A DNA stretch of 64,000 nucleotides, taken from NCBI RefSeq assembly GCF_001913155.1, contig NZ_CP018760.1, positions 930,001 to 994,000 of the forward strand, read 5' to 3'. This document shows positions 1 through 64,000 of the stretch, piece after piece. The stretch is from Maribacter hydrothermalis. Its GTDB lineage: Bacteria; Bacteroidota; Bacteroidia; Flavobacteriales; Flavobacteriaceae. The notes under the pieces are model-generated. The model saw only the letters and a list, made by a program, of their open reading frames with translations. It searched no databases and was not told the origin of the DNA. The stretch's first letter is position 1, and each line of letters starts with the position of its first letter. A program made the position numbers and the translations under genes.

Positions 1-2592
1 TTTTCATGTGAAGAAGAAAAAAAAGAAACAGTAAAAGTAATTCCTGTAGAATTTAATACTCCCCAAAATTTTGAGCTGGAGGAAATTTATCACCCTAGCA
101 ACTTTGACCAAGGCTCGTGGGTGGCTTTAGCACAAGGTGATGGTAACACCATGTATTCTTGTGACCAATATGGTAAGCTTTATCAATTTAAAATACCAGC
201 AATAGGATCTGCGCTTTCTCAAAAAGATGTTGTACCAATAGATGTAGAAATTGGCGAAGCTCACGGTTTGCTTTGGGCTTTTAATAGCTTGTATGTTGCA
301 GTTAATAAAAACTGGGATGATGATATACCCGATGATCAAGAGAATGGTAGTGGAATTTATAGAATTACAGACACTAATAATGACGGCCAGTTAGATGCTG
401 TAAAAATGCTACTAAAATTAGAAGGTAGCGGGGAACACGGCCCACATAGTTTTGCTTTGTCCCCAGACGGCAAGGAAGTATATTTTATTGCTGGCAATCA
501 CACTTTAATTCCGGATAGGGTAAAAGAAAATAGCCGAATACCTACCAACTGGGGAGAAGACAATTTACTTAAACCCTTTTTAGATGCTAGAGGCCATGCT
601 AATGATGTAAAAGCCCCTGGCGGATGGATAACTAAGTTTAACCCGGATGGGTCTTCCTTTGAATTAATTTCTGTCGGATTTAGAAATCCGTTCGATATGG
701 CTTTCAATTCCGACGGTGAGCTTTTTGCTTACGATGCGGACATGGAATGGGATATTGGAATGCCATGGTATAGGCCCACTAGAATTTGCCACGTTACCAG
801 TGGCAGTGAATTTGGGTGGAGAACCGGCTCTGGAAAATGGCCTGCATATTATCCAGATAATCTACCCGCTGTTCATAATCTAGAACAAGGTTCACCTACG
901 GCTGTTTTATCAACGGCAAATTTAAATCTTCCCATAAAATATAAAAACGGATTACTTGCAATGGACTGGAGTTTTGGCACAGTTTATTTTATCGATTTAA
1001 TACCAGATGGAAGTTCTTACAAAGCCAATAGAGAAGAGTTTTTATCAGGAACTCCTTTACCTTTAACTGATATGGTCGCTGGCAACGATGGTCATATTTA
1101 TTTTGCCACTGGGGGTCGCAGGTTAGATTCACATCTGTATCGACTAAGATACACCGGTACAAAAAACACGGATATAAACTCAACAAATTCTAAAGAGAAC
1201 GAAGCTCGAAATCTTCGTAAAAAATTAGAAGAGTATCACAAAATAGTTTCTGAAAGGGGTACCGAACTAGCCTGGGAACATTTAGCCAATAATGATCGGT
1301 TTATAAGATACGCGGCAAGGTTAGTTCTAGAACATCAACCAATAGAATCATGGATAAACCGGTATAAAAGTGAAACAGATAGTAGAAAAATTATTGAAAG
1401 TAGTATAGCCTTAAACCACCAAGCATCTTCTAATTTACAAGATCTCATATTAAATAAACTCTTAGGAATTACCTTTAACAATTTAGACCAATCTTTAAAA
1501 ATGGAACTATTAAGGGCCTATTCTTTAAATTTCATTAGAATGGGAATGCCTTCGGCCGTAACGAAGAAAAAAATCGTTCAATTACTAAATCCAACCTTCC
1601 CGGCGAAGGAAAGTGCCATCAGTAAAGAAACCGCCCAGCTATTATTATTCTTAGATGCCGATGGAATAACTAAAAAAATAGTAGAACAATTAGAGTACCA
1701 TACGGAACAAAACACCGTAACCGAAGGTGTTGAAATGTTATCTGAAGAAGCAACTTTACGTAGTGAACAATACGGACCGTTAATTAGAGATGTGATTTCA
1801 AAAATGCCGCCTAGTGAAGCCATTTTTTATGGAATGCTTTTAAGTAACGTAGAAAATGGTTGGAACGAAGATTTAAGAAAACGCTATTTTCTATGGTATT
1901 TTGATGTCCTAGGATCTAAGGGAGGTATGAGCTTTAAAGCATATATGGAAAATGTTAGACAGAGAGCATTAACGCATGTTCCCGAAAATAGAAGAGATTA
2001 TTTTCAAGAAATTTCGGGTATTTATTCTCCATCAAGTGCCGTAGCAGAACTACCGCAACCAATAGGTCCCGGTAAAAACTATTCTGGGAATGATATACAG
2101 AACGCGGTTTGGAGCGGATTAGATAATTATAAGGGCTCTATTGAAAATGGCAAACGCGCTTTTGCCGCAGCAACCTGTATTCTTTGCCATAGAATGCGCG
2201 GTGAGGGTGGTGCCGCAGGACCAGATTTAACACAAGCGCATTCGAAGTTTAGCACTTACGATTTAATTTTTTCTATTTATAGTCCTAACGACGAAATATC
2301 CGATCAATATGCTAATACCTTATTTCATTTAGGCGAGGATGAGAAAATAGCTGGTCGAATTAAATCAGAAGCAGGTGATAGCATCGTAATAATGCCCAAT
2401 CCTTTTAACGAAAGTTACACTGTAAATATCGCCAAAAATGCCATTTCTAAAAGAGAGCTTTCCCCTGTCTCTCCAATGCCTCCTGGCCTTTTGAACAGAT
2501 TAAACGAACAAGAAATAGCCGACCTTTTCGCTTACATTATTACTGGGGCAGATGAAAATCATAAGCTCTATACAGGTATAGAAAAAGAGTAG
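1..2592 (+). CDS. Lipoprotein with beta-propeller and C-terminal c-type heme domain (5' end outside window)
   Basis: The frame is open from the first base, so the true start lies before the window; a GTG at 121 is not the start because conserved-looking sequence continues upstream. The third visible codon is Cys after Phe-Ser, like the end of a lipobox, suggesting a lipoprotein just after signal cleavage. The N-terminal half resembles the soluble-dehydrogenase-type beta-propeller of large Verrucomicrobia/Planctomycetes/Bacteroidota proteins (motifs such as HGPHSFALSPDG and GFRNPFDMAFN). A helical middle follows. The C-terminus carries a heme site CILCH at codons 726-730 counted from base 1, followed by GAAGPDLT, as in the Verrucomicrobium-type heme-binding domain (TIGR02603). 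A role in periplasmic redox or sugar oxidation is inference; the substrate cannot be read. Confidence 0.8.
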   Translation, partial: FSCEEEKKETVKVIPVEFNTPQNFELEEIYHPSNFDQGSWVALAQGDGNTMYSCDQYGKLYQFKIPAIGSALSQKDVVPIDVEIGEAHGLLWAFNSLYVAVNKNWDDDIPDDQENGSGIYRITDTNNDGQLDAVKMLLKLEGSGEHGPHSFALSPDGKEVYFIAGNHTLIPDRVKENSRIPTNWGEDNLLKPFLDARGHANDVKAPGGWITKFNPDGSSFELISVGFRNPFDMAFNSDGELFAYDADMEWDIGMPWYRPTRICHVTSGSEFGWRTGSGKWPAYYPDNLPAVHNLEQGSPTAVLSTANLNLPIKYKNGLLAMDWSFGTVYFIDLIPDGSSYKANREEFLSGTPLPLTDMVAGNDGHIYFATGGRRLDSHLYRLRYTGTKNTDINSTNSKENEARNLRKKLEEYHKIVSERGTELAWEHLANNDRFIRYAARLVLEHQPIESWINRYKSETDSRKIIESSIALNHQASSNLQDLILNKLLGITFNNLDQSLKMELLRAYSLNFIRMGMPSAVTKKKIVQLLNPTFPAKESAISKETAQLLLFLDADGITKKIVEQLEYHTEQNTVTEGVEMLSEEATLRSEQYGPLIRDVISKMPPSEAIFYGMLLSNVENGWNEDLRKRYFLWYFDVLGSKGGMSFKAYMENVRQRALTHVPENRRDYFQEISGIYSPSSAVAELPQPIGPGKNYSGNDIQNAVWSGLDNYKGSIENGKRAFAAATCILCHRMRGEGGAAGPDLTQAHSKFSTYDLIFSIYSPNDEISDQYANTLFHLGEDEKIAGRIKSEAGDSIVIMPNPFNESYTVNIAKNAISKRELSPVSPMPPGLLNRLNEQEIADLFAYIITGADENHKLYTGIEKE

Positions 2593-2761
2593 ATTTATTT
2601 CCTAATTTAAAATTAAACATCAATTTATAATCTTTGTTTTATCAATTAAACCCTAACCATAAAAACAAGTCGTTAAAATTAACAAATCGCACACAATTGC
2701 ATAATTAAATTATTAATTTCAGGCTTATAATTATTTAAAATATCCACCAAAAAATTACCAC

Positions 2762-5700
2762 ATGAAATCAAAATTTCTTCTCCTTTTTACTTTTCTATGT
2801 TCTGCTACCTGCAGTATAACTTTGGCACAAAAAGAGCAAACGAAAACTATTTCTGAAAACGCAACACTCAACAAGGCTTTTTACGAAAATTTAGTATGGC
2901 GAAATATTGGTCCAATTCGTGGCGGACGCTCTTTAGGTTCTGCCGGTAGCCCTAGTAGACCTAACGAATATTATTTTGGCGCAACAGGTGGCGGACTTTG
3001 GAAAACTACCGATGGTGGCAATGAATGGGAAGCGGTTACCGATGGTCAAATTACCAGTTCTTCGGTAGGTGCCGTTGCGGTTTCAGAAACCAATCCAGAT
3101 ATTGTATATATTGGTATGGGTGAGGTTCAATTACGAGGTAGTATTACCCAAGGTGATGGAGTATACAAAACCACCGATGCCGGTAAAACCTGGACTCACT
3201 TAGGCCTTAAAGAAACGCAAGCGGTTTCAAGAATACGAATACATCCTACAAATCCTGATATTGTTTATGTCGCTGCACTAGGCCATCCTTACGGAAATAA
3301 TGAAGAACGCGGTGTTTTTAAAAGTACAAATGGCGGAAAAACTTGGGATAAAACATTGTATGTAAGTGATAAAGCAGGTGCCGTAGATTTAATAATTGAC
3401 AGTAACAATCCTAATGTATTATATGCTAGTACCTGGGAAGTTCAACGAAAAGCTTGGAAAATGTGGGGCGGTGGTCCAGATTGTAAATTGTGGAAGTCTA
3501 CCGATGCTGGCGAAACTTGGACAGATCTATCAAAGAATCCCGGTATGCCAGAAGGTCCTTTAGGTAAAATTGGGGTTACGGTTTCCCCTGCGGACTCTAA
3601 TCGTGTTTGGGCAATTGTAGAAGCAAATGAAGGTGGAGTTTTCCGTTCGGACGATGCAGGCAAAACTTGGGAAAGAACCAATGATGAACGTAAACTAAGA
3701 CAACGAGCCTTTTACTATTCAAGGATTTATGCAGACCCTTTAAATAAAGATATCGTCTACGGACTTAATGTCGACTTCTGGAAATCTACAGATGGTGGAA
3801 AAACTTTTGATACTGAAATTAAAGTTCCTCATGGCGATAACCATGATTTATGGATAGACCCGAACAATCCAGAACGCATGATTTCTTCTAATGATGGCGG
3901 TGGTGTCGTGAGTATCAATGGTGGAAAAACATGGACAGAAGAAGATTATATTACCACGCAGCTATATCATGTAATGGCAACTAACGATATTCCTTACCAT
4001 GTAGCGGGTGCACAACAAGATAATAGTACTATAGCTATACCAAGCGATGGCTGGGAACATATGCAGGCTAGAGGACAAGGAGATGGTTGGGCGTACGCTG
4101 TTGGTGGTGGTGAAAGTGGATGGATAACTCAACACCCTGATAATCTAGACATCTTTTATGCTGGTAGCCAAGGTGCATTATTAACTAGATACGATAGAAG
4201 TAATGGACAATCTAGAGATATTCAAGTATATCCTAGGTTTTTCTCCGGGGAACCCGCAAGTGCCTTACCAGAACGCTGGCAATGGACATTCCCCATAATG
4301 TTTGCCCCACAAGATTCAAATGTAATGTATACCTGTTCCCAACACGTTTGGAAAACTACGGATGATGGTCAATCTTGGGAAAAAATTAGTCCAGATTTAA
4401 CATACGCTGACCCCACTACTTTAGGAAAAACAGGTGGCATAATAACTATGGATATGAACGGACCTGAAATTTACGCTACGGTCTTTGCTCTTGCTCCTTC
4501 TAACCATGATATTAATACCATATGGGCTGGTTCCGATGATGGAAAAATACATATAACAAGAGATGGTGGAAAAAATTGGTTGGACATCACTCCAAAAGAT
4601 CTACCAAAATTTTCAAGAGTTAGTATCATTGACGAGTCTGTTCACAATCCAGGCACCCTCTATGTTGCTGCAAATAGATACCAGGTAGATGATAGAAAAC
4701 CATATGTTTTTAAAACACATGATTATGGAAAAACTTGGACGAAAATAATTAACGGTATCGAGGATGGTCATTTTGCACGAGCAGTTCGTGAAGACCCTGT
4801 ACGTAAAGGTCTTTTATTTTTAGCTACAGAACACGGAGTTTATTTTTCAATGAACGATGGAGAATTATGGCAAAGCCTACAATTAAAACTACCAGATACC
4901 CCTGTTAGGGATTTAGTCATTAAGGATAATGATGTTGTTCTAGGTACACACGGTAGAGGGTTTTGGATTTTAGATGACATACAACCACTTAGACAGTTTA
5001 CCCCCGAAATGGAAAAACAAGAAGCTGTTCTTTTTAAGCCGACAGATGCCTTAAGAGGATTAACCAACGCTTCTATCCAATATTATTTAAAGGAAGAAAA
5101 AGACACCATTACATTTGAAATATACGATGCTAATGATAAATTGATTAACACTTTTACGGGAAGCAAACCAAAATATGAAGTAGACCCTAACCTACCCTAT
5201 TGGTTAAAAGGTGGATCTACGAAACCTACTACTGCCAAGGGAATAAATAATTTTACTTGGGACATGAGATATAAAGGCGCCACAACTTTTGATGGTATGA
5301 TTATTTGGAGTGCAAGACCAGCAAGAGGACCTAAAGCTCCATTAGGTACATATAAAGTTAAAATGAAGACAGGTGATTATGAGAAATCATATTCCTTCGA
5401 TATAAAAATGGACCCGAATTTAAAGGGAATAACCAAAGAAGATTTGGATGAACAGTTTCAACTTGCTAATAAGATAATGAGTAAAACAACTGCTGCGAAT
5501 GATGCTGTTATTAGAATCCGTGAGTTTAAAAAAGCCTTTACCGATTCTAAAAATACCATAGACACGGACGACTTTACTACGGTAATAACCCCATTTTTAA
5601 ATGAATTATCTGAAGTTGAAGAAGCACTGTATCAAGTAAAAAATCAATCTGGTCAGGACCCTTTAAACTTTCCAATAAAGCTTAATAACAGATTAGCATC

Positions 5701-5878
5701 GTTACGTAGAAGTATAGAAGATGGCGATGCCAAACCTACTAATGGAGCATATAAAGTTTATGAAGAACTATCCGCGGAGCTTGATATTGAACTTAGTAAA
5801 TTGAAAAGTATTATGGAAAGACACAAGTCTGAAATAAATCCATTTCTACTTAAAATTAAAGCCGATACAATTGACTAA
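2762..5878 (+). CDS. Secreted VPS10/sortilin-like Asp-box beta-propeller protein
   Basis: 1038 residues starting with a clear signal peptide (cleavage expected after the Ala near residue 22, before Gln). The body is built of about ten Asp-box (BNR) repeats of the form S/T-x-D-x-G-x-T-W, for example KTTDGGNEW, KTTDAGKTW, KSTDAGETW and KTHDYGKTW, implying a double beta-propeller of the sortilin/VPS10 type. The last about 250 residues form an Ig-like and helical tail. Such proteins are often labelled glycosyl hydrolase because Asp boxes occur in sialidases, but no sialidase catalytic set is obvious. It starts 169 bases after the heme lipoprotein, so it may be separately transcribed. Exported function unknown. 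Confidence 0.85.
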   Translation: MKSKFLLLFTFLCSATCSITLAQKEQTKTISENATLNKAFYENLVWRNIGPIRGGRSLGSAGSPSRPNEYYFGATGGGLWKTTDGGNEWEAVTDGQITSSSVGAVAVSETNPDIVYIGMGEVQLRGSITQGDGVYKTTDAGKTWTHLGLKETQAVSRIRIHPTNPDIVYVAALGHPYGNNEERGVFKSTNGGKTWDKTLYVSDKAGAVDLIIDSNNPNVLYASTWEVQRKAWKMWGGGPDCKLWKSTDAGETWTDLSKNPGMPEGPLGKIGVTVSPADSNRVWAIVEANEGGVFRSDDAGKTWERTNDERKLRQRAFYYSRIYADPLNKDIVYGLNVDFWKSTDGGKTFDTEIKVPHGDNHDLWIDPNNPERMISSNDGGGVVSINGGKTWTEEDYITTQLYHVMATNDIPYHVAGAQQDNSTIAIPSDGWEHMQARGQGDGWAYAVGGGESGWITQHPDNLDIFYAGSQGALLTRYDRSNGQSRDIQVYPRFFSGEPASALPERWQWTFPIMFAPQDSNVMYTCSQHVWKTTDDGQSWEKISPDLTYADPTTLGKTGGIITMDMNGPEIYATVFALAPSNHDINTIWAGSDDGKIHITRDGGKNWLDITPKDLPKFSRVSIIDESVHNPGTLYVAANRYQVDDRKPYVFKTHDYGKTWTKIINGIEDGHFARAVREDPVRKGLLFLATEHGVYFSMNDGELWQSLQLKLPDTPVRDLVIKDNDVVLGTHGRGFWILDDIQPLRQFTPEMEKQEAVLFKPTDALRGLTNASIQYYLKEEKDTITFEIYDANDKLINTFTGSKPKYEVDPNLPYWLKGGSTKPTTAKGINNFTWDMRYKGATTFDGMIIWSARPARGPKAPLGTYKVKMKTGDYEKSYSFDIKMDPNLKGITKEDLDEQFQLANKIMSKTTAANDAVIRIREFKKAFTDSKNTIDTDDFTTVITPFLNELSEVEEALYQVKNQSGQDPLNFPIKLNNRLASLRRSIEDGDAKPTNGAYKVYEELSAELDIELSKLKSIMERHKSEINPFLLKIKADTID

Positions 5879-5952
5879 AACGTTTAATTAAAATCTAAGA
5901 CAAACGAATTTCAAATACTTATTTTTACAGTAAATACAAAGAGTAGTACATC

Positions 5953-6603
5953 ATGAAAAAAACAAGTATTGCACCATCACTTTTAGCCGCCGATTTCGGA
6001 AATCTTCAGCGCGATGTTGAAATGGTAAATTCTAGTGAGGCGGCATACCATCATATCGATGTTATGGACGGAGTTTTTGTTCCAAATATATCTTACGGTA
6101 TGCCCGTAGTCAAAGCAATTCAAAAGAATGCTACCAAACCGTTAGATGTGCATTTAATGATTGTAGATCCAGATAGATATCTAGAGGAATTTGCAAATCT
6201 TGGAGCTCATATCTTAACGGTTCACTACGAAGCATGTACTCATTTAAACAGAACTATACAAGCTATAAAAGCTTTGGGTATGAAAGCGGGTGTTGCTTTA
6301 AACCCACATACTAATGTTATACTTTTAGAGGATAGTATTCAAGATATTGATGTCGTCCTAATAATGAGTGTTAATCCTGGGTTTGGAGGGCAATCTTTTA
6401 TAGAAAACACATACGACAAGGTAAGAGCAACCAAAGCACTGATCAATAGAAAAAATTCTTCGGCCCTAATAGAAATTGATGGTGGTGTTACCACTGCAAA
6501 CGCATATAAACTAGTTGAAGCTGGTGCAGACATTTTAGTTGCTGGTAGTTTTGTATTTAAAAGTTCAGATCCAGTTGCTACGATAATGGAACTAAAGGGA
6601 TGA
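5953..6603 (+). CDS. rpe: Ribulose-phosphate 3-epimerase
   Basis: 216 residues, the normal length. It interconverts ribulose-5-phosphate and xylulose-5-phosphate in the pentose phosphate pathway in the cytoplasm. The N-terminal PSLLAADFGNL, the metal/active-site segments HIDVMDG and DVHLM, the MSVNPGFGGQ loop and the phosphate-binding DGGV and AGSFVF segments are all present, giving a complete TIM barrel. A TATTTTTA element at 5920-5927 sits at promoter distance upstream. The stop codon overlaps the next start as ATGA, so the downstream reductase is probably translated from the same message. Confidence 0.97.
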   Translation: MKKTSIAPSLLAADFGNLQRDVEMVNSSEAAYHHIDVMDGVFVPNISYGMPVVKAIQKNATKPLDVHLMIVDPDRYLEEFANLGAHILTVHYEACTHLNRTIQAIKALGMKAGVALNPHTNVILLEDSIQDIDVVLIMSVNPGFGGQSFIENTYDKVRATKALINRKNSSALIEIDGGVTTANAYKLVEAGADILVAGSFVFKSSDPVATIMELKG

Positions 6604-7577
6604 AAACTGAATTGGATGTTGTTATTATAGGTGGTGGACCAATTGGAATTGCATGCGGCTTAGAAGCAAAGAAAAACGGACTTAACTATCTTATTTTAGA
6701 AAAAGGGCCAATTGTAAATTCACTTTTCAATTACCCATCAAACATGCAATTCTTTTCTTCTTCTGAAAAACTAGAAATTGACGAAATCCCGTTCATCAGT
6801 AAAGAAGCAAAACCTAAACGTGATGAAGCTTTAGAATATTACCGACGCATTGTTACATCAAATAAATTGAATATTAATTTATTTGAAAAAGTAGAGAACG
6901 TTCAAAAAAATAAAGATTTATTCACGATAGTTTCAGAGAAAGGAAGTTATACGTCCAAACATGTTATAGTTGCCACTGGTTTTTATGATTTACCTAATTT
7001 ATTAAATGTACCTGGTGAAAAATTAGAAAAAGTAGTTCACTATTATGACAACCCTCATTACTATTCTGGACAAAAAGTCGCTGTAATTGGTGCAAGTAAT
7101 TCTGCCATAGATGCAGCCCTTGAGTGCTGGCGAAAAGGAGCGGAAGTAACCTTAATAATTCGTGGAACAGAGGTAGGACAACGTGTAAAGTATTGGGTTA
7201 GGCCAGATATTATCAATAGAATTGAAGAAGGTAGTATCAAGGCTTTTTTCAACACTACCGTAAAAGAAATTAAAAAAGATAGTATTTTACTTTCTACAAA
7301 TAAGAAAGATGTAGTTTTAGCTAATGACTTTGTACTTGCGTTAACAGGTTACAAGCCCAACTTTAAATTTTTAGAAATGCTGGGTGTACGTACCAGCAAC
7401 GATGAAAAGAAACTTCCAGAATATAACCCAGATACCATGGAAACCAATGTAAAAGGACTGTATTTAGCTGGTGTAATTTGTGGTGGTATGGAAACTCACA
7501 AATGGTTCATTGAAAATTCTAGAATTCATGCTAAAATGATTATCAAGAATATTGTTTCTAATTCCATTTTACTATAG
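6600..7577 (+). CDS. ypdA: YpdA-family FAD/NAD(P)-binding oxidoreductase (putative bacillithiol disulfide reductase)
   Basis: 325 residues with a thioredoxin-reductase-like fold. The FAD dinucleotide motif GGGPIG is at residues 11-16; a second Rossmann motif (GASNSAIDAALE) in the middle binds NAD(P)H. It lacks the CxxC redox pair of thioredoxin reductases, as expected for the YpdA group, which reduces bacillithiol disulfide in Firmicutes. Many Bacteroidota encode this family. The ATG overlaps the rpe stop codon by 4 bases, indicating translational coupling. The bacillithiol substrate is inferred from the family only. Confidence 0.85.
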   Translation: MKTELDVVIIGGGPIGIACGLEAKKNGLNYLILEKGPIVNSLFNYPSNMQFFSSSEKLEIDEIPFISKEAKPKRDEALEYYRRIVTSNKLNINLFEKVENVQKNKDLFTIVSEKGSYTSKHVIVATGFYDLPNLLNVPGEKLEKVVHYYDNPHYYSGQKVAVIGASNSAIDAALECWRKGAEVTLIIRGTEVGQRVKYWVRPDIINRIEEGSIKAFFNTTVKEIKKDSILLSTNKKDVVLANDFVLALTGYKPNFKFLEMLGVRTSNDEKKLPEYNPDTMETNVKGLYLAGVICGGMETHKWFIENSRIHAKMIIKNIVSNSILL

Positions 7578-7691
7578 CACTTACAAAGCCCATTGTTTCC
7601 AAAACTCAATAAGTAAACAAAGAAATAGCTACAAACAATAGAGCTTATATAAATTCGTTATTTACTAACTAAATAACCTAACCATTTATAT

Positions 7692-8297
7692 ATGATTTTT
7701 TTCGGAACCGGCTCAGCCAATCTTGGCGCTGTTAAAACCAGAAATATTACCTGTCAGCATTGTAACAATCAAAACACAGTATTTATTAATATTTATAGAA
7801 GACACGCCCACATATTTTGGATACCAGTTTTTCCTATTAATAAAAGCGGTAGTTCTTATTGTACACATTGTAAAGAAGTATTATCTCCTAAGGAAATGCC
7901 CGAGGGACTTAAAATGCAATACAAAAACATAAAAGGAAATGCAAAAGGGCCTCTATGGCAGTTTTCCGGACTCGCAATTTTAGCATGCTTAATTGGTTTT
8001 GCAATTTTCTCTAGTGGTAAGGATAAAGAAAATACGCAGGTTTATTTATCTGATCCTGTAGTTGGTGATATATATGAGTACAAGGCAGATAATGGTAATT
8101 ACTCTACCATGAAACTTAAAAAAGTTACTGAAGATAGTTTGTACTTATCATTAAACGATTTTGAGATTTCAAAAAAATCTAGACTTTATAAGATAGATAA
8201 AGATGAAAACTACCCTGAAATTACCTATGGTTATTCTAAAACCGAAATGTTACAAATGCAGAAACAAGGGGTTATCTTAGATATCAATAGAGATTAA
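7692..8297 (+). CDS. Zinc-ribbon protein with one membrane segment
   Basis: 201 residues. The N-terminus begins MIFFGTGS and carries two Cys pairs, CQHC (residues 21-24) and CTHC (about residues 58-61), forming a zinc ribbon. A hydrophobic segment (about residues 94-110) follows, then a C-terminal domain of about 85 residues without a recognised family. The first 80 residues are clearly related to the stand-alone 80-residue protein at 51002-51244. Probably a membrane-anchored zinc-ribbon protein; function unknown. A hairpin terminator follows immediately. Confidence 0.75.
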   Translation: MIFFGTGSANLGAVKTRNITCQHCNNQNTVFINIYRRHAHIFWIPVFPINKSGSSYCTHCKEVLSPKEMPEGLKMQYKNIKGNAKGPLWQFSGLAILACLIGFAIFSSGKDKENTQVYLSDPVVGDIYEYKADNGNYSTMKLKKVTEDSLYLSLNDFEISKKSRLYKIDKDENYPEITYGYSKTEMLQMQKQGVILDINRD

Positions 8298-8319
8298 TAC
8301 TAGTATTCAAATAAAATAG

Positions 8320-8351
8320 AAAAAGCCACATCTTTTTAGATGTGGCTTTTT
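8320..8351. terminator. Bidirectional rho-independent terminator
   Basis: A 14-base perfect inverted repeat (AAAAAGCCACATCT / AGATGTGGCTTTTT) with a 4-base loop, flanked by A-run and T-run. It lies between the zinc-ribbon gene and the convergent pirin gene and can serve both strands. Confidence 0.9.
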
Positions 8352-8440
8352 GCTTGTGATCAAGACAGGACAGAATTCGAACTATTTGAACCAGGATATA
8401 AAACCAATTATCTTCAATTCAGGTAGAATTAGTATGTGAG

Positions 8441-9310
8441 TTATTGAGGCAATGGAACAAATTCTGTTTCTCCAGGTACTTTTGGAAAACGTTGCGCTAT
8501 CCAATCTTTACGAGCTTTGTCAATAAGGGCTTTATCTGACGATACGAAGTTCCAATTTATTGTTCTTCCTTCTGGGAAAGGTGTTCCTCCAAAAATATAG
8601 ATGGTAGAGTTTGCTTCCATTTCAAAAGCACAAAGGGTAGCTTCTTTGGCTACTAATAATTGCTTTGGCTCATAGGTATGTCCTTCACTATACACCGCAC
8701 CTTCTAATATATAAAGACCGCTTTCGCCAAATAACGCTCCACCACAATCGACCACTTGTCTTTTACTACTATTTATTTCGATGTAAAACAAGTCACTATG
8801 AACAGGAACTGGCGATTCTTTGCCAAATGCTTTTCCTGCTATCAGTTTATAAATTAAACCATCTTCTTCCCAAGTTGGTAATTTATCTGCTTCGGTATGG
8901 TGAAAAGAAGGTTCCATTTGTTCCAGCTCTTTGGGTAAGGCAACCCAAATTTGTAATCCGTGAAGCGATTTTTTAGTTCCTCGTAGCCGCTCTGGTGTAC
9001 GTTCAGAATGTACTACGCCTTTTCCTGCGGTCATCCAGTTTACTGCGCCAGGATTAATTTCAATTTCCGTACCTATACTGTCCTTATGCACAATGCTCCC
9101 TTTAAAAAGAAAAGTCAATGTGGAAAGTCCGATGTGTGGATGTGGTGCAACATCAAGGTTTTCATCTTCATCCAATTCTGCTGGACCCATATGATCTATG
9201 AAAACAAAAGGACCAACCATTCTTTTCTTTCTAAAAGGTAAAAGTCGGCCTACTTGAAAGTTGCCAATATTGGCAGCTCTTTCTGGTATTATGGTACTTA
9301 TGTTTGACAT
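8441..9310 (-). CDS. Pirin family protein
   Basis: 289 residues, a full-length bicupin. The metal ligands of the N-terminal cupin are present: His57 and His59 in APHPHIGL, His101 and Glu103 in VVHSERTPE. Bacterial pirins variously act as quercetin dioxygenases or interact with central-metabolism enzymes; which applies is not visible. Convergent with the zinc-ribbon gene and divergent from the TMEM175-like gene, so it is likely a single-gene unit. Confidence 0.92.
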   Translation of the reverse strand: MSNISTIIPERAANIGNFQVGRLLPFRKKRMVGPFVFIDHMGPAELDEDENLDVAPHPHIGLSTLTFLFKGSIVHKDSIGTEIEINPGAVNWMTAGKGVVHSERTPERLRGTKKSLHGLQIWVALPKELEQMEPSFHHTEADKLPTWEEDGLIYKLIAGKAFGKESPVPVHSDLFYIEINSSKRQVVDCGGALFGESGLYILEGAVYSEGHTYEPKQLLVAKEATLCAFEMEANSTIYIFGGTPFPEGRTINWNFVSSDKALIDKARKDWIAQRFPKVPGETEFVPLPQ

Positions 9311-9382
9311 CTGTTGAATGTTTTAAAAATTATTTTATAACTTATAAAGTTAAAATTAAATTTCTCAATGAAAACCAAAGTT

Positions 9383-9390
9383 TATTTTTG
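9383..9390 (+). promoter_or_regulatory. Putative -7 element of a Bacteroidota promoter
   Basis: TATTTTTG matches TAnnTTTG exactly and lies 33 bases before the start of the TMEM175-like gene. A convincing -33 TTG at normal spacing is not obvious, so support is moderate. Confidence 0.4.
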
Positions 9391-9423
9391 TCCTTGTAAA
9401 ATAGTAAGACAACAAGACTACCT

Positions 9424-9993
9424 ATGAAGACAAACAGACTAGAAGCATTTAGTGACGGAGTTCTTGCCATCATAATTACTATTATGGTCTTAGAGCTTCA
9501 AGCTCCGGAAGAAGCCACTTTAAATGCTCTTCTTGAACGAGTTCCAGTGTTTATAAGTTATGTTTTTAGTTTTATATACTTGGGAATTTACTGGAATAAT
9601 CACCACCATTTATTTCAAATAACTCAAAAAGTAAACGGTAAGGTACTTTGGGTAAATCTACATCTCCTTTTTTGGCTATCACTAATTCCCTTTACCACGG
9701 CGTGGATAGGAAATAATTATGAGGCTATCTTGCCCGTAGTTGCATATGGTGTAGTATTGCTCCTGTGTGCTATTGCCTATTTTATCTTACAGAATGTTAT
9801 CATTAAGTCTCACGATATGGAATTTCCACTTCGCAAAGTGATAGGCTCAGATAGAAAGGGGAAAATTTCTATTGTATGTTATATTTTAGGAATTGGGTTT
9901 GCCCTTTTAAATACTTGGATTGCTATTGTTTTATACAGTGTTGTTGCAATAATGTGGCTTGTTCCAGATAAAAGGATTGAGAATAATTTATAA
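9424..9993 (+). CDS. TMEM175-like (DUF1211) potassium channel family membrane protein
   Basis: 189 residues with about six hydrophobic segments. The family hallmark FSDGV follows the N-terminal Arg-Leu-Glu-Ala at residues 9-13, and a conserved W-N-N-H-H-H stretch is present near residue 60. Bacterial members of this family form K+-selective channels as tetramers. Divergent from pirin; the AraC regulator follows 32 bases later and may be co-transcribed. Confidence 0.85.
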   Translation: MKTNRLEAFSDGVLAIIITIMVLELQAPEEATLNALLERVPVFISYVFSFIYLGIYWNNHHHLFQITQKVNGKVLWVNLHLLFWLSLIPFTTAWIGNNYEAILPVVAYGVVLLLCAIAYFILQNVIIKSHDMEFPLRKVIGSDRKGKISIVCYILGIGFALLNTWIAIVLYSVVAIMWLVPDKRIENNL

Positions 9994-10025
9994 TGTGTTT
10001 GAGCAAATAAATAATATAAGAATCA

Positions 10026-10901
10026 ATGAATCCCGTTAAAACGTATCAAAAAGTAAATGCCCAGCAAGAAAGTGCCACTTTTGCCATATCTCGTATGGAA
10101 GATATTTATGATAAACACAATGGGAAAGTAGATGAACCACATAGGCATAATTACTTTACAGTCTTAATTATTAAAAATGCATCCGGACATCATAAAATAG
10201 ATTTCAACAGCTATGAGCTTGGTGGTTATCAGGTATATTTCGTTGCGCCTGGACAAGTACATCAGGTTATAGAAACTGAAAAATCGTTTGGATATGTGAT
10301 GACATTTTCTAACCAATTTTTGGTAGAAAGTACTATTCCCTTATCTTTTATAGATAGTTTAAACCTTTTTCAAAATTATGGGCAAAGTCCGCCACTGTTG
10401 CCTAAAGAACAGCAATTTAGGACCATTGCACACTTTGCCAAAAATATCTTTGACCTATTTCATAGTGACGCTACTATGAAAAATTTGTCTATCGGTGCTT
10501 TCTTAAAATTGTTGCTTATAGAGTGCAATAATATTTGTTCTATCAATCCAATTGCATCGGAAATGGAAACTTCTGGAAACAATCTTATTCGAGATTTTAA
10601 GACGGTGGTAAATACCCATTACAGACAGGAACATTCTACAACATTTTATGCCGGCGAGCTTAATATTACTCCAGACCACCTTAACAGAACGGTAAAATCT
10701 AAAATAGGAAAAACGGCCAAGGATTATATACAGACCAGAATTATCACCGAAGCAAAAAGACTGCTCTATTTTACAGATGGGTCGGCCAAAGAAATTGCCT
10801 ACGAGCTGGGTTTTAACGAGCCCGCAAATTTTAGTGCATTCTTTAAAAAACACACAAAAATATCGCCTTCACATTTCAAAAAAAGTCAATTACAGGCTTA
10901 A
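10026..10901 (+). CDS. AraC family transcriptional regulator
   Basis: 291 residues. The N-terminal half is a cupin-like sensing domain (EPHRHNYFTVL, GYQVYFVAPGQVHQV). The C-terminal about 100 residues are the double helix-turn-helix: the first includes YAGELNITPDHLNRTVK, the second ends in IAYELGFNEPANFSAFFKKHTKISPSHFK, the classic AraC signature. It probably controls neighbouring pirin/YceI genes; this is inferred from position. Ligand unknown. Confidence 0.93.
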   Translation: MNPVKTYQKVNAQQESATFAISRMEDIYDKHNGKVDEPHRHNYFTVLIIKNASGHHKIDFNSYELGGYQVYFVAPGQVHQVIETEKSFGYVMTFSNQFLVESTIPLSFIDSLNLFQNYGQSPPLLPKEQQFRTIAHFAKNIFDLFHSDATMKNLSIGAFLKLLLIECNNICSINPIASEMETSGNNLIRDFKTVVNTHYRQEHSTTFYAGELNITPDHLNRTVKSKIGKTAKDYIQTRIITEAKRLLYFTDGSAKEIAYELGFNEPANFSAFFKKHTKISPSHFKKSQLQA

Positions 10902-10972
10902 AAATAGAGCCAATATCGGATTTTCATAAGTTTCTCTCATTTTTTCATATTCCACACACTATTAATGAGTTG

Positions 10973-10980
10973 CATCTTTG
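10973..10980 (+). promoter_or_regulatory. Putative -7 element upstream of the remnant/pirin unit
   Basis: CATCTTTG differs from TAnnTTTG at the first base. It lies about 22 bases before the ATG of the remnant at 11003 and could drive the pirin-YceI transcript. The same octamer recurs at 45203-45210, before another start. Confidence 0.35.
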
Positions 10981-11002
10981 CACTGTAATTAATACAAAAC
11001 CT

Positions 11003-11172
11003 ATGAAAGGATTGGATTTTTTAAAAACAACTGGGCTAATAGTTTTGCAAGTGTTGTTGGAGTTTCCGCTTTCACAAAACCTGAGTTGGGCGCAGCCGAA
11101 GTAGCGGGTACAGAAAAATTAAACACAATCACAAAAGAACAAATCGTGGGTTACAATCATTTACTAATTTAA
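11003..11172 (+). pseudogene. Frameshifted remnant of a Tat/secretory-leader protein
   Basis: The ATG frame reads MKGLDFLKTTGL, like the start of a Tat-type leader (usual form RRDFLKTTG; the twin Arg is absent), then runs to a stop at 11102. In the frame beginning at 11041 the sequence continues sensibly as FASVVGVSAFTKPELGAAEV and onward to a stop at 11170-11172, 13 bases before the pirin start. This fits a leader broken by a frameshift with the mature protein deleted. The parent family cannot be named. Confidence 0.4.
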
Positions 11173-11184
11173 GAAACAAGAACT

Positions 11185-11904
11185 ATGAATACAATACTTC
11201 ATAAAGCAGACACAAGAGGCGATGCAAATCACGGTTGGTTGCACTCAAAACATACCTTCAGTTTTGCTAATTACCACAACCCAGAGCGAATGAATTTTGG
11301 GGTATTAAGAGTACTAAACGACGATAAAGTTTCAGAAAGTAGAGGTTTTGGAACACATCCTCACAAGGATATGGAAATTATTTCGATCCCACTCGAAGGT
11401 GATTTAAAGCATATGGATGATATGGGTAACTCAACAATTATTAAATCAGGAGATATACAAGTAATGAGCGCAGGAACTGGTGTAATGCATTCTGAATTCA
11501 ACAATAATCCAGACAAACCAGTAAAGTTCTTACAAATCTGGATTATTCCTAATAAACAACGAGTAAAGCCGCGCTATGATCAGATAACATTAGACACGGC
11601 AGACCGTAAGAACAAATTGCAACAAGTACTGTCGCCTAATGAAGATGATGCTGGCGTTTGGATTCATCAAAACGCTTGGTTCAACATAACCAATCTTGAT
11701 AAAGGTAAAGTAGTTAAATATAATCTCAATGACGCAAAGAACAACGGTGTTTATGCCTTTATTTTGAAAGGGGATGCAACTATCAATGGCCAAGAACTTA
11801 ATGAAAGAGATGGCTTTGGTGTCTGGGATGTTAAATCCTTGGATATTAAAGGAGATAGCGATACCGAAATCTTATTAATGGAAGTTCCCATGTCACTGAA
11901 TTAA
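11185..11904 (+). CDS. Pirin family protein, YhhW-like
   Basis: 239 residues, the short YhhW-type bicupin. The N-terminal ADTRGDANHGWLHSKHTFSF is diagnostic. Metal ligands are His58 and His60 (THPHKD), His102 and Glu104 (GVMHSEF). E. coli YhhW has quercetin 2,3-dioxygenase activity in vitro; the natural substrate here is unknown. YceI follows 63 bases later on the same strand with a shared downstream terminator, suggesting one transcript. It belongs to a different pirin branch from the protein at 8441-9310. Confidence 0.93.
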   Translation: MNTILHKADTRGDANHGWLHSKHTFSFANYHNPERMNFGVLRVLNDDKVSESRGFGTHPHKDMEIISIPLEGDLKHMDDMGNSTIIKSGDIQVMSAGTGVMHSEFNNNPDKPVKFLQIWIIPNKQRVKPRYDQITLDTADRKNKLQQVLSPNEDDAGVWIHQNAWFNITNLDKGKVVKYNLNDAKNNGVYAFILKGDATINGQELNERDGFGVWDVKSLDIKGDSDTEILLMEVPMSLN

Positions 11905-11967
11905 TAAACAATTAATTAAAAATCACAAATAAGTATAAACGTCAAAAAAGACAAAAAATTAAAAACA

Positions 11968-12492
11968 ATGAATACAGCAACGAAAACAACTTGGACAATA
12001 GACGCAGATCATTCAGAAATAGGCTTTAAAGTAAAGCATATGATGATTTCTACCGTAAAGGGAGCTTTTGAAGATTTCAATGCAACCGCGGAAACAGAAA
12101 ACGATGATTTTAAAGATGCAAATTTTAATTTCACAGCAAAGATCGATTCAATAAATACGAAAAATAACGATAGAGATACGCACTTAAAGTCTGAAGACTT
12201 CTTTAACGCAACAGCCTATCCTGAAATGAAATTTCAATCAAAATCTTTTGACGGAGATACTATAGTTGGAGATTTAACAATTAAAGATATTACTAAAGAA
12301 GTAAAGTTGAATACAGACTTTAACGGTGTAGCTGTAGACCCTTATGGGCAAACTAAGGCTGGTTTTGAAATTACGGGGAAAATAAACCGTAAAGATTTCG
12401 GACTTACCTGGAACGCCGTTACAGAAGCTGGTAGTATTGTCGTAAGTGATACTATTAATCTTGTCGTAGACATGCAGTTTGTCAAACAATAA
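11968..12492 (+). CDS. YceI family protein
   Basis: 174 residues with no signal peptide, starting MNTATKTTWTIDADHSEIGFKVKHM, the typical YceI lipocalin-like opening. Further family segments are KDANFNFTAKIDSINT, NDRDTHLKSEDFFNA and YPEMKFQSKSF. YceI proteins form a beta-barrel that binds polyisoprenoids. The absence of a leader implies a cytoplasmic form, as in many Bacteroidota paralogs. Last intact gene of the pirin-YceI unit; a strong terminator follows. Confidence 0.93.
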   Translation: MNTATKTTWTIDADHSEIGFKVKHMMISTVKGAFEDFNATAETENDDFKDANFNFTAKIDSINTKNNDRDTHLKSEDFFNATAYPEMKFQSKSFDGDTIVGDLTIKDITKEVKLNTDFNGVAVDPYGQTKAGFEITGKINRKDFGLTWNAVTEAGSIVVSDTINLVVDMQFVKQ

Positions 12493-12511
12493 CTAAGCGA
12501 AATTTCAAGTG

Positions 12512-12550
12512 AATGGGGTTGGTCATCTAGTATGACCAACCCCATTTTTT
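12512..12550 (+). terminator. Rho-independent terminator after yceI
   Basis: GGGGTTGGTCAT pairs with ATGACCAACCCC across a short loop, followed directly by TTTTTT. It lies 20 bases after the yceI stop. Confidence 0.9.
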
Positions 12551-12601
12551 AGGTATATAATACCTATTTAAATTCATTATCGATATTCACAACAAATCCC
12601 T

Positions 12602-12628
12602 AATACGGAATACGGAATACGGAATACT
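12602..12628. repeat. Three copies of an 8-base tandem repeat
   Basis: ACGGAATA is repeated three times in tandem within the 550-base stretch between yceI and the tRNA gene. Apart from the terminators and the DoxX remnant I see nothing else supportable in that stretch. Confidence 0.6.
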
Positions 12629-12761
12629 ATGATAAAAATTATGTTTTCTTAATAGAAGTGAAAAATTCTCCTAGAGCCTTAGCTACGGTATATTTTTTCA
12701 AGGAAGGGTAAAGGAACTGAAAATGGTATTTATCCTTCATATTATTATGTTTTTGGTTTAA

Positions 12762-12932
12762 ATAGCACTAAAATATATAAAACTATCTGAAAAATTAAAA
12801 TGGGCTTATAACACAGAAAGTAAATGGTTGCAAACTAAGTTTAGACTTTTACTAGGTGCCAATCTGTTATTTGCAGGAATAAGCTATCTTACCTTTAACA
12901 GCGTTAATTTTGTAGCGCAGGTGCTCAACTAG
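12762..12932 (+). pseudogene. N-terminal remnant of a DoxX-family membrane protein
   Basis: A stretch without an ATG reads KLKWAYNTESKWLQTKFR, then LLLGANLLFAGISYLTF and ends NFVAQVLN-stop at 12930-12932. This matches the first transmembrane segment of DoxX-type proteins, where FAGISHLTF and AQVPxWVP are usual. It stops where the Pro-Asn-Trp should appear and the remaining about 90 residues are absent. DoxX genes are common near pirin/YceI genes, so this looks like a decayed last member of that unit. Confidence 0.5.
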
Positions 12933-12994
12933 GGTTCTATTATCTACAGATCACGTTGTAGTTTTATCCGAAATTGCAGGTATAAGGGTAAAAC

Positions 12995-13030
12995 CAAAAA
13001 AGCTCCTTAAACGACAAGTTTAAAGAGCTT
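12995..13030 (-). terminator. Terminator of the tRNA-Arg gene
   Basis: An imperfect stem AAAGCTCcTTAAAC / GTTTAAAGAGCTTT lies 13 bases beyond the tRNA 3' end; read on the minus strand it is followed by a run of T (A-run 12995-13000 on plus). Confidence 0.75.
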
Positions 13031-13042
13031 TATACACAATAG

Positions 13043-13116
13043 TGACCTCGAAGGGATTCAAACCCCCAACCCTCAGAGCCGAAATCTGATGCGCTATTCA
13101 GTTGCGCCACGAGGCC
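13043..13116 (-). tRNA. tRNA-Arg (anticodon TCG)
   Basis: On the minus strand the acceptor arm GGCCTCG pairs with CGAGGTC (one G-U pair). The anticodon arm is TCAGA-TTTCGGC-TCTGA, placing TCG at positions 34-36, which reads CGA (Arg). The T arm is GGGGG-TTTGAAT-CCC-type and the discriminator base is A. CCA is not encoded. The only tRNA gene I found in the window. Confidence 0.93.
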
Positions 13117-13161
13117 ATTTTTGACATTCAGTTAGCAGTTGGCAAAACTACAACTTTAAAC

Positions 13162-13605
13162 TTATGCTAGTTTCTTTTTTACAATTGTAGAAATTAATTT
13201 CCCATCTGCCTGACCAGCTAATTCCTTAGAAACGATTCCCATAACTTTACCCATATCTTTCATTCCTGAAGCTCCAATAGAATCTATAGTCTGTACTACC
13301 ACTTTTTCTACTTCTTCTTCTGTTAATTGCTCTGGTAAAAATTGCTCAATTACAGCAATTTGCGCTAATTCTGGATCAGCAAGATCTTGTCTTCCTTGTT
13401 CTATAAAAATTGCAGCGCTATCTTTTCTTTGCTTTACTAATTTCTGCACCAATTGTATTTCATCATCCTCGGTAATTTCACCATTACCACTGGTACTTGC
13501 CATTAATAGGGCCGATTTTATAGCTCTAAGCGATTCAAGTGCTACTGAATCTTTTGCTTTCATAGCTAATTTCAATTGCTCCATTACCCTTTGCTGTAAA
13601 CTCAT
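13162..13605 (-). CDS. yqeY: GatB/YqeY domain protein
   Basis: 147 residues, full length for the YqeY family, which resembles the C-terminal tRNA-binding helical domain of GatB. Signature segments are MKAKDSVALESLRAIKSAL, the central EFLPEQLTEEEVE-like segment (here EQFLPEQL) and the C-terminal GKVMGIVSKELAGQADGKLIS. The role is unknown, perhaps in tRNA-dependent amidation. It follows ftsZ on the same strand but is separated from it by a strong terminator, so it probably has its own promoter. Confidence 0.92.
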   Translation of the reverse strand: MSLQQRVMEQLKLAMKAKDSVALESLRAIKSALLMASTSGNGEITEDDEIQLVQKLVKQRKDSAAIFIEQGRQDLADPELAQIAVIEQFLPEQLTEEEVEKVVVQTIDSIGASGMKDMGKVMGIVSKELAGQADGKLISTIVKKKLA

Positions 13606-13631
13606 TTTTTCCTTATTTTGGTATGCGAAGA

Positions 13632-13673
13632 TAAAAAAATAAACCCAAAAACTATCTTAGTTTTTGGGTTTAT
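13632..13673 (-). terminator. Terminator of the dcw operon after ftsZ
   Basis: A 16-base perfect inverted repeat (ATAAACCCAAAAACTA and its complement, 3-base loop, 13639-13673) lies 22 bases after the ftsZ stop. On the minus strand it is followed by a run of T (A-run on plus at about 13633-13639). Confidence 0.9.
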
Positions 13674-13694
13674 ACAACTTGCTTTTAGTTAGGT

Positions 13695-15605
13695 CTAATC
13701 TACATTATCATGTAAAAAGGAGTTATTTGAACGCAACTGGATATCATCATTACTATCATCGCTAAGCGATGTTCTTGAGATTTTACTTTCTCTAGGATTA
13801 TCATTTAAATTCACTCCCTGCCTTTGGTAAGCGGGCTTCTTGTCATCATAACTACTAGGTGTACTAGTTTTAAACTTATAATTGAAATCTTTAAGTTTTC
13901 TTCTACGCTCGTCAGCTCTATCTCTTAGCAACTCTTCTATCGGAGTTTCCATAGGATCTAACTGCTCATCTGGATTGACTTCCCTTCTTGGAGCTACCGT
14001 TTTTTTCTCAAATATAAGTTCATCTTGAATAATCTTAGGCTCGAACTCTTCTGCCTTTGATTTAGCACCCGTTAATTTATTTTCAAATTTCATGTAATCA
14101 TCTAAGCTATAACGCTTTTCGCCCTGCTTGTTGTACTCTAAAACAGGAATGACCTCAATACTGTCATTAACATCCAAGTCTTTAACCTCATCATGTAAGT
14201 CAAACATAATGACATTCTCTGATTCCTCTTCTTGAGATTTAAAATCAAAACTTAAAGCGAAATTATCATCTTCATCTTTAATCTTTAAAACCTCTGGGTC
14301 AACTACTTCAATATCTCTTATGGACTTTGGAGCATCAATTATTACAAATTCATCCTCTGAAATATTTGAAGCTAAAACTTCTTCATAAAATACATTGAAA
14401 TTTTTGATGTAGTTCGTTGTAGGAATCAAATCAAAATCAGACTCCTCAACGAACTCATACTTTTTTACAGGATTTACCTTTACAACCTCCTCCTCTACTT
14501 CATCCATTTCTAAAGTATGCACCGTTTTAGAATTGGATAGCAACATGGCTTCAGCACGCTGCCCGTCTTCTAAGGTATGAATGATTTTTTTTGATTCAGT
14601 ATTTACAATATCATCTTGTTGTTCGATATTAAAACCCGTGGCAATTACAGTTACGGCAATGGCTTCTCCTAAGCTTTCATCTTCACCAACACCCATAATA
14701 ATGTTTGCACCATAACCTGCTTCTATCTGAATATGATCATTGATTTCTCCTATTTCATCAATAGTAATTTCTTGTGCTCCTGAAACAATTAATAGCAATA
14801 CATTTTTTGCTCCTTGAATTTTATTGTCATTTAACAACGGGGAATCTAACGCTTTCATGATCGCTTCATTTGCTCTTGCAGAACCAGATGAAATAGCAGA
14901 ACCCATAATAGCCGTACCACTATTAGATAAAACGGTTTTAGCGTCACGTAAATCTATGTTTTGGGTGTAATGGTGCGTAATTACTTCCGCAATACCTCTT
15001 GCGGCAGTTGCCAATACTTCATCTGCTTTAGAAAAACCAGCTTTAAAACCTAAATTTCCGTATACCTCTCTTAATTTGTTGTTATTAATGACAATCAGCG
15101 AATCGACATTTTTACGTAATTTTTCAATACCTCTTTGCGCTTGTTCAACACGCATTTTACCTTCAAATTGAAAAGGCATCGTAACGATACCTACGGTAAG
15201 AACATCCATTTCTTTTGCAAACTTGGCAATAACGGGAGCAGCACCAGTTCCTGTTCCCCCACCCATACCTGCAGTAATGAAAATCATCTTTGTAGTGGAA
15301 TCTAACATTGTTTTGATTTCCTCCATACTTTCCATTGCAGCCTGTTCTCCTACTTCAGGATTGGCACCAGCACCCAAACCTTCTGTTAACGAAACACCTA
15401 ACTGTATTTTGTTAGGTACAGGACTATTGTCCAATGCCTGTGAATCTGTATTACAGATTACAAAATCAACTCCGTTAATTCCCGCCTGAAACATGTGATT
15501 AATGGCATTACTACCACCACCACCTACACCAATGACTTTTATTACGTTACTTTGATTTTTTGGTAGATCAAATGAGATATTGTCAAATTCGCTGTTCTTA
15601 CTCAT
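13695..15605 (-). CDS. ftsZ: Cell division protein FtsZ
   Basis: Tubulin-like GTPase that polymerises into the division ring. The GTP-binding glycine loop GGGTGTGAAP is at residues 115-124, the N-terminal GVGGGGSNAINHM at about 27-38, and the synergy-loop region GFSKADEVLATAARGIAEV is intact. At 636 residues it is much longer than the about 380 of E. coli: a disordered acidic linker of roughly 280 residues follows the GTPase core, ending in the tail NNSFLHDNVD, which I recognise as the usual flavobacterial C-terminal peptide for FtsA/membrane partners. Last gene of the dcw operon, 41 bases after ftsA. Confidence 0.98.
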   Translation of the reverse strand: MSKNSEFDNISFDLPKNQSNVIKVIGVGGGGSNAINHMFQAGINGVDFVICNTDSQALDNSPVPNKIQLGVSLTEGLGAGANPEVGEQAAMESMEEIKTMLDSTTKMIFITAGMGGGTGTGAAPVIAKFAKEMDVLTVGIVTMPFQFEGKMRVEQAQRGIEKLRKNVDSLIVINNNKLREVYGNLGFKAGFSKADEVLATAARGIAEVITHHYTQNIDLRDAKTVLSNSGTAIMGSAISSGSARANEAIMKALDSPLLNDNKIQGAKNVLLLIVSGAQEITIDEIGEINDHIQIEAGYGANIIMGVGEDESLGEAIAVTVIATGFNIEQQDDIVNTESKKIIHTLEDGQRAEAMLLSNSKTVHTLEMDEVEEEVVKVNPVKKYEFVEESDFDLIPTTNYIKNFNVFYEEVLASNISEDEFVIIDAPKSIRDIEVVDPEVLKIKDEDDNFALSFDFKSQEEESENVIMFDLHDEVKDLDVNDSIEVIPVLEYNKQGEKRYSLDDYMKFENKLTGAKSKAEEFEPKIIQDELIFEKKTVAPRREVNPDEQLDPMETPIEELLRDRADERRRKLKDFNYKFKTSTPSSYDDKKPAYQRQGVNLNDNPRESKISRTSLSDDSNDDIQLRSNNSFLHDNVD

Positions 15606-15646
15606 ATTCTAATTATTACTGGTTATGTTTTTTTAATCTATGTTAA

Positions 15647-16987
15647 TTACTCCGCGTTATCTAAAAACTCTTTCAATTTTTCAGACCACTTATCAAAAAC
15701 AGACTTACGCTCCTTATGGATATTTGGGCGTGTTACCGCTTCGGTTTCAGTATCGGCATAAACTAACTCCTCTTCTGCTTCTTCTAGTTCTTGTTCTATT
15801 TCCTGTTGTATTATCTTTTTTTTCTCTTGGTTCTTAACTGCATTCATTAAAAGACCAACAGCTGTGGCATACAAAGGACTAGCTACCTCTTCATCAGAAT
15901 CGCCAGCTAAATGCTCGTTTGGATATCCAATACGCGTATCCATACCTGTTATATACTCTACTAATTGCTTTAAATGCTTTAGTTGACTACCGCCACCCGT
16001 TAATACAATACCCGCAATTAGTTTTTTCTTTTGCTCTTCGTGACCGTAATTTTTGATCTCTACGTACACTTGCTCAACAATCTCCACTACACGTGCATGA
16101 ATTATTTTAGATAGGTTCTTTAAAGAAATTTCTTTTGGTTCCCTACCACGTAATCCTGGTATGGATACTATTTCATTATCTTTATTTTCACCTGGCCATG
16201 CAGAACCAAACCTGGTTTTTAATAACTCGGCCTGTTTCTCTATAATAGAACAACCTTCTTTTATATCTTCGGTAATTACGCCCCCACCAAAAGGAATAAC
16301 CGCTGTATGTCTTATAATACCGTCTTTAAAAATGGCTAAATCGGTTGTACCACCTCCTATATCTATTAATGCAACACCCGCCTCTTTTTCTTCTTGACTT
16401 AATACGGCGTCCGATGATGCCAATGGCTCTAAGGTAATATTACCTAAATCTAGACCTGCACTTTTAATACAGCGACCTACATTTTTTATAGAAACAACTT
16501 GACCAACTACTACATGAAAATTAGCTTCTAGTCTACCGCCGTACATTCCAATAGGCTCACGTATTTCAGCTTGCCCATCAACTTTATATTCTTGTGGTAA
16601 TACATGAATAATTTCTTCGCCCGGTAGCATAATCAATTTGTGCACTTGATTACATAAGATATCTACATCATCCTCGTTAATAACTTCTTCAGAATCCTTA
16701 CGGGTAATGTAATCGCTATGTTGCAAACTTCTAATATGTTGACCGGCGATACCTACTACAACAGACCCGATTTTAAGTCCAGAATTTGCTTCTGCTTCTT
16801 CTACTGCTTGTTGTATAGATTTAATGGTCTGCGTAATATTATTTACCACACCTCTATGTACACCTAAACTTTTGGCTTTACCAATACCCAAAATTTCAAT
16901 CTTACCGTATTCATTTTGTTTACCAATAATTGCAACGATTTTTGTTGTTCCAATATCTAGACCAACTGAATATTTAGTTTGTTCCAT
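15647..16987 (-). CDS. ftsA: Cell division protein FtsA
   Basis: 446 residues, actin-like ATPase that tethers FtsZ to the membrane. The phosphate-1 motif GLDIGTTKIVAIIG is at the N-terminus, the phosphate-2 region is ALIDIGGGTTDLAIF, and the adenosine motif is IVLTGGGSQLKHL. The C-terminal residues KWSEKLKEFLDNAE form an amphipathic helix fitting the membrane-targeting sequence. An acidic linker separates it from the core. It sits between ftsQ (5 bases) and ftsZ (41 bases). Confidence 0.97.
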   Translation of the reverse strand: MEQTKYSVGLDIGTTKIVAIIGKQNEYGKIEILGIGKAKSLGVHRGVVNNITQTIKSIQQAVEEAEANSGLKIGSVVVGIAGQHIRSLQHSDYITRKDSEEVINEDDVDILCNQVHKLIMLPGEEIIHVLPQEYKVDGQAEIREPIGMYGGRLEANFHVVVGQVVSIKNVGRCIKSAGLDLGNITLEPLASSDAVLSQEEKEAGVALIDIGGGTTDLAIFKDGIIRHTAVIPFGGGVITEDIKEGCSIIEKQAELLKTRFGSAWPGENKDNEIVSIPGLRGREPKEISLKNLSKIIHARVVEIVEQVYVEIKNYGHEEQKKKLIAGIVLTGGGSQLKHLKQLVEYITGMDTRIGYPNEHLAGDSDEEVASPLYATAVGLLMNAVKNQEKKKIIQQEIEQELEEAEEELVYADTETEAVTRPNIHKERKSVFDKWSEKLKEFLDNAE

Positions 16988-16992
16988 TTTAA

Positions 16993-17712
16993 TTATATTT
17001 TAGTGCACACCACCTGGTTATTGAATTCTAAACTTACTACGGCGTAATCTTTTAAGGTTTCATCCTTATTTGCCTTGGCATAAAATGCCTTGAAATTGCT
17101 AAACTTCTCCTCTAAATCTCCTGCATCGCCTAAGTTCACTACAAAATTATTAAGCCTTAATCGTAATTGATAATCTTTATCACCCTTAATGTGTATTCCG
17201 ATTACCGATTTTCGAAAAAAATCATCTTTGTTTATATGCTCCAATATGACATAGACATCCTCAAGGCTTTTACCACTGATATTGCCTGTTATTATGGGAA
17301 CTCTTGCTGAATGATTGTTAGAAAGTGGCATTCTCTTTCCTTCATCATCCAAATAATATTTAGTATCCCCCTCTATGCGTCCGATTGGTTTCCGTTGAAT
17401 AATTTTCGACGTAAGCTCACCATCAATAGTTAGATAGACTTGGGCACTTTTCACCATTTCATTGGCCTCAATGGCCTTTTCTACAGTATTCAAAACTATA
17501 TTTTCTTTGGGGACATTTTCAAGACTACCATAATTTTGTATTAACAATTTATTAACCGTCCCTTCAGTTAGGTATAAATTATCATCGCCAATGAACTCAA
17601 CTTTCATTGATGCTACATTTTTAGCACTACTTCGACCATTCGAAAATGCATATAACCCCATGATTACCAGAATCAAAGCGGTCAACTTCAAAAAATTCCA
17701 ATTAATCTGCAT
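16993..17712 (-). CDS. ftsQ: Cell division protein FtsQ/DivIB
   Basis: 239 residues, bitopic: a short cytoplasmic N-terminus, one transmembrane segment (about residues 8-24), then a periplasmic region with a degenerate POTRA domain (VEFIGDDNLYLTEGTVNKLL) and FtsQ beta domain. Sequence conservation is low, and the call rests mainly on topology and on position between murC and ftsA. It overlaps the murC stop by 11 bases. Its role is scaffolding of FtsL and septal enzymes. Confidence 0.88.
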   Translation of the reverse strand: MQINWNFLKLTALILVIMGLYAFSNGRSSAKNVASMKVEFIGDDNLYLTEGTVNKLLIQNYGSLENVPKENIVLNTVEKAIEANEMVKSAQVYLTIDGELTSKIIQRKPIGRIEGDTKYYLDDEGKRMPLSNNHSARVPIITGNISGKSLEDVYVILEHINKDDFFRKSVIGIHIKGDKDYQLRLRLNNFVVNLGDAGDLEEKFSNFKAFYAKANKDETLKDYAVVSLEFNNQVVCTKI

Positions 17713-19054
17713 ACGATAACACTTTTTTTATTTTTACAACTTCTAAACCAATATCTCCTGCTCCCATCGTTACTAAAACTTCTGGATTTTGATTATTAAT
17801 TTCAGAAATGATTTGTTCCTTTGAAATTAATTTTTTACCACTACTTGTAATCTTTTTAAGTAACCACTCGGAATCCACTCCTTGTATAGGCTCCTCTCTT
17901 GCCGGATAAATATCTAGTAACAAAATATTTTCGAATTGTGATAAGCTTTTTGCAAAATCATCAGCAAAATCCCTTGTCCTTGAAAATAAATGTGGTTGAA
18001 AAATAGCCAACACTTTTTTATTTGGATGCATCTCCGATACTGCATCATAGACTGCATTTATTTCCGTTGGGTGATGCGCATAATCGTCAATAAAAATAAA
18101 ATCATCTGTTTTAATCTTATATGAGAAACGCCTTTGCACTCCTTTAAAAGTCGCAAGTGCCTCAGCAAGGCGATCTGGGGGGGAACCAGATTGCATCGCC
18201 ATTGCAAAAGCTACTAGACCATTGAGCAAATTATGCCTTCCTGGTTTGTTAAATTCAACCCTTTCAATTTTAAAATCGGGGGTCTCCAAATCGAATATGT
18301 AGGTGCCATGTTCTATTTTTATGTTTCGGATACAATAATCCGAATCGTCTTCAATACCATAGGTCAGCCCCTCTAAAGGCAACCCTTTTCTAACAAATAA
18401 CTTACCTCCTGGTTTTAACCGTTTGGTAAAGTCTACAAATGTTCTTTCCAATTCTTGCGCATCTCCATAAATATCCAAGTGATCCGCATCCATTGAGGTT
18501 ACACAAGCTACATTTGGTGTTAATTGCATAAACGAACGGTCAAACTCATCGGCCTCTACTACCGAATAGTCTGTGCCTTCTAGCAAGAAATTACTATTGA
18601 AATCTTCTGAAATACCTCCTAAAAACGCTGTCATTTCTACACCTGTTTCTTTTAACAAATGGGCCAAAATACTTGAGGTGGTCGTTTTACCATGTGTACC
18701 GGCTACCGCAAAACAGAAACTATCTTTTGTTATAAGCCCCAATACCTCTGAACGCTTTTTTATGACAAAACCATTGTTTAAAAAGTATTGGTATTCTGAA
18801 TGGCTTGGTGGTACTGCAGGCGTATACACTACTAGTGTATTCTTAGTATTCTTATATTCCGTAGGTACAATATTTAAATCATCACTATAGTGAATATCAA
18901 TACCTGTACTTGCCAATTCTTGTGTTAACGGGCTCTCTGTTTTATCATATCCAGCAACCTTTTTATTTATAAAAGCAAAATAGCGCGCCAAGGCCGACAT
19001 ACCAATGCCGCCTATGCCTATAAAATACACTCTATGTATTTGCTCTATATTCAT
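17702..19054 (-). CDS. murC: UDP-N-acetylmuramate--L-alanine ligase
   Basis: 450 residues. MurC adds L-Ala to UDP-MurNAc in the cytoplasm. The N-terminal Rossmann motif FIGIGGIGMSALA is followed by the ATP-binding AGTHGKTTTSS (P-loop at residues 119-125), the EADEFDRSF segment and the DDYAHHPTEI motif, all typical of MurC. It ends overlapping ftsQ by 11 bases and starts one base after the murG stop, so it is translationally coupled on both sides. Confidence 0.98.
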   Translation of the reverse strand: MNIEQIHRVYFIGIGGIGMSALARYFAFINKKVAGYDKTESPLTQELASTGIDIHYSDDLNIVPTEYKNTKNTLVVYTPAVPPSHSEYQYFLNNGFVIKKRSEVLGLITKDSFCFAVAGTHGKTTTSSILAHLLKETGVEMTAFLGGISEDFNSNFLLEGTDYSVVEADEFDRSFMQLTPNVACVTSMDADHLDIYGDAQELERTFVDFTKRLKPGGKLFVRKGLPLEGLTYGIEDDSDYCIRNIKIEHGTYIFDLETPDFKIERVEFNKPGRHNLLNGLVAFAMAMQSGSPPDRLAEALATFKGVQRRFSYKIKTDDFIFIDDYAHHPTEINAVYDAVSEMHPNKKVLAIFQPHLFSRTRDFADDFAKSLSQFENILLLDIYPAREEPIQGVDSEWLLKKITSSGKKLISKEQIISEINNQNPEVLVTMGAGDIGLEVVKIKKVLSYAD

Positions 19055-19055
19055 T

Positions 19056-20144
19056 TTACTTTAATAATTTTTCTATTTCATTACAGATATCTGCCGTAGC
19101 ATTTGGTAACGCCAAGGCTTTACTGTTCCTTGATAATTCTGCTTGCTTTTCTGGTGAGGCAAAAACTGCTTCAAACTCACTTTTAAAATTCTCGTTCAAC
19201 TCTTTTTCCCTAATCATAATTGCTGCATTATGACCTACTAGCGATAGTGCATTCATGGTCTGATGGTCTTCTGCAACCACTGGTGACGGTATGTAAAATG
19301 TTGGTTTACCCACCAAACATAACTCTGATACCGCTCCTGCTCCTGCTCTTGAAATAATAAAATCTGCAGCTACATAAGCCTTGTCCATCGTATTCAAAAA
19401 TGCATGCACTTTTATATTGTTAGATTGATGCAATTTGTAGGTTTCATAATATCCTTTTCCACATTGCCAGATTACTTGCAACCCTAATTCTTCAAAATAG
19501 GCTAGGTGCTCTGCTATAAGTTCATTTATACGTCTTGCACCTAAGCTACCACCCAATACCAATAAGGTTTTCTTATTCTCCTTTAATTCAAAATAATCCA
19601 GAGCTTCACTTTTAGTAGCTTTCAATTCCACCAAATCTGAACGTACAGGATTTCCTGTTTTTACTATTTTATCTTTTGGGAAAAACTTTTCCATGCCATC
19701 ATATGCCACACAAATTTTTGCCACTTTGTCTTTTAATAATTTATTGGTAATACCCGCAAAAGAATTCTGTTCTTGTAACACACATGGTATTCCTTTTACA
19801 GTAGCCATTTTCAACAACGGACCACTAGCAAAACCACCTGTGCCAATTACGGCATGGGGCTTAAACTTCGATACGATGCTGTTTGCTTTCATTAAACTAC
19901 TTATCAATTTTATAGGAAACAGTACATTTTTAAGGGTTAGTTTCCGTTGTATCCCTGTAATCCACAATCCTTCTATTTTGTACCCTGCTTGTGGTACTTT
20001 CTCCATTTCCATTCGATCCTTTGCGCCTACGAACAAAAATTCGGCATCAGGATACCTTCTTTTTAATTCGTTCGCTATGGCAATCGCCGGATAAATATGT
20101 CCGCCCGTTCCACCACCAGATAAGATGAATCTATAACTGCCCAC
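19056..20144 (-). CDS. murG: Undecaprenyl-PP-MurNAc-pentapeptide-UDPGlcNAc GlcNAc transferase
   Basis: 362 residues, peripheral membrane GT28 glycosyltransferase that converts lipid I to lipid II. The N-terminal [15 protein letters not shown] loop, the [10 protein letters not shown] segment and the C-terminal donor-site motif [23 protein letters not shown] are intact. The start overlaps the ftsW end by 14 bases. Confidence 0.98.
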
Positions 20145-21330
20145 TTAAAATCTCTAAAGGGTTTGTTTCATCTATATCATCAGCAGAACTCTCCTGAACT
20201 ATACTTTTATTACTTGCACTTAATATGATTCCTATTGCTAAACAGGTCATCCAGCTTGATGTTCCTCCACTACTGATTAATGGTAAATTCTGTCCCGTTA
20301 CCGGAAACAGCTCTACCGCTACCGCCATATTTATTAAAGCCTGAAATACAATGGGCAAACCAACCCCCAACACTAGCAACTTGCTAAAAACCGTAGCCGT
20401 ACCATTAGCTACAACCACAATACGGAACAACAAAAACAGGTAAAAAAACATTAACCCGAAACCACCAATTAATCCATACTCTTCAACGATAATTGCATAG
20501 ATAAAATCTGATGAACTCTGTGGCAAAAAGTTCTTTTGCACACTCTTGCCTGCACCTTTACCTACAATACCACCCGTTGCAATTGCAATTTTGGCTCTTT
20601 CTATTTGATAATTTGCCTCGGTATCTTCTGGATTTGAAAAGCTATCTATCCTGCTCATCCAAGTATCTACCCTATTTGGGAATAAATCTGGAAATGCTTT
20701 AGCTGTTAAGACAAATAGTGTTAAAAACAGGACTCCTGCCCCTACAATTCCCAACAAGTATTTCATAGGATATCCGCCTAAGAAACACAATATCATTACC
20801 ATAGAAAATACAATACCGGCTGTTGAAAAGTTTGCAGGTAAAATAAGCGCAACTACTAAGAAAACAGGAAGCCACAATGGCAATATGCTTTCTTTAAAAG
20901 TTATTTTAATATCTCTGACCTTAGAGAAATACCGCGCTACATAGATCATTAATACGACCGATGCCAAGTTTGAGGGTTGAAAACCAAACCCCACTAACGG
21001 AATACGAATCCAACGGCTATCATTAGTACCGCCCCCAGATGTACCTTGTGCCAATACAAAAACAAGCAACACCAGTACAATTGGAAGCGCAATCATAGAC
21101 AGCCCTTTAAAGAAATGCGTAGGTATTTTATGTATACCATAAATAATTCCAAAACCTAAAACCAACAGTATAGCATGTTTTACCAAATGACCAACGGTTG
21201 TACCATTACCAACTACATATACCAAATTACTACTGGCACTATATACTGGTAAAAATGAAAACAATGCCAAAAGTGCCGCAATGGCCCAAATGGCTTTATC
21301 TCCTTTTATATTTTGTAATATGTTCAACAC
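20131..21330 (-). CDS. ftsW: SEDS peptidoglycan polymerase FtsW
   Basis: 399 residues with about ten membrane segments. It polymerises lipid II at the septum together with FtsI. Family signatures seen are the [12 protein letters not shown] loop, the [18 protein letters not shown] segment, [19 protein letters not shown] and the C-terminal [14 protein letters not shown]. It resides between murD and murG as in most dcw clusters, which favours FtsW over RodA. Confidence 0.96.
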
Positions 21331-21331
21331 C

Positions 21332-22666
21332 TTATAGGTTTTTTACACAGTTCTTAAATTGATCTCCGCGATCTTCATAATTCTTAAACAAATCGAAACT
21401 TGCACATGCTGGTGATAACAAAACAGTATCTCCACGTTCTGCAATTTTATACGCAACTTTTACAGCTTCTTCCATTGCAAATGTTTCTACCAAAAGATCT
21501 ACTGCATTACCAAATACATGCTTAATCTTTTCATTATCCTCACCTAAGCAAATTATTGCTTTAACTTTTTCACGAACTAAAGGCATTAGCTCCATATATT
21601 CATTGCCTTTATCTACTCCACCTACAATCCAAACTGTTGGCGATTTCATACTATCTAAAGCGTAATAAGCCGCGTTTACGTTTGTTGCTTTAGAATCATT
21701 GATATATTCCACATGATGAATTTTCAACACCTTCTCCAAACGGTGGGGAGCCCCTTGAAAATTAGAAACACAAGCTCTTATCGTTTCCTTACGGATACCA
21801 ACTAATTTTGCAATTGTTGCGGCTGCCATTGTGTTCTTTACATTGTGCTGACCTTCTAAGGCCAAAGTGTCTTTAATCATGCTAATAGTGTCAGTTGTTG
21901 TTTTTATTATTATCTCGTTTTGCTCTATAAATGCGCCTTCTTCAAATACTTTATTTAATGAAAAGGGCATTAATTTTGATTTAACCGGGTGATTTTTAAG
22001 CCATTCTACCAAAACGGTATCATCTGCATCATAAATCAAATAATCGTTTTCGTCTTGGTTCTCCGCTATTCTAAATTTAGAAGCGATGTAGTTTTCAAAC
22101 TCATATTCGTACCGATCTAAATGATCTGGCGTAATATTCGTAATCACAGCAATACTGGGTTTAAAATCCACAATACCGTCTAATTGAAAACTGCTTATTT
22201 CAAGTACGTAATACTCAAAATCATTCTCCGCAACCATTTTTGCATAACTATCACCAATGTTTCCTGCCATACCCACTTTTAATTCGGCACTGGCCAAAAT
22301 ATGGTTGGTTAGCATTGTCGTAGTGGTTTTTCCATTGCTTCCCGTAATACCAATAATTTTTGCATCAGTGTATTTCGATGCAAATTCTATCTCTGATATT
22401 ACCGGAACGCCTTTCTCAACCAACTGCTTTACCAAGGGCACTTTATCCGGTATACCCGGACTTTTCATTACCAAATCGGCTTTTAGTATGCGGTCTTCAG
22501 AATGCTGTTCTTCTTCCCAATCAATTCCAAAATGTTCAAGAACGTTTTTATACTTCTCTTTAATTTTTCCTTTATCGGATACAAAAACCTCGTATCCCTT
22601 TTTTAATCCTAAAATGGCCGTTCCTACCCCACTTTCTCCACCGCCTAGTACTACCAACAATGCCAT
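21332..22666 (-). CDS. murD: UDP-N-acetylmuramoyl-L-alanine--D-glutamate ligase
   Basis: 444 residues. MurD adds D-Glu to UDP-MurNAc-L-Ala. The N-terminal VVLGGGESGVGTA, the ATP loop GITGSNGKTTTTML, the ITPDHLDRY segment and the INDSKATNVNA motif identify it. One base separates it from both ftsW and mraY, consistent with coupled translation. Confidence 0.98.
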   Translation of the reverse strand: MALLVVLGGGESGVGTAILGLKKGYEVFVSDKGKIKEKYKNVLEHFGIDWEEEQHSEDRILKADLVMKSPGIPDKVPLVKQLVEKGVPVISEIEFASKYTDAKIIGITGSNGKTTTTMLTNHILASAELKVGMAGNIGDSYAKMVAENDFEYYVLEISSFQLDGIVDFKPSIAVITNITPDHLDRYEYEFENYIASKFRIAENQDENDYLIYDADDTVLVEWLKNHPVKSKLMPFSLNKVFEEGAFIEQNEIIIKTTTDTISMIKDTLALEGQHNVKNTMAAATIAKLVGIRKETIRACVSNFQGAPHRLEKVLKIHHVEYINDSKATNVNAAYYALDSMKSPTVWIVGGVDKGNEYMELMPLVREKVKAIICLGEDNEKIKHVFGNAVDLLVETFAMEEAVKVAYKIAERGDTVLLSPACASFDLFKNYEDRGDQFKNCVKNL

Positions 22667-22667
22667 T

Positions 22668-23888
22668 TTATCTAATTTTTAGAGTAACTATAGATACAAT
22701 GGCCAATAGTATTCCTACAATCCAAAAACGGGTTACAATCTTGCTTTCGTGATATCCCATTTTCTGATAGTGGTGGTGTAATGGTGACATTAAAAATATA
22801 CGTCTGCCCTCACCAAATTTTTTCTTAGTGTATTTGAAATATCCAACCTGCATCATCACCGAGAGTGACTCCGCAAAGAAGATTCCGCATAACACGGGAA
22901 TCAATAATTCTTTACGAACAATAATTGCTATTACGGCAATAACACCCCCAATTGTTAAACTACCCGTATCTCCCATAAATACTTGCGCTGGGAACGCATT
23001 GTACCATAAAAATCCAATCAAAGCCCCAACAAATGCAGTTATAAATATCAATAATTCTCCTACTCTTGGTATGTACATAATATCCAAGTAATCAGAGAAT
23101 ATGATGTTACCAGACACCAGTGCAAATATGCCCAGTGTAAATACTATAATTGCTGATGTGCCTGCTGCAAGACCGTCAATACCATCCGTTAAATTTGCTC
23201 CGTTAGATACTGCCGTTACAATTAAAATGATAATAGGTATAAACAACAACCAGGCATATTCTTTTGCCCCATCACCAGCCCATGATAATAGACGCCCATA
23301 ATCAAACTCATTATTCTTAAAAAAAGGAACCGTAGTCATGGTCGATTTAATTTCCGGTCCTTTTACCTGCTCTACCACAAAATCTTTAGTAATAATTGAT
23401 TTATCGTGATCACGCATGGTTACTTCTGGATGAAAATAAAGTACTGCCCCTACGATTAAACCTAAGGTTACTTGACCCAACACCTTAAAACGTCCTTTAA
23501 GTCCCTCTTTGTTCTTTTTAAATACTTTTATATAATCATCTAAAAACCCTATTGCGCCCATCCACAGCATGGTAAAAATCAATAGCATGATGTAAATATT
23601 ATCTAACCGTGCAAAAAGAATAACAGGTATTAAGGTTGCCATTATAATTATAACCCCACCCATTGTTGGTGTACCTGCCTTTTGCTTTTGACCATCTAAA
23701 CCTAAATCGCGAATAGTTTCACCTACTTGTTGCTTTTGAAGAAATAGAATTACACGCTTACCATATACCGTTGCAATCATCAGCGAAAACAGAATAGCCA
23801 TTGCCGCACGGAATGTGCTGAACTGAAACAGCGAAGCTCCAGGCAACTGGTATTGTTTTTCTAAATATTCAAACAGGTAGGTTAACAT
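22668..23888 (-). CDS. mraY: Phospho-N-acetylmuramoyl-pentapeptide-transferase
   Basis: 406 residues, about ten membrane segments. It transfers phospho-MurNAc-pentapeptide to undecaprenyl phosphate, forming lipid I. Motifs seen are GTPTMGG with flanking Lys, the DD pair in [29 protein letters not shown] and the C-terminal [13 protein letters not shown]. It is longer than the about 360 of E. coli because of an extra periplasmic loop of some 40 residues (around residues 160-200), which I believe is common in Bacteroidota. Confidence 0.98.
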
Positions 23889-23917
23889 ATAATTATGGTC
23901 TTGTTTCTAAGCTTTAG

Positions 23918-25381
23918 TTATTTATCTAGGCTATTTAATAGCTCTTTTACTATTTTAAAATCATCAAAATCTATACGAACTCCGTTGGTTTCTTGGTAGG
24001 TCTCATGACCTTTACCTGCTACCAAAATAATATCGTTATCATTCGCTAATTGGCATGCTGTTTTAATGGCTTGCTCTCTATTTTCAATGGATAAAATCTT
24101 TTTAACATGCTGTGGCTCTACTCCGGCTTCCATTTCCGCAATAATCTCAGAAGGGGATTCTGTTCTAGGATTATCAGATGTAAAGATGATTTTATTACTC
24201 ATTTCCGAAGCGATATTGCCCATTACCGGACGCTTTGATCTGTCTCTATCGCCACCACACCCCACAACGGTGATGACGTTTTCATTTCCAGTTCTCAACG
24301 TGCTGATTGTCTCAAGCACATTTTTTAGGGCGTCCGGCGTATGGGCATAATCAACTATAGCCGTAATCTTATTTTTTGATATGTAATATTGAAACCTTCC
24401 ATCTACATTATCCAACTCGCTCAACAAGCGAAGGGTTTCTATTTTCTCTAATCCCAACAATTCTGCCGAAGCATAAATTGCTAACATATTATAGGCATTG
24501 AAACAACCTATTAACTTAATCCACAGTTCGTTATCGTTAATTTTCAACAACTGACCATCGAACTGGTTTTCAAGAACTTGTGCCCTATAATCCGCATAAT
24601 TTTTTAGCGCATAGGTATACTTTCTAGCTTTGGTATTTTGTAACATTACCAAGCCATTTTTATCATCAATATTTGTTAGTGCAAATGCCTTTTTAGACAA
24701 CTGATCAAACAAAATCTTTTTGGTATCTCTATAGTCAGCAAATGTTTTATGATAGTCTAAATGATCATGAGACAGATTCGTGAAAATTGCTCCTTCAAAA
24801 ACCAAACCTTCCGTTCTTTTTTGATGAATACCATGAGAACTTACTTCCATAAAGCAATACTCAACACCTGCATCATTCATCAACCTTAAATGCTTGTTGA
24901 TTACCAATGCATCGGGAGTGGTATGTTTTGTTGCATACTCCGTATCATCAACCATTATTTTAATAGTGGATAACAAGCCTACTTTATACCCTGCTTTTTT
25001 AAATAACTGATATAATAAACTTGATACCGTTGTTTTACCATTGGTACCCGTTACACCTACTAATTTTAAATTCTTAGACGGTGTACCATAGTAATTAGAT
25101 GCCATTAATGCCAATGCCTGATTGCCATTTTCCACCTCAACATACGTAACTCCATCCACCATATTAGCAGGCAATTGCTCACAAACAATAGCTCTTGCAC
25201 CGGCTTTTACTACTGCGTCTATATAGTTATGACCATCCGTTAAGGTGCCTTTTATAGCTACAAAGGCATCACCATTTTGTACTTCTCTAGAATCGAAACG
25301 AACTGAAACTATATCACAAGAGGTTGTACCGCTAACCGCAGTAATATTCACTCCATATAATATGTCCTTTAGTAGTTTCAT
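23918..25381 (-). CDS. murE: UDP-N-acetylmuramoyl-L-alanyl-D-glutamate--2,6-diaminopimelate ligase
   Basis: 487 residues. The ATP loop GVTGTNGKTTVSS is at about residues 109-121, SHDHLDYH follows the Mg site, and the C-terminal motif SDNPRTESP contains DNPR, which in the MurE family selects meso-diaminopimelate rather than lysine. The peptidoglycan is therefore predicted to be DAP-type. It overlaps the ftsI stop by 4 bases. No murF follows, although murF is usual at this place in other phyla. Confidence 0.98.
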   Translation of the reverse strand: MKLLKDILYGVNITAVSGTTSCDIVSVRFDSREVQNGDAFVAIKGTLTDGHNYIDAVVKAGARAIVCEQLPANMVDGVTYVEVENGNQALALMASNYYGTPSKNLKLVGVTGTNGKTTVSSLLYQLFKKAGYKVGLLSTIKIMVDDTEYATKHTTPDALVINKHLRLMNDAGVEYCFMEVSSHGIHQKRTEGLVFEGAIFTNLSHDHLDYHKTFADYRDTKKILFDQLSKKAFALTNIDDKNGLVMLQNTKARKYTYALKNYADYRAQVLENQFDGQLLKINDNELWIKLIGCFNAYNMLAIYASAELLGLEKIETLRLLSELDNVDGRFQYYISKNKITAIVDYAHTPDALKNVLETISTLRTGNENVITVVGCGGDRDRSKRPVMGNIASEMSNKIIFTSDNPRTESPSEIIAEMEAGVEPQHVKKILSIENREQAIKTACQLANDNDIILVAGKGHETYQETNGVRIDFDDFKIVKELLNSLDK

Positions 25382-27384
25382 ATTAATTCCAATACTATCT
25401 TTTTCACTGATTTTAAATCGGTTCCTTTAGAAATGGACTGGTTTTTTACCTTTCCATTTCCTTTTACCACTACTTCTATACCTAGGTTTTCTAAAATTGC
25501 AACAGCATCCATACCGCACATACCTTGTACATTAGGCATCGCTGAAAATTTTTGTTGCGCTGTTTTAAAATAGGCCTCATGCGAGTTTTCATTACTTGCA
25601 ATCAACACATCTTTTACATTTACTTCACTTGTTAATGGCGATGTAGCATATACTTTTTGTGCTACAGATTTAAATACCGGACCCGATACATCTGCTCCGT
25701 AATACCCAACACTTTTGTCTGGTTTATGGATAACTACAATACAGGAATACTTAGGATTGTCTGCCGGAAAATACCCCGCAAACGATGATATATATTCATA
25801 TTTACTACGGTCTTTAGACACATAGTTAGTCTGCGTAGTTCCAGTTTTGCCTGCCATAGAAAAATTCTTGGAGTACATACCGTGACCTGTACCATGGTCC
25901 TTTTCCACTACATTCTTTAATATCTTTTGCACTTTTTTCACCGTTTCTTGTGAGCAAATGGCGGTATTCAATACTTTTTTATCAAATTTCTGTATGGTCT
26001 TGTTCCACTCCTTAACTTCTTTCAATAGCCTTGGCTTTACCATTTCCCCGTCATTGGCAATAGCATTATAAAATGCCAATGATTGTAGCGGAGTAACAGA
26101 TACTTCGTAGCCATAAGCCATTTGCGCTAACGAAAGTCCAGACCACCCTTTATCACCAGGGTATCGCAATACAGGTTTACCTTCACCAAGAACAGGAAGC
26201 CCTAATTCTTTATGAATACCCATACTCATTAATCGGTTTACATATTTCTCTGGGTTATCCTTATACCCATTATGTATCATCTTGGCAAAGGCCACATTAG
26301 ACGATACTTCAAAAGCGGTTGACATGGTAATTTTTCCATGACCACCACGTTTGGTATCCTTTATGGTATGTCTATATAGTTTCCAAGCGCCTTTTTCAGT
26401 ATCGATTACAGAGCTGGTATCTATCACCTTATCCTCTAATGCCGCTACCAAATTCACCAATTTAAAAGTGGAACCTGGCTCGTGCGATTCACCGATAGCA
26501 TAATTTAAACGCTCGTAATATTTTCCATCTGGAGTCTGACCAAGGTTTGATATTGCTTTTACCTCGCCCGTTTTCACTTCCATTACAATAACGGTACCGT
26601 GGTCTGCCTTATAAAGTTCCAATTGCTTCAATAAAGCATGGTGTGCTATATCTTGTATATTAATGTCTATTGTAGAATATACATCGTAGCCATCTTTTGG
26701 CTCTACAATATTATCGTTGCCTAGTGGTTTCCACTGCCCTTTTGCTATTTTTTGCTTTAAACGCTTTCCTTCAACTCCTCTTAGGTATTCGCCAAAAGCA
26801 CCTTCCATACCTACACGTGTGTAATATCCGTTTTCATCTACACGCTCGTACCCAACACTACGTTCTGCAATTTTACCCAACGGATGCTCCCTCTTCGTAT
26901 CTTGCTCAATAATAAGTCCGCCTTTATAAGCTCCTTTATTAAAAAGCGGAAAAGTCTTGACATCCATATACTCGGAGTAGTCAAGATTACGTGCTATTAG
27001 TGTATATCTGTTTTTGTTCTCTCTTGCCTTTCTAAGTAGTTGTTGATAGTGAGACGATGTTTTCCCAAACTCTTTTGCCAGAGCGTCTGACAAAGGTTTT
27101 ACGTTTGCCTTAAAATCTTCGTTACTTACCGTAACCGCATCAAAACGGATAGTGTATTTAGATACCGAGGTTGCCAGAAGGCTACCATCATCTGAATACA
27201 AATTGCCTCTGTTTGGCTGAATAGTAAACATTCGCTCTGTACGCGTGTCTGCCATTGCCTGGTATTTTTCACCGTCAACAAGTTGTATGGACACCAATTT
27301 AAACAGTACGGCGCCAGCAAACAGCACAAGAAATGCGGCTACAATATAGAGGCGTTTAAGTATACTTTTATCTGTTGCGGCCAT
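25378..27384 (-). CDS. ftsI: Septal penicillin-binding protein (transpeptidase) with C-terminal PASTA domain
   Basis: 668 residues, class B PBP: short cytoplasmic tail, one membrane segment (about 12-32), a dimerisation/pedestal domain, and a transpeptidase domain with the active-site STFK (Ser305-Lys308), SSN, and AGKTGTTQ motifs. The last about 50 residues (from AMPNVQGMCGMDAVAIL) form a PASTA domain, a feature of Bacteroidota and Gram-positive enzymes but absent from E. coli FtsI. Crosslinks septal peptidoglycan with FtsW. It directly abuts ftsL. Confidence 0.97.
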   Translation of the reverse strand: MAATDKSILKRLYIVAAFLVLFAGAVLFKLVSIQLVDGEKYQAMADTRTERMFTIQPNRGNLYSDDGSLLATSVSKYTIRFDAVTVSNEDFKANVKPLSDALAKEFGKTSSHYQQLLRKARENKNRYTLIARNLDYSEYMDVKTFPLFNKGAYKGGLIIEQDTKREHPLGKIAERSVGYERVDENGYYTRVGMEGAFGEYLRGVEGKRLKQKIAKGQWKPLGNDNIVEPKDGYDVYSTIDINIQDIAHHALLKQLELYKADHGTVIVMEVKTGEVKAISNLGQTPDGKYYERLNYAIGESHEPGSTFKLVNLVAALEDKVIDTSSVIDTEKGAWKLYRHTIKDTKRGGHGKITMSTAFEVSSNVAFAKMIHNGYKDNPEKYVNRLMSMGIHKELGLPVLGEGKPVLRYPGDKGWSGLSLAQMAYGYEVSVTPLQSLAFYNAIANDGEMVKPRLLKEVKEWNKTIQKFDKKVLNTAICSQETVKKVQKILKNVVEKDHGTGHGMYSKNFSMAGKTGTTQTNYVSKDRSKYEYISSFAGYFPADNPKYSCIVVIHKPDKSVGYYGADVSGPVFKSVAQKVYATSPLTSEVNVKDVLIASNENSHEAYFKTAQQKFSAMPNVQGMCGMDAVAILENLGIEVVVKGNGKVKNQSISKGTDLKSVKKIVLELI

Positions 27385-27723
27385 TTACTCGACATTTAAA
27401 GATTTGACCCTAATTTTTTGTGGTGGCGTTTCTGAAGGAAAAAGTCCTTTCTCAGCTATTTTACCGGTAATACTCGATTCTAGTTTCAACTGCTGCACAT
27501 CGGACCGCATGTCTACAAACTCGTTTCGCAATTCTTTTACTTCTTCGTTAAGCAATGCTATTTGATGCACTTTTTGGTCTGCACTATGCGAGCTACTGAT
27601 CATAACCGTTGCCAAAAAAGAAATGAAAATGATGAACAGCCAATTCTTAGGGGCGTCGCCGCTTACCAAAAATTTGCCTTTCAATAGGTCCAATACCCCC
27701 GTTTTCATTTTATTTTTCGCCAT
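27385..27723 (-). CDS. ftsL: FtsL-like cell division protein
   Basis: 112 residues with a single membrane segment (about 28-43) followed by a short coiled coil rich in Leu/Glu/Lys (IALLNEEVKELRNEF). FtsL is poorly conserved; the call rests on size, topology and position between rsmH and ftsI. The start overlaps rsmH by 14 bases and the stop abuts the ftsI ATG. It would bridge FtsQ to FtsW/FtsI. Confidence 0.85.
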   Translation of the reverse strand: MAKNKMKTGVLDLLKGKFLVSGDAPKNWLFIIFISFLATVMISSSHSADQKVHQIALLNEEVKELRNEFVDMRSDVQQLKLESSITGKIAEKGLFPSETPPQKIRVKSLNVE

Positions 27724-28612
27724 TACGCTCCGCTATTCTTAATTTGGCACTACGTGCTCTATTATTTTGTTTTATTTCTTCTCGTGTCGGAACTATTAGT
27801 CCGCCTACTTTTTTTAAGGGAACATCTATATTGCCATAGAAATCTTTTTCTGGCTCTCCCTCAAACTGTCCCGCTCGTATAAACCGTTTTACCAATCTAT
27901 CTTCTAAAGAGTGATAACTTATAACACTCAACCTTCCCTTCGGATTCAATAAATCGGGCACTTGTTCCAAAAACTCTTTGATCACTTCAATCTCCTGATT
28001 CACCTCTATACGAATCGTCTGATATATCTGTGCCAATATTTTATGCTGCTTATGCTCTGGCAAAAATTGCTTTAATGCTTGTTTTAAAGCATCGGTTGTT
28101 CTTATTTCTTCTACTTCCCTACTTGCTACCAGTACTTTTGCCATGGCGTTTGCATTTCTTATATCACCATAGTCAAACAACACCTTACGCAAATCGTCGT
28201 ACGAATACTTGTTTACCACCTCATAAGCAGACAGCGTATTACGCTTACTCATTCGCATGTCCAAATCTGCATCAAACCGCGTAGAGAATCCTCTTTCCGC
28301 CTGATCAAACTGATGCGATGAAACGCCGTAATCCGCCAAGATTCCATCTACTTTCCGAATGCCATAGAACTTTAAAAACTGAGCTATATATCTAAAATTT
28401 TCCGCTATCAGCGTAAATCTTGGATCACCTAATGCATTTGCTTGCGCATCTTCATCTTGGTCAAAAGCAAACAATTTGCCTTCCGCTCCCAGTCTTTTCA
28501 ATATTTCTTTAGAGTGACCGCCACCGCCAAATGTCACATCTACATACACCCCATCTTTTTTGATGTCCAAACCATCTACTGATTCTTTCAGTAAAACCGG
28601 ATTATGATACAT
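27710..28612 (-). CDS. rsmH: 16S rRNA (cytosine(1402)-N(4))-methyltransferase
   Basis: 300 residues, normal length. The N-terminal YHNPVLLKESVDGL, the SAM-binding DVTFGGGGHSKEIL, ILADYGVSSHQFD and the C-terminal YHSLEDRLVKRFI are all family signatures. It methylates C1402 in the ribosomal P site. The start overlaps mraZ by 11 bases. Confidence 0.98.
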   Translation of the reverse strand: MYHNPVLLKESVDGLDIKKDGVYVDVTFGGGGHSKEILKRLGAEGKLFAFDQDEDAQANALGDPRFTLIAENFRYIAQFLKFYGIRKVDGILADYGVSSHQFDQAERGFSTRFDADLDMRMSKRNTLSAYEVVNKYSYDDLRKVLFDYGDIRNANAMAKVLVASREVEEIRTTDALKQALKQFLPEHKQHKILAQIYQTIRIEVNQEIEVIKEFLEQVPDLLNPKGRLSVISYHSLEDRLVKRFIRAGQFEGEPEKDFYGNIDVPLKKVGGLIVPTREEIKQNNRARSAKLRIAERNGEK

Positions 28613-29075
28613 CCTTATTCTCTTTTTGGTTCAACATTACACGTTTTACCAAATTCTTTTTATCTTCTTTTGATATGGATATAGTTGCCTCGTACTCCTT
28701 AACATCCCATATCTCTAAATGCTTACGCATGGGTACTATTTTCACTTCTTTCGTAATACCTGCCAATGAAATAACATCTTTAGCAATTAATAGCCTTCCA
28801 CTACTATCTACCTCCACTGGGCGAAGTCCGTCTGTAAAAATCCTTTGAAACAACTGGCTTTCTTCATCAAACCTATTATTCTGGTCCATTTCTGCCATTA
28901 TCTTATACCATTCTTGCGCAGGGTATAATTCCAAACATTCATTGTAGTACGACTTCTTTATAAAAAAACCTTCATTTAAAATTGGCGTCATTTGATTGCG
29001 CAGCGTAACCGGTAGCATTATACGCCCCTTTGCATCTGCTTTGCAGTTAAATGTCCCAAAGAAATAAATGTCCAA
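28602..29075 (-). CDS. mraZ: Transcriptional regulator / division cluster protein MraZ
   Basis: 157 residues with two AbrB-like swapped-hairpin repeats, the first containing CKADAKGRIMLP and the second VEVDSSGRLLI. MraZ binds repeated GTGG-type boxes upstream of its own operon, and such boxes are seen at 29121-29166. No ATG fits the start: the conserved N-terminus is preceded by TTG at 29075 (an ATT lies one codon upstream), so initiation at TTG is likely. First gene of the dcw operon. Confidence 0.95.
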   Translation of the reverse strand: MDIYFFGTFNCKADAKGRIMLPVTLRNQMTPILNEGFFIKKSYYNECLELYPAQEWYKIMAEMDQNNRFDEESQLFQRIFTDGLRPVEVDSSGRLLIAKDVISLAGITKEVKIVPMRKHLEIWDVKEYEATISISKEDKKNLVKRVMLNQKENKDVS

Positions 29076-29101
29076 AATGGAGTTGTTTTATTTATATAAC
29101 C

Positions 29102-29109
29102 CAAATATA
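29102..29109 (-). promoter_or_regulatory. -7 element of the mraZ (dcw operon) promoter
   Basis: TATATTTG on the minus strand is a perfect TAnnTTTG, ending 26 bases before the mraZ start codon. No clear -33 TTG is seen at the usual spacing; that position is occupied by the MraZ-type boxes. Confidence 0.7.
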
Positions 29110-29120
29110 TAAATATTATT

Positions 29121-29166
29121 ACCACATTTTACCACTAAAATCCACTTTGTTAATAAATTACCCCAC
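29121..29166 (-). promoter_or_regulatory. MraZ operator: GTGG box array
   Basis: On the minus strand three GTGG boxes are spaced exactly 10 bases apart (plus-strand CCAC at 29122, 29132, 29142), with a fourth GTGGGG 21 bases further upstream (29163). This matches the known MraZ operator design: direct repeats with about 10-base period. They cover the expected -33 region of the promoter, consistent with autorepression. Confidence 0.75.
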
Positions 29167-29284
29167 TTTTTGACGACTTTTTACACTTCATCGATTTTTA
29201 AAGGATAATTTTCCCACCGTACCCTTAATTCTAGAAAAATCGAAATCTGAAAGATTCGTGAAATCACCTAATCGAAAAGAGTTG

Positions 29285-29314
29285 TTTGCTATTCTAGGTA
29301 ATTACCTATATTTG
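29285..29314 (+). promoter_or_regulatory. Bacteroidota promoter for the hydrolase-engB pair
   Basis: TTTG at 29285-29288, an 18-base spacer and TATATTTG at 29307-29314 give a good -33/-7 promoter, 23 bases before the hydrolase ATG. It is divergent from the mraZ promoter. Confidence 0.75.
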
Positions 29315-29337
29315 GGCAATTATGATGAGCAGAGTGC

Positions 29338-30102
29338 ATGGAAAATAAATTGATTAAAGACGGCGGCTTTAAGTATATAGAGAAAGGTGAGGGCAAACCC
29401 ATAATTATTCTTCACGGGCTAATGGGCGGACTAAGCAATTTTGAAGGAGTAACTACCTATTTCCCTCCTAAAGGATATAAAGTGCTTATTCCGGAATTAC
29501 CGTTGTATTCAATGCCAATGCTAAAGACCACGGTTAAGAACTTTGCCAAATACCTGAAGAAATTTATTGAATATAAAGAACTAGAAGATGTTATTCTTTT
29601 AGGAAACTCTCTTGGTGGCCATATTGGTCTTTTGCACACCAAATTATATCCTTCTAAAGTAAAAGCCCTGGTTATTACCGGTAGTTCCGGACTTTACGAG
29701 AGTGCCATGGGCGATGGCTACCCTAAACGCGGTGATTATGAGTTCATTAAAAAGAAAGCACAAGATGTTTTCTATGACCCAGAAATAGCCACTAAAGAAA
29801 TTGTAGACGAAGTTTTTGCTACGGTTAACGACCGCATAAAATTGGTAAAGACCTTGGCAATTGCCAAAAGTGCCATACGACATAATATGGCGCAAGATTT
29901 ACCAAAAATGAAAACTCCTACATGTATTATTTGGGGAAAAAATGATAGTGTAACGCCGCCAGATGTAGCTGAGCTATTTGATGAGTTATTACCGAATTCA
30001 GATTTATTTTGGATGGATAAATGTGGACATGCCCCAATGATGGAGCACCCAGATGAGTTCAATACCATTCTTGATGAATGGTTGACGAAAAATAATTTCT
30101 AA
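29338..30102 (+). CDS. Alpha/beta hydrolase
   Basis: 254 residues, complete single-domain fold. The oxyanion-hole HG is at residues 26-27, the nucleophile elbow LGNSLGGH places Ser91 as nucleophile, the acid is in IWGKNDSVTPP and the catalytic His in KCGHAPMMEHP. It has no signal peptide. Substrate not predictable; close relatives are annotated only as alpha/beta fold hydrolases. engB follows 12 bases later and is probably co-transcribed. Confidence 0.9.
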   Translation: MENKLIKDGGFKYIEKGEGKPIIILHGLMGGLSNFEGVTTYFPPKGYKVLIPELPLYSMPMLKTTVKNFAKYLKKFIEYKELEDVILLGNSLGGHIGLLHTKLYPSKVKALVITGSSGLYESAMGDGYPKRGDYEFIKKKAQDVFYDPEIATKEIVDEVFATVNDRIKLVKTLAIAKSAIRHNMAQDLPKMKTPTCIIWGKNDSVTPPDVAELFDELLPNSDLFWMDKCGHAPMMEHPDEFNTILDEWLTKNNF

Positions 30103-30114
30103 AACACCTTACGA

Positions 30115-30732
30115 ATGAAAATAAAGTCGGCCGACTTTGTAATTAGCAACTCCGATGTTGCACGCTGCCCTAACGAGCCTTTACCCGAGTACGCCTTTAT
30201 TGGCCGTTCTAATGTAGGGAAGTCTTCCTTGATAAATATGTTGGCCGAGCGTAAAAGCTTGGCAAAAACATCGGGCAGACCAGGAAAAACACAGCTTATA
30301 AATCATTTTAAAATCAATGAAAATTGGTTTCTGGTCGATTTACCTGGCTATGGTTATGCGCGTGTATCTAAAAAGGATAAGAATACCTTTCAAAAATATA
30401 TTACCAATTACTTTTTACAGCGAGAGCAGTTGGTTTGCTCTTTTGTACTTGTAGATATTCGCCACGACCCGCAACCTATAGATATGGAGTTTATGCAGTG
30501 GATGGGTGAAAACGGAGTTCCTTTTGCCATTATCTTCACTAAAGCCGATAAATTAAAACCGAAAGCAATTGAGCGTCAAGTAAAAAAATACCTGGACCAG
30601 CTTATTGCAGATTTATGGGAAGAAGCACCACCGCATTTTGTAACCAGCTCCAGTAATCGCAGTGGCCGCGATGAAGTTTTAGCATACATAGATGATATCA
30701 ACGAGAAGTTTTTTGAGGCAACGAAGAAATAG
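30115..30732 (+). CDS. engB: Ribosome biogenesis GTP-binding protein EngB/YsxC
   Basis: 205 residues. GTPase motifs are complete: G1 GRSNVGKSS at residues 30-38, G3 DLPGYG, G4 TKAD, G5 SSSN. EngB is an essential GTPase for 50S subunit assembly. Its stop codon runs directly into a repeat-rich spacer. Confidence 0.97.
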   Translation: MKIKSADFVISNSDVARCPNEPLPEYAFIGRSNVGKSSLINMLAERKSLAKTSGRPGKTQLINHFKINENWFLVDLPGYGYARVSKKDKNTFQKYITNYFLQREQLVCSFVLVDIRHDPQPIDMEFMQWMGENGVPFAIIFTKADKLKPKAIERQVKKYLDQLIADLWEEAPPHFVTSSSNRSGRDEVLAYIDDINEKFFEATKK

Positions 30733-31034
30733 TTGTTGGTTGTTGGTTGTTCGTTGTTCGTTGTTCGTTTTTTTAACGCTGCGCGTTTTTTTAGTATTAA
30801 GTACTCTTTACGTAATACTCCACAACTTAATTCTTTGTACTTAATACTTAGTACTTCTTTATCAACGTCATAGCGAGCAAAGCGAAGCTATCTGTTTGTT
30901 TGGAACATGCATTGTCATTTCAGCTACATTCAGCGACCGAGTAAGTCTAAAAACGAACAACCGACAACCGTCAACTATCAACTATCAACCAAGCGAAGCA
31001 ATTGAACACTGAAAACTGAAACTGCCTACTGAAA
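30733..31034. repeat. Repeat-rich spacer with imperfect terminal inversion
   Basis: No gene is seen in this 302-base stretch. It opens with iterations of GTTGTTGG/GTTGTTCG and nearly closes with the inverse (ACGAACAACCGACAACCG, TCAACTATCAACTATCAACC), so the ends could pair. The middle holds the words TACTTAATACTTAGTACTT and GTCATAGCGAGCAAAGCGAAGC, the latter like a common bacterial intergenic repeat. The tail has iterations of ACTGAAACTGCCTACTGAAAC. Related words recur at 41751, 44988 and 55044. Confidence 0.7.
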
Positions 31035-31409
31035 CTACCTGCTGAAACTGCCTACTGAAGAAATCAACTCCTCCACAGTCTCCATAGCATTCAACTGATC
31101 CGTACTCACCAACACCTCTAAATCATGTTCCGTTTCTACTAGTATAATAGGATAGGTATACTTATGCACAAATTTGCCTTTATACGTTTTTTGAAACTCA
31201 TCTTTATGGTAGAATTCTAGCTCGTAGCCTTTGGCTAATAAGCTTTCCCTAAAGGTTTTCCATTGTTTGTTCTCGGTGAAATTGCCGAAGGTTAATGAGC
31301 AGAGTTTGCAGTTGTAGGTTGCGGGACTTACAATTTTATGGGCGAAATCTAGCATTTTACTGCTGGTGTCACTATTGGCATTATAGATAAATAAAATTTT
31401 CTTTGACAT
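31035..31409 (-). CDS. Small conserved protein, copy 1 of a duplicated pair
   Basis: About 124 residues from the preferred start MSKKILFIYNANSD; a longer form from 31445 adds 12 residues but would start inside the conserved upstream segment. Cys residues in ATYNCKLCSLTFGNF form a CxxC-like pair that could bind metal. The C-terminus includes YPIILVETEHDLEVLVST. I do not recognise a characterised family. It is highly similar to the protein at 32386-32766, in the same orientation, and the two flank a PhyH gene. Function unknown. Confidence 0.7.
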   Translation of the reverse strand: MSKKILFIYNANSDTSSKMLDFAHKIVSPATYNCKLCSLTFGNFTENKQWKTFRESLLAKGYELEFYHKDEFQKTYKGKFVHKYTYPIILVETEHDLEVLVSTDQLNAMETVEELISSVGSFSR

Positions 31410-31456
31410 CTCCCTTTGGTCGTGAAAAACAACCAAACTATACATAATTTTTTACC

Positions 31457-31480
31457 GATTATGGTTTCCCGTAATGGAGT
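31457..31480 (-). promoter_or_regulatory. Conserved upstream element of duplicated gene, copy 1
   Basis: ATTATGGTTTCCCGTAATGG with flanks is almost identical to the element upstream of copy 2 (32814-32838). It is an imperfect palindrome (ATTAtGG / CCcgTAAT), as expected for an operator or a short RNA hairpin. Confidence 0.45.
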
Positions 31481-31597
31481 GTGAAATGTAAATTGTAGGT
31501 TTAGAACTTGTAATTTTTTTCATAAAATCCAGTCCTATTATTTTAAAATATTTAACTGAAAAGACTCAAGTCTTATTCTCTAATTATCGTCTTGCTT

Positions 31598-32377
31598 ATG
31601 ACTTTCTTAAAAAACGGATTTATCTTGGTAAAAAATGTTTTGTCAGAAAAAGAAATAGAAAACTTAATTACTCAAATTGATATTAATTTTGAATTGAATT
31701 CTAAAAACAATGTTATATCTGAAGGATTTATTAGAAATGGAGTTGTAAAAAACAGCCTTATTTCACCAATAATATATCACCCTGAAATATTAAAGATTGT
31801 TAAAAATTTTTTAGGAGAGAATATCAAATTTTTAAGACACAATTCAATTATCAAAAATTTTTCTGGAGGTCAATGGCATAGAGATTCGGTTATAAAAACC
31901 TATGAAAATGGGGAGCATTGGAATCATCACGAACCTTATAATATTATAAGAGTAGCTCTATATTTACAAGATTCAAAAACTTCTAAATTTAAACTTGGTT
32001 TTATAAAAAAATCCAATTTAGGAAGAATACCTATCTTAGAAAAAAACAGTATTCTATTAAAATACCTAACTGCAATTGAAAAAAGAATCTCAACCCTAAA
32101 CCTAAAAAATTATTACTTTCCATTTTTTGGTCGATGTTCATATGTACAAATAGAAAAAGGAGATGTTATACTATTTGACCCTAGAATTTATCACAGGGGC
32201 ACTAATGCTCTAGGCAAAAAGAACGCTGCAATTTTTGCTTATGGCATAGAAAATTACCATTTTATACAACATAGAGAACATTATTTAACACAATCAGAAT
32301 ATTCAATTTTTCCTACAGCATTAAAAAATGAATTAGAAAAGAGAAACCTTTTAGATAGTATCACTCAAAATTCCTAG
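31598..32377 (+). CDS. Phytanoyl-CoA dioxygenase (PhyH) family protein
   Basis: Fe(II)/2-oxoglutarate-dependent oxygenase fold. The iron ligands are seen as WHRDS (His94, Asp96 counted from the ATG at 31598) and YHRG (His199). The ATG is preferred over an in-frame TTG two codons upstream. Base use is conspicuously AT-rich and Lys/Asn-rich compared with its neighbours, and it sits between two copies of a duplicated gene in the opposite orientation, which suggests acquisition. Substrate unknown; relatives hydroxylate small molecules. Confidence 0.8.
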   Translation: MTFLKNGFILVKNVLSEKEIENLITQIDINFELNSKNNVISEGFIRNGVVKNSLISPIIYHPEILKIVKNFLGENIKFLRHNSIIKNFSGGQWHRDSVIKTYENGEHWNHHEPYNIIRVALYLQDSKTSKFKLGFIKKSNLGRIPILEKNSILLKYLTAIEKRISTLNLKNYYFPFFGRCSYVQIEKGDVILFDPRIYHRGTNALGKKNAAIFAYGIENYHFIQHREHYLTQSEYSIFPTALKNELEKRNLLDSITQNS

Positions 32378-32385
32378 GATAATGT

Positions 32386-32766
32386 TCAATCGTTCCCAAT
32401 TAATATAACCAAAACACCTATCAACTCCGTTACATCCTCCATAGCATTCAACTGCCCCGTACTCACCAACACCTCTAAATCATGCGCTGTTTCTACTAGT
32501 ATAATAGGATAGGTAAATGTATGCCCAAATTTGCTTTTATACGTTTTCTGAAACTCATCTTTATGGTAGAATTCTAACTCGTAGCCTTTGACTAACAAGT
32601 TTTCTCTAAATGTTTTCCATTGGTTGTTCTCGGTGAAATTGCCGAAGGTTAATGAGCAAAGTGCGCAATCGTACGTAGCGGGACTTACAATTTTATGTGC
32701 GAAATCTAATAGTTTACTGCTGGTGTCGCTATTGGCATTATAGATAAATAGAATTTTCTTTGACAT
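32386..32766 (-). CDS. Small conserved protein, copy 2 of a duplicated pair
   Basis: About 126 residues from MSKKILFIYNANSD (a longer form would begin at 32802). It matches copy 1 at 31035-31409 over nearly the whole length; differences are scattered substitutions and a divergent C-terminal tail (ELIGVLVILIGND instead of ELISSVGSFSR). The Cys pair reads CALC. It is convergent with the PhyH gene, whose stop is 8 bases away. Function unknown. Confidence 0.7.
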   Translation of the reverse strand: MSKKILFIYNANSDTSSKLLDFAHKIVSPATYDCALCSLTFGNFTENNQWKTFRENLLVKGYELEFYHKDEFQKTYKSKFGHTFTYPIILVETAHDLEVLVSTGQLNAMEDVTELIGVLVILIGND

Positions 32767-32813
32767 AACCTTTTGGTCGTGAAAATATACCAGACTATAC
32801 ATAATTTTTGACC

Positions 32814-32838
32814 AATTATGGTTTCCCGTAATGGAGTT
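32814..32838 (-). promoter_or_regulatory. Conserved upstream element of duplicated gene, copy 2
   Basis: Same imperfect palindrome as at 31457-31480; conservation continues into TTGTAGGTTT about 20 bases further upstream, so the duplication included the control region. Confidence 0.45.
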
Positions 32839-32998
32839 TCAATTCTTAATTGTAGGTTTATTCTTTAGTGATGTATTAGGAGTGCGATTACACATATTTC
32901 TATATTTAAAGGGATATATGTAATTGTACACATTTCCGGACGTTGCCATTAATTTACAAACCAAGAACATTTATCAAAAACTATTCAAAATTACCAAA

Positions 32999-33697
32999 AT
33001 GAAAAAAACCTATTATTTATTAGCAATTTCATGTTTAATACTTACAAATTGCGCAAGCACAAAAACATTAAAATTTTCTCAAAAAGCAGATGATATTGTA
33101 AGAACAGAACCACTTAAAGTTTTTTTGAATGAAAATAAAAATCCTAAGGTCGTTTTAAGAGTAAATGAATCTTCGATGAATGTTACGGAGGGTGAAAACA
33201 ACGATTATCTATTTAATGCTATTGAAAATCAACTTCTTGCTAGTGGATTTGTGGTTAGGGACAGGCAACTATTTAACCAAATTATTGGAAATGACGAAAA
33301 TAATATTGATTACAAGCAGCTAAAAGAAAAGTCGGATACGGATTTAATTATAGAATTAACCAAATTAAATCCGCAAGTAATGTATGAAACTAATAAGTAT
33401 TATGACCAAAAGAATCGAGAAAGAATTGTGCCTTCCTATTCTTATCAAAAATACGGTGCATCTGTTGAATTTAAAGTAGTTATGATTAGGTCAAATGAAT
33501 TTGCTGGTGTTTACAAGTTTAATTATACACCATGTGTAGATGGATGTATAATTTCTAAATCTATGAGCGAATTACAAAGAGAAAGAAAAAATAAAATGAA
33601 AGAAGAGGAAAAAGGTTATGAAGGAGTAGAAAGAAATGAACTAGAAATATTTATTAAAAATGCTACAGAAAAACTAGTAACTGAAATGAGAAAGTAA
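32999..33697 (+). CDS. Lipoprotein of unknown function
   Basis: 232 residues from the ATG at 32999, where a signal peptide MKKTYYLLAISCLILTNC ends in a lipobox (LTNC, lipidated Cys at residue 18). An earlier in-frame TTG would bury the signal peptide. The body has alternating predicted strands and helices (for example NAIENQLLASGFVVRDR followed by SDTDLIIELTKL), an arrangement like CsgG/LpoB-type lipoproteins, but I cannot confirm the family. Probably anchored in the envelope. Confidence 0.7.
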   Translation: MKKTYYLLAISCLILTNCASTKTLKFSQKADDIVRTEPLKVFLNENKNPKVVLRVNESSMNVTEGENNDYLFNAIENQLLASGFVVRDRQLFNQIIGNDENNIDYKQLKEKSDTDLIIELTKLNPQVMYETNKYYDQKNRERIVPSYSYQKYGASVEFKVVMIRSNEFAGVYKFNYTPCVDGCIISKSMSELQRERKNKMKEEEKGYEGVERNELEIFIKNATEKLVTEMRK

Positions 33698-33713
33698 AAA
33701 CCAATGGCAACAC

Positions 33714-33744
33714 AGCCCAAACGTAATACGTTTTATTTGGGTTT
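33714..33744 (+). terminator. Possible terminator after the lipoprotein gene
   Basis: CCCAAA and TTTGGG with an internal ACG/CGT pairing form a stem followed by a short T-rich stretch, 19 bases after the stop codon. Confidence 0.4.
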
Positions 33745-33843
33745 CTATGGTAATGTTAGCGTATTTTCAGAGTGTCGCTAAATCTTTGGGATTTAGATTT
33801 TGGACAAGAAAAAATAAAACTAAACAATAAACTTTAGCTTCTT

Positions 33844-33885
33844 GCGTAGACGGAAACGAAAAGTTTCCTTACCACCGAACTACGC
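33844..33885. other. Nested inverted repeat, possible structured RNA or DNA element
   Basis: An outer stem GCGTAG/CTACGC encloses a perfect inner hairpin GGAAAC-GAAAA-GTTTCC. It lies about 50 bases before the GHKL ATPase start, within a 237-base gene-free spacer that otherwise shows only a weak terminator and a poor promoter (TTTG 33897, TAACTTTA 33923). It does not fit tRNA or attC consensus. Confidence 0.5.
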
Positions 33886-33934
33886 TTAGCCCAGCCTTTG
33901 TAAGCAAGCGGTAGAAAAATTGTAACTTTAAAGA

Positions 33935-35968
33935 ATGAACAGAAAATTAACAACCAATTCAAGACTAGTAAACGAACTGTTTGCGAGTTACATAAGTACT
34001 TTTACAGCATTTTGCGAATTAATAAACAACTCTATTCAAGCAAAAAGTAAAAATATTTGGATTGATATTGATTATACACCTGAAGATGAAGTTCATCCTT
34101 TAATTATAAAAAAAATAACGATTAAAGATGATGGTGTCGGAGTTCACGTTACAGAAATAGATAAAAAATTACTTGATATTGGAACAGCAAATAAAGATGG
34201 AGGAAAAGGAATTGGAAGATTTGCATCGTTTCAAATTGGACAAAGCGTAGATATAGAAACCATTGCTTATTCTAACAAACAAAGCAATTTTTCCAAAATA
34301 CAAATTCCTTTATCCTTTGATAGTTTCGGGAAAAATATAAATGTTTCAGAAGTAAAAATTGACACTAAAGAAGAAATATTAACAGGAAAAAATCATACAC
34401 CTTATTACAAAGTAATTATTTCAAATCTTTACGATACAAATGTTACTGAAATCGAACCAAAGAAAAAAATAATAGACAAATTTTTAAGTTCAAATTTTGC
34501 TGACGCAATATTTGAACGCTATCCGCTTAAAATTTTTAATGAGGAGATAAAATTTCATATTAATGGAAAGAAAATAAATCCAAAAGATTTTGTTGTTAAT
34601 GAACCAATTAAAAAAGTAACAAAATTTGCGGATTCAAAAGGAAAAGAACACAAAGTGTTATTTGACTTTATGCAAATAAAAAAATACGAAAAAATTAAAG
34701 TTTTCTTAACTACTAGAAACGCTGGACTTAACACTATTGCTAAAGGATTTGAATATGATGCAAGTTGGTTGAGTCCAAAAATTGGTGGATGGTTTATTTA
34801 CATTACTTCACCAACGATTTCAGCAGATTTATATAGAAACATAGATTTAGATGATTTAGACGAAGATTGGAAAAAGTATAGAACTCTAATAAAGGATAAA
34901 TTAAACGATTTCTTTAAAGAAAGAAACATAGAATTCGATAACTTTTCAGATAAACTAAAAAGTGACGATTACTATCCTTACAAGGAAAAATCAAGTTCAA
35001 AATCAAAAATAATTTTATTTGATAAACTTGCATATTTAGTTGAGGACAAATATCACATCCTAAATGAAGAAAACAAATTAAGAGAAATTATCTATCCTCT
35101 AATTGATAGAACAATTTCGAACGGAGAATTGAATAAAATTCTAGGAAGTATTTTGAAGCTCAACAAAAAAATGACTTCCAAGTTTTCGGACTTACTTGAA
35201 AAAACTGATTTAGAAAATATCATTGAGTTTTCTGATAAAGTAGCTTCCAAGATTGAAGATATTGAATTTCTAGAAAAGTTAGTATATAGCGAAATTTCTA
35301 AAAATGTTAAGGAAAGAAAAGAATTACATAAGTTTTTGGAAAAAATGCTTTGGGTTTTTGGAGAAGAATATAATGAAACTACAAGATTGTTATCGGACAA
35401 AAACCTTGAAAACAACTTAACTCAATTGAGAGATGAATGTTTAAAATTCAAACCTTCCAAAACGAAGGACAATATTAATGAAAAAATTGAGAAATCTGTA
35501 AAATCAATAACAGATCTTTTTATGTATCATGAAAGAATATTGGATTACAAAAAAAGAGAAGTACTTATTGTCGAATTAAAAGCACCAAGAGTAAAAATTA
35601 GTCCAAAAGAAATTGGACAAGCAATGAAATACGCAAGACAGATTGAACAATTAAGTTCATTGAGTGACAACTTGAACTACAAAATCTTGCTTATAAGTAC
35701 AGATATTAATAAAGATGCTCAATTTGATATTTCTGGTCGTCCAAAGAATGAAGATAATCCTTATTTATATTTTAGAAATGAAGACAAAAATATTGAGGTT
35801 TGGATTATGAAGTGGAGTGATTTGATAGAAAATGTAAAACGAAGATTAAAATATATGTCGAACATTTTACAAACAAAAGATATTGACGTCCAAGAAAAAG
35901 CAAAACGGGATTTTGAGGAAATTGATTTCGGAAAAGTAAGTTCGACACTTAAAAAAGTAGCTGTATAG
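33935..35968 (+). CDS. GHKL (HSP90/MORC-like) ATPase with C-terminal nuclease-like domain
   Basis: 677 residues. The N-terminal Bergerat ATP site is complete: ELINNSIQA (Glu28, Asn32), DDGVGV (65-70) and the lid GGKGIGRFAS (89-98). A transducer-like beta domain with SWLSPKIGGWFIY follows, then a long helical stretch. Near the C-terminus, VLIVELKAPR (Glu547, Lys549) followed by EIGQAMKYARQ resembles the E-x-K core and following helix of PD-(D/E)XK nucleases. GHKL ATPases of this MORC-like kind occur in bacterial restriction-type conflict systems. The gene is AT-rich and stands 185 bases before a NERD-domain gene. ATPase is firm; nuclease and defence roles are inference. Confidence 0.82.
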   Translation: MNRKLTTNSRLVNELFASYISTFTAFCELINNSIQAKSKNIWIDIDYTPEDEVHPLIIKKITIKDDGVGVHVTEIDKKLLDIGTANKDGGKGIGRFASFQIGQSVDIETIAYSNKQSNFSKIQIPLSFDSFGKNINVSEVKIDTKEEILTGKNHTPYYKVIISNLYDTNVTEIEPKKKIIDKFLSSNFADAIFERYPLKIFNEEIKFHINGKKINPKDFVVNEPIKKVTKFADSKGKEHKVLFDFMQIKKYEKIKVFLTTRNAGLNTIAKGFEYDASWLSPKIGGWFIYITSPTISADLYRNIDLDDLDEDWKKYRTLIKDKLNDFFKERNIEFDNFSDKLKSDDYYPYKEKSSSKSKIILFDKLAYLVEDKYHILNEENKLREIIYPLIDRTISNGELNKILGSILKLNKKMTSKFSDLLEKTDLENIIEFSDKVASKIEDIEFLEKLVYSEISKNVKERKELHKFLEKMLWVFGEEYNETTRLLSDKNLENNLTQLRDECLKFKPSKTKDNINEKIEKSVKSITDLFMYHERILDYKKREVLIVELKAPRVKISPKEIGQAMKYARQIEQLSSLSDNLNYKILLISTDINKDAQFDISGRPKNEDNPYLYFRNEDKNIEVWIMKWSDLIENVKRRLKYMSNILQTKDIDVQEKAKRDFEEIDFGKVSSTLKKVAV

Positions 35969-36153
35969 AAAAGCCAGCTTTCAACAAAGACCTAAGCCAA
36001 GAAATAAATAAATTCTTCTTTAATTTAAGACAATACTATTCTAGGCTCATAGATTTTAAAAACAGTTTTTGTGAGCTTTTTTTAATTTCAATATAATCAC
36101 AAGGCAACTAATTAATTGCAAATACGTTATTGCTTATTTAAGAATTATCCTTA

Positions 36154-37203
36154 ATGGCAAGAATTTACAGAACCATAGAATCATTAAAATCCCTAAAATC
36201 CGAGTTAGAGAACAAAGGAATAACCAGGTTTAAATCTGTAAGAGAAATTAAAGACTTTTTAAAAAAAATTGATTCGGAAAAACTAACAGTTCTAAATGAC
36301 ACTAAAAACGAATTAGAGCAAGAATATCATAAAACCTGTATACGTCTTAAAGATAACACCCAACGAAAAGTTGAAATAAGTAACTTAGCGACAGAAAAAA
36401 TAGATAGGAAAATTAAAGAGTTACAATTGAAAATTGATGTAATTCACAAAAAGAACAGTCTTAATTTTTTAAATAAAATACTAGCAAGCATAAAGCTTTA
36501 TTATTTAAAAAAACAGTGCAAAGATTTTGAAGACAGAAAATTCAAATTACTTAATAAAGTTGTTCAACCAATATCTCAAAAAATTAAAATTGACCAGCAT
36601 TTTATAAAAGAATTCAAAACTGATAAGCAGTTATTAATTGAAAGACGAGCTAAACTTTCAATTTCAGAATTAGAATACACACGGGGTGTTTTAGAAGATT
36701 GTAAAAACCTAATTTCTGGAGCAATAGGAGAAAACTTAGTTGTAAAAGAAATCAAAAAACTATCCGACGATTTTATTTTAATCAATGATTTTAAATTAGA
36801 TTTTTCTCCACCAATTTTCTACAAACAAAAAAACGAGAGAATTTACTCCATACAAATTGACCATCTCTTAATTTCAAAAGCAGGGATTTTTATAATAGAA
36901 ACAAAAAATTGGAGTAAAAACTCTGTTAATTCTATTAGTTTGTGGTCACCCATTGAACAGATTAAAAGGTCTAATTTTGCTCTTTACAGATACATTTCAG
37001 AAAATATAACTTTACGTGATCATCATTGGGGAGAACAAAAAATCCCCATACGAAATCTTATTGTTATGATTAATAATAAGCCATCAGCTAAATTCAAGTA
37101 TGTAAGTATAAAATTATTGAAAGAATTGAATGATTACCTTACATATTTTGAACCTGTTTTAACCGAGAAACAATTGAATAGAATATTAACTAAATTGAAT
37201 TAA
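36154..37203 (+). CDS. NERD (nuclease-related) domain protein with N-terminal coiled coil
   Basis: 349 residues. Residues about 20-175 are Lys/Glu/Leu-rich and predicted coiled coil. The NERD domain follows: GAIGEN at 189-194, QIDHLLIS, and IIETKNW with Glu249 and Lys251, giving the D...ExK arrangement of the PD-(D/E)XK-related fold. No helicase or kinase domain is attached. It lies between the GHKL ATPase and a DUF2750 gene on the same strand. DNA or RNA processing is inferred from the fold; substrate unknown. Confidence 0.82.
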   Translation: MARIYRTIESLKSLKSELENKGITRFKSVREIKDFLKKIDSEKLTVLNDTKNELEQEYHKTCIRLKDNTQRKVEISNLATEKIDRKIKELQLKIDVIHKKNSLNFLNKILASIKLYYLKKQCKDFEDRKFKLLNKVVQPISQKIKIDQHFIKEFKTDKQLLIERRAKLSISELEYTRGVLEDCKNLISGAIGENLVVKEIKKLSDDFILINDFKLDFSPPIFYKQKNERIYSIQIDHLLISKAGIFIIETKNWSKNSVNSISLWSPIEQIKRSNFALYRYISENITLRDHHWGEQKIPIRNLIVMINNKPSAKFKYVSIKLLKELNDYLTYFEPVLTEKQLNRILTKLN

Positions 37204-37231
37204 TTAAAAACTCATACCACAAAAACAAAAC

Positions 37232-37690
37232 ATGGAACAACAAGGCTCCGATATCATTGAAAACAGATACAAGAAATTTATAAAAACGGTTTGCAAAACA
37301 GACATTGTTTATGCGCTTCAAAATCGTGATGGTTTTGCTACCTCAGCTTCTGTACAGTACGATGATGAACATGATAGACCTGTTGGTGTACTTTGCTTTT
37401 GGGCAGAAAGTGGCCGAGCAAAATCTTGCACCATAAACCATTGGGCCAACTACCAGCTTACTCAAATTCCATTAACCGACTTTATAGAAAATTGGGGCGT
37501 AGGCATGGAAAATGACGGAATCCTAGCTGGTATTGCGTTTGACCAAAATATGTTCGGTTATGAAGCAAAACCTTTAGATTTAATTCTTGATTTAGTAGCT
37601 GAAATAAAAGCGACCAATAAAACTTTACCTCTTCAAAAATTCGAAAATATTGCTGATTTAGAAAAACAGGCTAAAGAGGCGAATGGGTAA
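37232..37690 (+). CDS. DUF2750 domain-containing protein
   Basis: 152 residues matching the DUF2750 pattern: NRYKKFIKTVCKTDIVYALQN at the start, FWAESGRAKSC, DFIENWGVGMENDGILAGI and the C-terminal EAKPLDLILDLVAE. Members are small cytosolic proteins of unknown function often found as scattered accessory genes. It begins 28 bases after the NERD gene and could share its transcript. Confidence 0.8.
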   Translation: MEQQGSDIIENRYKKFIKTVCKTDIVYALQNRDGFATSASVQYDDEHDRPVGVLCFWAESGRAKSCTINHWANYQLTQIPLTDFIENWGVGMENDGILAGIAFDQNMFGYEAKPLDLILDLVAEIKATNKTLPLQKFENIADLEKQAKEANG

Positions 37691-37840
37691 AATCTTATTA
37701 AATAATAATTTCTACTTTGTCTGAGGCGATAAAACTTTTGGACTCTTAAAACAACTGGCAACGAAAGTTAACGTATAAACCAGGCTTTGATTTTATTGAG
37801 AAAAGTTTTATAATTAATTAATAACATTTAATTAGAATAC

Positions 37841-38329
37841 ATGCTACACCTCATTGTCGGTAATACAGGCTCAGGAAAAACCACCTATGCTAACACCTTA
37901 AAAAGTAAAACCAAGGGGGTACTCTTTTCTATAGACTTTTGGAATAAAACCTTATTTCTACCAGACAAAACTGAAAAAGATGGGTTGGAGTGGTTTTTAG
38001 AACGTATAGACCGCTCAGAGCACTTAATTATGAATTTGGTGGAACAATTGGAGCAGTCAAAAACGGATGCTATTTTAGACTTGGGCCTATCTAAATACAA
38101 GCATCGAGAAAAGTTTAGAACGTTTGCAGCAGTGTATGGGTACGAGATAAAAATTCATTATCTAAATGTTCCTAAAGAAACACGATGGCAACGTGTACAA
38201 CAGCGCAACAAAGAAAAGGGACCTACTTTTGAGTTTGAGGTAACACAAGAGAATTTTGACTTTATGGAAAATTGGTTCGAAAAACCTACCGAAAATGAAC
38301 TCATAGGTAGTGTCATTATCACCGAATAA
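37841..38329 (+). CDS. P-loop AAA_33-type ATPase / small-molecule kinase-like protein
   Basis: 162 residues. Walker A GNTGSGKTT is at residues 7-15, an Asp-rich strand (AILDLGLS) supplies the likely Walker B, and RWQRVQQRNKEKG near the C-terminus is the Arg-rich lid typical of zeta-toxin/chloramphenicol-phosphotransferase-like kinases. Substrate unknown. No antitoxin partner is adjacent, so a toxin role is not supported. Confidence 0.82.
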   Translation: MLHLIVGNTGSGKTTYANTLKSKTKGVLFSIDFWNKTLFLPDKTEKDGLEWFLERIDRSEHLIMNLVEQLEQSKTDAILDLGLSKYKHREKFRTFAAVYGYEIKIHYLNVPKETRWQRVQQRNKEKGPTFEFEVTQENFDFMENWFEKPTENELIGSVIITE

Positions 38330-38405
38330 TACTAGCTTTGTTGTACCAGTTAACTAGTTTATAATTTGTTAAAATACCAATTATAAATTCAACCAACATA
38401 AACGC

Positions 38406-39134
38406 TTGAATATAAAATACTCCGTTGTTAGTCTTTTTCTTAAAAAAAGCAGCAAACAAGAATGCCATGAGGTCCTCAGCAAATGGAATACCTATTACGC
38501 TGGACTAACCGAAAAACATCAAGAATCGTTTGTCGTTAGAACACTCCTTTTCTTGAATAACACCGATTTTAAAGCTAAGGAAGGGTTTGAGTTAACCACA
38601 GAAATGAAACTGGTAATTTCTAGTGCCTTTGTACAAATTACCTTTGGGCTATCGCAAGATGTCCTTACTATTTTCAATACCATTTTTGTATCTCCTACAT
38701 CATATTCGTATGCTGGCAGCAATGTCTTTTATAATGGTGATGTAAATACGGCTACACAACGTGTAAACTTCTCATGGCCTGCCGTGGAAGAAGGTTTCGT
38801 CATTGCCGACGATAGTTTAAATATTGCCATACATGAGTTTAGCCATTGCTTAATTATTGAGAATGCTAAAAAGTCGTACCTGGCACGGACTTTTAACGAG
38901 AACGACCTTAACGAATGGAAAGCGTTGGCAGCCAAAAAAATACCGCTGATACGTGAGGGTAATTATAAAATTTTCAGGGACTATGGCGGTACCAATTTAA
39001 TGGAGCTATTTGCCACTACGCTAGAAACCTTTTTTGAGCAACCGCATGAGTTTTACTCCTATGCGCCTACCTTTTATCGTATGACGGCCAAGGTGCTTAA
39101 ACAAGACCCACGTAACAAGAAAAACCCTAAGTAA
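38406..39134 (+). CDS. MtfA-like zinc peptidase (M90 family)
   Basis: 242 residues. The zinc motif HEFSH is at residues 143-147, with a downstream Glu-rich helix (TNLMELFATTLETFFEQP) supplying the third ligand region, as in the MtfA/M90 peptidases. SWPAVEEGFVIADDSLNIAIHEF matches the family. The start is TTG because no ATG lies upstream before a stop. E. coli MtfA binds the Mlc repressor; here the partner is unknown. Confidence 0.82.
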   Translation: MNIKYSVVSLFLKKSSKQECHEVLSKWNTYYAGLTEKHQESFVVRTLLFLNNTDFKAKEGFELTTEMKLVISSAFVQITFGLSQDVLTIFNTIFVSPTSYSYAGSNVFYNGDVNTATQRVNFSWPAVEEGFVIADDSLNIAIHEFSHCLIIENAKKSYLARTFNENDLNEWKALAAKKIPLIREGNYKIFRDYGGTNLMELFATTLETFFEQPHEFYSYAPTFYRMTAKVLKQDPRNKKNPK

Positions 39135-39304
39135 ATTTTCTACGCACAAACCCATGAGGCTTTCGTAAATGTACGAATCTAAAATCTCAGTTATGGGGCA
39201 ACTTTATTTTTTACTACGCTGGTATTCATCAAACCAAGGCAAAATATTACTGCTCTTAAAAAATAGTTGTAGTATTGAATATGTAATTACAAACAACTCC
39301 GTTT

Positions 39305-39487
39305 ATGAAATATAAACTAGTACCCAACTATTTTTCGGTCATTATCGTCATTATTGTAGGAGCCGCTTTATTTAAACAAATAGATTTTAAAACCATGACT
39401 GTTGACAACCTTGCTTTATCTGCAGTTTACCTTATAGCCTTTCTTATTAGTATTGGATTTATGATAAAGAAAAAAACCAACTCATAA
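39305..39487 (+). CDS. Small membrane protein
   Basis: 60 residues with two hydrophobic segments (about 10-24 and 36-54) and a Lys-rich tail, starting with a well-placed ATG in a 380-base gap. No homolog recognised. The two-helix hairpin organisation and the lack of an overlapping gene support it as real. Confidence 0.5.
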   Translation: MKYKLVPNYFSVIIVIIVGAALFKQIDFKTMTVDNLALSAVYLIAFLISIGFMIKKKTNS

Positions 39488-39515
39488 ATAGATTAATAAA
39501 ATCACATTATAATAC

Positions 39516-40019
39516 ATGAAAAATACCTTTATCTACTTTGTTTCCCTTCTTTTTATGTTGTCGTCATGCAAAGAAAATACTAGTGCAAAAACCGAGCGTA
39601 ATGGCGAACCTGATGTCTACAATGTAGAGGATGACAATGCTAAAATGAACCAGGCGATGGAAGCTGCTAAAAATTCGGTCCAAGAGTTTCAAGATGCCTT
39701 ACTAAGTGATAATCCTAACTTTGAATTCTTTGCCATTAAACAAAAATTTGAAGCAATTGAAGGCACTGAACATATTTGGATACAGGATATACAACTAGTA
39801 GATACCGACTTTATGGGTATTGTTGCCAACGAACCTGTTTATGCCCAAAAAGTAAAACTAGGCGATACTATTTCTATAGACCGAAGTAATATTAGCGATT
39901 GGATGTACTACGACGAAGGTAAAGTGGTTGGCGGGTATACGATTCGCGTAATTCGCGATGAACTTTCTCCCGAAGAACAAGCTCAGTTCGACGATGAAAA
40001 CGGACTTATTTTTAAATAA
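39516..40019 (+). CDS. DUF2314 domain lipoprotein
   Basis: 167 residues. The signal peptide ends in a lipobox (MLSSC, Cys near residue 20). The C-terminal domain shows the DUF2314 pattern: HIWIQDIQL, FMGIVANEP, VKLGDTISIDRSNISDWMY and GKVVGGYTIRVI. Predicted envelope lipoprotein, function unknown. It ends 3 bases before the next gene, so the two are probably co-transcribed. Confidence 0.82.
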   Translation: MKNTFIYFVSLLFMLSSCKENTSAKTERNGEPDVYNVEDDNAKMNQAMEAAKNSVQEFQDALLSDNPNFEFFAIKQKFEAIEGTEHIWIQDIQLVDTDFMGIVANEPVYAQKVKLGDTISIDRSNISDWMYYDEGKVVGGYTIRVIRDELSPEEQAQFDDENGLIFK

Positions 40020-40022
40020 CCC

Positions 40023-40925
40023 ATGTTCAATTTATTTAAAAAGCAGCCGCCAAAATCTATTACGATTATTGGCACCGAGGAACAGTTGACAATTAATGGC
40101 GTGCCTGTTACATTCCCCACGAACCATGCAAAATTGGTTGAACTATTTGGTGAACCTAGCCGTTCTTCCAAAACAAAACTGACCAAGTCTACCTTACTTT
40201 GCTGGGATGCGGAAGGTGTTTATTGCAACTATGCCTCTTCCAGTCATATTTATAGTTTTAGTCTTATTTTTTCTAAGAAACATCAATTAGAACTTTCTCC
40301 AAAAAATAATTTTTCGGGGTCTATTAACATAAACAATAAGGATATTCTTTTTGATGATTTTGACGGAATTAAGTTTGATAACTATGTGCTTAGAAAACTA
40401 ATCTATAAAGGCGAAGAACAACCCTACGCCATTGCTTTTATGGTGAATCTTGATGTAAAAAAGGAAATTGCGACAGATACATATCAGCTTAAACCAACCA
40501 ATGAAGAACTTCTTGAATTCTCGGATTTTGGTTTTAAACTGGCGGTTATTCAAGAACTGATGTACATACAAGAAGTGCTTCAACCACTATTTGACGTGAA
40601 CGAATTTGCTAATTGGTACACCAAACGAAAAATTGATATTGACCAAGAAGGTTACGAGCCTATTGCTGAAGTTACCCAATATTTTAAAGATTTTCCTGTT
40701 CCTAAACGCCTTGCTCCTTTGGTAACCAAAATTTACCAAGATGGCGGCAATGATATTTACTTGAATTTATTACCCCACGGCAATGGTTCTGAAGAGTATT
40801 GGGACATAAAAAGCTGTGCCGATGCCAAGCACTTTCCTAATCTTAAAAAAGTTACGCTTTGCTATGCTGCCGATACTATTATCGACGAATTAAACCACAT
40901 GGGTATTGAATCGGAATGGTTGTAA
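40023..40925 (+). CDS. Conserved hypothetical protein (DUF6892-like)
   Basis: 300 residues, soluble, no leader. The N-terminal half begins ITIIGTEEQLTINGVPVTFP and contains LVELFGEPSR; the C-terminal half includes LNLLPHGNGSEEYWDIKSCADAKHFPNL and is acidic. This two-part organisation resembles DUF7738/DUF6892 proteins, which I recall only as families of unknown function, so the assignment is tentative. It starts 3 bases after the DUF2314 lipoprotein gene. Confidence 0.65.
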   Translation: MFNLFKKQPPKSITIIGTEEQLTINGVPVTFPTNHAKLVELFGEPSRSSKTKLTKSTLLCWDAEGVYCNYASSSHIYSFSLIFSKKHQLELSPKNNFSGSININNKDILFDDFDGIKFDNYVLRKLIYKGEEQPYAIAFMVNLDVKKEIATDTYQLKPTNEELLEFSDFGFKLAVIQELMYIQEVLQPLFDVNEFANWYTKRKIDIDQEGYEPIAEVTQYFKDFPVPKRLAPLVTKIYQDGGNDIYLNLLPHGNGSEEYWDIKSCADAKHFPNLKKVTLCYAADTIIDELNHMGIESEWL

Positions 40926-40986
40926 CTATATGAGAAGTATCATATTTTAAGCCATAGCTGTGTTGTATTCTTGTAAAAACATTTCT

Positions 40987-41331
40987 ATGAACATCATATC
41001 TTTTACTGATAGTCCTAATTTTAACGACCAAAAAATTGTAACCCAAGTCCTTTTAGAAACTACCTTCTCTAAAGAAATACGTATTCTCCTTAAAAAAGGT
41101 CAGGTGATGAAAGAACACAAAGCACCCTTCCCTATTATTATACACATGATACAGGGGAAAATAGACTTTGGTGCCGAAGGTGCTATTCACTCTTTAAAAG
41201 CAGGAGATATTATTACATTGGACAGTAATGTTCCGCACGACCTATCTGCAAAAGATGATAGTATTGTTCGTTTAACGCTTTCCAAGTTAGATACTGCTGA
41301 ACGCGTTGTTAAAGTTGTAGAAAACTCTTAA
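40987..41331 (+). CDS. Cupin domain protein
   Basis: About 114 residues from the ATG at 40987; an in-frame GTG nine codons earlier is less likely. A single small cupin barrel with KGQVMKEHKAPFPIIIHMIQGKIDF and a second motif SLKAGDIITLDSNVPHDLSA. Metal ligands are partly present (His in KEHKA, His in VPHDL). Function unknown. The truncated globin gene follows after 9 bases, suggesting an operon. Confidence 0.82.
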   Translation: MNIISFTDSPNFNDQKIVTQVLLETTFSKEIRILLKKGQVMKEHKAPFPIIIHMIQGKIDFGAEGAIHSLKAGDIITLDSNVPHDLSAKDDSIVRLTLSKLDTAERVVKVVENS

Positions 41332-41340
41332 TACAAGTCT

Positions 41341-41742
41341 ATGTCCGAAATTACAAATAGAGAAGATGTTAGCCTATTGGTACATACTTTTTATGATAAA
41401 ATACGGCAAAACGATATGTTGGGCCCTATTTTTAATAGCCATATAACCAATGACGAATGGCCTGCACACTTAGATAAACTGACTGATTTTTGGGAAACCA
41501 ACCTTTTTGGTATTGCAAAGTTTAAAGGTAGCCCCACTACCAAACATATTAATGTAGACAAAAGTTTGAAACACACTATGTCCGAAAACCATTTTGAAAC
41601 TTGGTTACAACTGTGGTTTGAAACTATTGATGAACTCTACACTGGTGAATTAGCCATGAGAGCAAAGGAAAGTGCGGGTAGAATGGCGGCAGGACAGTTT
41701 GGTATGGTAATGCATTATAGACCCGAGGAATATAAAAGCTAG
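41341..41742 (+). CDS. Group III truncated hemoglobin
   Basis: 133 residues. The 2-on-2 globin features of group III are present: VHTFYDKIRQNDMLGPIF, a DKLTDFWETNLFG helix, the proximal His segment (about residue 61, PTTKHINVD) and HFETWLQLWFETIDELY. Probable heme protein for oxygen or nitric oxide chemistry. Adjacent to the cupin gene, 9 bases. Confidence 0.9.
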   Translation: MSEITNREDVSLLVHTFYDKIRQNDMLGPIFNSHITNDEWPAHLDKLTDFWETNLFGIAKFKGSPTTKHINVDKSLKHTMSENHFETWLQLWFETIDELYTGELAMRAKESAGRMAAGQFGMVMHYRPEEYKS

Positions 41743-41750
41743 TTTATTAG

Positions 41751-41815
41751 TGCTCAGTTTTCAGTATCAGTCGGCAGTATCAGTCTTCAGCTGACAGTAG
41801 CGGTTCTCAGTATTT
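41751..41815. repeat. Short degenerate CAGTATCAGTC-type repeats
   Basis: Direct iterations of TCAGT-rich words (TCAGTATCAGTCGGCAGTATCAGTC and degenerate followers) directly after the globin gene. They are the inverse of the ACTGAAACTG words near 31000. Confidence 0.6.
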
Positions 41816-41924
41816 TTTTAATTTTTGCTCATAGCAAACAGCATATGCTATTTTAGTTTCACTGCTAGGTTTTGTATCTTAGGGATGTAGAAAATAATCT
41901 ACCATATTTTTATACAAATCCGCT

Positions 41925-42269
41925 ATGACAGATAATTTATTTCTTTTACGAGATAAGCCTAAGCTGGAATTTCATTTATTAACAGAGGATTTTAAGATTC
42001 AAGACAACGGAGACCAATCAGTTTCTGGCACGTATTTATACAACGATTTAAAATCTATTTATTTAATTGAGAAAAAGATTAACTGGTTTGTTACCGCTTT
42101 TGGATTTATTGTCTCTGCACTACTCGAAAGTAGTAGCGAGCTTTATAAAGACAAAAAAAAACTTATTATAGTGACTAATAACAAAACCATAGAGTTAATC
42201 CAAATACACTGCGATGTTCAAAAAACCAATAGCCTTATTGCTCTTTTGAATACGAAAATCGCAGTTTAA
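41925..42269 (+). CDS. Hypothetical protein
   Basis: 114 residues, no leader; one moderately hydrophobic stretch (INWFVTAFGFIVSALLE, about residues 51-67). The pattern (short beta strands, a membrane-like segment, then LIIVTNNKTIELIQIH) suggests a small PH-like or membrane-associated protein, but no family is recognised. It has an independent spacer upstream and lies 25 bases before a lipoprotein gene on the same strand. Confidence 0.6.
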   Translation: MTDNLFLLRDKPKLEFHLLTEDFKIQDNGDQSVSGTYLYNDLKSIYLIEKKINWFVTAFGFIVSALLESSSELYKDKKKLIIVTNNKTIELIQIHCDVQKTNSLIALLNTKIAV

Positions 42270-42294
42270 TTAAGAATTTTGATAATATCCTCTA

Positions 42295-42738
42295 ATGAAA
42301 ATTAAAATAAAATCTATTCTCAAAATCTGCATAAGCCTCCTTTTCATACTACTATTTCATTCCTGCAACCAAAATGCAACTACAGCAACCCCTTTTAATT
42401 CAGAAAATATGATGATAAGAATTGCTGCTATAGAAATTGAGCCGGCATTTTTAAAGGAGTACCTTGAAATTTTAAAAATTGAGTCGGAAGCATCTGTACG
42501 GTTAGAGCCCGGTGTTATTTGTATTTACCCCATGTTCGAAAAAGAGCGTCCTAATGAAATTCGCTTGTTAGAAATATATGCTGATAAAGCCGCTTACGAA
42601 TCGCACTTAAAAAGTCCGCATTTTATTGAGTACAAAACAAGTACTGCTAATATGGTAAAATCATTAGACCTTATTGAAATGTCCGCCATTGACGAAGCTA
42701 GCATGCCTAAATTATTTCGTAAATTGAGCTTGAATTAA
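42295..42738 (+). CDS. Lipoprotein with antibiotic-biosynthesis-monooxygenase-like (ABM) domain
   Basis: 147 residues. A signal peptide ends at a lipobox (LFHSC, Cys near residue 24). The rest is an ABM ferredoxin-like barrel: MIRIAAIEIEPAFLKEYLEI, SVRLEPGVICIYPM, IRLLEIYADKAAYESHLKSPHF. Such monooxygenases are usually cytosolic quinol oxidases; periplasmic lipoprotein forms are found in Bacteroidota. Substrate unknown. Confidence 0.8.
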   Translation: MKIKIKSILKICISLLFILLFHSCNQNATTATPFNSENMMIRIAAIEIEPAFLKEYLEILKIESEASVRLEPGVICIYPMFEKERPNEIRLLEIYADKAAYESHLKSPHFIEYKTSTANMVKSLDLIEMSAIDEASMPKLFRKLSLN

Positions 42739-42759
42739 TTTCGTCAAAATTTTAGATTT

Positions 42760-43395
42760 ATGGATTATCTCGCTTCTACCTATTTTTACGATTATGAAAG
42801 TGATGAGATTCAAGCCTTTATTTTAGAATACAAAAACACTTTGCTGTCTAAAAAGGAAATTGCCAAACAGCTATATACAAAAGTGCGCGATACTTGGCGC
42901 TACGACCCATACAGTCTAAGCTTTTCTAAAGAAAAATACCGCGCTAGCGAAATTGCGAAAAGGTCAAAAGGACACTGCATTGATAAATCTATAGTCCTAA
43001 TTGCCAGTCTACGAGCCATGGAAATACCCGCACGTATTCATCTTGCGAAAGTAAAAAACCATATTGGCGTAGAACGCCTTATTGAAAAATTTGGCTCGAA
43101 CGAATTAACACCACATGGTATGGTTGATGTGCTCCTTAATGATAAATGGCTAAAAATATCACCTACATTTAATGCCTCCTTATGCACTATGCTAAATGTA
43201 GCACCTTTAGATTTTGATGGTGAAAACGATGCTATTTTGCAAGAATTCAACCATGAAGGAAGTCAATTTATGGAATACTTAGAGGACTACGGCCATTTTG
43301 AAGATGTACCCGTTGCCTTTATGGCACAAAATGCACGTGAACACTACCCGGCAATTTTTGATTCTGGGTCTAATGAAACGGAGTTTAAATTATAA
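42760..43395 (+). CDS. Transglutaminase-like domain protein
   Basis: 211 residues, cytosolic. The transglutaminase core shows Cys73 in KGHCIDKS and His119 in TPHGMVDVLLNDKW; the third position reads KISPTFN, with Ser-Pro instead of the usual Asp-Pro and Asn nearby as possible third residue. Probably a cysteine peptidase or amidase-type enzyme; substrate unknown. Follows the ABM lipoprotein by 21 bases. Confidence 0.8.
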   Translation: MDYLASTYFYDYESDEIQAFILEYKNTLLSKKEIAKQLYTKVRDTWRYDPYSLSFSKEKYRASEIAKRSKGHCIDKSIVLIASLRAMEIPARIHLAKVKNHIGVERLIEKFGSNELTPHGMVDVLLNDKWLKISPTFNASLCTMLNVAPLDFDGENDAILQEFNHEGSQFMEYLEDYGHFEDVPVAFMAQNAREHYPAIFDSGSNETEFKL

Positions 43396-43489
43396 TTGTG
43401 CCTATTTTGATTGCTAAATTATAATTTCTCATTTCTAAAAATATATTAATTGCGTATCTTAAGTGTCCTCAACTTAAAATCTATATCTC

Positions 43490-44350
43490 ATGGAACGCAT
43501 TACTAATCCTAATTCTGGAAGCCAACGTAGGGTGGGCAATAATTATCTTATCACTAAAGAAGAAATTGAACAATTCCACGACCTTGGCTACATTGTATTA
43601 AACGATGTTTTAACTGAAGAAGAGATGCAGTTTTTAGACCCTTGGTTTGATCATTTTGTATTAGGCAAAGAAGCTGAAAATATGAAAAAAGATTTCTGCG
43701 ACATGTCTCAACCCTACGGTACACCTATGGAAGATTTTCAACTGGTTAATGCGATGCTTCCAAGCACCTATAGAAACGAATTAGCAGATAACATTTACCA
43801 TAAAATTACACAACACATAGCGGACCAGTTATACCAAGATGGACAAACGGCCATGGACTACGAGCAATTTTTGGCTAAAAAACCAAGCAAAAAAGGAGCA
43901 GAATTCGCCATGCACCAAGACTTGGGATATTGGCCAAAAACCGAAAATACCTGGACAGCAACATTTTCTTTAGCACTTACGGACTCTGACCTCATAAATG
44001 GATGCCTACAAGTGTTACCCGGCACTAATAAAGAATCCGAACTACGCAAACATTTTCCAAAATCGTATAGTGGCGATAAAAAGAATAGTGGTGTTTCTAG
44101 AGATGAAAGCCATACATTGGTGATTGAAGAACGCCAAGATGATAAAATTGTATACCTACCTGTAAAAAGAGGTAGTATTACCATACATGACGAACGTATT
44201 GTACATGGGTCTGCAGGAAATGAATCCAAAGAATGGCGAAAAACATACGTAGCAGCCTATAGAGCTATTGAAACTATTGCCAAGGAACGCGCAATTGGCT
44301 TTACCCACTCCCATAACGATGTTGTTGATTGGGATAACATCATTATTTAG
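43490..44350 (+). CDS. Phytanoyl-CoA dioxygenase (PhyH) family protein
   Basis: 286 residues. Fe(II)/2-oxoglutarate oxygenase with ligands His142 and Asp144 (MHQDLGYWP) and His239 (VHGSAGN); the 2-oxoglutarate-binding Arg is probably in EWRKTYVAAYR. Closer to the ectoine-hydroxylase-like PhyH group than the protein at 31598-32377, with which similarity is limited to the motifs. Base use resembles the core genes. Substrate unknown. Confidence 0.87.
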   Translation: MERITNPNSGSQRRVGNNYLITKEEIEQFHDLGYIVLNDVLTEEEMQFLDPWFDHFVLGKEAENMKKDFCDMSQPYGTPMEDFQLVNAMLPSTYRNELADNIYHKITQHIADQLYQDGQTAMDYEQFLAKKPSKKGAEFAMHQDLGYWPKTENTWTATFSLALTDSDLINGCLQVLPGTNKESELRKHFPKSYSGDKKNSGVSRDESHTLVIEERQDDKIVYLPVKRGSITIHDERIVHGSAGNESKEWRKTYVAAYRAIETIAKERAIGFTHSHNDVVDWDNIII

Positions 44351-44399
44351 TTGAGGTATTTTTCTTCGTACATTTATATTTAATTAAACACCACTTTAC

Positions 44400-44987
44400 T
44401 TGAAAAAATATTCTTTTTTCCTTTTCATCCTATTTTCTGGTTCATTCATTTTTGGGCAAGAACCCATAGAATGGAATTCAGATTTTATTCTACAAGTAGA
44501 AGATTATCAATCTCCGGAATCGGAAATTAATTCGGAGCTTACCTTCTATTCTATCTATTCCGGAGCAAAAATAGACTTGAGTTTTAACATGAATTCCGTG
44601 TCATTTATGTTCACCAAGAATTTTAATGATAAAGTCAAAGCCGTATTTCAAAAAAAATTAGCTGTTTTAATTGCTCCAGATAGTATAACCGCAATGCAAC
44701 TGGTACAATTTGGTCGTTATGATTTTGATTTGGTTGAATTGTATACCAGAAAAATTCGTAAGAAGATTTATGAGGAAAAAGGTGCGTTTAGCGATTCCGG
44801 TTTATTTCAGCCTATTTTTAATGAATTGCAAGAAGAAATGAACATGGTAAGTGCCCAAGTCTTTAAAGCTACCGATTTTGGAAAAGACACCGAATTACTA
44901 CAAAAGGAACACGATAAAGTTATTGATGAAATAAATACACTTTCCGATTTTTGTAAAGCCTGTAAACCGAGGAAAATTAGGAAGTAG
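44400..44987 (+). CDS. Secreted DUF922-like protein lacking the zinc motif
   Basis: 195 residues, starting at TTG (no ATG upstream) with a signal peptide ending FIFGQ. The opening IEWNSDFILQVEDYQSP and the helix FDLVELYTRKIRKKIYEE match the pattern of DUF922 putative zinc proteases, in which the helix normally reads HExxHFDIxELYARKLRK. Here the HExxH part is LVQFGRYDFDL, so the metal site is lost. Likely a non-catalytic member. The family match is from memory and tentative. Confidence 0.6.
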   Translation: MKKYSFFLFILFSGSFIFGQEPIEWNSDFILQVEDYQSPESEINSELTFYSIYSGAKIDLSFNMNSVSFMFTKNFNDKVKAVFQKKLAVLIAPDSITAMQLVQFGRYDFDLVELYTRKIRKKIYEEKGAFSDSGLFQPIFNELQEEMNMVSAQVFKATDFGKDTELLQKEHDKVIDEINTLSDFCKACKPRKIRK

Positions 44988-45135
44988 TTGTTCGTTGACG
45001 GTTAATTAAACGCTTCGCCTTTTTTGTATTAAGTATTAAGGCGTTCGAATTAACTTTTGATTTGGTGCTTCGTACTTCTTACCTTGTACTTCCAACTTTG
45101 CACTTCTTACCGTCTACTTAATACTACTTAACACA
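44988..45135. repeat. Repeat-rich spacer
   Basis: Contains GTTGTTCGTTGACGGTTAA, TATTAAGTATTAAGG and several TACTTCTTACCTTGTACTTCC-like words. It is the same repertoire as the spacers at 30733-31034 and 55044-55320. No gene seen. Confidence 0.55.
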
Positions 45136-45232
45136 AAACACAACTCATCATTCAAAATCTACAATTGAGGAATATTGTTTAATTTGTTGTGTGTTATTAC
45201 TCCATCTTTGAGTAAAATAAAACCAACCGACC

Positions 45233-45892
45233 ATGGAAAACATTATTAGCATCTTCATTTATATTCATGCCTTTTTTGGTGGAATAGGACTAGTTACCGG
45301 TATTGCAAGTATTATCGTAAAAAAAGGAAACATAAAACACAAACAATTAGGAAAATGGTTTACCTGGTCCATGATCATTAGTTCCGCTATATCCTTGGTG
45401 GTTGCCCGTATGCCAAATCACATTAATAACTTTTTATTTTTAATTGGCATATTTACCATTTACATGGTTTTGGCTGGCAATAGAGCGCTCACTTTTAAAT
45501 CCATAAAAAAAACAGAAGCTAATTTGGTTGACAAACTAATTTCTGGCACTATGGTAATTAGCGGCCTACTAATGATCGGTTTTGGAATAAACGGACTCGT
45601 AAATGGCTATTCGCAGAGCATCCTATTTATATTCTTTGGAGCATTTGGAATATTCTTGCCCTATGGTGATTACAAATTATTTAAAACCACATTAGAAAAC
45701 AGAAAACTTTGGTTAATTACACATTTAAGCAGAATGTTAGGTGCACTCATAGCCTCCATAACCGCTTTTTTAGTCGCTGGAATAAAATACGATAACCTAT
45801 GGGCATGGATGCTTCCAACCGTTTTAGGAACCGCCTATATCATCTACTGGATCAAAAAAGTAAAAGGAACTCTAAAGCCAAAAAGAGCCTAG
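45233..45892 (+). CDS. Multi-pass membrane protein (DUF2306-like)
   Basis: 219 residues with about seven hydrophobic segments. The loop KHKQLGKWFTWSMIIS after the second helix resembles the H-x-x-x-G motif of DUF2306 proteins, and a second His (THLSRMLGALIAS) follows in a later helix, a pattern reminiscent of heme- or quinone-binding membrane proteins. Assignment tentative. A CATCTTTG promoter-like box lies at 45203-45210. Convergent with gldC, 10 bases apart. Confidence 0.72.
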   Translation: MENIISIFIYIHAFFGGIGLVTGIASIIVKKGNIKHKQLGKWFTWSMIISSAISLVVARMPNHINNFLFLIGIFTIYMVLAGNRALTFKSIKKTEANLVDKLISGTMVISGLLMIGFGINGLVNGYSQSILFIFFGAFGIFLPYGDYKLFKTTLENRKLWLITHLSRMLGALIASITAFLVAGIKYDNLWAWMLPTVLGTAYIIYWIKKVKGTLKPKRA

Positions 45893-45902
45893 AAATTAAA
45901 AA

Positions 45903-46238
45903 CTACTTTTTTAAATTTAGGTTTTCCGCGAAATAATCACAGAAATCTTTCATGGTAGCCGTCATTTTTTCGTCTTGGGTAGCCTTTAAAAATGTGTCGG
46001 ATAAAGAAACCAATGTCTGATGAAAAAAAGTTTTCATTTCATCTACAGGCATGTCTTTTGTCCAAAGGTCAATTTTTAAAGACTCTTGATTTTTACTATC
46101 CCAAACGGATAATAACATTGCCTTTGCTTCCTCATTTTCAATACCGCCGTCTTGTGCAGACCAGTTTAATGATTCAGGAATTCTATTTTCATCTAATCCT
46201 ACACGCAAGGTAATTTCTGAAGTATGTAAATCTGCCAT
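45903..46238 (-). CDS. gldC: Gliding motility protein GldC
   Basis: 111 residues, matching GldC throughout (TSEITLRVGLDENRIPE, NWSAQDGGIENEEAKA, DLWTKDMPVDEMKTFFHQTL). GldC is a small cytosolic protein needed for efficient gliding in Flavobacterium johnsoniae. Its ATG follows the gldB stop with no gap, as in the known gldBC arrangement. Confidence 0.95.
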   Translation of the reverse strand: MADLHTSEITLRVGLDENRIPESLNWSAQDGGIENEEAKAMLLSVWDSKNQESLKIDLWTKDMPVDEMKTFFHQTLVSLSDTFLKATQDEKMTATMKDFCDYFAENLNLKK

Positions 46239-47216
46239 TTAATTTCGAGGTTTGTAATTTGATTTTTTAAAAATTTCATCGGCGGGCATTGTCATTAATT
46301 GCTTTATGTCCACATCATTATTCTCCATAAAAGCACGTACAATTTGCCACCCAACGTAACGACCTAACCTACCAGGTGATTCATTATCTAGCTCTAATCC
46401 GAATTTAGAAAACGGAGCAGGTTCTAAAAATCGCTGATTCAATTTATTATCTGTACTGTATAAATATTCGTTTTCTATAAAATTTCGCCACATAGGCTCT
46501 TCATTTGCAATAGCCCAATCCATCTCATCTTGCGAATACCCAATTCTTTTACCATCATTGGCGTTAGGCATGAACAGGTCTTTTAAATACAATTCCTTCC
46601 CAAAATAAATCATTCTAGCAAGAAAAGTACGATCTCTTGGTCTTGGCACTACTTGTTTTGCAAAAGCACTAGCAATATCGCTAACCAAATAATTACGGTC
46701 TAACGATTTTGCTATATAGCGTTGAAATCCTCCATAATATTTATGCTCGGCACCCAAGTAATTATCCAGACTTACAAACAATATACTATCGGCCAATATA
46801 ATTCTATTGTTATAGTCCACATCATTAGTTACCGTAATAATCTTTGGCACCGTATATTCTGGAAAATAATATTTTATGTGCTTAAAAAGTTGAATTATAC
46901 TTTCTTTCTCATCTTCAAAACTTTGAAACGTGTTCCCTACCTCTTGAAATAATTCTATTTGAAGAGAATCTTGCATTTTCGCTACCCACACACTATCCGG
47001 GGCCGGAAAAAGATAAGGATATTTTTTACGGAGCACTGGCAAACCTTCTGCCCCTGCCGAAGCAAACTCACGATCAAATCTCGAAATATTTAAATCTATT
47101 GGCACAGCTGCTATCTCCTGAGCAACTTTATCACTGTCATTACAGCTAAAAAGTACTAGAAAAACTGATAATAGTATAAAAATTGGTTTTACCCTGCCAA
47201 GTATTACACAATACAT
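46239..47216 (-). CDS. gldB: Gliding motility lipoprotein GldB
   Basis: About 325 residues from the ATG at 47216; a TTG seven codons upstream (47237) is possible but unnecessary. The signal peptide ends in a lipobox VLFSC. GldB-type segments include ISRFDREFA, IKYYFPEYTVPKIITVTND and LDNYLGAEHKYYGGFQRYI. GldB is required for gliding and for stability of the motility/type IX secretion apparatus in F. johnsoniae. Transcribed with gldC and divergent from nadE. Confidence 0.94.
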   Translation of the reverse strand: MYCVILGRVKPIFILLSVFLVLFSCNDSDKVAQEIAAVPIDLNISRFDREFASAGAEGLPVLRKKYPYLFPAPDSVWVAKMQDSLQIELFQEVGNTFQSFEDEKESIIQLFKHIKYYFPEYTVPKIITVTNDVDYNNRIILADSILFVSLDNYLGAEHKYYGGFQRYIAKSLDRNYLVSDIASAFAKQVVPRPRDRTFLARMIYFGKELYLKDLFMPNANDGKRIGYSQDEMDWAIANEEPMWRNFIENEYLYSTDNKLNQRFLEPAPFSKFGLELDNESPGRLGRYVGWQIVRAFMENNDVDIKQLMTMPADEIFKKSNYKPRN

Positions 47217-47286
47217 TTTATTATTCACGGTGTACAACTTATTTTTATAGCAAAGTTAATTGATTTTACTAAATAATGAGAGCGGT

Positions 47287-48075
47287 ATGCAAACGGAAAA
47301 AGTAATTGACCACATTGTTAAATGGTTAAAGGACTATGCTACTAATGCAAAACAAAAAGGATTTGTTATTGGTATATCTGGCGGAATAGATTCTGCCGTT
47401 ACTTCTACCCTATGTGCAAAAACTGGCCTAGACCTTATGTGTTTAGAAATGCCAATACACCAAGCTCCAAATCAATCTGACCGAGCGTCAAGACATATAG
47501 AGTGGTTACAAGCCAATTTCAAAAACATAAAAAGACAGCCTGTAAATTTAACTCCTGTGTTCGACAGTTTAGTAGCTGCTTTACCCGCTGTTGAAAATGA
47601 AGAAGATCGTTTTATGTCTTTAGCAAATACTAGAGCAAGATTACGAATGACAAGTCTCTACTATTTTGCCGCACTTGAACGTTATTTGGTAGCGGGTACA
47701 GGAAATAAAGTAGAAGACTTCGGTGTAGGATTTTACACTAAATATGGTGATGGCGGAGTAGATTTGAGTCCCATTGCCGATTTAATGAAGACCGAAGTTT
47801 ATGCCATTGCTAAAGTTCTAGGAATAAATGAGGAAATTATAAGCGCTGCCCCAACCGACGGTTTGTGGGGAGACGACAGAACGGATGAAGACCAGATTGG
47901 TGCCTCGTACCCCGAGCTAGAATGGGCTATGACCATGAAAGACGAGGGTAAAACCATTACCGATTTTGAAGGTAGAAAAAAAGAGGTTTTCTCCATATTT
48001 ACCAGGCTAAATACCATGAACCAACATAAGATGCTTCCTATACCCATTTGTAAGATTCCGAAGGCACTTAAATGA
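47287..48075 (+). CDS. nadE: NAD(+) synthase (ammonia-dependent)
   Basis: 262 residues from the ATG at 47287 (a TTG nine codons upstream is disfavoured). The PP-loop motif SGGIDSA, the NTRARLRM segment, AGTGNKVEDFGVGFYTKYGDGGVD and the TDGLWGDDRTDEDQIG motif are all present. There is no glutaminase domain, so it uses ammonia. Catalyses the last step of NAD synthesis. Its place beside gldB/gldC is common in Flavobacteria. Confidence 0.97.
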   Translation: MQTEKVIDHIVKWLKDYATNAKQKGFVIGISGGIDSAVTSTLCAKTGLDLMCLEMPIHQAPNQSDRASRHIEWLQANFKNIKRQPVNLTPVFDSLVAALPAVENEEDRFMSLANTRARLRMTSLYYFAALERYLVAGTGNKVEDFGVGFYTKYGDGGVDLSPIADLMKTEVYAIAKVLGINEEIISAAPTDGLWGDDRTDEDQIGASYPELEWAMTMKDEGKTITDFEGRKKEVFSIFTRLNTMNQHKMLPIPICKIPKALK

Positions 48076-48241
48076 CAATTCAACTAAAAATCAAGGCATT
48101 AAGTCGAAAATAAAGTGCGAAATTCTTCGTTAGTATTAAAATAATGCAACTTTGGTGTCTAATTTAGAAATTTAAGCCTTACATTGCATGTAGTATTTTT
48201 ACACGTAATAGGTTCTTAAAATCTATAAAAACAAATAATTA

Positions 48242-48871
48242 ATGATTAAAGTTTTAATAGCGGATAATCACCCCATTATAAGAATGGGAGTGAAAAAAGT
48301 TCTAGAATCCGCTGAGGGATTTGAACTGATTGATGAGGTGGCAACCACCGAAGAGCTTTTCGAAAAACTCAAAGACACAACCCCCGATGTAGTCATGCTA
48401 GAAATGGATATTCCAGAAATTAATGGAATAGCAGCATTACGAAAGATCAAAAAAGAATATGCAGATGTCAAAGTACTTATGTACAGCGGTCAATCTGAAG
48501 ATGTATATGCCCTTAGTGCTATTAGAGCTGGTGCTTTTGGATATTTATCTAAATCTTCTGGTGTAGAATATATTACAGCAGCAGTTAAAAAAGTAAGTGA
48601 AGGTAGCATGTTTATTACCAATGAGTTAGCTCAACGTCTTGCTTTTGATGAAGGTACTAAAAAACCTAGAAGGTTCTTTAGAAGACTATCTACTAGAGAA
48701 ATAGAAGTTTTAAAACTTTTAGCTAGTGGTAAACGTAACAAAGAAGTTGCTTTGGGTTTAAACCTAAATGAAAAAACAGTAAGTACCTATAAAGCGCGTT
48801 TAATGAAAAAATTAAATGTTGATAATATGGTAGATTTATTACAACAAGCAAAAGCTTTGGAATTGTATTAA
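48242..48871 (+). CDS. LuxR-type response regulator with Glu at the phospho-acceptor position
   Basis: 209 residues: receiver domain (1-120) and a LuxR/GerE helix-turn-helix (about 145-205, LSTREIEVLKLLASGKRNKEVALGLNLNEKTVSTYK). The acidic pocket reads ADNHPI (one Asp, one Asn), the phospho-acceptor position is Glu54 (VVMLEMDIPEINGI; the canonical residue is Asp four places before Pro), and Lys is kept in YLSKSSG. Glu in this place often mimics phosphorylation. No histidine kinase gene is adjacent. Convergent with dnaG across a terminator. Confidence 0.9.
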   Translation: MIKVLIADNHPIIRMGVKKVLESAEGFELIDEVATTEELFEKLKDTTPDVVMLEMDIPEINGIAALRKIKKEYADVKVLMYSGQSEDVYALSAIRAGAFGYLSKSSGVEYITAAVKKVSEGSMFITNELAQRLAFDEGTKKPRRFFRRLSTREIEVLKLLASGKRNKEVALGLNLNEKTVSTYKARLMKKLNVDNMVDLLQQAKALELY

Positions 48872-48893
48872 ATTCTTACAACTTTTATATTAT

Positions 48894-48925
48894 AAAAAAA
48901 GACCTGCCAATGGCAGGTCTTTTTT
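48894..48925. terminator. Bidirectional terminator between response regulator and dnaG
   Basis: GACCTGCCA / TGGCAGGTC with A-run before and T-run after; an almost perfect palindrome of 30 bases placed between two convergent genes. Confidence 0.92.
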
Positions 48926-48949
48926 ATTTTTCTAAACCATCTTTGAGTA

Positions 48950-50929
48950 TTATGACAGTACTCTATTTAATTTTTGATTTAGTAGCTTATTCAATTGAAT
49001 ATAGTTCATTATTTCCTCTAAAGCTTCACGATTATCTTGGTTGGGTTCTTCGGTTGTTTTCTGTAAAGCGCCCATTCTTTTTTTAATTAGAAAACAACGT
49101 AATGTTAAAATAGTTTCGCTTACCAATTGTGCAACACCTACTTCTTTTTTCTTAGGGTAAATTTCTTTGCTTTCCCAATTATCCAACTTATAACGCTCTT
49201 CTTCCATTAAAATAGAAGAAATTTGATTGCCCATATCTTGATCAAGACCATTAACAAAGTTTGTTATAGAAAAATCTTCTTCTTCGTTCAAGGCCACTAT
49301 CAATTTGGTGTACATTTTACGAAAATCCTCATTTGCCAATTCAATTTCATCTTCCTGAAGATCTAAATAAATTTTCTCGTACACCTTTATCTCTAAAGAT
49401 TCTGGCTCCAATATTAAGTCACCAGCTTCATTCTCTTTAAGAATAAAGTCTTCAAATTCTTCTTTATTTGTACCGTAAAGCATTAATGATTCTATAATCT
49501 TACGTTCCAATACATATTGCACATCTACCTTTTCTCGCTCAACTTCGTTACGAACAACGTTAAAAGCTTTTTGCTCCTCTTTTTGTTGTTTTCTTTCGTC
49601 CGCAATGTCTTTTTTACCTATTTGAGCCAATGTGTTGAACAAGACCGACTCCGAAATATTCATTATCTGAGCACACTCCTGAATATAGATTTCCTTTTGA
49701 ATACGATCAGGAATTTTTGCAATACTATTAACGATATCTCGTACGGTATCTGCCCTTTTTATAGGGTCGTTATTTGCTTCTTTAACTAGTAACGATGCCT
49801 TAAACTGAATAAAATCCTTAGAATTTTTTGCTAAATAAGCGGTAATTTCTTCTAATTCATTATACTTTGCAAAACTATCGGGATCTTCACCTTCAGGAAA
49901 TGTACATACGCGCACATTCATACCCTGCTCCAAAATTAAATCGATACCACGAAGTGATGCACGTAAACCCGCCGCATCACCATCAAACAATACCGTTATA
50001 TTTTTGGTCAATCTATTTATTAATCGAATTTGCTCTGCTGTTAAAGCCGTACCACTAGATGATACTACGTTTTCAATTCCTCTTTGTGCAAACTGGATAA
50101 CATCAGTATACCCTTCAACCAAATAACAATTATCTTCTTTTGCTATTGCTTGCTTAGCATAGGAAATACCATATAACACCTTACTTTTATGGTAGATATC
50201 ACTTTCTGGTGAATTAAGGTATTTAGCTGCCTTTTTATCGTTCGTTAAAATACGACCACCAAAACCTAGTACACGACCACTTAATGAATGTATAGGAAAC
50301 ATTACACGACCCTTAAAACGGTCAAATTTTCTTGAACTATTAGGATTGTTTGGATCATCTTTTACGATAGATAATCCGGTTTTTTCAAGGTATTCTAATT
50401 TGTAGCCTTTGTCTAGCGCCGCTGTTGTAAAACCATCCCACTGATCTAGGCAATACCCTAACTCAAATTTCTTAATGGTTTCATCGGTAAAACCACGTTC
50501 TTTAAAATAACTGAGTCCAATAGCCTTACCGAGCTCCGTATTCCAGAGCATTTCTTTAAAATGCGTTTGTGCAAATTCAGAAACCAAATACATGCTTTCG
50601 CGTTCATTGGCTTGTTCTTTTTGCTCATTGGATTGTTCCGTTTCCTCTACTTCAATATTATATTTTTTGGCCAAATATTTTATAGCCTCCGGATAAGTAA
50701 AATGCTCATGCTCCATTAAAAAAGCCACCACATTTCCTCCCTTTCCACTACTAAAATCTTTCCAAATTTGCTTAACCGGCGATACCATAAAACTAGGCGA
50801 ACGCTCATCTGTAAACGGACTTAAGCCTTTGAAGTTAGAACCGGATTTCTTTAACTGTACAAAATCACCAATTACCTCCTCTAAACGAGCAGTTTCATAA
50901 ACTTGATCTACGGTAATTTTTGAAATCAT
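48950..50929 (-). CDS. dnaG: DNA primase
   Basis: 659 residues. The N-terminal zinc-binding domain fold is recognisable, but the ligands are gone: GLSPFT (Ser37, Thr40) replaces CPFH, and WKDFSSGKGG (Asp58, Ser61) replaces the CxxC. The catalytic core is normal: RFKGRVMFPIHSLSGRVLGFGGR, TOPRIM YLVEGYTDVI and TVLFDGDAAGLRAS, GEDPDSFAKY. The C-terminal helical region binds DnaB helicase. It synthesises replication primers. I believe the missing zinc ligands are shared by Flavobacteriia, since the rest of the segment is well conserved. Confidence 0.97.
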   Translation of the reverse strand: MISKITVDQVYETARLEEVIGDFVQLKKSGSNFKGLSPFTDERSPSFMVSPVKQIWKDFSSGKGGNVVAFLMEHEHFTYPEAIKYLAKKYNIEVEETEQSNEQKEQANERESMYLVSEFAQTHFKEMLWNTELGKAIGLSYFKERGFTDETIKKFELGYCLDQWDGFTTAALDKGYKLEYLEKTGLSIVKDDPNNPNSSRKFDRFKGRVMFPIHSLSGRVLGFGGRILTNDKKAAKYLNSPESDIYHKSKVLYGISYAKQAIAKEDNCYLVEGYTDVIQFAQRGIENVVSSSGTALTAEQIRLINRLTKNITVLFDGDAAGLRASLRGIDLILEQGMNVRVCTFPEGEDPDSFAKYNELEEITAYLAKNSKDFIQFKASLLVKEANNDPIKRADTVRDIVNSIAKIPDRIQKEIYIQECAQIMNISESVLFNTLAQIGKKDIADERKQQKEEQKAFNVVRNEVEREKVDVQYVLERKIIESLMLYGTNKEEFEDFILKENEAGDLILEPESLEIKVYEKIYLDLQEDEIELANEDFRKMYTKLIVALNEEEDFSITNFVNGLDQDMGNQISSILMEEERYKLDNWESKEIYPKKKEVGVAQLVSETILTLRCFLIKKRMGALQKTTEEPNQDNREALEEIMNYIQLNKLLNQKLNRVLS

Positions 50930-51001
50930 ATTCTTCCCTTAGTCCCTCCATAAGAGGGAAATATTTTTACGTAAATTAGAACATCAAAAGTAATTATAAA
51001 T

Positions 51002-51244
51002 ATGATTCTTTTCTTTGGAACACGACCTGGAAAACCAGAAACCGCACAGCTTTTACATGCCACATGCCCTTATTGCCAACAAAAAGGTACATTAACGGCT
51101 GTAGCTACTAAAAACTATTTCCATTTATTTTGGATTAAGCTCTTTAAAATTTCTAAAACTACTATTGCAGAATGTAGTCATTGTAAAGGAGGTTTCTATG
51201 AAAATGAGTTTACTGAAGAAATGAATTCTGAATTACCTAAATAA
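51002..51244 (+). CDS. Small zinc-ribbon protein
   Basis: 80 residues with MILFFGTRPG at the start and two Cys pairs, CPYC (about residues 22-25) and CSHC (about 59-62). It is a stand-alone version of the N-terminal domain at 7692-8297 (same FFGT start, FHLFWI / AHIFWI core). A TATTTTTA element at 50962-50969 lies 33 bases before the ATG. Divergent from dnaG. Function unknown. Confidence 0.8.
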   Translation: MILFFGTRPGKPETAQLLHATCPYCQQKGTLTAVATKNYFHLFWIKLFKISKTTIAECSHCKGGFYENEFTEEMNSELPK

Positions 51245-51248
51245 AAAA

Positions 51249-51293
51249 TTAGCTGCCGTAATGGGTTATTTAAAACCACATTACAACAGCTAA
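51249..51293 (-). terminator. Hairpin terminator of the sigma/anti-sigma/OMP operon
   Basis: A long stem TTAGCTG..GTAATG / CATTAC..CAGCTAA lies between convergent genes. On the minus strand it is followed by a T-run (A-run 51243-51248 on plus), so it mainly serves the minus-strand operon. Confidence 0.75.
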
Positions 51294-51316
51294 ATCAATT
51301 GATGACTATTTTTATA

Positions 51317-52390
51317 TTACAAATCGAATCGTAGTCCTAATGAAACATTATGCTGATCTACAGCAGCATCTTTAAATATAGGGTTCAAATCATATTTTAC
51401 ATACAAAAGCACTCCATCAAAACCGGCATAGGCACTTAGACCATAGATTAAATCATTTGTATTATAACTACGTTTCAACTTGTCTTTAACATTATCACCG
51501 TCAAGGTTGTATTTCAATTTTTGACGTGTTCCTAAATTAAAACCGCCATAACCACCTATTCCTATCCTAAACTGATTCTTTAAAGAGTATCTCATAGTTT
51601 TCTCTGTTGTATTTTGTTTTGAGGGTCCAAACTCAAAATGCATTGGAAAAACTAGGTTATCCATTCTAAATTTTGACTTATCTAACTCATAATCGAACTC
51701 TTGAAGTTCTGATTGTCCGTTTTCTAGCGACACCAAATACTGATTATCCTTAGGTTTTAAGCCATTAAATTGAAACGAAAAACCGTAATTTAATCGCATA
51801 AAATTTGAATTTTTAAATACTCGGGTTCTCCATTGCCAGCCCATTTCAAAAAATCTACTCCCTCCTATTTTATAAGGAGAATCATTTAAAGATTGACCTT
51901 CTACAATGGCATTATTTAGACCTACCGCCATTACAAAATCTGAATACGTTCTTCTATCATACCTTATTTCATTTTTCCAATTCATGGATTTGAACAATAC
52001 AGCAGGTTTCCCATTAATATCTACACCCAAACGAAGACCTTTATCTGAAATCGTATCAAACTCAATTAGAACTAATGCCTTACCCTTATTTCGTTCTAGA
52101 AGATTTATTTGATTCTCTATGATTGTAATTCTATTTTCAATATTCAAGGCCCTTTTTTCTGCAGCCTCTTGTTTTTGTAAATTTGCCTCGTCTGTCGTAA
52201 TACTTCCGTTTTCAAGTCTTTCATTTATGTTTTCAACTTCATATTTTAAAGCCTCCTTTTCTTGCCGAGTAATTTTAACTTTTTGCTCCCTTAAGGTTTC
52301 AATTCTCTTTTCATAATCTTCTTGTGCCATTAAGTTTTGCATCATAAATAGTGTTAGCAGTGCTAAAAAATACGTTGTAATTGTTTTCAT
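51317..52390 (-). CDS. Outer-membrane beta-barrel protein with N-terminal coiled coil
   Basis: 357 residues. A signal peptide (ending in LMAQ) is followed by a Glu/Lys/Leu coiled coil (about 25-105, EALKYEVENINERLEN), then alternating-strand sequence with aromatic girdles typical of a small outer-membrane barrel, ending with LGLRFDL, where the terminal aromatic-x-Leu fits a Bam recognition signal. Third gene of an operon behind an ECF sigma factor and a membrane regulator, so its expression is likely controlled by them, perhaps in envelope stress. Confidence 0.78.
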   Translation of the reverse strand: MKTITTYFLALLTLFMMQNLMAQEDYEKRIETLREQKVKITRQEKEALKYEVENINERLENGSITTDEANLQKQEAAEKRALNIENRITIIENQINLLERNKGKALVLIEFDTISDKGLRLGVDINGKPAVLFKSMNWKNEIRYDRRTYSDFVMAVGLNNAIVEGQSLNDSPYKIGGSRFFEMGWQWRTRVFKNSNFMRLNYGFSFQFNGLKPKDNQYLVSLENGQSELQEFDYELDKSKFRMDNLVFPMHFEFGPSKQNTTEKTMRYSLKNQFRIGIGGYGGFNLGTRQKLKYNLDGDNVKDKLKRSYNTNDLIYGLSAYAGFDGVLLYVKYDLNPIFKDAAVDQHNVSLGLRFDL

Positions 52391-52476
52391 TTCAATTTTG
52401 TTTTTTTGATGAATAAACTCCGCACCCTGTCCCTATAGTATTTTATAGAGAAAAGAATAAAACGATTTGTGTTTGA

Positions 52477-53226
52477 TTAATTATTGCGGTCTGCCACTGC
52501 AGTACGCACTTTTATAAAACCGGCTTTTAACGAATTAAATATTTGGTCTCGGAAAGATTGATCAAGTTCTTCTTCCACCTCTGTCAACAAAGCCATAGCA
52601 TCGACAGTTTTATCTTTGTTAAATATTTTATCTCTTAAAATTTCATCTTGAGCTCGTTTCAATAACGAATCTACCTCGGCATCCGTTACTGCACTGAATT
52701 GCTCTAAAACACCAACCTGAGCAACAATGTCCGCTACTTTAGAATTAATAATTTCATCTGACACTTCTAATTTAGAATGAGAGTGATCCTTTGACTCGTA
52801 CTCAACAAATGCTACTTCAACACCATCATCTAAAGTGTTATTTTCTTGATTGGCAGGCATATTATTTTCAGTATTTTCAACTGCCAGTATTTCAGGTTTT
52901 GTATCTGTTTTGAAAACAACTTCCTCTTCCTCTTTAAAATACACCGGCTCTTTAGTAATTAATTTTTCTAACCTTTCTCCTTTTTCCGTGTCTACAATTT
53001 CTGCTGGCACATTATTGATAGCATCATTAGAATTAAAATAAAAGAGTGTAACACCAATTAATACCACAATACTTGCCGCAATACCGAACCATACATACAC
53101 AGGTTTCTTTTTAGAAGCCTCATCATTTAATTCTGGTGAAATTTTTGCCCAAGCATTCTCTGACGGATTAATCTCACGCTCCTGAAACTTGGTTTTTATA
53201 TGTTTTTCAAATTTATCGGTTTCCAT
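52477..53226 (-). CDS. Putative anti-sigma / membrane regulatory protein
   Basis: 249 residues. A short cytoplasmic part (NPSENAWAKISPELND, a segment common in Bacteroidota anti-sigma-like proteins) is followed by one transmembrane segment (about 44-65) and an acidic periplasmic tail. It overlaps the sigma factor gene by 14 bases. No zinc HxxxCxxC motif is present, so it is not a classical ZAS anti-sigma. The regulatory role comes from context. Confidence 0.75.
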   Translation of the reverse strand: METDKFEKHIKTKFQEREINPSENAWAKISPELNDEASKKKPVYVWFGIAASIVVLIGVTLFYFNSNDAINNVPAEIVDTEKGERLEKLITKEPVYFKEEEEVVFKTDTKPEILAVENTENNMPANQENNTLDDGVEVAFVEYESKDHSHSKLEVSDEIINSKVADIVAQVGVLEQFSAVTDAEVDSLLKRAQDEILRDKIFNKDKTVDAMALLTEVEEELDQSFRDQIFNSLKAGFIKVRTAVADRNN

Positions 53227-53803
53227 ACCCTATTATATTTTGTTGCCTTAACTGCTCTTGAAGCAATTTTCGAGCTTTTAACAATTGTGTTTTTGAAGTA
53301 CTCTCGGTAATCAACAACATTTCCGCAATTTCTTTATGCTTATACCCTTCCACGGTATACATTACAAAAACCATTTTATAACCTTGCGGTAAAGCATCAA
53401 TCAATTGTTGTATATGCTCGGTATCGAGATCCGTACTTTGAGAAATTTCATCAGATTGGTTCTTCTCGTACACCTCATCATCATACACTACAAACTGTTG
53501 TTTTCTTAAATAGGATATACTTTCCCTAATCATTATCCGCCGCAACCATCCTTCAAAACTTCCTTCAAACTTAAACGTATCTAACTTATTGAACATTTTC
53601 AGAAAACCTTGCACCATAACATCCTCGGCAAAATGAATGTCCTTTATGTACTGACGACAGACACTCAACATTTTTGGAGCATGTTTTTTATATAAACCCT
53701 CTTGTGCATCGCGGTTACCCGATGTTGCTTTTTTAATAAGCTGCTTCTCGTTTTTATAAAAAGGTATTATTTTCAAAATATTGGTTTGGTCTTCTATTAG
53801 CAT
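53213..53803 (-). CDS. ECF RNA polymerase sigma factor
   Basis: 196 residues. Sigma region 2 (YKKHAPKMLSVCRQYIKDIHFAEDVMVQGFLKMF, then FEGSFEGWLRRIMIRESI) and region 4 (IDALPQGYKMVFVMYTVEGYKHKEIAEMLLITESTSKTQLLKARKLL) are both complete; no region 3 between them. It should direct transcription of its own operon and possibly envelope genes. A TATATTTT box at 53818-53825 (minus) could be its promoter. Confidence 0.93.
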   Translation of the reverse strand: MLIEDQTNILKIIPFYKNEKQLIKKATSGNRDAQEGLYKKHAPKMLSVCRQYIKDIHFAEDVMVQGFLKMFNKLDTFKFEGSFEGWLRRIMIRESISYLRKQQFVVYDDEVYEKNQSDEISQSTDLDTEHIQQLIDALPQGYKMVFVMYTVEGYKHKEIAEMLLITESTSKTQLLKARKLLQEQLRQQNIIGYGNR

Positions 53804-53911
53804 AGACGCCGAAGAAGAAAATATAGTTGCCTGAAGATAAACAAATTTTGAAATTAATTTTCAACTATCTGTATACCAGTTATTTAATGATAAAATATTT
53901 TGATGAAGTAA

Positions 53912-54847
53912 TTACTTTTTGCGATCTACCACGTAGTTCACCATCAATTCTAAAGCACTTTTGTAATCAGATTCTGGATACATGCTCAATAGTTCTAATG
54001 CCTGATCTCTATACTGTAACATTTTAGTTACCGCATAATCTAGTCCGCCTTTGTCCTTTACAAAGGCAATAACTTCTTTTACACGCTTTTTATCCTTATT
54101 GTGGTTTTTGATGGAATTAATAACCCAACTTTTTTCTTTCTTGGTACAATGATTAAGTGCATAGATTAACGGCAAGGTCATTTTTTGCTCTTTTATATCA
54201 ATGCCTGTCGGTTTTCCTATTTGCTTGGCTCCATAATCAAAAAGATCATCTTTTATTTGAAAAGCCATACCACAGAGCTCACCAAATTTCCTGAAGGTCT
54301 CCACATCTGCACTTTCAGGCTTAACGGAACTAGCACCTAATGAGCAACACGCAGCAATAAGTGTTGCCGTTTTTTGGCGGATAATTTCATAATATACCTC
54401 TTCAGTAATATCTAAACGCCTTGCCTTTTCAATTTGCAAAAGTTCGCCTTCGCTCATTTCACGTACAGCTACAGAAATTATTTTAAGTAAGTCGAAATCT
54501 TCATTATCAATAGATAATAACAAACCTTTAGACAATAAATAATCACCTACCAGCACAGCAATCTTATTTTTCCAAAGGGCATTTATCGAAAAGAAACCTC
54601 TACGCTTATTACTTTCATCGACCACATCATCATGGACCAACGTTGCCGTATGTATCAATTCAATAACAGCAGCACCACGATATGTTCTTTCATTTACCTC
54701 GCCATTGTTCAACAATTTTGCGGTAAGAAAAACGAACATGGGCCGCATTTGTTTTCCTTTTCTATTTACGATGTAATGGGTAATTCTATTGAGCAATGCA
54801 ACCTTTGAAGACATTGAATCTCTAAATTTAGATTCGAACAACTCCAT
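53912..54847 (-). CDS. Polyprenyl synthetase (trans-isoprenyl diphosphate synthase)
   Basis: 311 residues from the first ATG. Both Asp-rich motifs are present, LVHDDVVDES and IKDDLFDY, with GKQMRP binding isopentenyl diphosphate. It probably makes the long-chain diphosphate for menaquinone (octaprenyl type). The frame continues upstream as KIVAQIKEPVYQE, which matches the normal N-terminus of this family, back to a CTG at 54887-54889 just after a stop; the real start may be that CTG, giving about 325 residues. Confidence 0.93.
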   Translation of the reverse strand: MELFESKFRDSMSSKVALLNRITHYIVNRKGKQMRPMFVFLTAKLLNNGEVNERTYRGAAVIELIHTATLVHDDVVDESNKRRGFFSINALWKNKIAVLVGDYLLSKGLLLSIDNEDFDLLKIISVAVREMSEGELLQIEKARRLDITEEVYYEIIRQKTATLIAACCSLGASSVKPESADVETFRKFGELCGMAFQIKDDLFDYGAKQIGKPTGIDIKEQKMTLPLIYALNHCTKKEKSWVINSIKNHNKDKKRVKEVIAFVKDKGGLDYAVTKMLQYRDQALELLSMYPESDYKSALELMVNYVVDRKK

Positions 54848-54955
54848 TTCTTGGTAAACCGGTTCCTTTATTTGCGCTACTATTTTCAGGTGCTACTTCT
54901 TAGAACTTCAAAATTAGGTAAAAGCTAGCAGTTAACAGTACTCCGAGAGGAGATA

Positions 54956-55043
54956 TTGGTTGTTGGTTGTTGGTTGTTGGTTGTTGGTTGTTGGTTGTTG
55001 GTTGTTGGTTGTTGGTTGTTGGTTGTTGGTTGTTGGTTGTTGG
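54956..55043. repeat. Tandem repeat of the 7-mer TTGGTTG, about 12.5 copies
   Basis: 88 bases of uninterrupted TTGGTTG iteration in the gene-free stretch between the polyprenyl synthetase and rlmN. It reads as Leu-Leu-Val-Val-Gly-Cys-Trp repeats but is not a plausible gene. Copy number may vary by slippage. Confidence 0.95.
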
Positions 55044-55320
55044 AAAAAAACAAATTCAAATTCAAATTTAAAAAACAAATTTAAAAAACAAATTCAAATA
55101 CAAGTTCAAGCTCAAAACTCAAGTTCAATTCAAAAGTGCGTTTGATTCTTCGTTGTTCGTTGTTCGAACCAAAATAAATTAAAATGCGAAAATCAAGTTT
55201 AATCTAGCATTGCTAAATACTACCCTCGCATTAAGTCTATACGCTATCTTCCAACCTTTTACTTCGTACTTAATACTTTGTACTTTTCACTTTGTACCTC
55301 GTACTAAATACTTTGTACTT
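55044..55320. repeat. Degenerate simple repeats upstream of rlmN end
   Basis: Two blocks: CAAATTCAAATTTAAAAAAC-like iterations (about 55050-55140), including GTTCAAGCTCAA variants, and TACTTAATACTTTGTACTT iterations (about 55255-55320) that run to the rlmN stop. A GTTGTTCG pair lies between at about 55151. No gene or terminator seen. Confidence 0.65.
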
Positions 55321-56364
55321 CTAACTTTTATTCGCCAACTGCCCACATGCGGCATCAATATCTTTACCTCTAGAACGGCGTACAGTAACGACGATATTGT
55401 TCTTCTCTAATGTGTTAACATACATATCAATTGCGGCACTTGAAGCTTGCTTAAACTCCCCGTCATCAATTGGGTTATATTCAATTAAATTTACTTTAGA
55501 GGGTGCAAATCTGCAAAATGCTACTAAGGCATCTACATCTTTCTGAGTGTCGTTAATTCCTTCCCACACAACATATTCGTAGGTAATTCTACTTCTGGTT
55601 TTCTCGTACCAATATTGTAATGATTCGCGCAAATCACTTAACGTAAATTTGGCGTTGAAAGGCATAATAGCGGTACGTATTTCATCTATGGCAGAATGTA
55701 ATGATACGGCTAGTTTAAATTTCACCTCATCATCTGCCATTTTCTTAATGAGCTTAGGCACACCCGATGTGGACACCGTAATACGCTTTGGTGACATTCC
55801 TAAACCGTCTGGAGAAGTTATCTTCTCTATTGCTTTTAAAACATTATTGTAGTTCATTAAAGGCTCTCCCATGCCCATGAATACAATATTACTTAATGGT
55901 CTTTCGAAGTAAAGACGACTTTCATTGTCTATGGCAACTACTTGATCATAAATTTCATCGGGATTCAAGTTTCGCATACGTTTTAAACGCGAAGTAGCAC
56001 AGAATCTACAATCCAAACTACAACCTACTTGGCTTGATACACAGGCAGTGGTTCTTGATTTTGTGGGAATCAATACCGACTCTACAATTAAATCGTCATG
56101 TAGGCGAACGGCATTTTTAATTGTACCGTCACTACTGCGCTGCATTTGATCTACCTTAATATGGTTGATGACAAAGTTAGCCTCTAACATTTCTCTGGTT
56201 TCTTTAGATAGATTTGTCATCACATCAAAAGAATAGGCCGCTTTTTGCCATAGCCACTCATACACTTGGTTGCCGCGAAAAGCCTTGTCGCCATTGGAAA
56301 CAAAAAAGTCCCTAAGCTGCTCACGTGTTAGTGCCCGGATATCTTTTTTCTTAATTTCTTCCAT
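55321..56364 (-). CDS. rlmN: 23S rRNA (adenine(2503)-C(2))-methyltransferase
   Basis: 347 residues, radical SAM enzyme. The cluster motif CSLDCRFC, upstream TTACVSSQVGC and the C-terminal VTVRRSRGKDIDAACGQL, with its catalytic Cys, are intact. It methylates A2503 of 23S rRNA and A37 of some tRNAs. The stop codon lies at the edge of the repeat region. Confidence 0.97.
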   Translation of the reverse strand: MEEIKKKDIRALTREQLRDFFVSNGDKAFRGNQVYEWLWQKAAYSFDVMTNLSKETREMLEANFVINHIKVDQMQRSSDGTIKNAVRLHDDLIVESVLIPTKSRTTACVSSQVGCSLDCRFCATSRLKRMRNLNPDEIYDQVVAIDNESRLYFERPLSNIVFMGMGEPLMNYNNVLKAIEKITSPDGLGMSPKRITVSTSGVPKLIKKMADDEVKFKLAVSLHSAIDEIRTAIMPFNAKFTLSDLRESLQYWYEKTRSRITYEYVVWEGINDTQKDVDALVAFCRFAPSKVNLIEYNPIDDGEFKQASSAAIDMYVNTLEKNNIVVTVRRSRGKDIDAACGQLANKS

Positions 56365-56387
56365 TGTCTTAAAGGTAGGTATTATAA

Positions 56388-56425
56388 AAATCCCGCTTTC
56401 TAAATAATTAGATAAAGCGGGATTT
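56388..56425 (-). terminator. Terminator after queA
   Basis: AATCCCGCTTT / AAAGCGGGATT stem with a 14-base loop, between queA and rlmN; on the minus strand followed by a T-rich stretch. Confidence 0.8.
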
Positions 56426-56461
56426 AGTTTTATTTCCTTAATTAAAAGGAATAGCTATTGC

Positions 56462-57511
56462 TTAGATAATCAACATTGCGTCACCATAAGAATAAAACTT
56501 ATAGTTTTCCAATATTGCTTCTTTATAAGCTTTATTCATTAAATCATGACCCATAAATGCCGATACCATCATCAATAATGTAGATTTAGGTAAGTGGAAA
56601 TTTGTAATCATGGCATTCGCCAAACTAAAATCATAAGGAGGGAAAATAAATTTATTTGTCCATCCTTCATATGTATTCAATGTCTGCTTTGAAGAAACTG
56701 CACTTTCCAATCCACGCATTGCAGTTGTACCCACAGCACAAATGCGACGTTTTTTCGCTTTGGCATTATTTACAATTTGTGTAGCCTTTTCATCAATAAA
56801 TAGCTCTTCACTATCCATTTTGTGTTTAGAAAGATCTTCAACCTCAACAGGGTTAAAAGTACCAAGACCTACGTGCAAGGTTAATTCTGCAAAGTCTACT
56901 CCTTTAATTTCTAATCTTTTTAATAAGTGTTTAGAAAAATGTAAACCTGCCGTTGGAGCAGCAACCGCACCTTCGTGCTTCGCATAAATAGTTTGGTAAC
57001 GCGTTTCATCGTCAGCCTCAACTTCTCTTTTAATGTATTTAGGCAAAGGTGTTTCACCCAATTCTCTCAATTTTCTTCTAAAATCTACATATGCACCATC
57101 GTATAAGAACCGTAACGTTCTACCTCTAGATGTTGTATTGTCAATAACCTCTGCCACCAATGTTTCGTCATCACCAAAATATAGCTTGTTCCCAATACGT
57201 ATTTTACGTGCTGGATCCACAAGTACATCCCAAAGACGTTGCTCTTCGTTTAACTCACGTAAAAGAAAAACCTCTATACGAGCACCTGTTTTTTCCTTGT
57301 TACCGTATAAACGGGCAGGAAAAACTTTAGTGTTGTTCAAAACCATAACATCACCTTCATCAAAATAGTCGATCATGTCTTTGAACATCTTGTGTTCAAT
57401 TTTTCCGGTATTTCTATGGATAACCATTAATTTAGACTCATCTCTATTTTCAGAAGGATGCTCCGCCAATAATTCATCTGGAAGCTCAAAACTAAAATTT
57501 GATAATTTCAT
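56462..57511 (-). CDS. queA: S-adenosylmethionine:tRNA ribosyltransferase-isomerase
   Basis: 349 residues, full length. Family segments are [29 protein letters not shown], the [10 protein letters not shown] motif and [11 protein letters not shown]. It makes epoxyqueuosine from preQ1-tRNA in queuosine synthesis. Followed by its own terminator; aroA lies 79 bases upstream on the same strand. Confidence 0.97.
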
Positions 57512-57590
57512 GTAGCTGTTATATTTATTGTAGCAAATTGCGGCTGCAAATATACAATCTGCAGATAGGCCTTGTCAAGTAAAACGTTAA

Positions 57591-58820
57591 TTATAATTCT
57601 TTTATACTAAAATTAAGTTGCTTTAGGTCATTCCAAAAATCTGGGTAAGACTTAGAAACCACCTCCGCATCATTAACATAAAGGGTGGTTTTCATTGCCA
57701 ACGGTGCAAAAGCCATTGCCATTCTATGATCGTTATACGTATCTATGGCAATATCTTTTAGAATACCGATTGACGGTATAATCGTTAATGTTTTATCGGT
57801 CACAGAAATATTTGCCCCTAATTTCGACAGCTCTGTATGTAAAGCTTCTAAACGATCTGTTTCTTTAATTTTAAGGGTATGTAAACCAATTAAATGACAG
57901 CCTACTCCTAATCCAAAACAAGTTACTGCAATAGTCTGGGCAATATCTGGTGCGTTGGCTAAATCGAATTCGTTTTCAGCCGAAACAATTTTGTCGGTCT
58001 TTTTTAAGGTAATTTTATTTTTCCCAAAACTTGTTTCAACTCCGAATGCCGTATAAATTTTTGCTAAAACACTATCTCCTTGTAAGCTTTTCTCTTTATA
58101 CGCAGATAACGTAATTTCTGTACCTGGTGCCGCAAGTGCGCAAATTCCATAGAAGTATGATGCCGAACTCCAGTCTGACTCGACAACCAAGGTCGTTGGA
58201 GAAACATTCGCTTTCGACGATACTTTTATAACATTACCTTCAAATGATGTTTCTACACCAATTTCTTCAAGTAATGCTAACGTCATTTTAATATAAGGAA
58301 CCGAAGTAATTTTGCCCACAAGTTCTAATTGAAGTCCGTTTTCCAAACTTGGCGCTATCAATAATAAAGATGAAATATATTGGCTACTAACATTTGCCGG
58401 CAGACTTACTTTTTCTTTAACGATATGTTGCCCTTTAATTTTTATTGGAGGGTAGCCTTTATCTTGAACATAAGAAATATCTGCACCTAAAGATTTTAAG
58501 GCATTGACCAAAATTTCAATTGGTCTCTCGGTCATCCGTTTTGAACCTGTAAGTATTACTTCTTTACCTTCTTGTGTCGAAAAATAACCTGTTAAAAAAC
58601 GCATTGCCGTACCTGCGTGATGAATATCTACAGTACCCTTAGAAATTTTCAATCCTTCTTCCATTACCTGGGCATCATCAGAATTTGAAATATTCTCTAT
58701 TTCGATATCTGGATATAGTGCCGCCAATAATAAACTACGGTTAGATTCACTTTTAGAACCTGTTATAGTAATTGTGTCTTTAAGCTTTGTATTCGATGGG
58801 CCGGTAAGGTGAAGTTTCAA
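57591..58820 (-). CDS. aroA: 3-phosphoshikimate 1-carboxyvinyltransferase (EPSP synthase)
   Basis: 409 residues. The N-terminal GSKSESNRSLLLAALY, the HHAGTAMRFLTGYF segment (usually GTAxRF) and the C-terminal IKETDRLEAL and DHRMAMAFAPLA motifs define the enzyme. Shikimate pathway, cytoplasmic. It is a minimal form compared with the about 427 of E. coli, as is usual in Flavobacteria. Confidence 0.96.
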   Translation of the reverse strand: MKLHLTGPSNTKLKDTITITGSKSESNRSLLLAALYPDIEIENISNSDDAQVMEEGLKISKGTVDIHHAGTAMRFLTGYFSTQEGKEVILTGSKRMTERPIEILVNALKSLGADISYVQDKGYPPIKIKGQHIVKEKVSLPANVSSQYISSLLLIAPSLENGLQLELVGKITSVPYIKMTLALLEEIGVETSFEGNVIKVSSKANVSPTTLVVESDWSSASYFYGICALAAPGTEITLSAYKEKSLQGDSVLAKIYTAFGVETSFGKNKITLKKTDKIVSAENEFDLANAPDIAQTIAVTCFGLGVGCHLIGLHTLKIKETDRLEALHTELSKLGANISVTDKTLTIIPSIGILKDIAIDTYNDHRMAMAFAPLAMKTTLYVNDAEVVSKSYPDFWNDLKQLNFSIKEL

Positions 58821-58857
58821 TGCTTGTAAATTTAAAAATGAAGCATCAAATATACAT

Positions 58858-59184
58858 CTATTTCAACTTTTTATTGTTGTGATGACGGTCATGATCACGC
58901 TTTGTTTTTAAATCTAACTTTTTATCGAATGCTTGTTGTAAATCGATACCTGTTTGGTTAGCCAGACATAGTACCACAAACATAACATCTGCCAATTCCT
59001 CGCCAAGATCTTTGCTTTTGTCAGATTCCTTTTCGCTTTGCTCACCATAGCGCCTTGCAATAATACGAGCAACCTCCCCTACTTCTTCGGTTAATTGCGC
59101 CATGTTGGTAAGCTCGTTAAAGTAACGAACACCATGTTCTTTAATCCAATTATCTACGTCTAGTTGTGCGTTTTTGATGTTCAT
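58858..59184 (-). CDS. MazG-like nucleotide pyrophosphohydrolase
   Basis: 108 residues, single all-alpha NTP-pyrophosphatase domain. The Mg-binding acidic motif is present: QLTEEVGEVARII, then LGEELADVMFVVLCLAN. A role in house-cleaning of modified nucleotides is inferred from the family. Located 37 bases downstream of the DUF3857 cluster and 37 bases upstream of aroA on the same strand. Confidence 0.9.
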   Translation of the reverse strand: MNIKNAQLDVDNWIKEHGVRYFNELTNMAQLTEEVGEVARIIARRYGEQSEKESDKSKDLGEELADVMFVVLCLANQTGIDLQQAFDKKLDLKTKRDHDRHHNNKKLK

Positions 59185-59220
59185 AAATTAGTTTTATATT
59201 TTTTCTAAAACTATTAAAGT

Positions 59221-61170
59221 TTAATTTTGACTTTTAACGGCTTCGCTAAAAAATTGCTTAATTCCATCATAATTGTCCTCGCTATAATGAGCCATATTCA
59301 ATTCAAAAGTAAAGAATAAATTAAGGGTATCACTTACATTATTTACTACATTTAATTTTAATACACCTTCATTATTTGGCAATACTAGATTTACGCTCTT
59401 AGGTAATGATTTTAACCTATAACCATCTGGTATATTCATATTTAGTATGTACTGATATTTCATAGGGTACCCAAAATCTATAGGGTAATTTCTTTCAGAA
59501 GAAACAAAAGGATTTTTATCAAAGAACTTTAATACAAACGGATTTAAATAAATATTATCTCCTTGAAACAGGTTTTCAATTTCAAAATTGAAGCGTTCTG
59601 TTATCTTTTTCTCATCTGAATATTTTAAGTTTATTTCGTGAGATAATATTTTGAAATCGTCAGATATTTCTTGTTCTAATTTTTCTAAATACTCTTCTTC
59701 TTTCGTGGTCTCCAATACCTCTTCTTGAGCAACTTTATTGTATCCGGTACTAATAAAATCAAATACACCCAAAAGTATTTTATCTATTGGGTCTATTTTC
59801 ATTTGGGCCCGTATCATTTGGGCATTAGACGGTTCTGGAACTATATCATACCAATAACTTTCTTTATCGAAATCCATTACTCTACCATAATAATTTAAAC
59901 AACGAAAGGGTAGCATTCCGAATGGAATATATTTATCCGTTGCATCTAATAAATAAGTTTCGCCATCAATATCAACTTTTGCTATAATATAATTAAAGTC
60001 ATTCATTACTGGATGTGTCTTCTTTGGAAGCCCTCTATTTCTAGTGCCCAATAACATCATATCAGATTTTATCTCAGCAGCATTTAAAAGATTTATTAAG
60101 GTTATATTTATTTCAGCTACATTACCTTTTTTTTCGTCAAAGGCTGTTTTCACCTTGTTATCTTGCCAAATACTATATTCTTCGTTCCAAACAAAATGAT
60201 TTTTCACAAACTCAAAAATATTTTTTGCACGAGTTAATTTATCGCCTTCTGTTAATAATTTTTCATCAACATGTTTCTCGAAAAAATTCTTCTTTCGCAG
60301 CTGACTGCCAATATCTTTATCTGTTTTAAATTCCTTATCAACATCTTCCCAAGATTTGGTATACTTATCAGTACCACCATAAAAGCTTTTATATTCAGAT
60401 AATTCAAATTCTATTTTGGACCTATAATTATTTGATGAAAGCATGTATTCCTCAGAATCTTTAAAAGCAGGCACATCTCTTATTACATATTTGAGTTCTT
60501 CACAGTCCGTGGCTCTCTTTGTTCCCGGAAAATCGAAACATGCTTTCTTAATTTTAGCTTCATTTACATCTAACTTTAAACCGCCTTTTAGACTTCTGTT
60601 ATAATGCCAGTTTCCAGGTATTCTAGCGTTAAATTCAGAATACACTTTTGGAATATCGTCTTGAAAATTCCATCCTGTAAAATTGAAATAAAAAGGTGAT
60701 TGCATTTCATATTCATATTCTAAAATTGAACCTTCTTGAACATTAGGGAAGGTAAAATTTGTCTGCGACCATTTATCATTGACTTCCTCTTCAAAAAAGT
60801 CAGATTTTTTTATATAATGTTTTACTTGATTATTATGAGTTATGGCTTTAATGCTTACCAATTTATCTTTTCTATCTTTGGATTTATATAATGGTATTTC
60901 AATGTCTGCATATTTAAAACCATCCTTTTTTAAAATTTTTACTTTAGCATGATATGTAGTTATAAGCCAAATATAATTATCTCGTATTTCGAAATAATTA
61001 TCGCCGTATTCATAGAGGTAAACCGCTGAGGCAGTAGTGTCTTTTTTAAAAGAAATAAATGAACCTTCAGATTCAGATATGGTTCCGAATTCAATTTTCT
61101 CTTGTGCAAATAATGAAGTACTACATATTATTGATAATAACATGTAAATACACTGGGTAGTTTTATTCAT
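59221..61170 (-). CDS. DUF3857 domain protein with degenerate transglutaminase domain
   Basis: 649 residues with a signal peptide ending SLFAQ. DUF3857 occupies the N-terminal half (YHAKVKILKKDGFKYADIEIP, FTFPNVQEGSILEYEYEM). A transglutaminase-like domain follows, but where Cys is expected it reads EKKGNVAEINI and where His is expected NDFNYIIAK; only the Asp of LLDATDKY remains. Probably an exported non-catalytic protein. Third of three related genes; 44 bases after the next. Confidence 0.88.
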   Translation of the reverse strand: MNKTTQCIYMLLSIICSTSLFAQEKIEFGTISESEGSFISFKKDTTASAVYLYEYGDNYFEIRDNYIWLITTYHAKVKILKKDGFKYADIEIPLYKSKDRKDKLVSIKAITHNNQVKHYIKKSDFFEEEVNDKWSQTNFTFPNVQEGSILEYEYEMQSPFYFNFTGWNFQDDIPKVYSEFNARIPGNWHYNRSLKGGLKLDVNEAKIKKACFDFPGTKRATDCEELKYVIRDVPAFKDSEEYMLSSNNYRSKIEFELSEYKSFYGGTDKYTKSWEDVDKEFKTDKDIGSQLRKKNFFEKHVDEKLLTEGDKLTRAKNIFEFVKNHFVWNEEYSIWQDNKVKTAFDEKKGNVAEINITLINLLNAAEIKSDMMLLGTRNRGLPKKTHPVMNDFNYIIAKVDIDGETYLLDATDKYIPFGMLPFRCLNYYGRVMDFDKESYWYDIVPEPSNAQMIRAQMKIDPIDKILLGVFDFISTGYNKVAQEEVLETTKEEEYLEKLEQEISDDFKILSHEINLKYSDEKKITERFNFEIENLFQGDNIYLNPFVLKFFDKNPFVSSERNYPIDFGYPMKYQYILNMNIPDGYRLKSLPKSVNLVLPNNEGVLKLNVVNNVSDTLNLFFTFELNMAHYSEDNYDGIKQFFSEAVKSQN

Positions 61171-61214
61171 TTTTATTGAATATTTGATTTTTTACTAGGA
61201 ATAGAAATCTTGAA

Positions 61215-63239
61215 TTATATTTTAGACAAGACTACTTTTTCTGTTAGTTTCTGAACCATTTGTCCATAAAACTCCTTTAATGAAGGGTAGTAATAAGCAG
61301 GTATTAGCGCCTCTTGTATATGGGTATTGCTAACAACCTGCAATTGGTTTCCGTTTTGCATTAAAACGAAATTGAACATACCAATTTTGTCGGGCAAACC
61401 AATTGTCATTTTTTCTGGTATTGATTCTATTTTATACCCTTTAGGTATTGTATATGAAATATTAATTTTATTGGAAAATGAAAAATTAAAATCTACAGGG
61501 TACTCCCTAGAATCTAACTTAAAAGGGTTCTCTTTTAATGACAAAAACAATAAAGGATTAAAATATAATTTATCCCCAATAATTTCTATTTGATTATCAT
61601 CGGTAAATGATAAAGAATACTCTAAAGGTTCATCTGGAGACTTAGCATTTTTAAGTTCAAAATCATCTATTGCTATATTTGAAAATAGTAAGGAAGATGC
61701 ATTCAATACTTCTTCCTCGGTTTTATTGTAATTATCCATTCTATATTCATAGGCAAGATTATCACTTAAACGTGTATTCATGTCACCCTCTACTTCACCA
61801 TCTTCAGTGATATTTACCTGCATATAAATAAACCTACTAGAAATGTTTTTAGCCTTTAAAGAAACTTCTTTTGATGTCCCATCTTCCCTAACTAACCTAC
61901 CCTCCCAATTCATTGCTCTTTTAGGTAGTTCATTAACTGCCAACATCTTTTCAGTGGCATCAAACAACACAAAATCTTCTCCATTTTCAATTGCTGCAAC
62001 GACATAATTAAATCCGTTTGTTGTTGGAAATAACGGAATACCATTTGACTTTGTACTTACTAATACTGGGTTGGCCTTAAAGCCAGCGTACCTTAACATT
62101 GCTGTTAATAATAAGTTTATATCCGCAACATTTCCCTTCTTCTCTTCATAGGCTTTCTTTACACCATTATTACAACCTACACCGTAATAATCATCCCATG
62201 ACATTCTATTTTGAACATATTTAAAAATTTCCGATGCTAATTCGCTTTTATTCTTATTTTTTTCAATAATTAAATCTAAATCATCTTCAAAAAACTTATT
62301 TCTTTTTAACTCGTCACCAAAATCGTCATACTTATAAATGGTTGCCGCTACATCTTCCCAAGACTTACTATATATTTTATAACCAGCACTAGGAAATTTA
62401 GTCGACTCCAATTCAAACACAACCGAGCTTCTATAGTTTTCAATATTATTCGTAAAATCTACCTCCTTTAAGGCAGGGACATTCTCTGCTTTTATTTCGT
62501 AATGTGTTTCTTTAAAATTTAATACACCATTTTGGTTTGCAGTTCTAGTACCATTTACAAATCCAGACCTTGTTTTTTGGCTCTTATATTTATAATTTAT
62601 GCTTCTATTATAATGATTAAATTCTTTTAAGGAAACCGTATAAAACCCCTTTGTAAATCTCTTAAACACAAAATATTCTGGTACTTCAACACTTAATTCT
62701 ACAGCATCTAAAGGAATAGCATATTGTAAATTAAAATCATCCATATACCCTACCATATCCGAAGCGATATCGAATTTTAAATCTATTACACTTCCCACTT
62801 TTGCATTAGGCATTGTTATAGAAACTTGATCCCGATATTTACTTATGTTTTTATTAAATATGCCATCTTTTTTCAATTTTTCCTCTTCTAACTTCCCATC
62901 TACAAGGTTAAAAGTATATCCCTTTACATTAAACAGTTCTTGTTTTCCAGTACTAGAATTATATAGAGATATGATATGCGTTGCCCAATCTAAACCTGCT
63001 TTATTATAAATTTTAATTCTTAAATGAACTTCACGGGTAGTTGAAAACCCATCTTCTGAAGAATAATCATAAAAAAACCGTTCATTTTTAAAGAGTATCG
63101 CTGCTTCAGCATCCTTATCGTTTTCATGTTGTTTTTGAGTAACTTCTTCTATAGAAACTTTACCAAATTTTATCTCACTTTTTTGTGCTTGAATTACGAA
63201 TGTCAAAAAAGTGAAGATGCTTATTAAAAGTAATTTCAT
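61215..63239 (-). CDS. DUF3857 domain protein with degenerate transglutaminase domain
   Basis: 674 residues with a signal peptide ending VIQAQ. Same organisation as the protein at 59221-61170: DUF3857 with HLRIKIYNKAGLDWATHII and ITMPNAKVGSVIDLKFDI, then a transglutaminase-like fold reading EKKGNVADINL (Cys missing), NGFNYVVAA (His missing) and LFDATEK. The start is 6 bases after the stop of the partial gene upstream, so the three form an operon. Confidence 0.88.
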   Translation of the reverse strand: MKLLLISIFTFLTFVIQAQKSEIKFGKVSIEEVTQKQHENDKDAEAAILFKNERFFYDYSSEDGFSTTREVHLRIKIYNKAGLDWATHIISLYNSSTGKQELFNVKGYTFNLVDGKLEEEKLKKDGIFNKNISKYRDQVSITMPNAKVGSVIDLKFDIASDMVGYMDDFNLQYAIPLDAVELSVEVPEYFVFKRFTKGFYTVSLKEFNHYNRSINYKYKSQKTRSGFVNGTRTANQNGVLNFKETHYEIKAENVPALKEVDFTNNIENYRSSVVFELESTKFPSAGYKIYSKSWEDVAATIYKYDDFGDELKRNKFFEDDLDLIIEKNKNKSELASEIFKYVQNRMSWDDYYGVGCNNGVKKAYEEKKGNVADINLLLTAMLRYAGFKANPVLVSTKSNGIPLFPTTNGFNYVVAAIENGEDFVLFDATEKMLAVNELPKRAMNWEGRLVREDGTSKEVSLKAKNISSRFIYMQVNITEDGEVEGDMNTRLSDNLAYEYRMDNYNKTEEEVLNASSLLFSNIAIDDFELKNAKSPDEPLEYSLSFTDDNQIEIIGDKLYFNPLLFLSLKENPFKLDSREYPVDFNFSFSNKINISYTIPKGYKIESIPEKMTIGLPDKIGMFNFVLMQNGNQLQVVSNTHIQEALIPAYYYPSLKEFYGQMVQKLTEKVVLSKI

Positions 63240-63245
63240 TAATTA

Positions 63246-64000
63246 TTATTTTTTAATTAATACAATTTTAGATGAGTCGACCCTGGATATGGTTTTTCTA
63301 AACTCTCTATAGTCTTCATAAGAAGTTTTAGGGAAACTTCCTGACTTCATCAATAATCTTCTTTTATAACGTATTTTATTTTCAGAAAGGTGTTCCACCG
63401 TAACTTCATATTCACCAAACTCGTTATTAATTTTGGTAGGTTTTAAATTTGCTTCAACGGTAAACCCTTTTGGTAGTTCTATTATAAAATCATCTTCATC
63501 CAAATACCCCCTTTTAATAACAACTTCGCGCTTTCTGTTATTATCTCTTTTTGGCACATAGGCATTTCTGTTTAACATATTAGGAGCAAATAGAATGCGA
63601 TCTCCCGCTTTTGACAAATAGCCCATTGTTTTAAAATTTACTTTTTCAGTAGTTACTATACTATCCTTATTATTAATTAGCTCATGACTTTGAATTTGAA
63701 TTGCATTTACATAGTCCCAATAATTTTTATAATACTTTTCTATATCCTCTTTACTATCATTTGCCAACCCATATTTTTGATTATACTGTATACCTGAGCT
63801 CTTTATTTCTACTTGTGCATTTATTACAGATTCTCCTAATTGTATTTTAGCCTTGGTTGTCTGTTTACTTTGTTCTGGCCGATAATGTCTAGACTTTACC
63901 ATTTCGCCTCCATTAGGCCCAACTTTTAGCACATATCTATTATCAGTAAAAGTTCCTAAAAAATTAGCTGGTACTTCTTGACTGGTACACTCTAACCAAA
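63246..64000 (-). CDS. DUF3857-family protein, C-terminal part (5' end outside window)
   Basis: The frame stays open past the window end; the GTG at 63932 is internal, because upstream codons read WLECTSQEVPANFLGTFTDN, which is the usual passage just before the C-terminal domain of DUF3857/transglutaminase proteins. The visible part is therefore the C-terminal 250 residues of a third member, containing LKVGPNGGEMVKS and an Ig-like end. Whether its transglutaminase triad is intact cannot be seen here. Confidence 0.85.
   Translation of the reverse strand, partial: WLECTSQEVPANFLGTFTDNRYVLKVGPNGGEMVKSRHYRPEQSKQTTKAKIQLGESVINAQVEIKSSGIQYNQKYGLANDSKEDIEKYYKNYWDYVNAIQIQSHELINNKDSIVTTEKVNFKTMGYLSKAGDRILFAPNMLNRNAYVPKRDNNRKREVVIKRGYLDEDDFIIELPKGFTVEANLKPTKINNEFGEYEVTVEHLSENKIRYKRRLLMKSGSFPKTSYEDYREFRKTISRVDSSKIVLIKK

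Follow-up and report, generated by a model that had tools for sequence, protein, structure and literature searches.

A probable GHKL ATPase–nuclease gene of the paraMORC3 and GHKL-Shedu kind in a variable interval of the Maribacter hydrothermalis genome

Two described groups of proteins come closest to the gene considered here. Members of the paraMORC3 family combine a GHKL ATPase domain, an S5 domain and a C-terminal RecB-like nuclease domain of the RE fold with the residues E-D-ExK. The family ranges over proteobacteria and Bacteroidetes, a subset of its members are standalone genes, and the description used here gives no experiment (Iyer, Abhiman and Aravind 2008, PMC2292703). VcSduA is a Shedu protein with an N-terminal GHKL ATPase that protects both E. 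coli and its own host against phage (Adams et al. 2025, PMC12137116). According to the parts of that paper used here, the variants E27A and K557A lose protection, i.e. ATPase and nuclease residues are both needed, the growth curves fit direct restriction with cells kept alive, and the authors tie VcSduA to paraMORC3 as well as to Shedu type I-D (PMC12137116). For EcSduA, DNA-end sensing is reported in the portion of a review consulted here (PMC12904381).

The window is a stretch of 64,000 nucleotides of the M. hydrothermalis genome (NZ_CP018760.1, positions 930,001 to 994,000), and coordinates without a locus label refer to it unless stated otherwise. The list of open reading frames contains both genes described in the original prediction, denoted A and B in the following, on the plus strand. 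The features of gene A are:

33935..35968, plus strand: gene A, probable GHKL ATPase fused to a PD-(D/E)XK nuclease, paraMORC3 / GHKL-Shedu-like (open reading frame, Pfam, alignments of 26 and 38 members, tree)
33995..34360, plus strand: HATPase_c_3 domain of gene A, residues 21-142, with E28, N32, D65, G67 and G90/G92/G94 (Pfam and residue invariance)
35261..35839, plus strand: predicted C-terminal nuclease domain of gene A, residues 443-635, with E469, W473, E477, D527, E547-L-K549 and Q562 (hhalign and residue invariance)
33897..33930, plus strand: possible promoter of gene A, TTTG, 22 bases and TAACTTTA, ending four bases before the ATG (read from the sequence)

Gene A encodes 677 amino acids from an ATG. 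The start first assigned to it, 33844, lies 91 bases upstream of this ATG and out of the frame of gene A. The same start methionine is found in 21 of the 25 aligned relatives; three are longer and one is cut. The candidate promoter was recognised by what we take to be the promoter consensus of Bacteroidota.

The ATP-site motifs of gene A are ELINNS (residues 28-33), DDGVGV (65-70) and GGKGIGRF (89-96). Pfam places HATPase_c_3 above its cut-off (E = 2e-15) and HATPase_c below it (E = 0.0015). In an alignment of gene A and 37 relatives, down to 37% identity, the residues E28, N32, D65, G67, G90, G92, G94, E469, W473 and E477 are invariant in all 38 sequences, likewise D527, E542, E547, K549 and Q562. 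With 15 motif residues invariant in 38 of 38 sequences, the motifs are not due to chance. The complete Bergerat ATP site read earlier from the letters of the sequence is hence corroborated by domain and alignment, and the protein has the N-terminal GHKL domain with intact ATP motifs that is found in paraMORC3. The best structure matches of the full model are the ATPases of MORC2, TRAP1 and MORC3 (E between 1e-10 and 1e-9). The matches to MORC2 and MORC3 span 389-514 alignment columns, more than the GHKL domain by itself would fill, with an rmsd of 7.5-9.9 and a TM-score by target of 0.37-0.48; TRAP1/Hsp90 match as well. The model thereby leans towards an S5 (transducer) domain following the GHKL domain.

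The C-terminal motifs are VELK (residues 546-549) and EIGQAMKYA (559-567). Here Pfam finds HSDR_N_2 at residues 521-589, below its cut-off (E = 0.002). In a profile comparison (hhalign), the family of gene A matches ten Shedu proteins with a probability of 90.9 (E = 1.1e-6, 153 columns), and the NERD family, used as a negative control, reaches a probability of 0.5. The alignment to the Shedu profile has W, E-x-K and Q in register, with D displaced by a gap. By this comparison the nuclease core is homologous to that of Shedu nucleases. The arrangement E-D-ExK of the C-terminal RE-fold domain of paraMORC3 is recovered in the invariant residues E469/E477, D527 and E547-x-K549, with a fold that is weakly modelled. 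With a pLDDT of 61, the model of the C-terminus is poor, and it has no Foldseek match at 0.001; weak structural matches include the B. cereus Shedu nuclease, FokI, Cap4 and MspJI. The PD-(D/E)XK segment suspected in this part of the protein is supported by the profile match to Shedu nucleases and by the invariant residues. Judged from its sequence, gene A likely encodes a GHKL ATPase fused to a PD-(D/E)XK nuclease.

The system had been thought not to be one of those commonly named. The architecture of gene A, as far as the published descriptions go, is that of paraMORC3 (PMC2292703) and of VcSduA (PMC12137116), and gene A adds a member to an already known kind of defence gene. The comparison with paraMORC3, made by description and not member by member, revealed no difference (PMC2292703). 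Like VcSduA, as described in the parts of the paper used here, gene A is a single gene that combines an N-terminal GHKL ATPase with a C-terminal PD-(D/E)XK nuclease. Residues E27 and K557 of VcSduA, 530 apart, correspond by motif and order, not by alignment, to E28 and K549 of gene A, 521 apart. VcSduA is the product of a V. cholerae island gene, whereas gene A belongs to a mostly Bacteroidota group. Canonical Shedu proteins (SduA, DUF4263) share with gene A a nuclease core consisting of a helix ending in W, followed by D, E-x-K and Q; unlike gene A, those compared have 336-461 amino acids and other N-terminal parts. A search of the genome with PF14082 at E 0.001 did not match gene A, only another locus at genome position 2115973-2116425, and no PADLOC model, SduA models included, matches gene A at E 1. 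PF14082 is also absent from the precomputed domains of relatives of gene A among the 120 listed. Since there is no PF14082 match above the cut-off, gene A is not filed as Shedu by this model. The MzaB protein of the MZA system does not correspond to gene A, which scores 27.4 bits against a cut-off of 850 for NF041932, over residues 21-226 only.

We note two further genes of this relationship. The locus at 2115973-2116425 (L056) is a second, canonical-looking Shedu gene of the same genome (PF14082, 39.3 bits, cut-off 27). A GHKL protein of 587 amino acids (L057:123-1886) represents a second, distant GHKL-Shedu type: its C-terminus passes the PF14082 cut-off over part of the model, and it aligns to residues 380-572 of the family of gene A (hhalign probability 97.7).

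When one genome of each bacterial and archaeal species was scanned, 35 loci with relatives of gene A were obtained. These comprise 32 that match all or nearly all of the protein, one cut by a contig end, and two that match part of the ATPase domain only. Gene A is present in one of 36 genomes of the genus, 3 of 299 of the family and one of 345 of the phylum, at presence thresholds of our choice (1e-100 for A, 1e-60 for B); in the larger samples the best few candidates per genome were scored, and remote relatives are not in the counts. Two of the three family members are only 44-46% identical to gene A. A near relative, 88% identical, occurs in Belliella, a member of another class. A tree of 63 proteins, which carries a long-branch warning, unites the 24 proteobacterial-type rows with a support of 98/99 and separates them from the rows of the window; two distant Bacteroidota rows (L002, L003) lie outside the window's set of 34. 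Gene A shares 24-26% identity with three proteobacterial-type relatives, and its ATP lid is 12-13 residues shorter than theirs. Gene A is part of a divergent, mostly Bacteroidota group. Relatives are also found in a Melainabacteria MAG and in spirochaetes, so the group is not strictly Bacteroidota.

The surroundings of gene A relatives were compared between a near set (107 genes within two positions of A, 29 loci) and a far set (107 of the 111 genes lying over 6 kb from A, same 29 loci). At E 1e-10, 377 PADLOC models are matched in the near set versus 18 in the far set; the models are redundant, and these are counts of models, not genes. For A on its own, the enrichment near defence genes called for in the original prediction is thus seen. 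The 25 models listed for the near set include type I and II restriction enzymes, type II methylases and AbiLi, as well as HerA, helicase with DUF2290, and RT-protease, with two to four members each; no model has more than two members in the far set. The 25 Pfam families listed, of 149 in the near set, include restriction, AAA_15/21, caspase and Schlafen domains; domains that belong to ordinary genes occur there too, namely TonB-receptor and carboxypeptidase-like ones. Of the five proteins scanned in the stretch around gene A itself (A and B included), AAA_33 alone has PADLOC matches at E 1, and these are weak; the other four have none.

Several individual neighbourhoods were recorded. At L033:5135-7892 and L035:12055-14812, two genes directly follow the A relative (0 and 6 positions past its end); those of L033 encode a UvrD-type helicase and a DUF2290 protein, and in the near set the PADLOC Helicase and DUF2290 models have two members each. 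We take the L033 pair to have the make-up of the known helicase-DUF2290 defence system. In spirochaetes, similar genes begin 10-11 positions after the A relative (L043:12041-12910 and L044 from 12042), the one in L043 encoding an N6/N4 DNA methylase. Distant relatives of gene A occur in 46 of 72,556 plasmid records and 2 of 50,697 phage records, and three of these loci were read. The Psychrobacter plasmid copy adjoins LlaMI and Dcm, with Drt2 nearby; the Phaeobacter plasmid copy overlaps a gene for a type ISP enzyme; and in the Pasteurella phage record the relative is situated among tail genes.

Such neighbours suggest a different role, in which gene A would serve as accessory ATPase-nuclease to a restriction-modification system whose genes lie elsewhere in the genome. 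The published account of paraMORCs, in the part used here, places them mainly in restriction-modification operons and allows for unlinked partners (Iyer 2008, PMC2292703). The type ISP enzyme, LlaMI with Dcm and the spirochaete methylase next to relatives agree with such a role, as do BsuBI/PstI enzymes (2 of 107 near neighbours). Because some relatives adjoin restriction-modification genes, acting alone is not universal. Against the accessory role stands that the neighbours of A relatives change from locus to locus, that none of the seven other proteins scanned around gene A has a restriction-modification domain (Pfam), and that VcSduA, in the account used here, protects E. coli by itself (PMC12137116). 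We therefore consider an accessory role of this kind unlikely.

Comparison with genomes of the same genus places gene A in a variable interval, with the following features:

33900..35982, plus strand: swapped stretch, gene A here and a ybjQ-like gene in genome G443 of the same genus (collinear flanks)
36154..37203, plus strand: gene B, 349 amino acids, C-terminal NERD domain, N-terminal part read as coiled coil in the original prediction (Pfam, alignment)
37232..37690, plus strand: DUF2750 gene, conserved marker beside gene B on the right side of the interval (Pfam, E = 4.7e-24)

The flanks of the swapped stretch are collinear with G443 (locus L108): 33752-33899 with 8036-8182 (79%) and 35983-37692 with 9249-10963 (82%). 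The right-hand block contains gene B and the DUF2750 gene in both genomes, and the slot of gene A is occupied by the ybjQ-like gene (YbjQ_1, E = 4.8e-26). The left flank is a dispersed repeat, hence the left boundary of the swap is less sure than the right one. Both flanks, 33752-33899 and 35983-36084, are dispersed intergenic repeats; counting the copy itself, the genome contains 10 matches to the first and 8 to the second, and the other copies are 70-89% alike. Three copies of the 35983-36084 repeat abut a gene of 335 amino acids, as if the repeat were its target; the gene is presumably an IS110-type transposase.

Thirteen stretches from 12 genomes of the genus were read (L090-L100, L108, L109). 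They carry differing cargo, and the DUF2750 gene is found in 11 of them. Ten cargo proteins picked by eye were searched with PADLOC, eight taken from seven same-genus stretches and the other two from L067, where a distant relative of B lies in a genome outside the genus. Within the genus, the matches are GajA and GajB (Gabija) in L093, SduA in L095, PDC-S21 in L096 and PDC-M36A in L092, together with weak matches to type IV restriction in L094 and a partial PbeA in L099; the cargo picked from L100 has no PADLOC match. The pair in L067 is also Gabija. We further note that in the window two near-identical minus-strand genes (31035-31445 and 32386-32802, 300 bases at 89%) flank a PhyH-like gene, with copies in 11 of the 13 same-genus stretches, and that in G440 gene B has next to it a PLD-like gene and one that combines ATP-dependent ligase and WGR domains (L109:6983-10119).

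Gene B contains a NERD domain (PF08378, residues 188-305, E = 8e-15). An alignment of 26 sequences shows D236, K251 and Q269 unchanged in every one of them and E249 retained in at least 90%, and the active site looks intact. The NERD domain with D and E-x-K stated at the outset is thus confirmed, together with Q. Gene B is an ordinary NERD-domain protein of Flavobacteriaceae: the 119 others listed are 64-82% identical to it and mostly 348-349 amino acids long. It occurs in 4 of 36 genus, 9 of 299 family and 5 of 345 phylum genomes. All four genus genomes carry it in this interval, the other three without gene A: besides G443, it follows the DUF2750 gene in G425 (L092) and lies about 4 kb from it in G440 (L109). 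Visual inspection of those B loci that were read showed no constant neighbour of gene B.

The original prediction had tentatively combined both genes into one module, an ATP-gated system of two nucleases. They lie on the same strand, separated by 185 bases, and both are AT-rich, as had been stated, with a GC content of 27.3% (A) and 26.6% (B) versus 34.8% in the window. The genes to the left are about equally AT-rich (lipoprotein-like gene 28.3%, PhyH gene 26.5% GC) and those to the right are not (DUF2750 37.5%, AAA_33 37.2%), hence AT-richness marks the variable stretch and not a bond between A and B. Gene B is absent from all 35 A loci (fetched stretches of up to 10 kb a side, often less; open frames of at least 80 amino acids), and it is likewise not found near the two family relatives that are distant from A. 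Conversely, twelve other places with gene B were found, and gene A is absent from the 11 read with their surroundings (L060-L067, L092, L108, L109). In each sample (36 genus, 299 family, 345 phylum genomes) both genes occur together only in the genome studied here. This lack of co-occurrence rules out the pair as a conserved unit, and with gene B keeping its place in G443 next to the ybjQ-like gene, a joint two-nuclease system is highly improbable. The adjacency of A and B is a product of the accessory hotspot. Gene B looks like a separate, independent resident of the same hotspot, and our guess would be a standalone accessory nuclease.

A host ATPase of DNA repair or chromosome maintenance, MutL- or MORC-like and unrelated to defence, would share the plan of GHKL, transducer and nuclease and would suit a model whose best matches include MORC structures, but the sparse presence in genus and family, the swapped stretch and the relative in Belliella together give the pattern of an accessory gene and make such a role very doubtful.

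Gene A is thus most probably a self-contained anti-phage ATP-gated nuclease of the paraMORC3 / VcSduA kind, present as a single-gene insert in an accessory and defence hotspot that extends over the genus. The observed basis consists of the domains, the invariant residues, the profile kinship to Shedu, the patchy range, the swap and the defence-rich surroundings of relatives. In the proposed mechanism, the N-terminal GHKL module would bind ATP and dimerise, and the dimer would close a MORC-like clamp (GHKL and transducer) on invader DNA or on a phage protein-DNA complex. Closure would then license the PD-(D/E)XK domain (D527, E547-x-K549, Q562) to cut the invader DNA, sparing the cell. That the clamp closes on DNA, and what may trigger it, we purely infer. 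By analogy with VcSduA, gene A would need both ATPase and nuclease and would stop the phage without killing the cell.

There is a small chance that the mostly Bacteroidota group forms a subtype of its own. Its members would be portable ATP-gated nucleases with a short ATP lid, acting alone in some genomes and elsewhere as the cutting partner of an adjoining methylase or restriction enzyme (an N6/N4 methylase or an enzyme of the BsuBI/PstI type; type ISP in the proteobacterial branch), and they would recognise the methylation state and not DNA ends. The case of A and B illustrates that neighbouring genes of an accessory hotspot can give the false impression of a two-gene system. Gene A draws attention to a widespread branch of GHKL-Shedu nucleases, most of it in Bacteroidota, and since it is called neither by PADLOC-DB 2.0 nor by Pfam PF14082, GHKL-Shedu defence may be under-counted in that branch.
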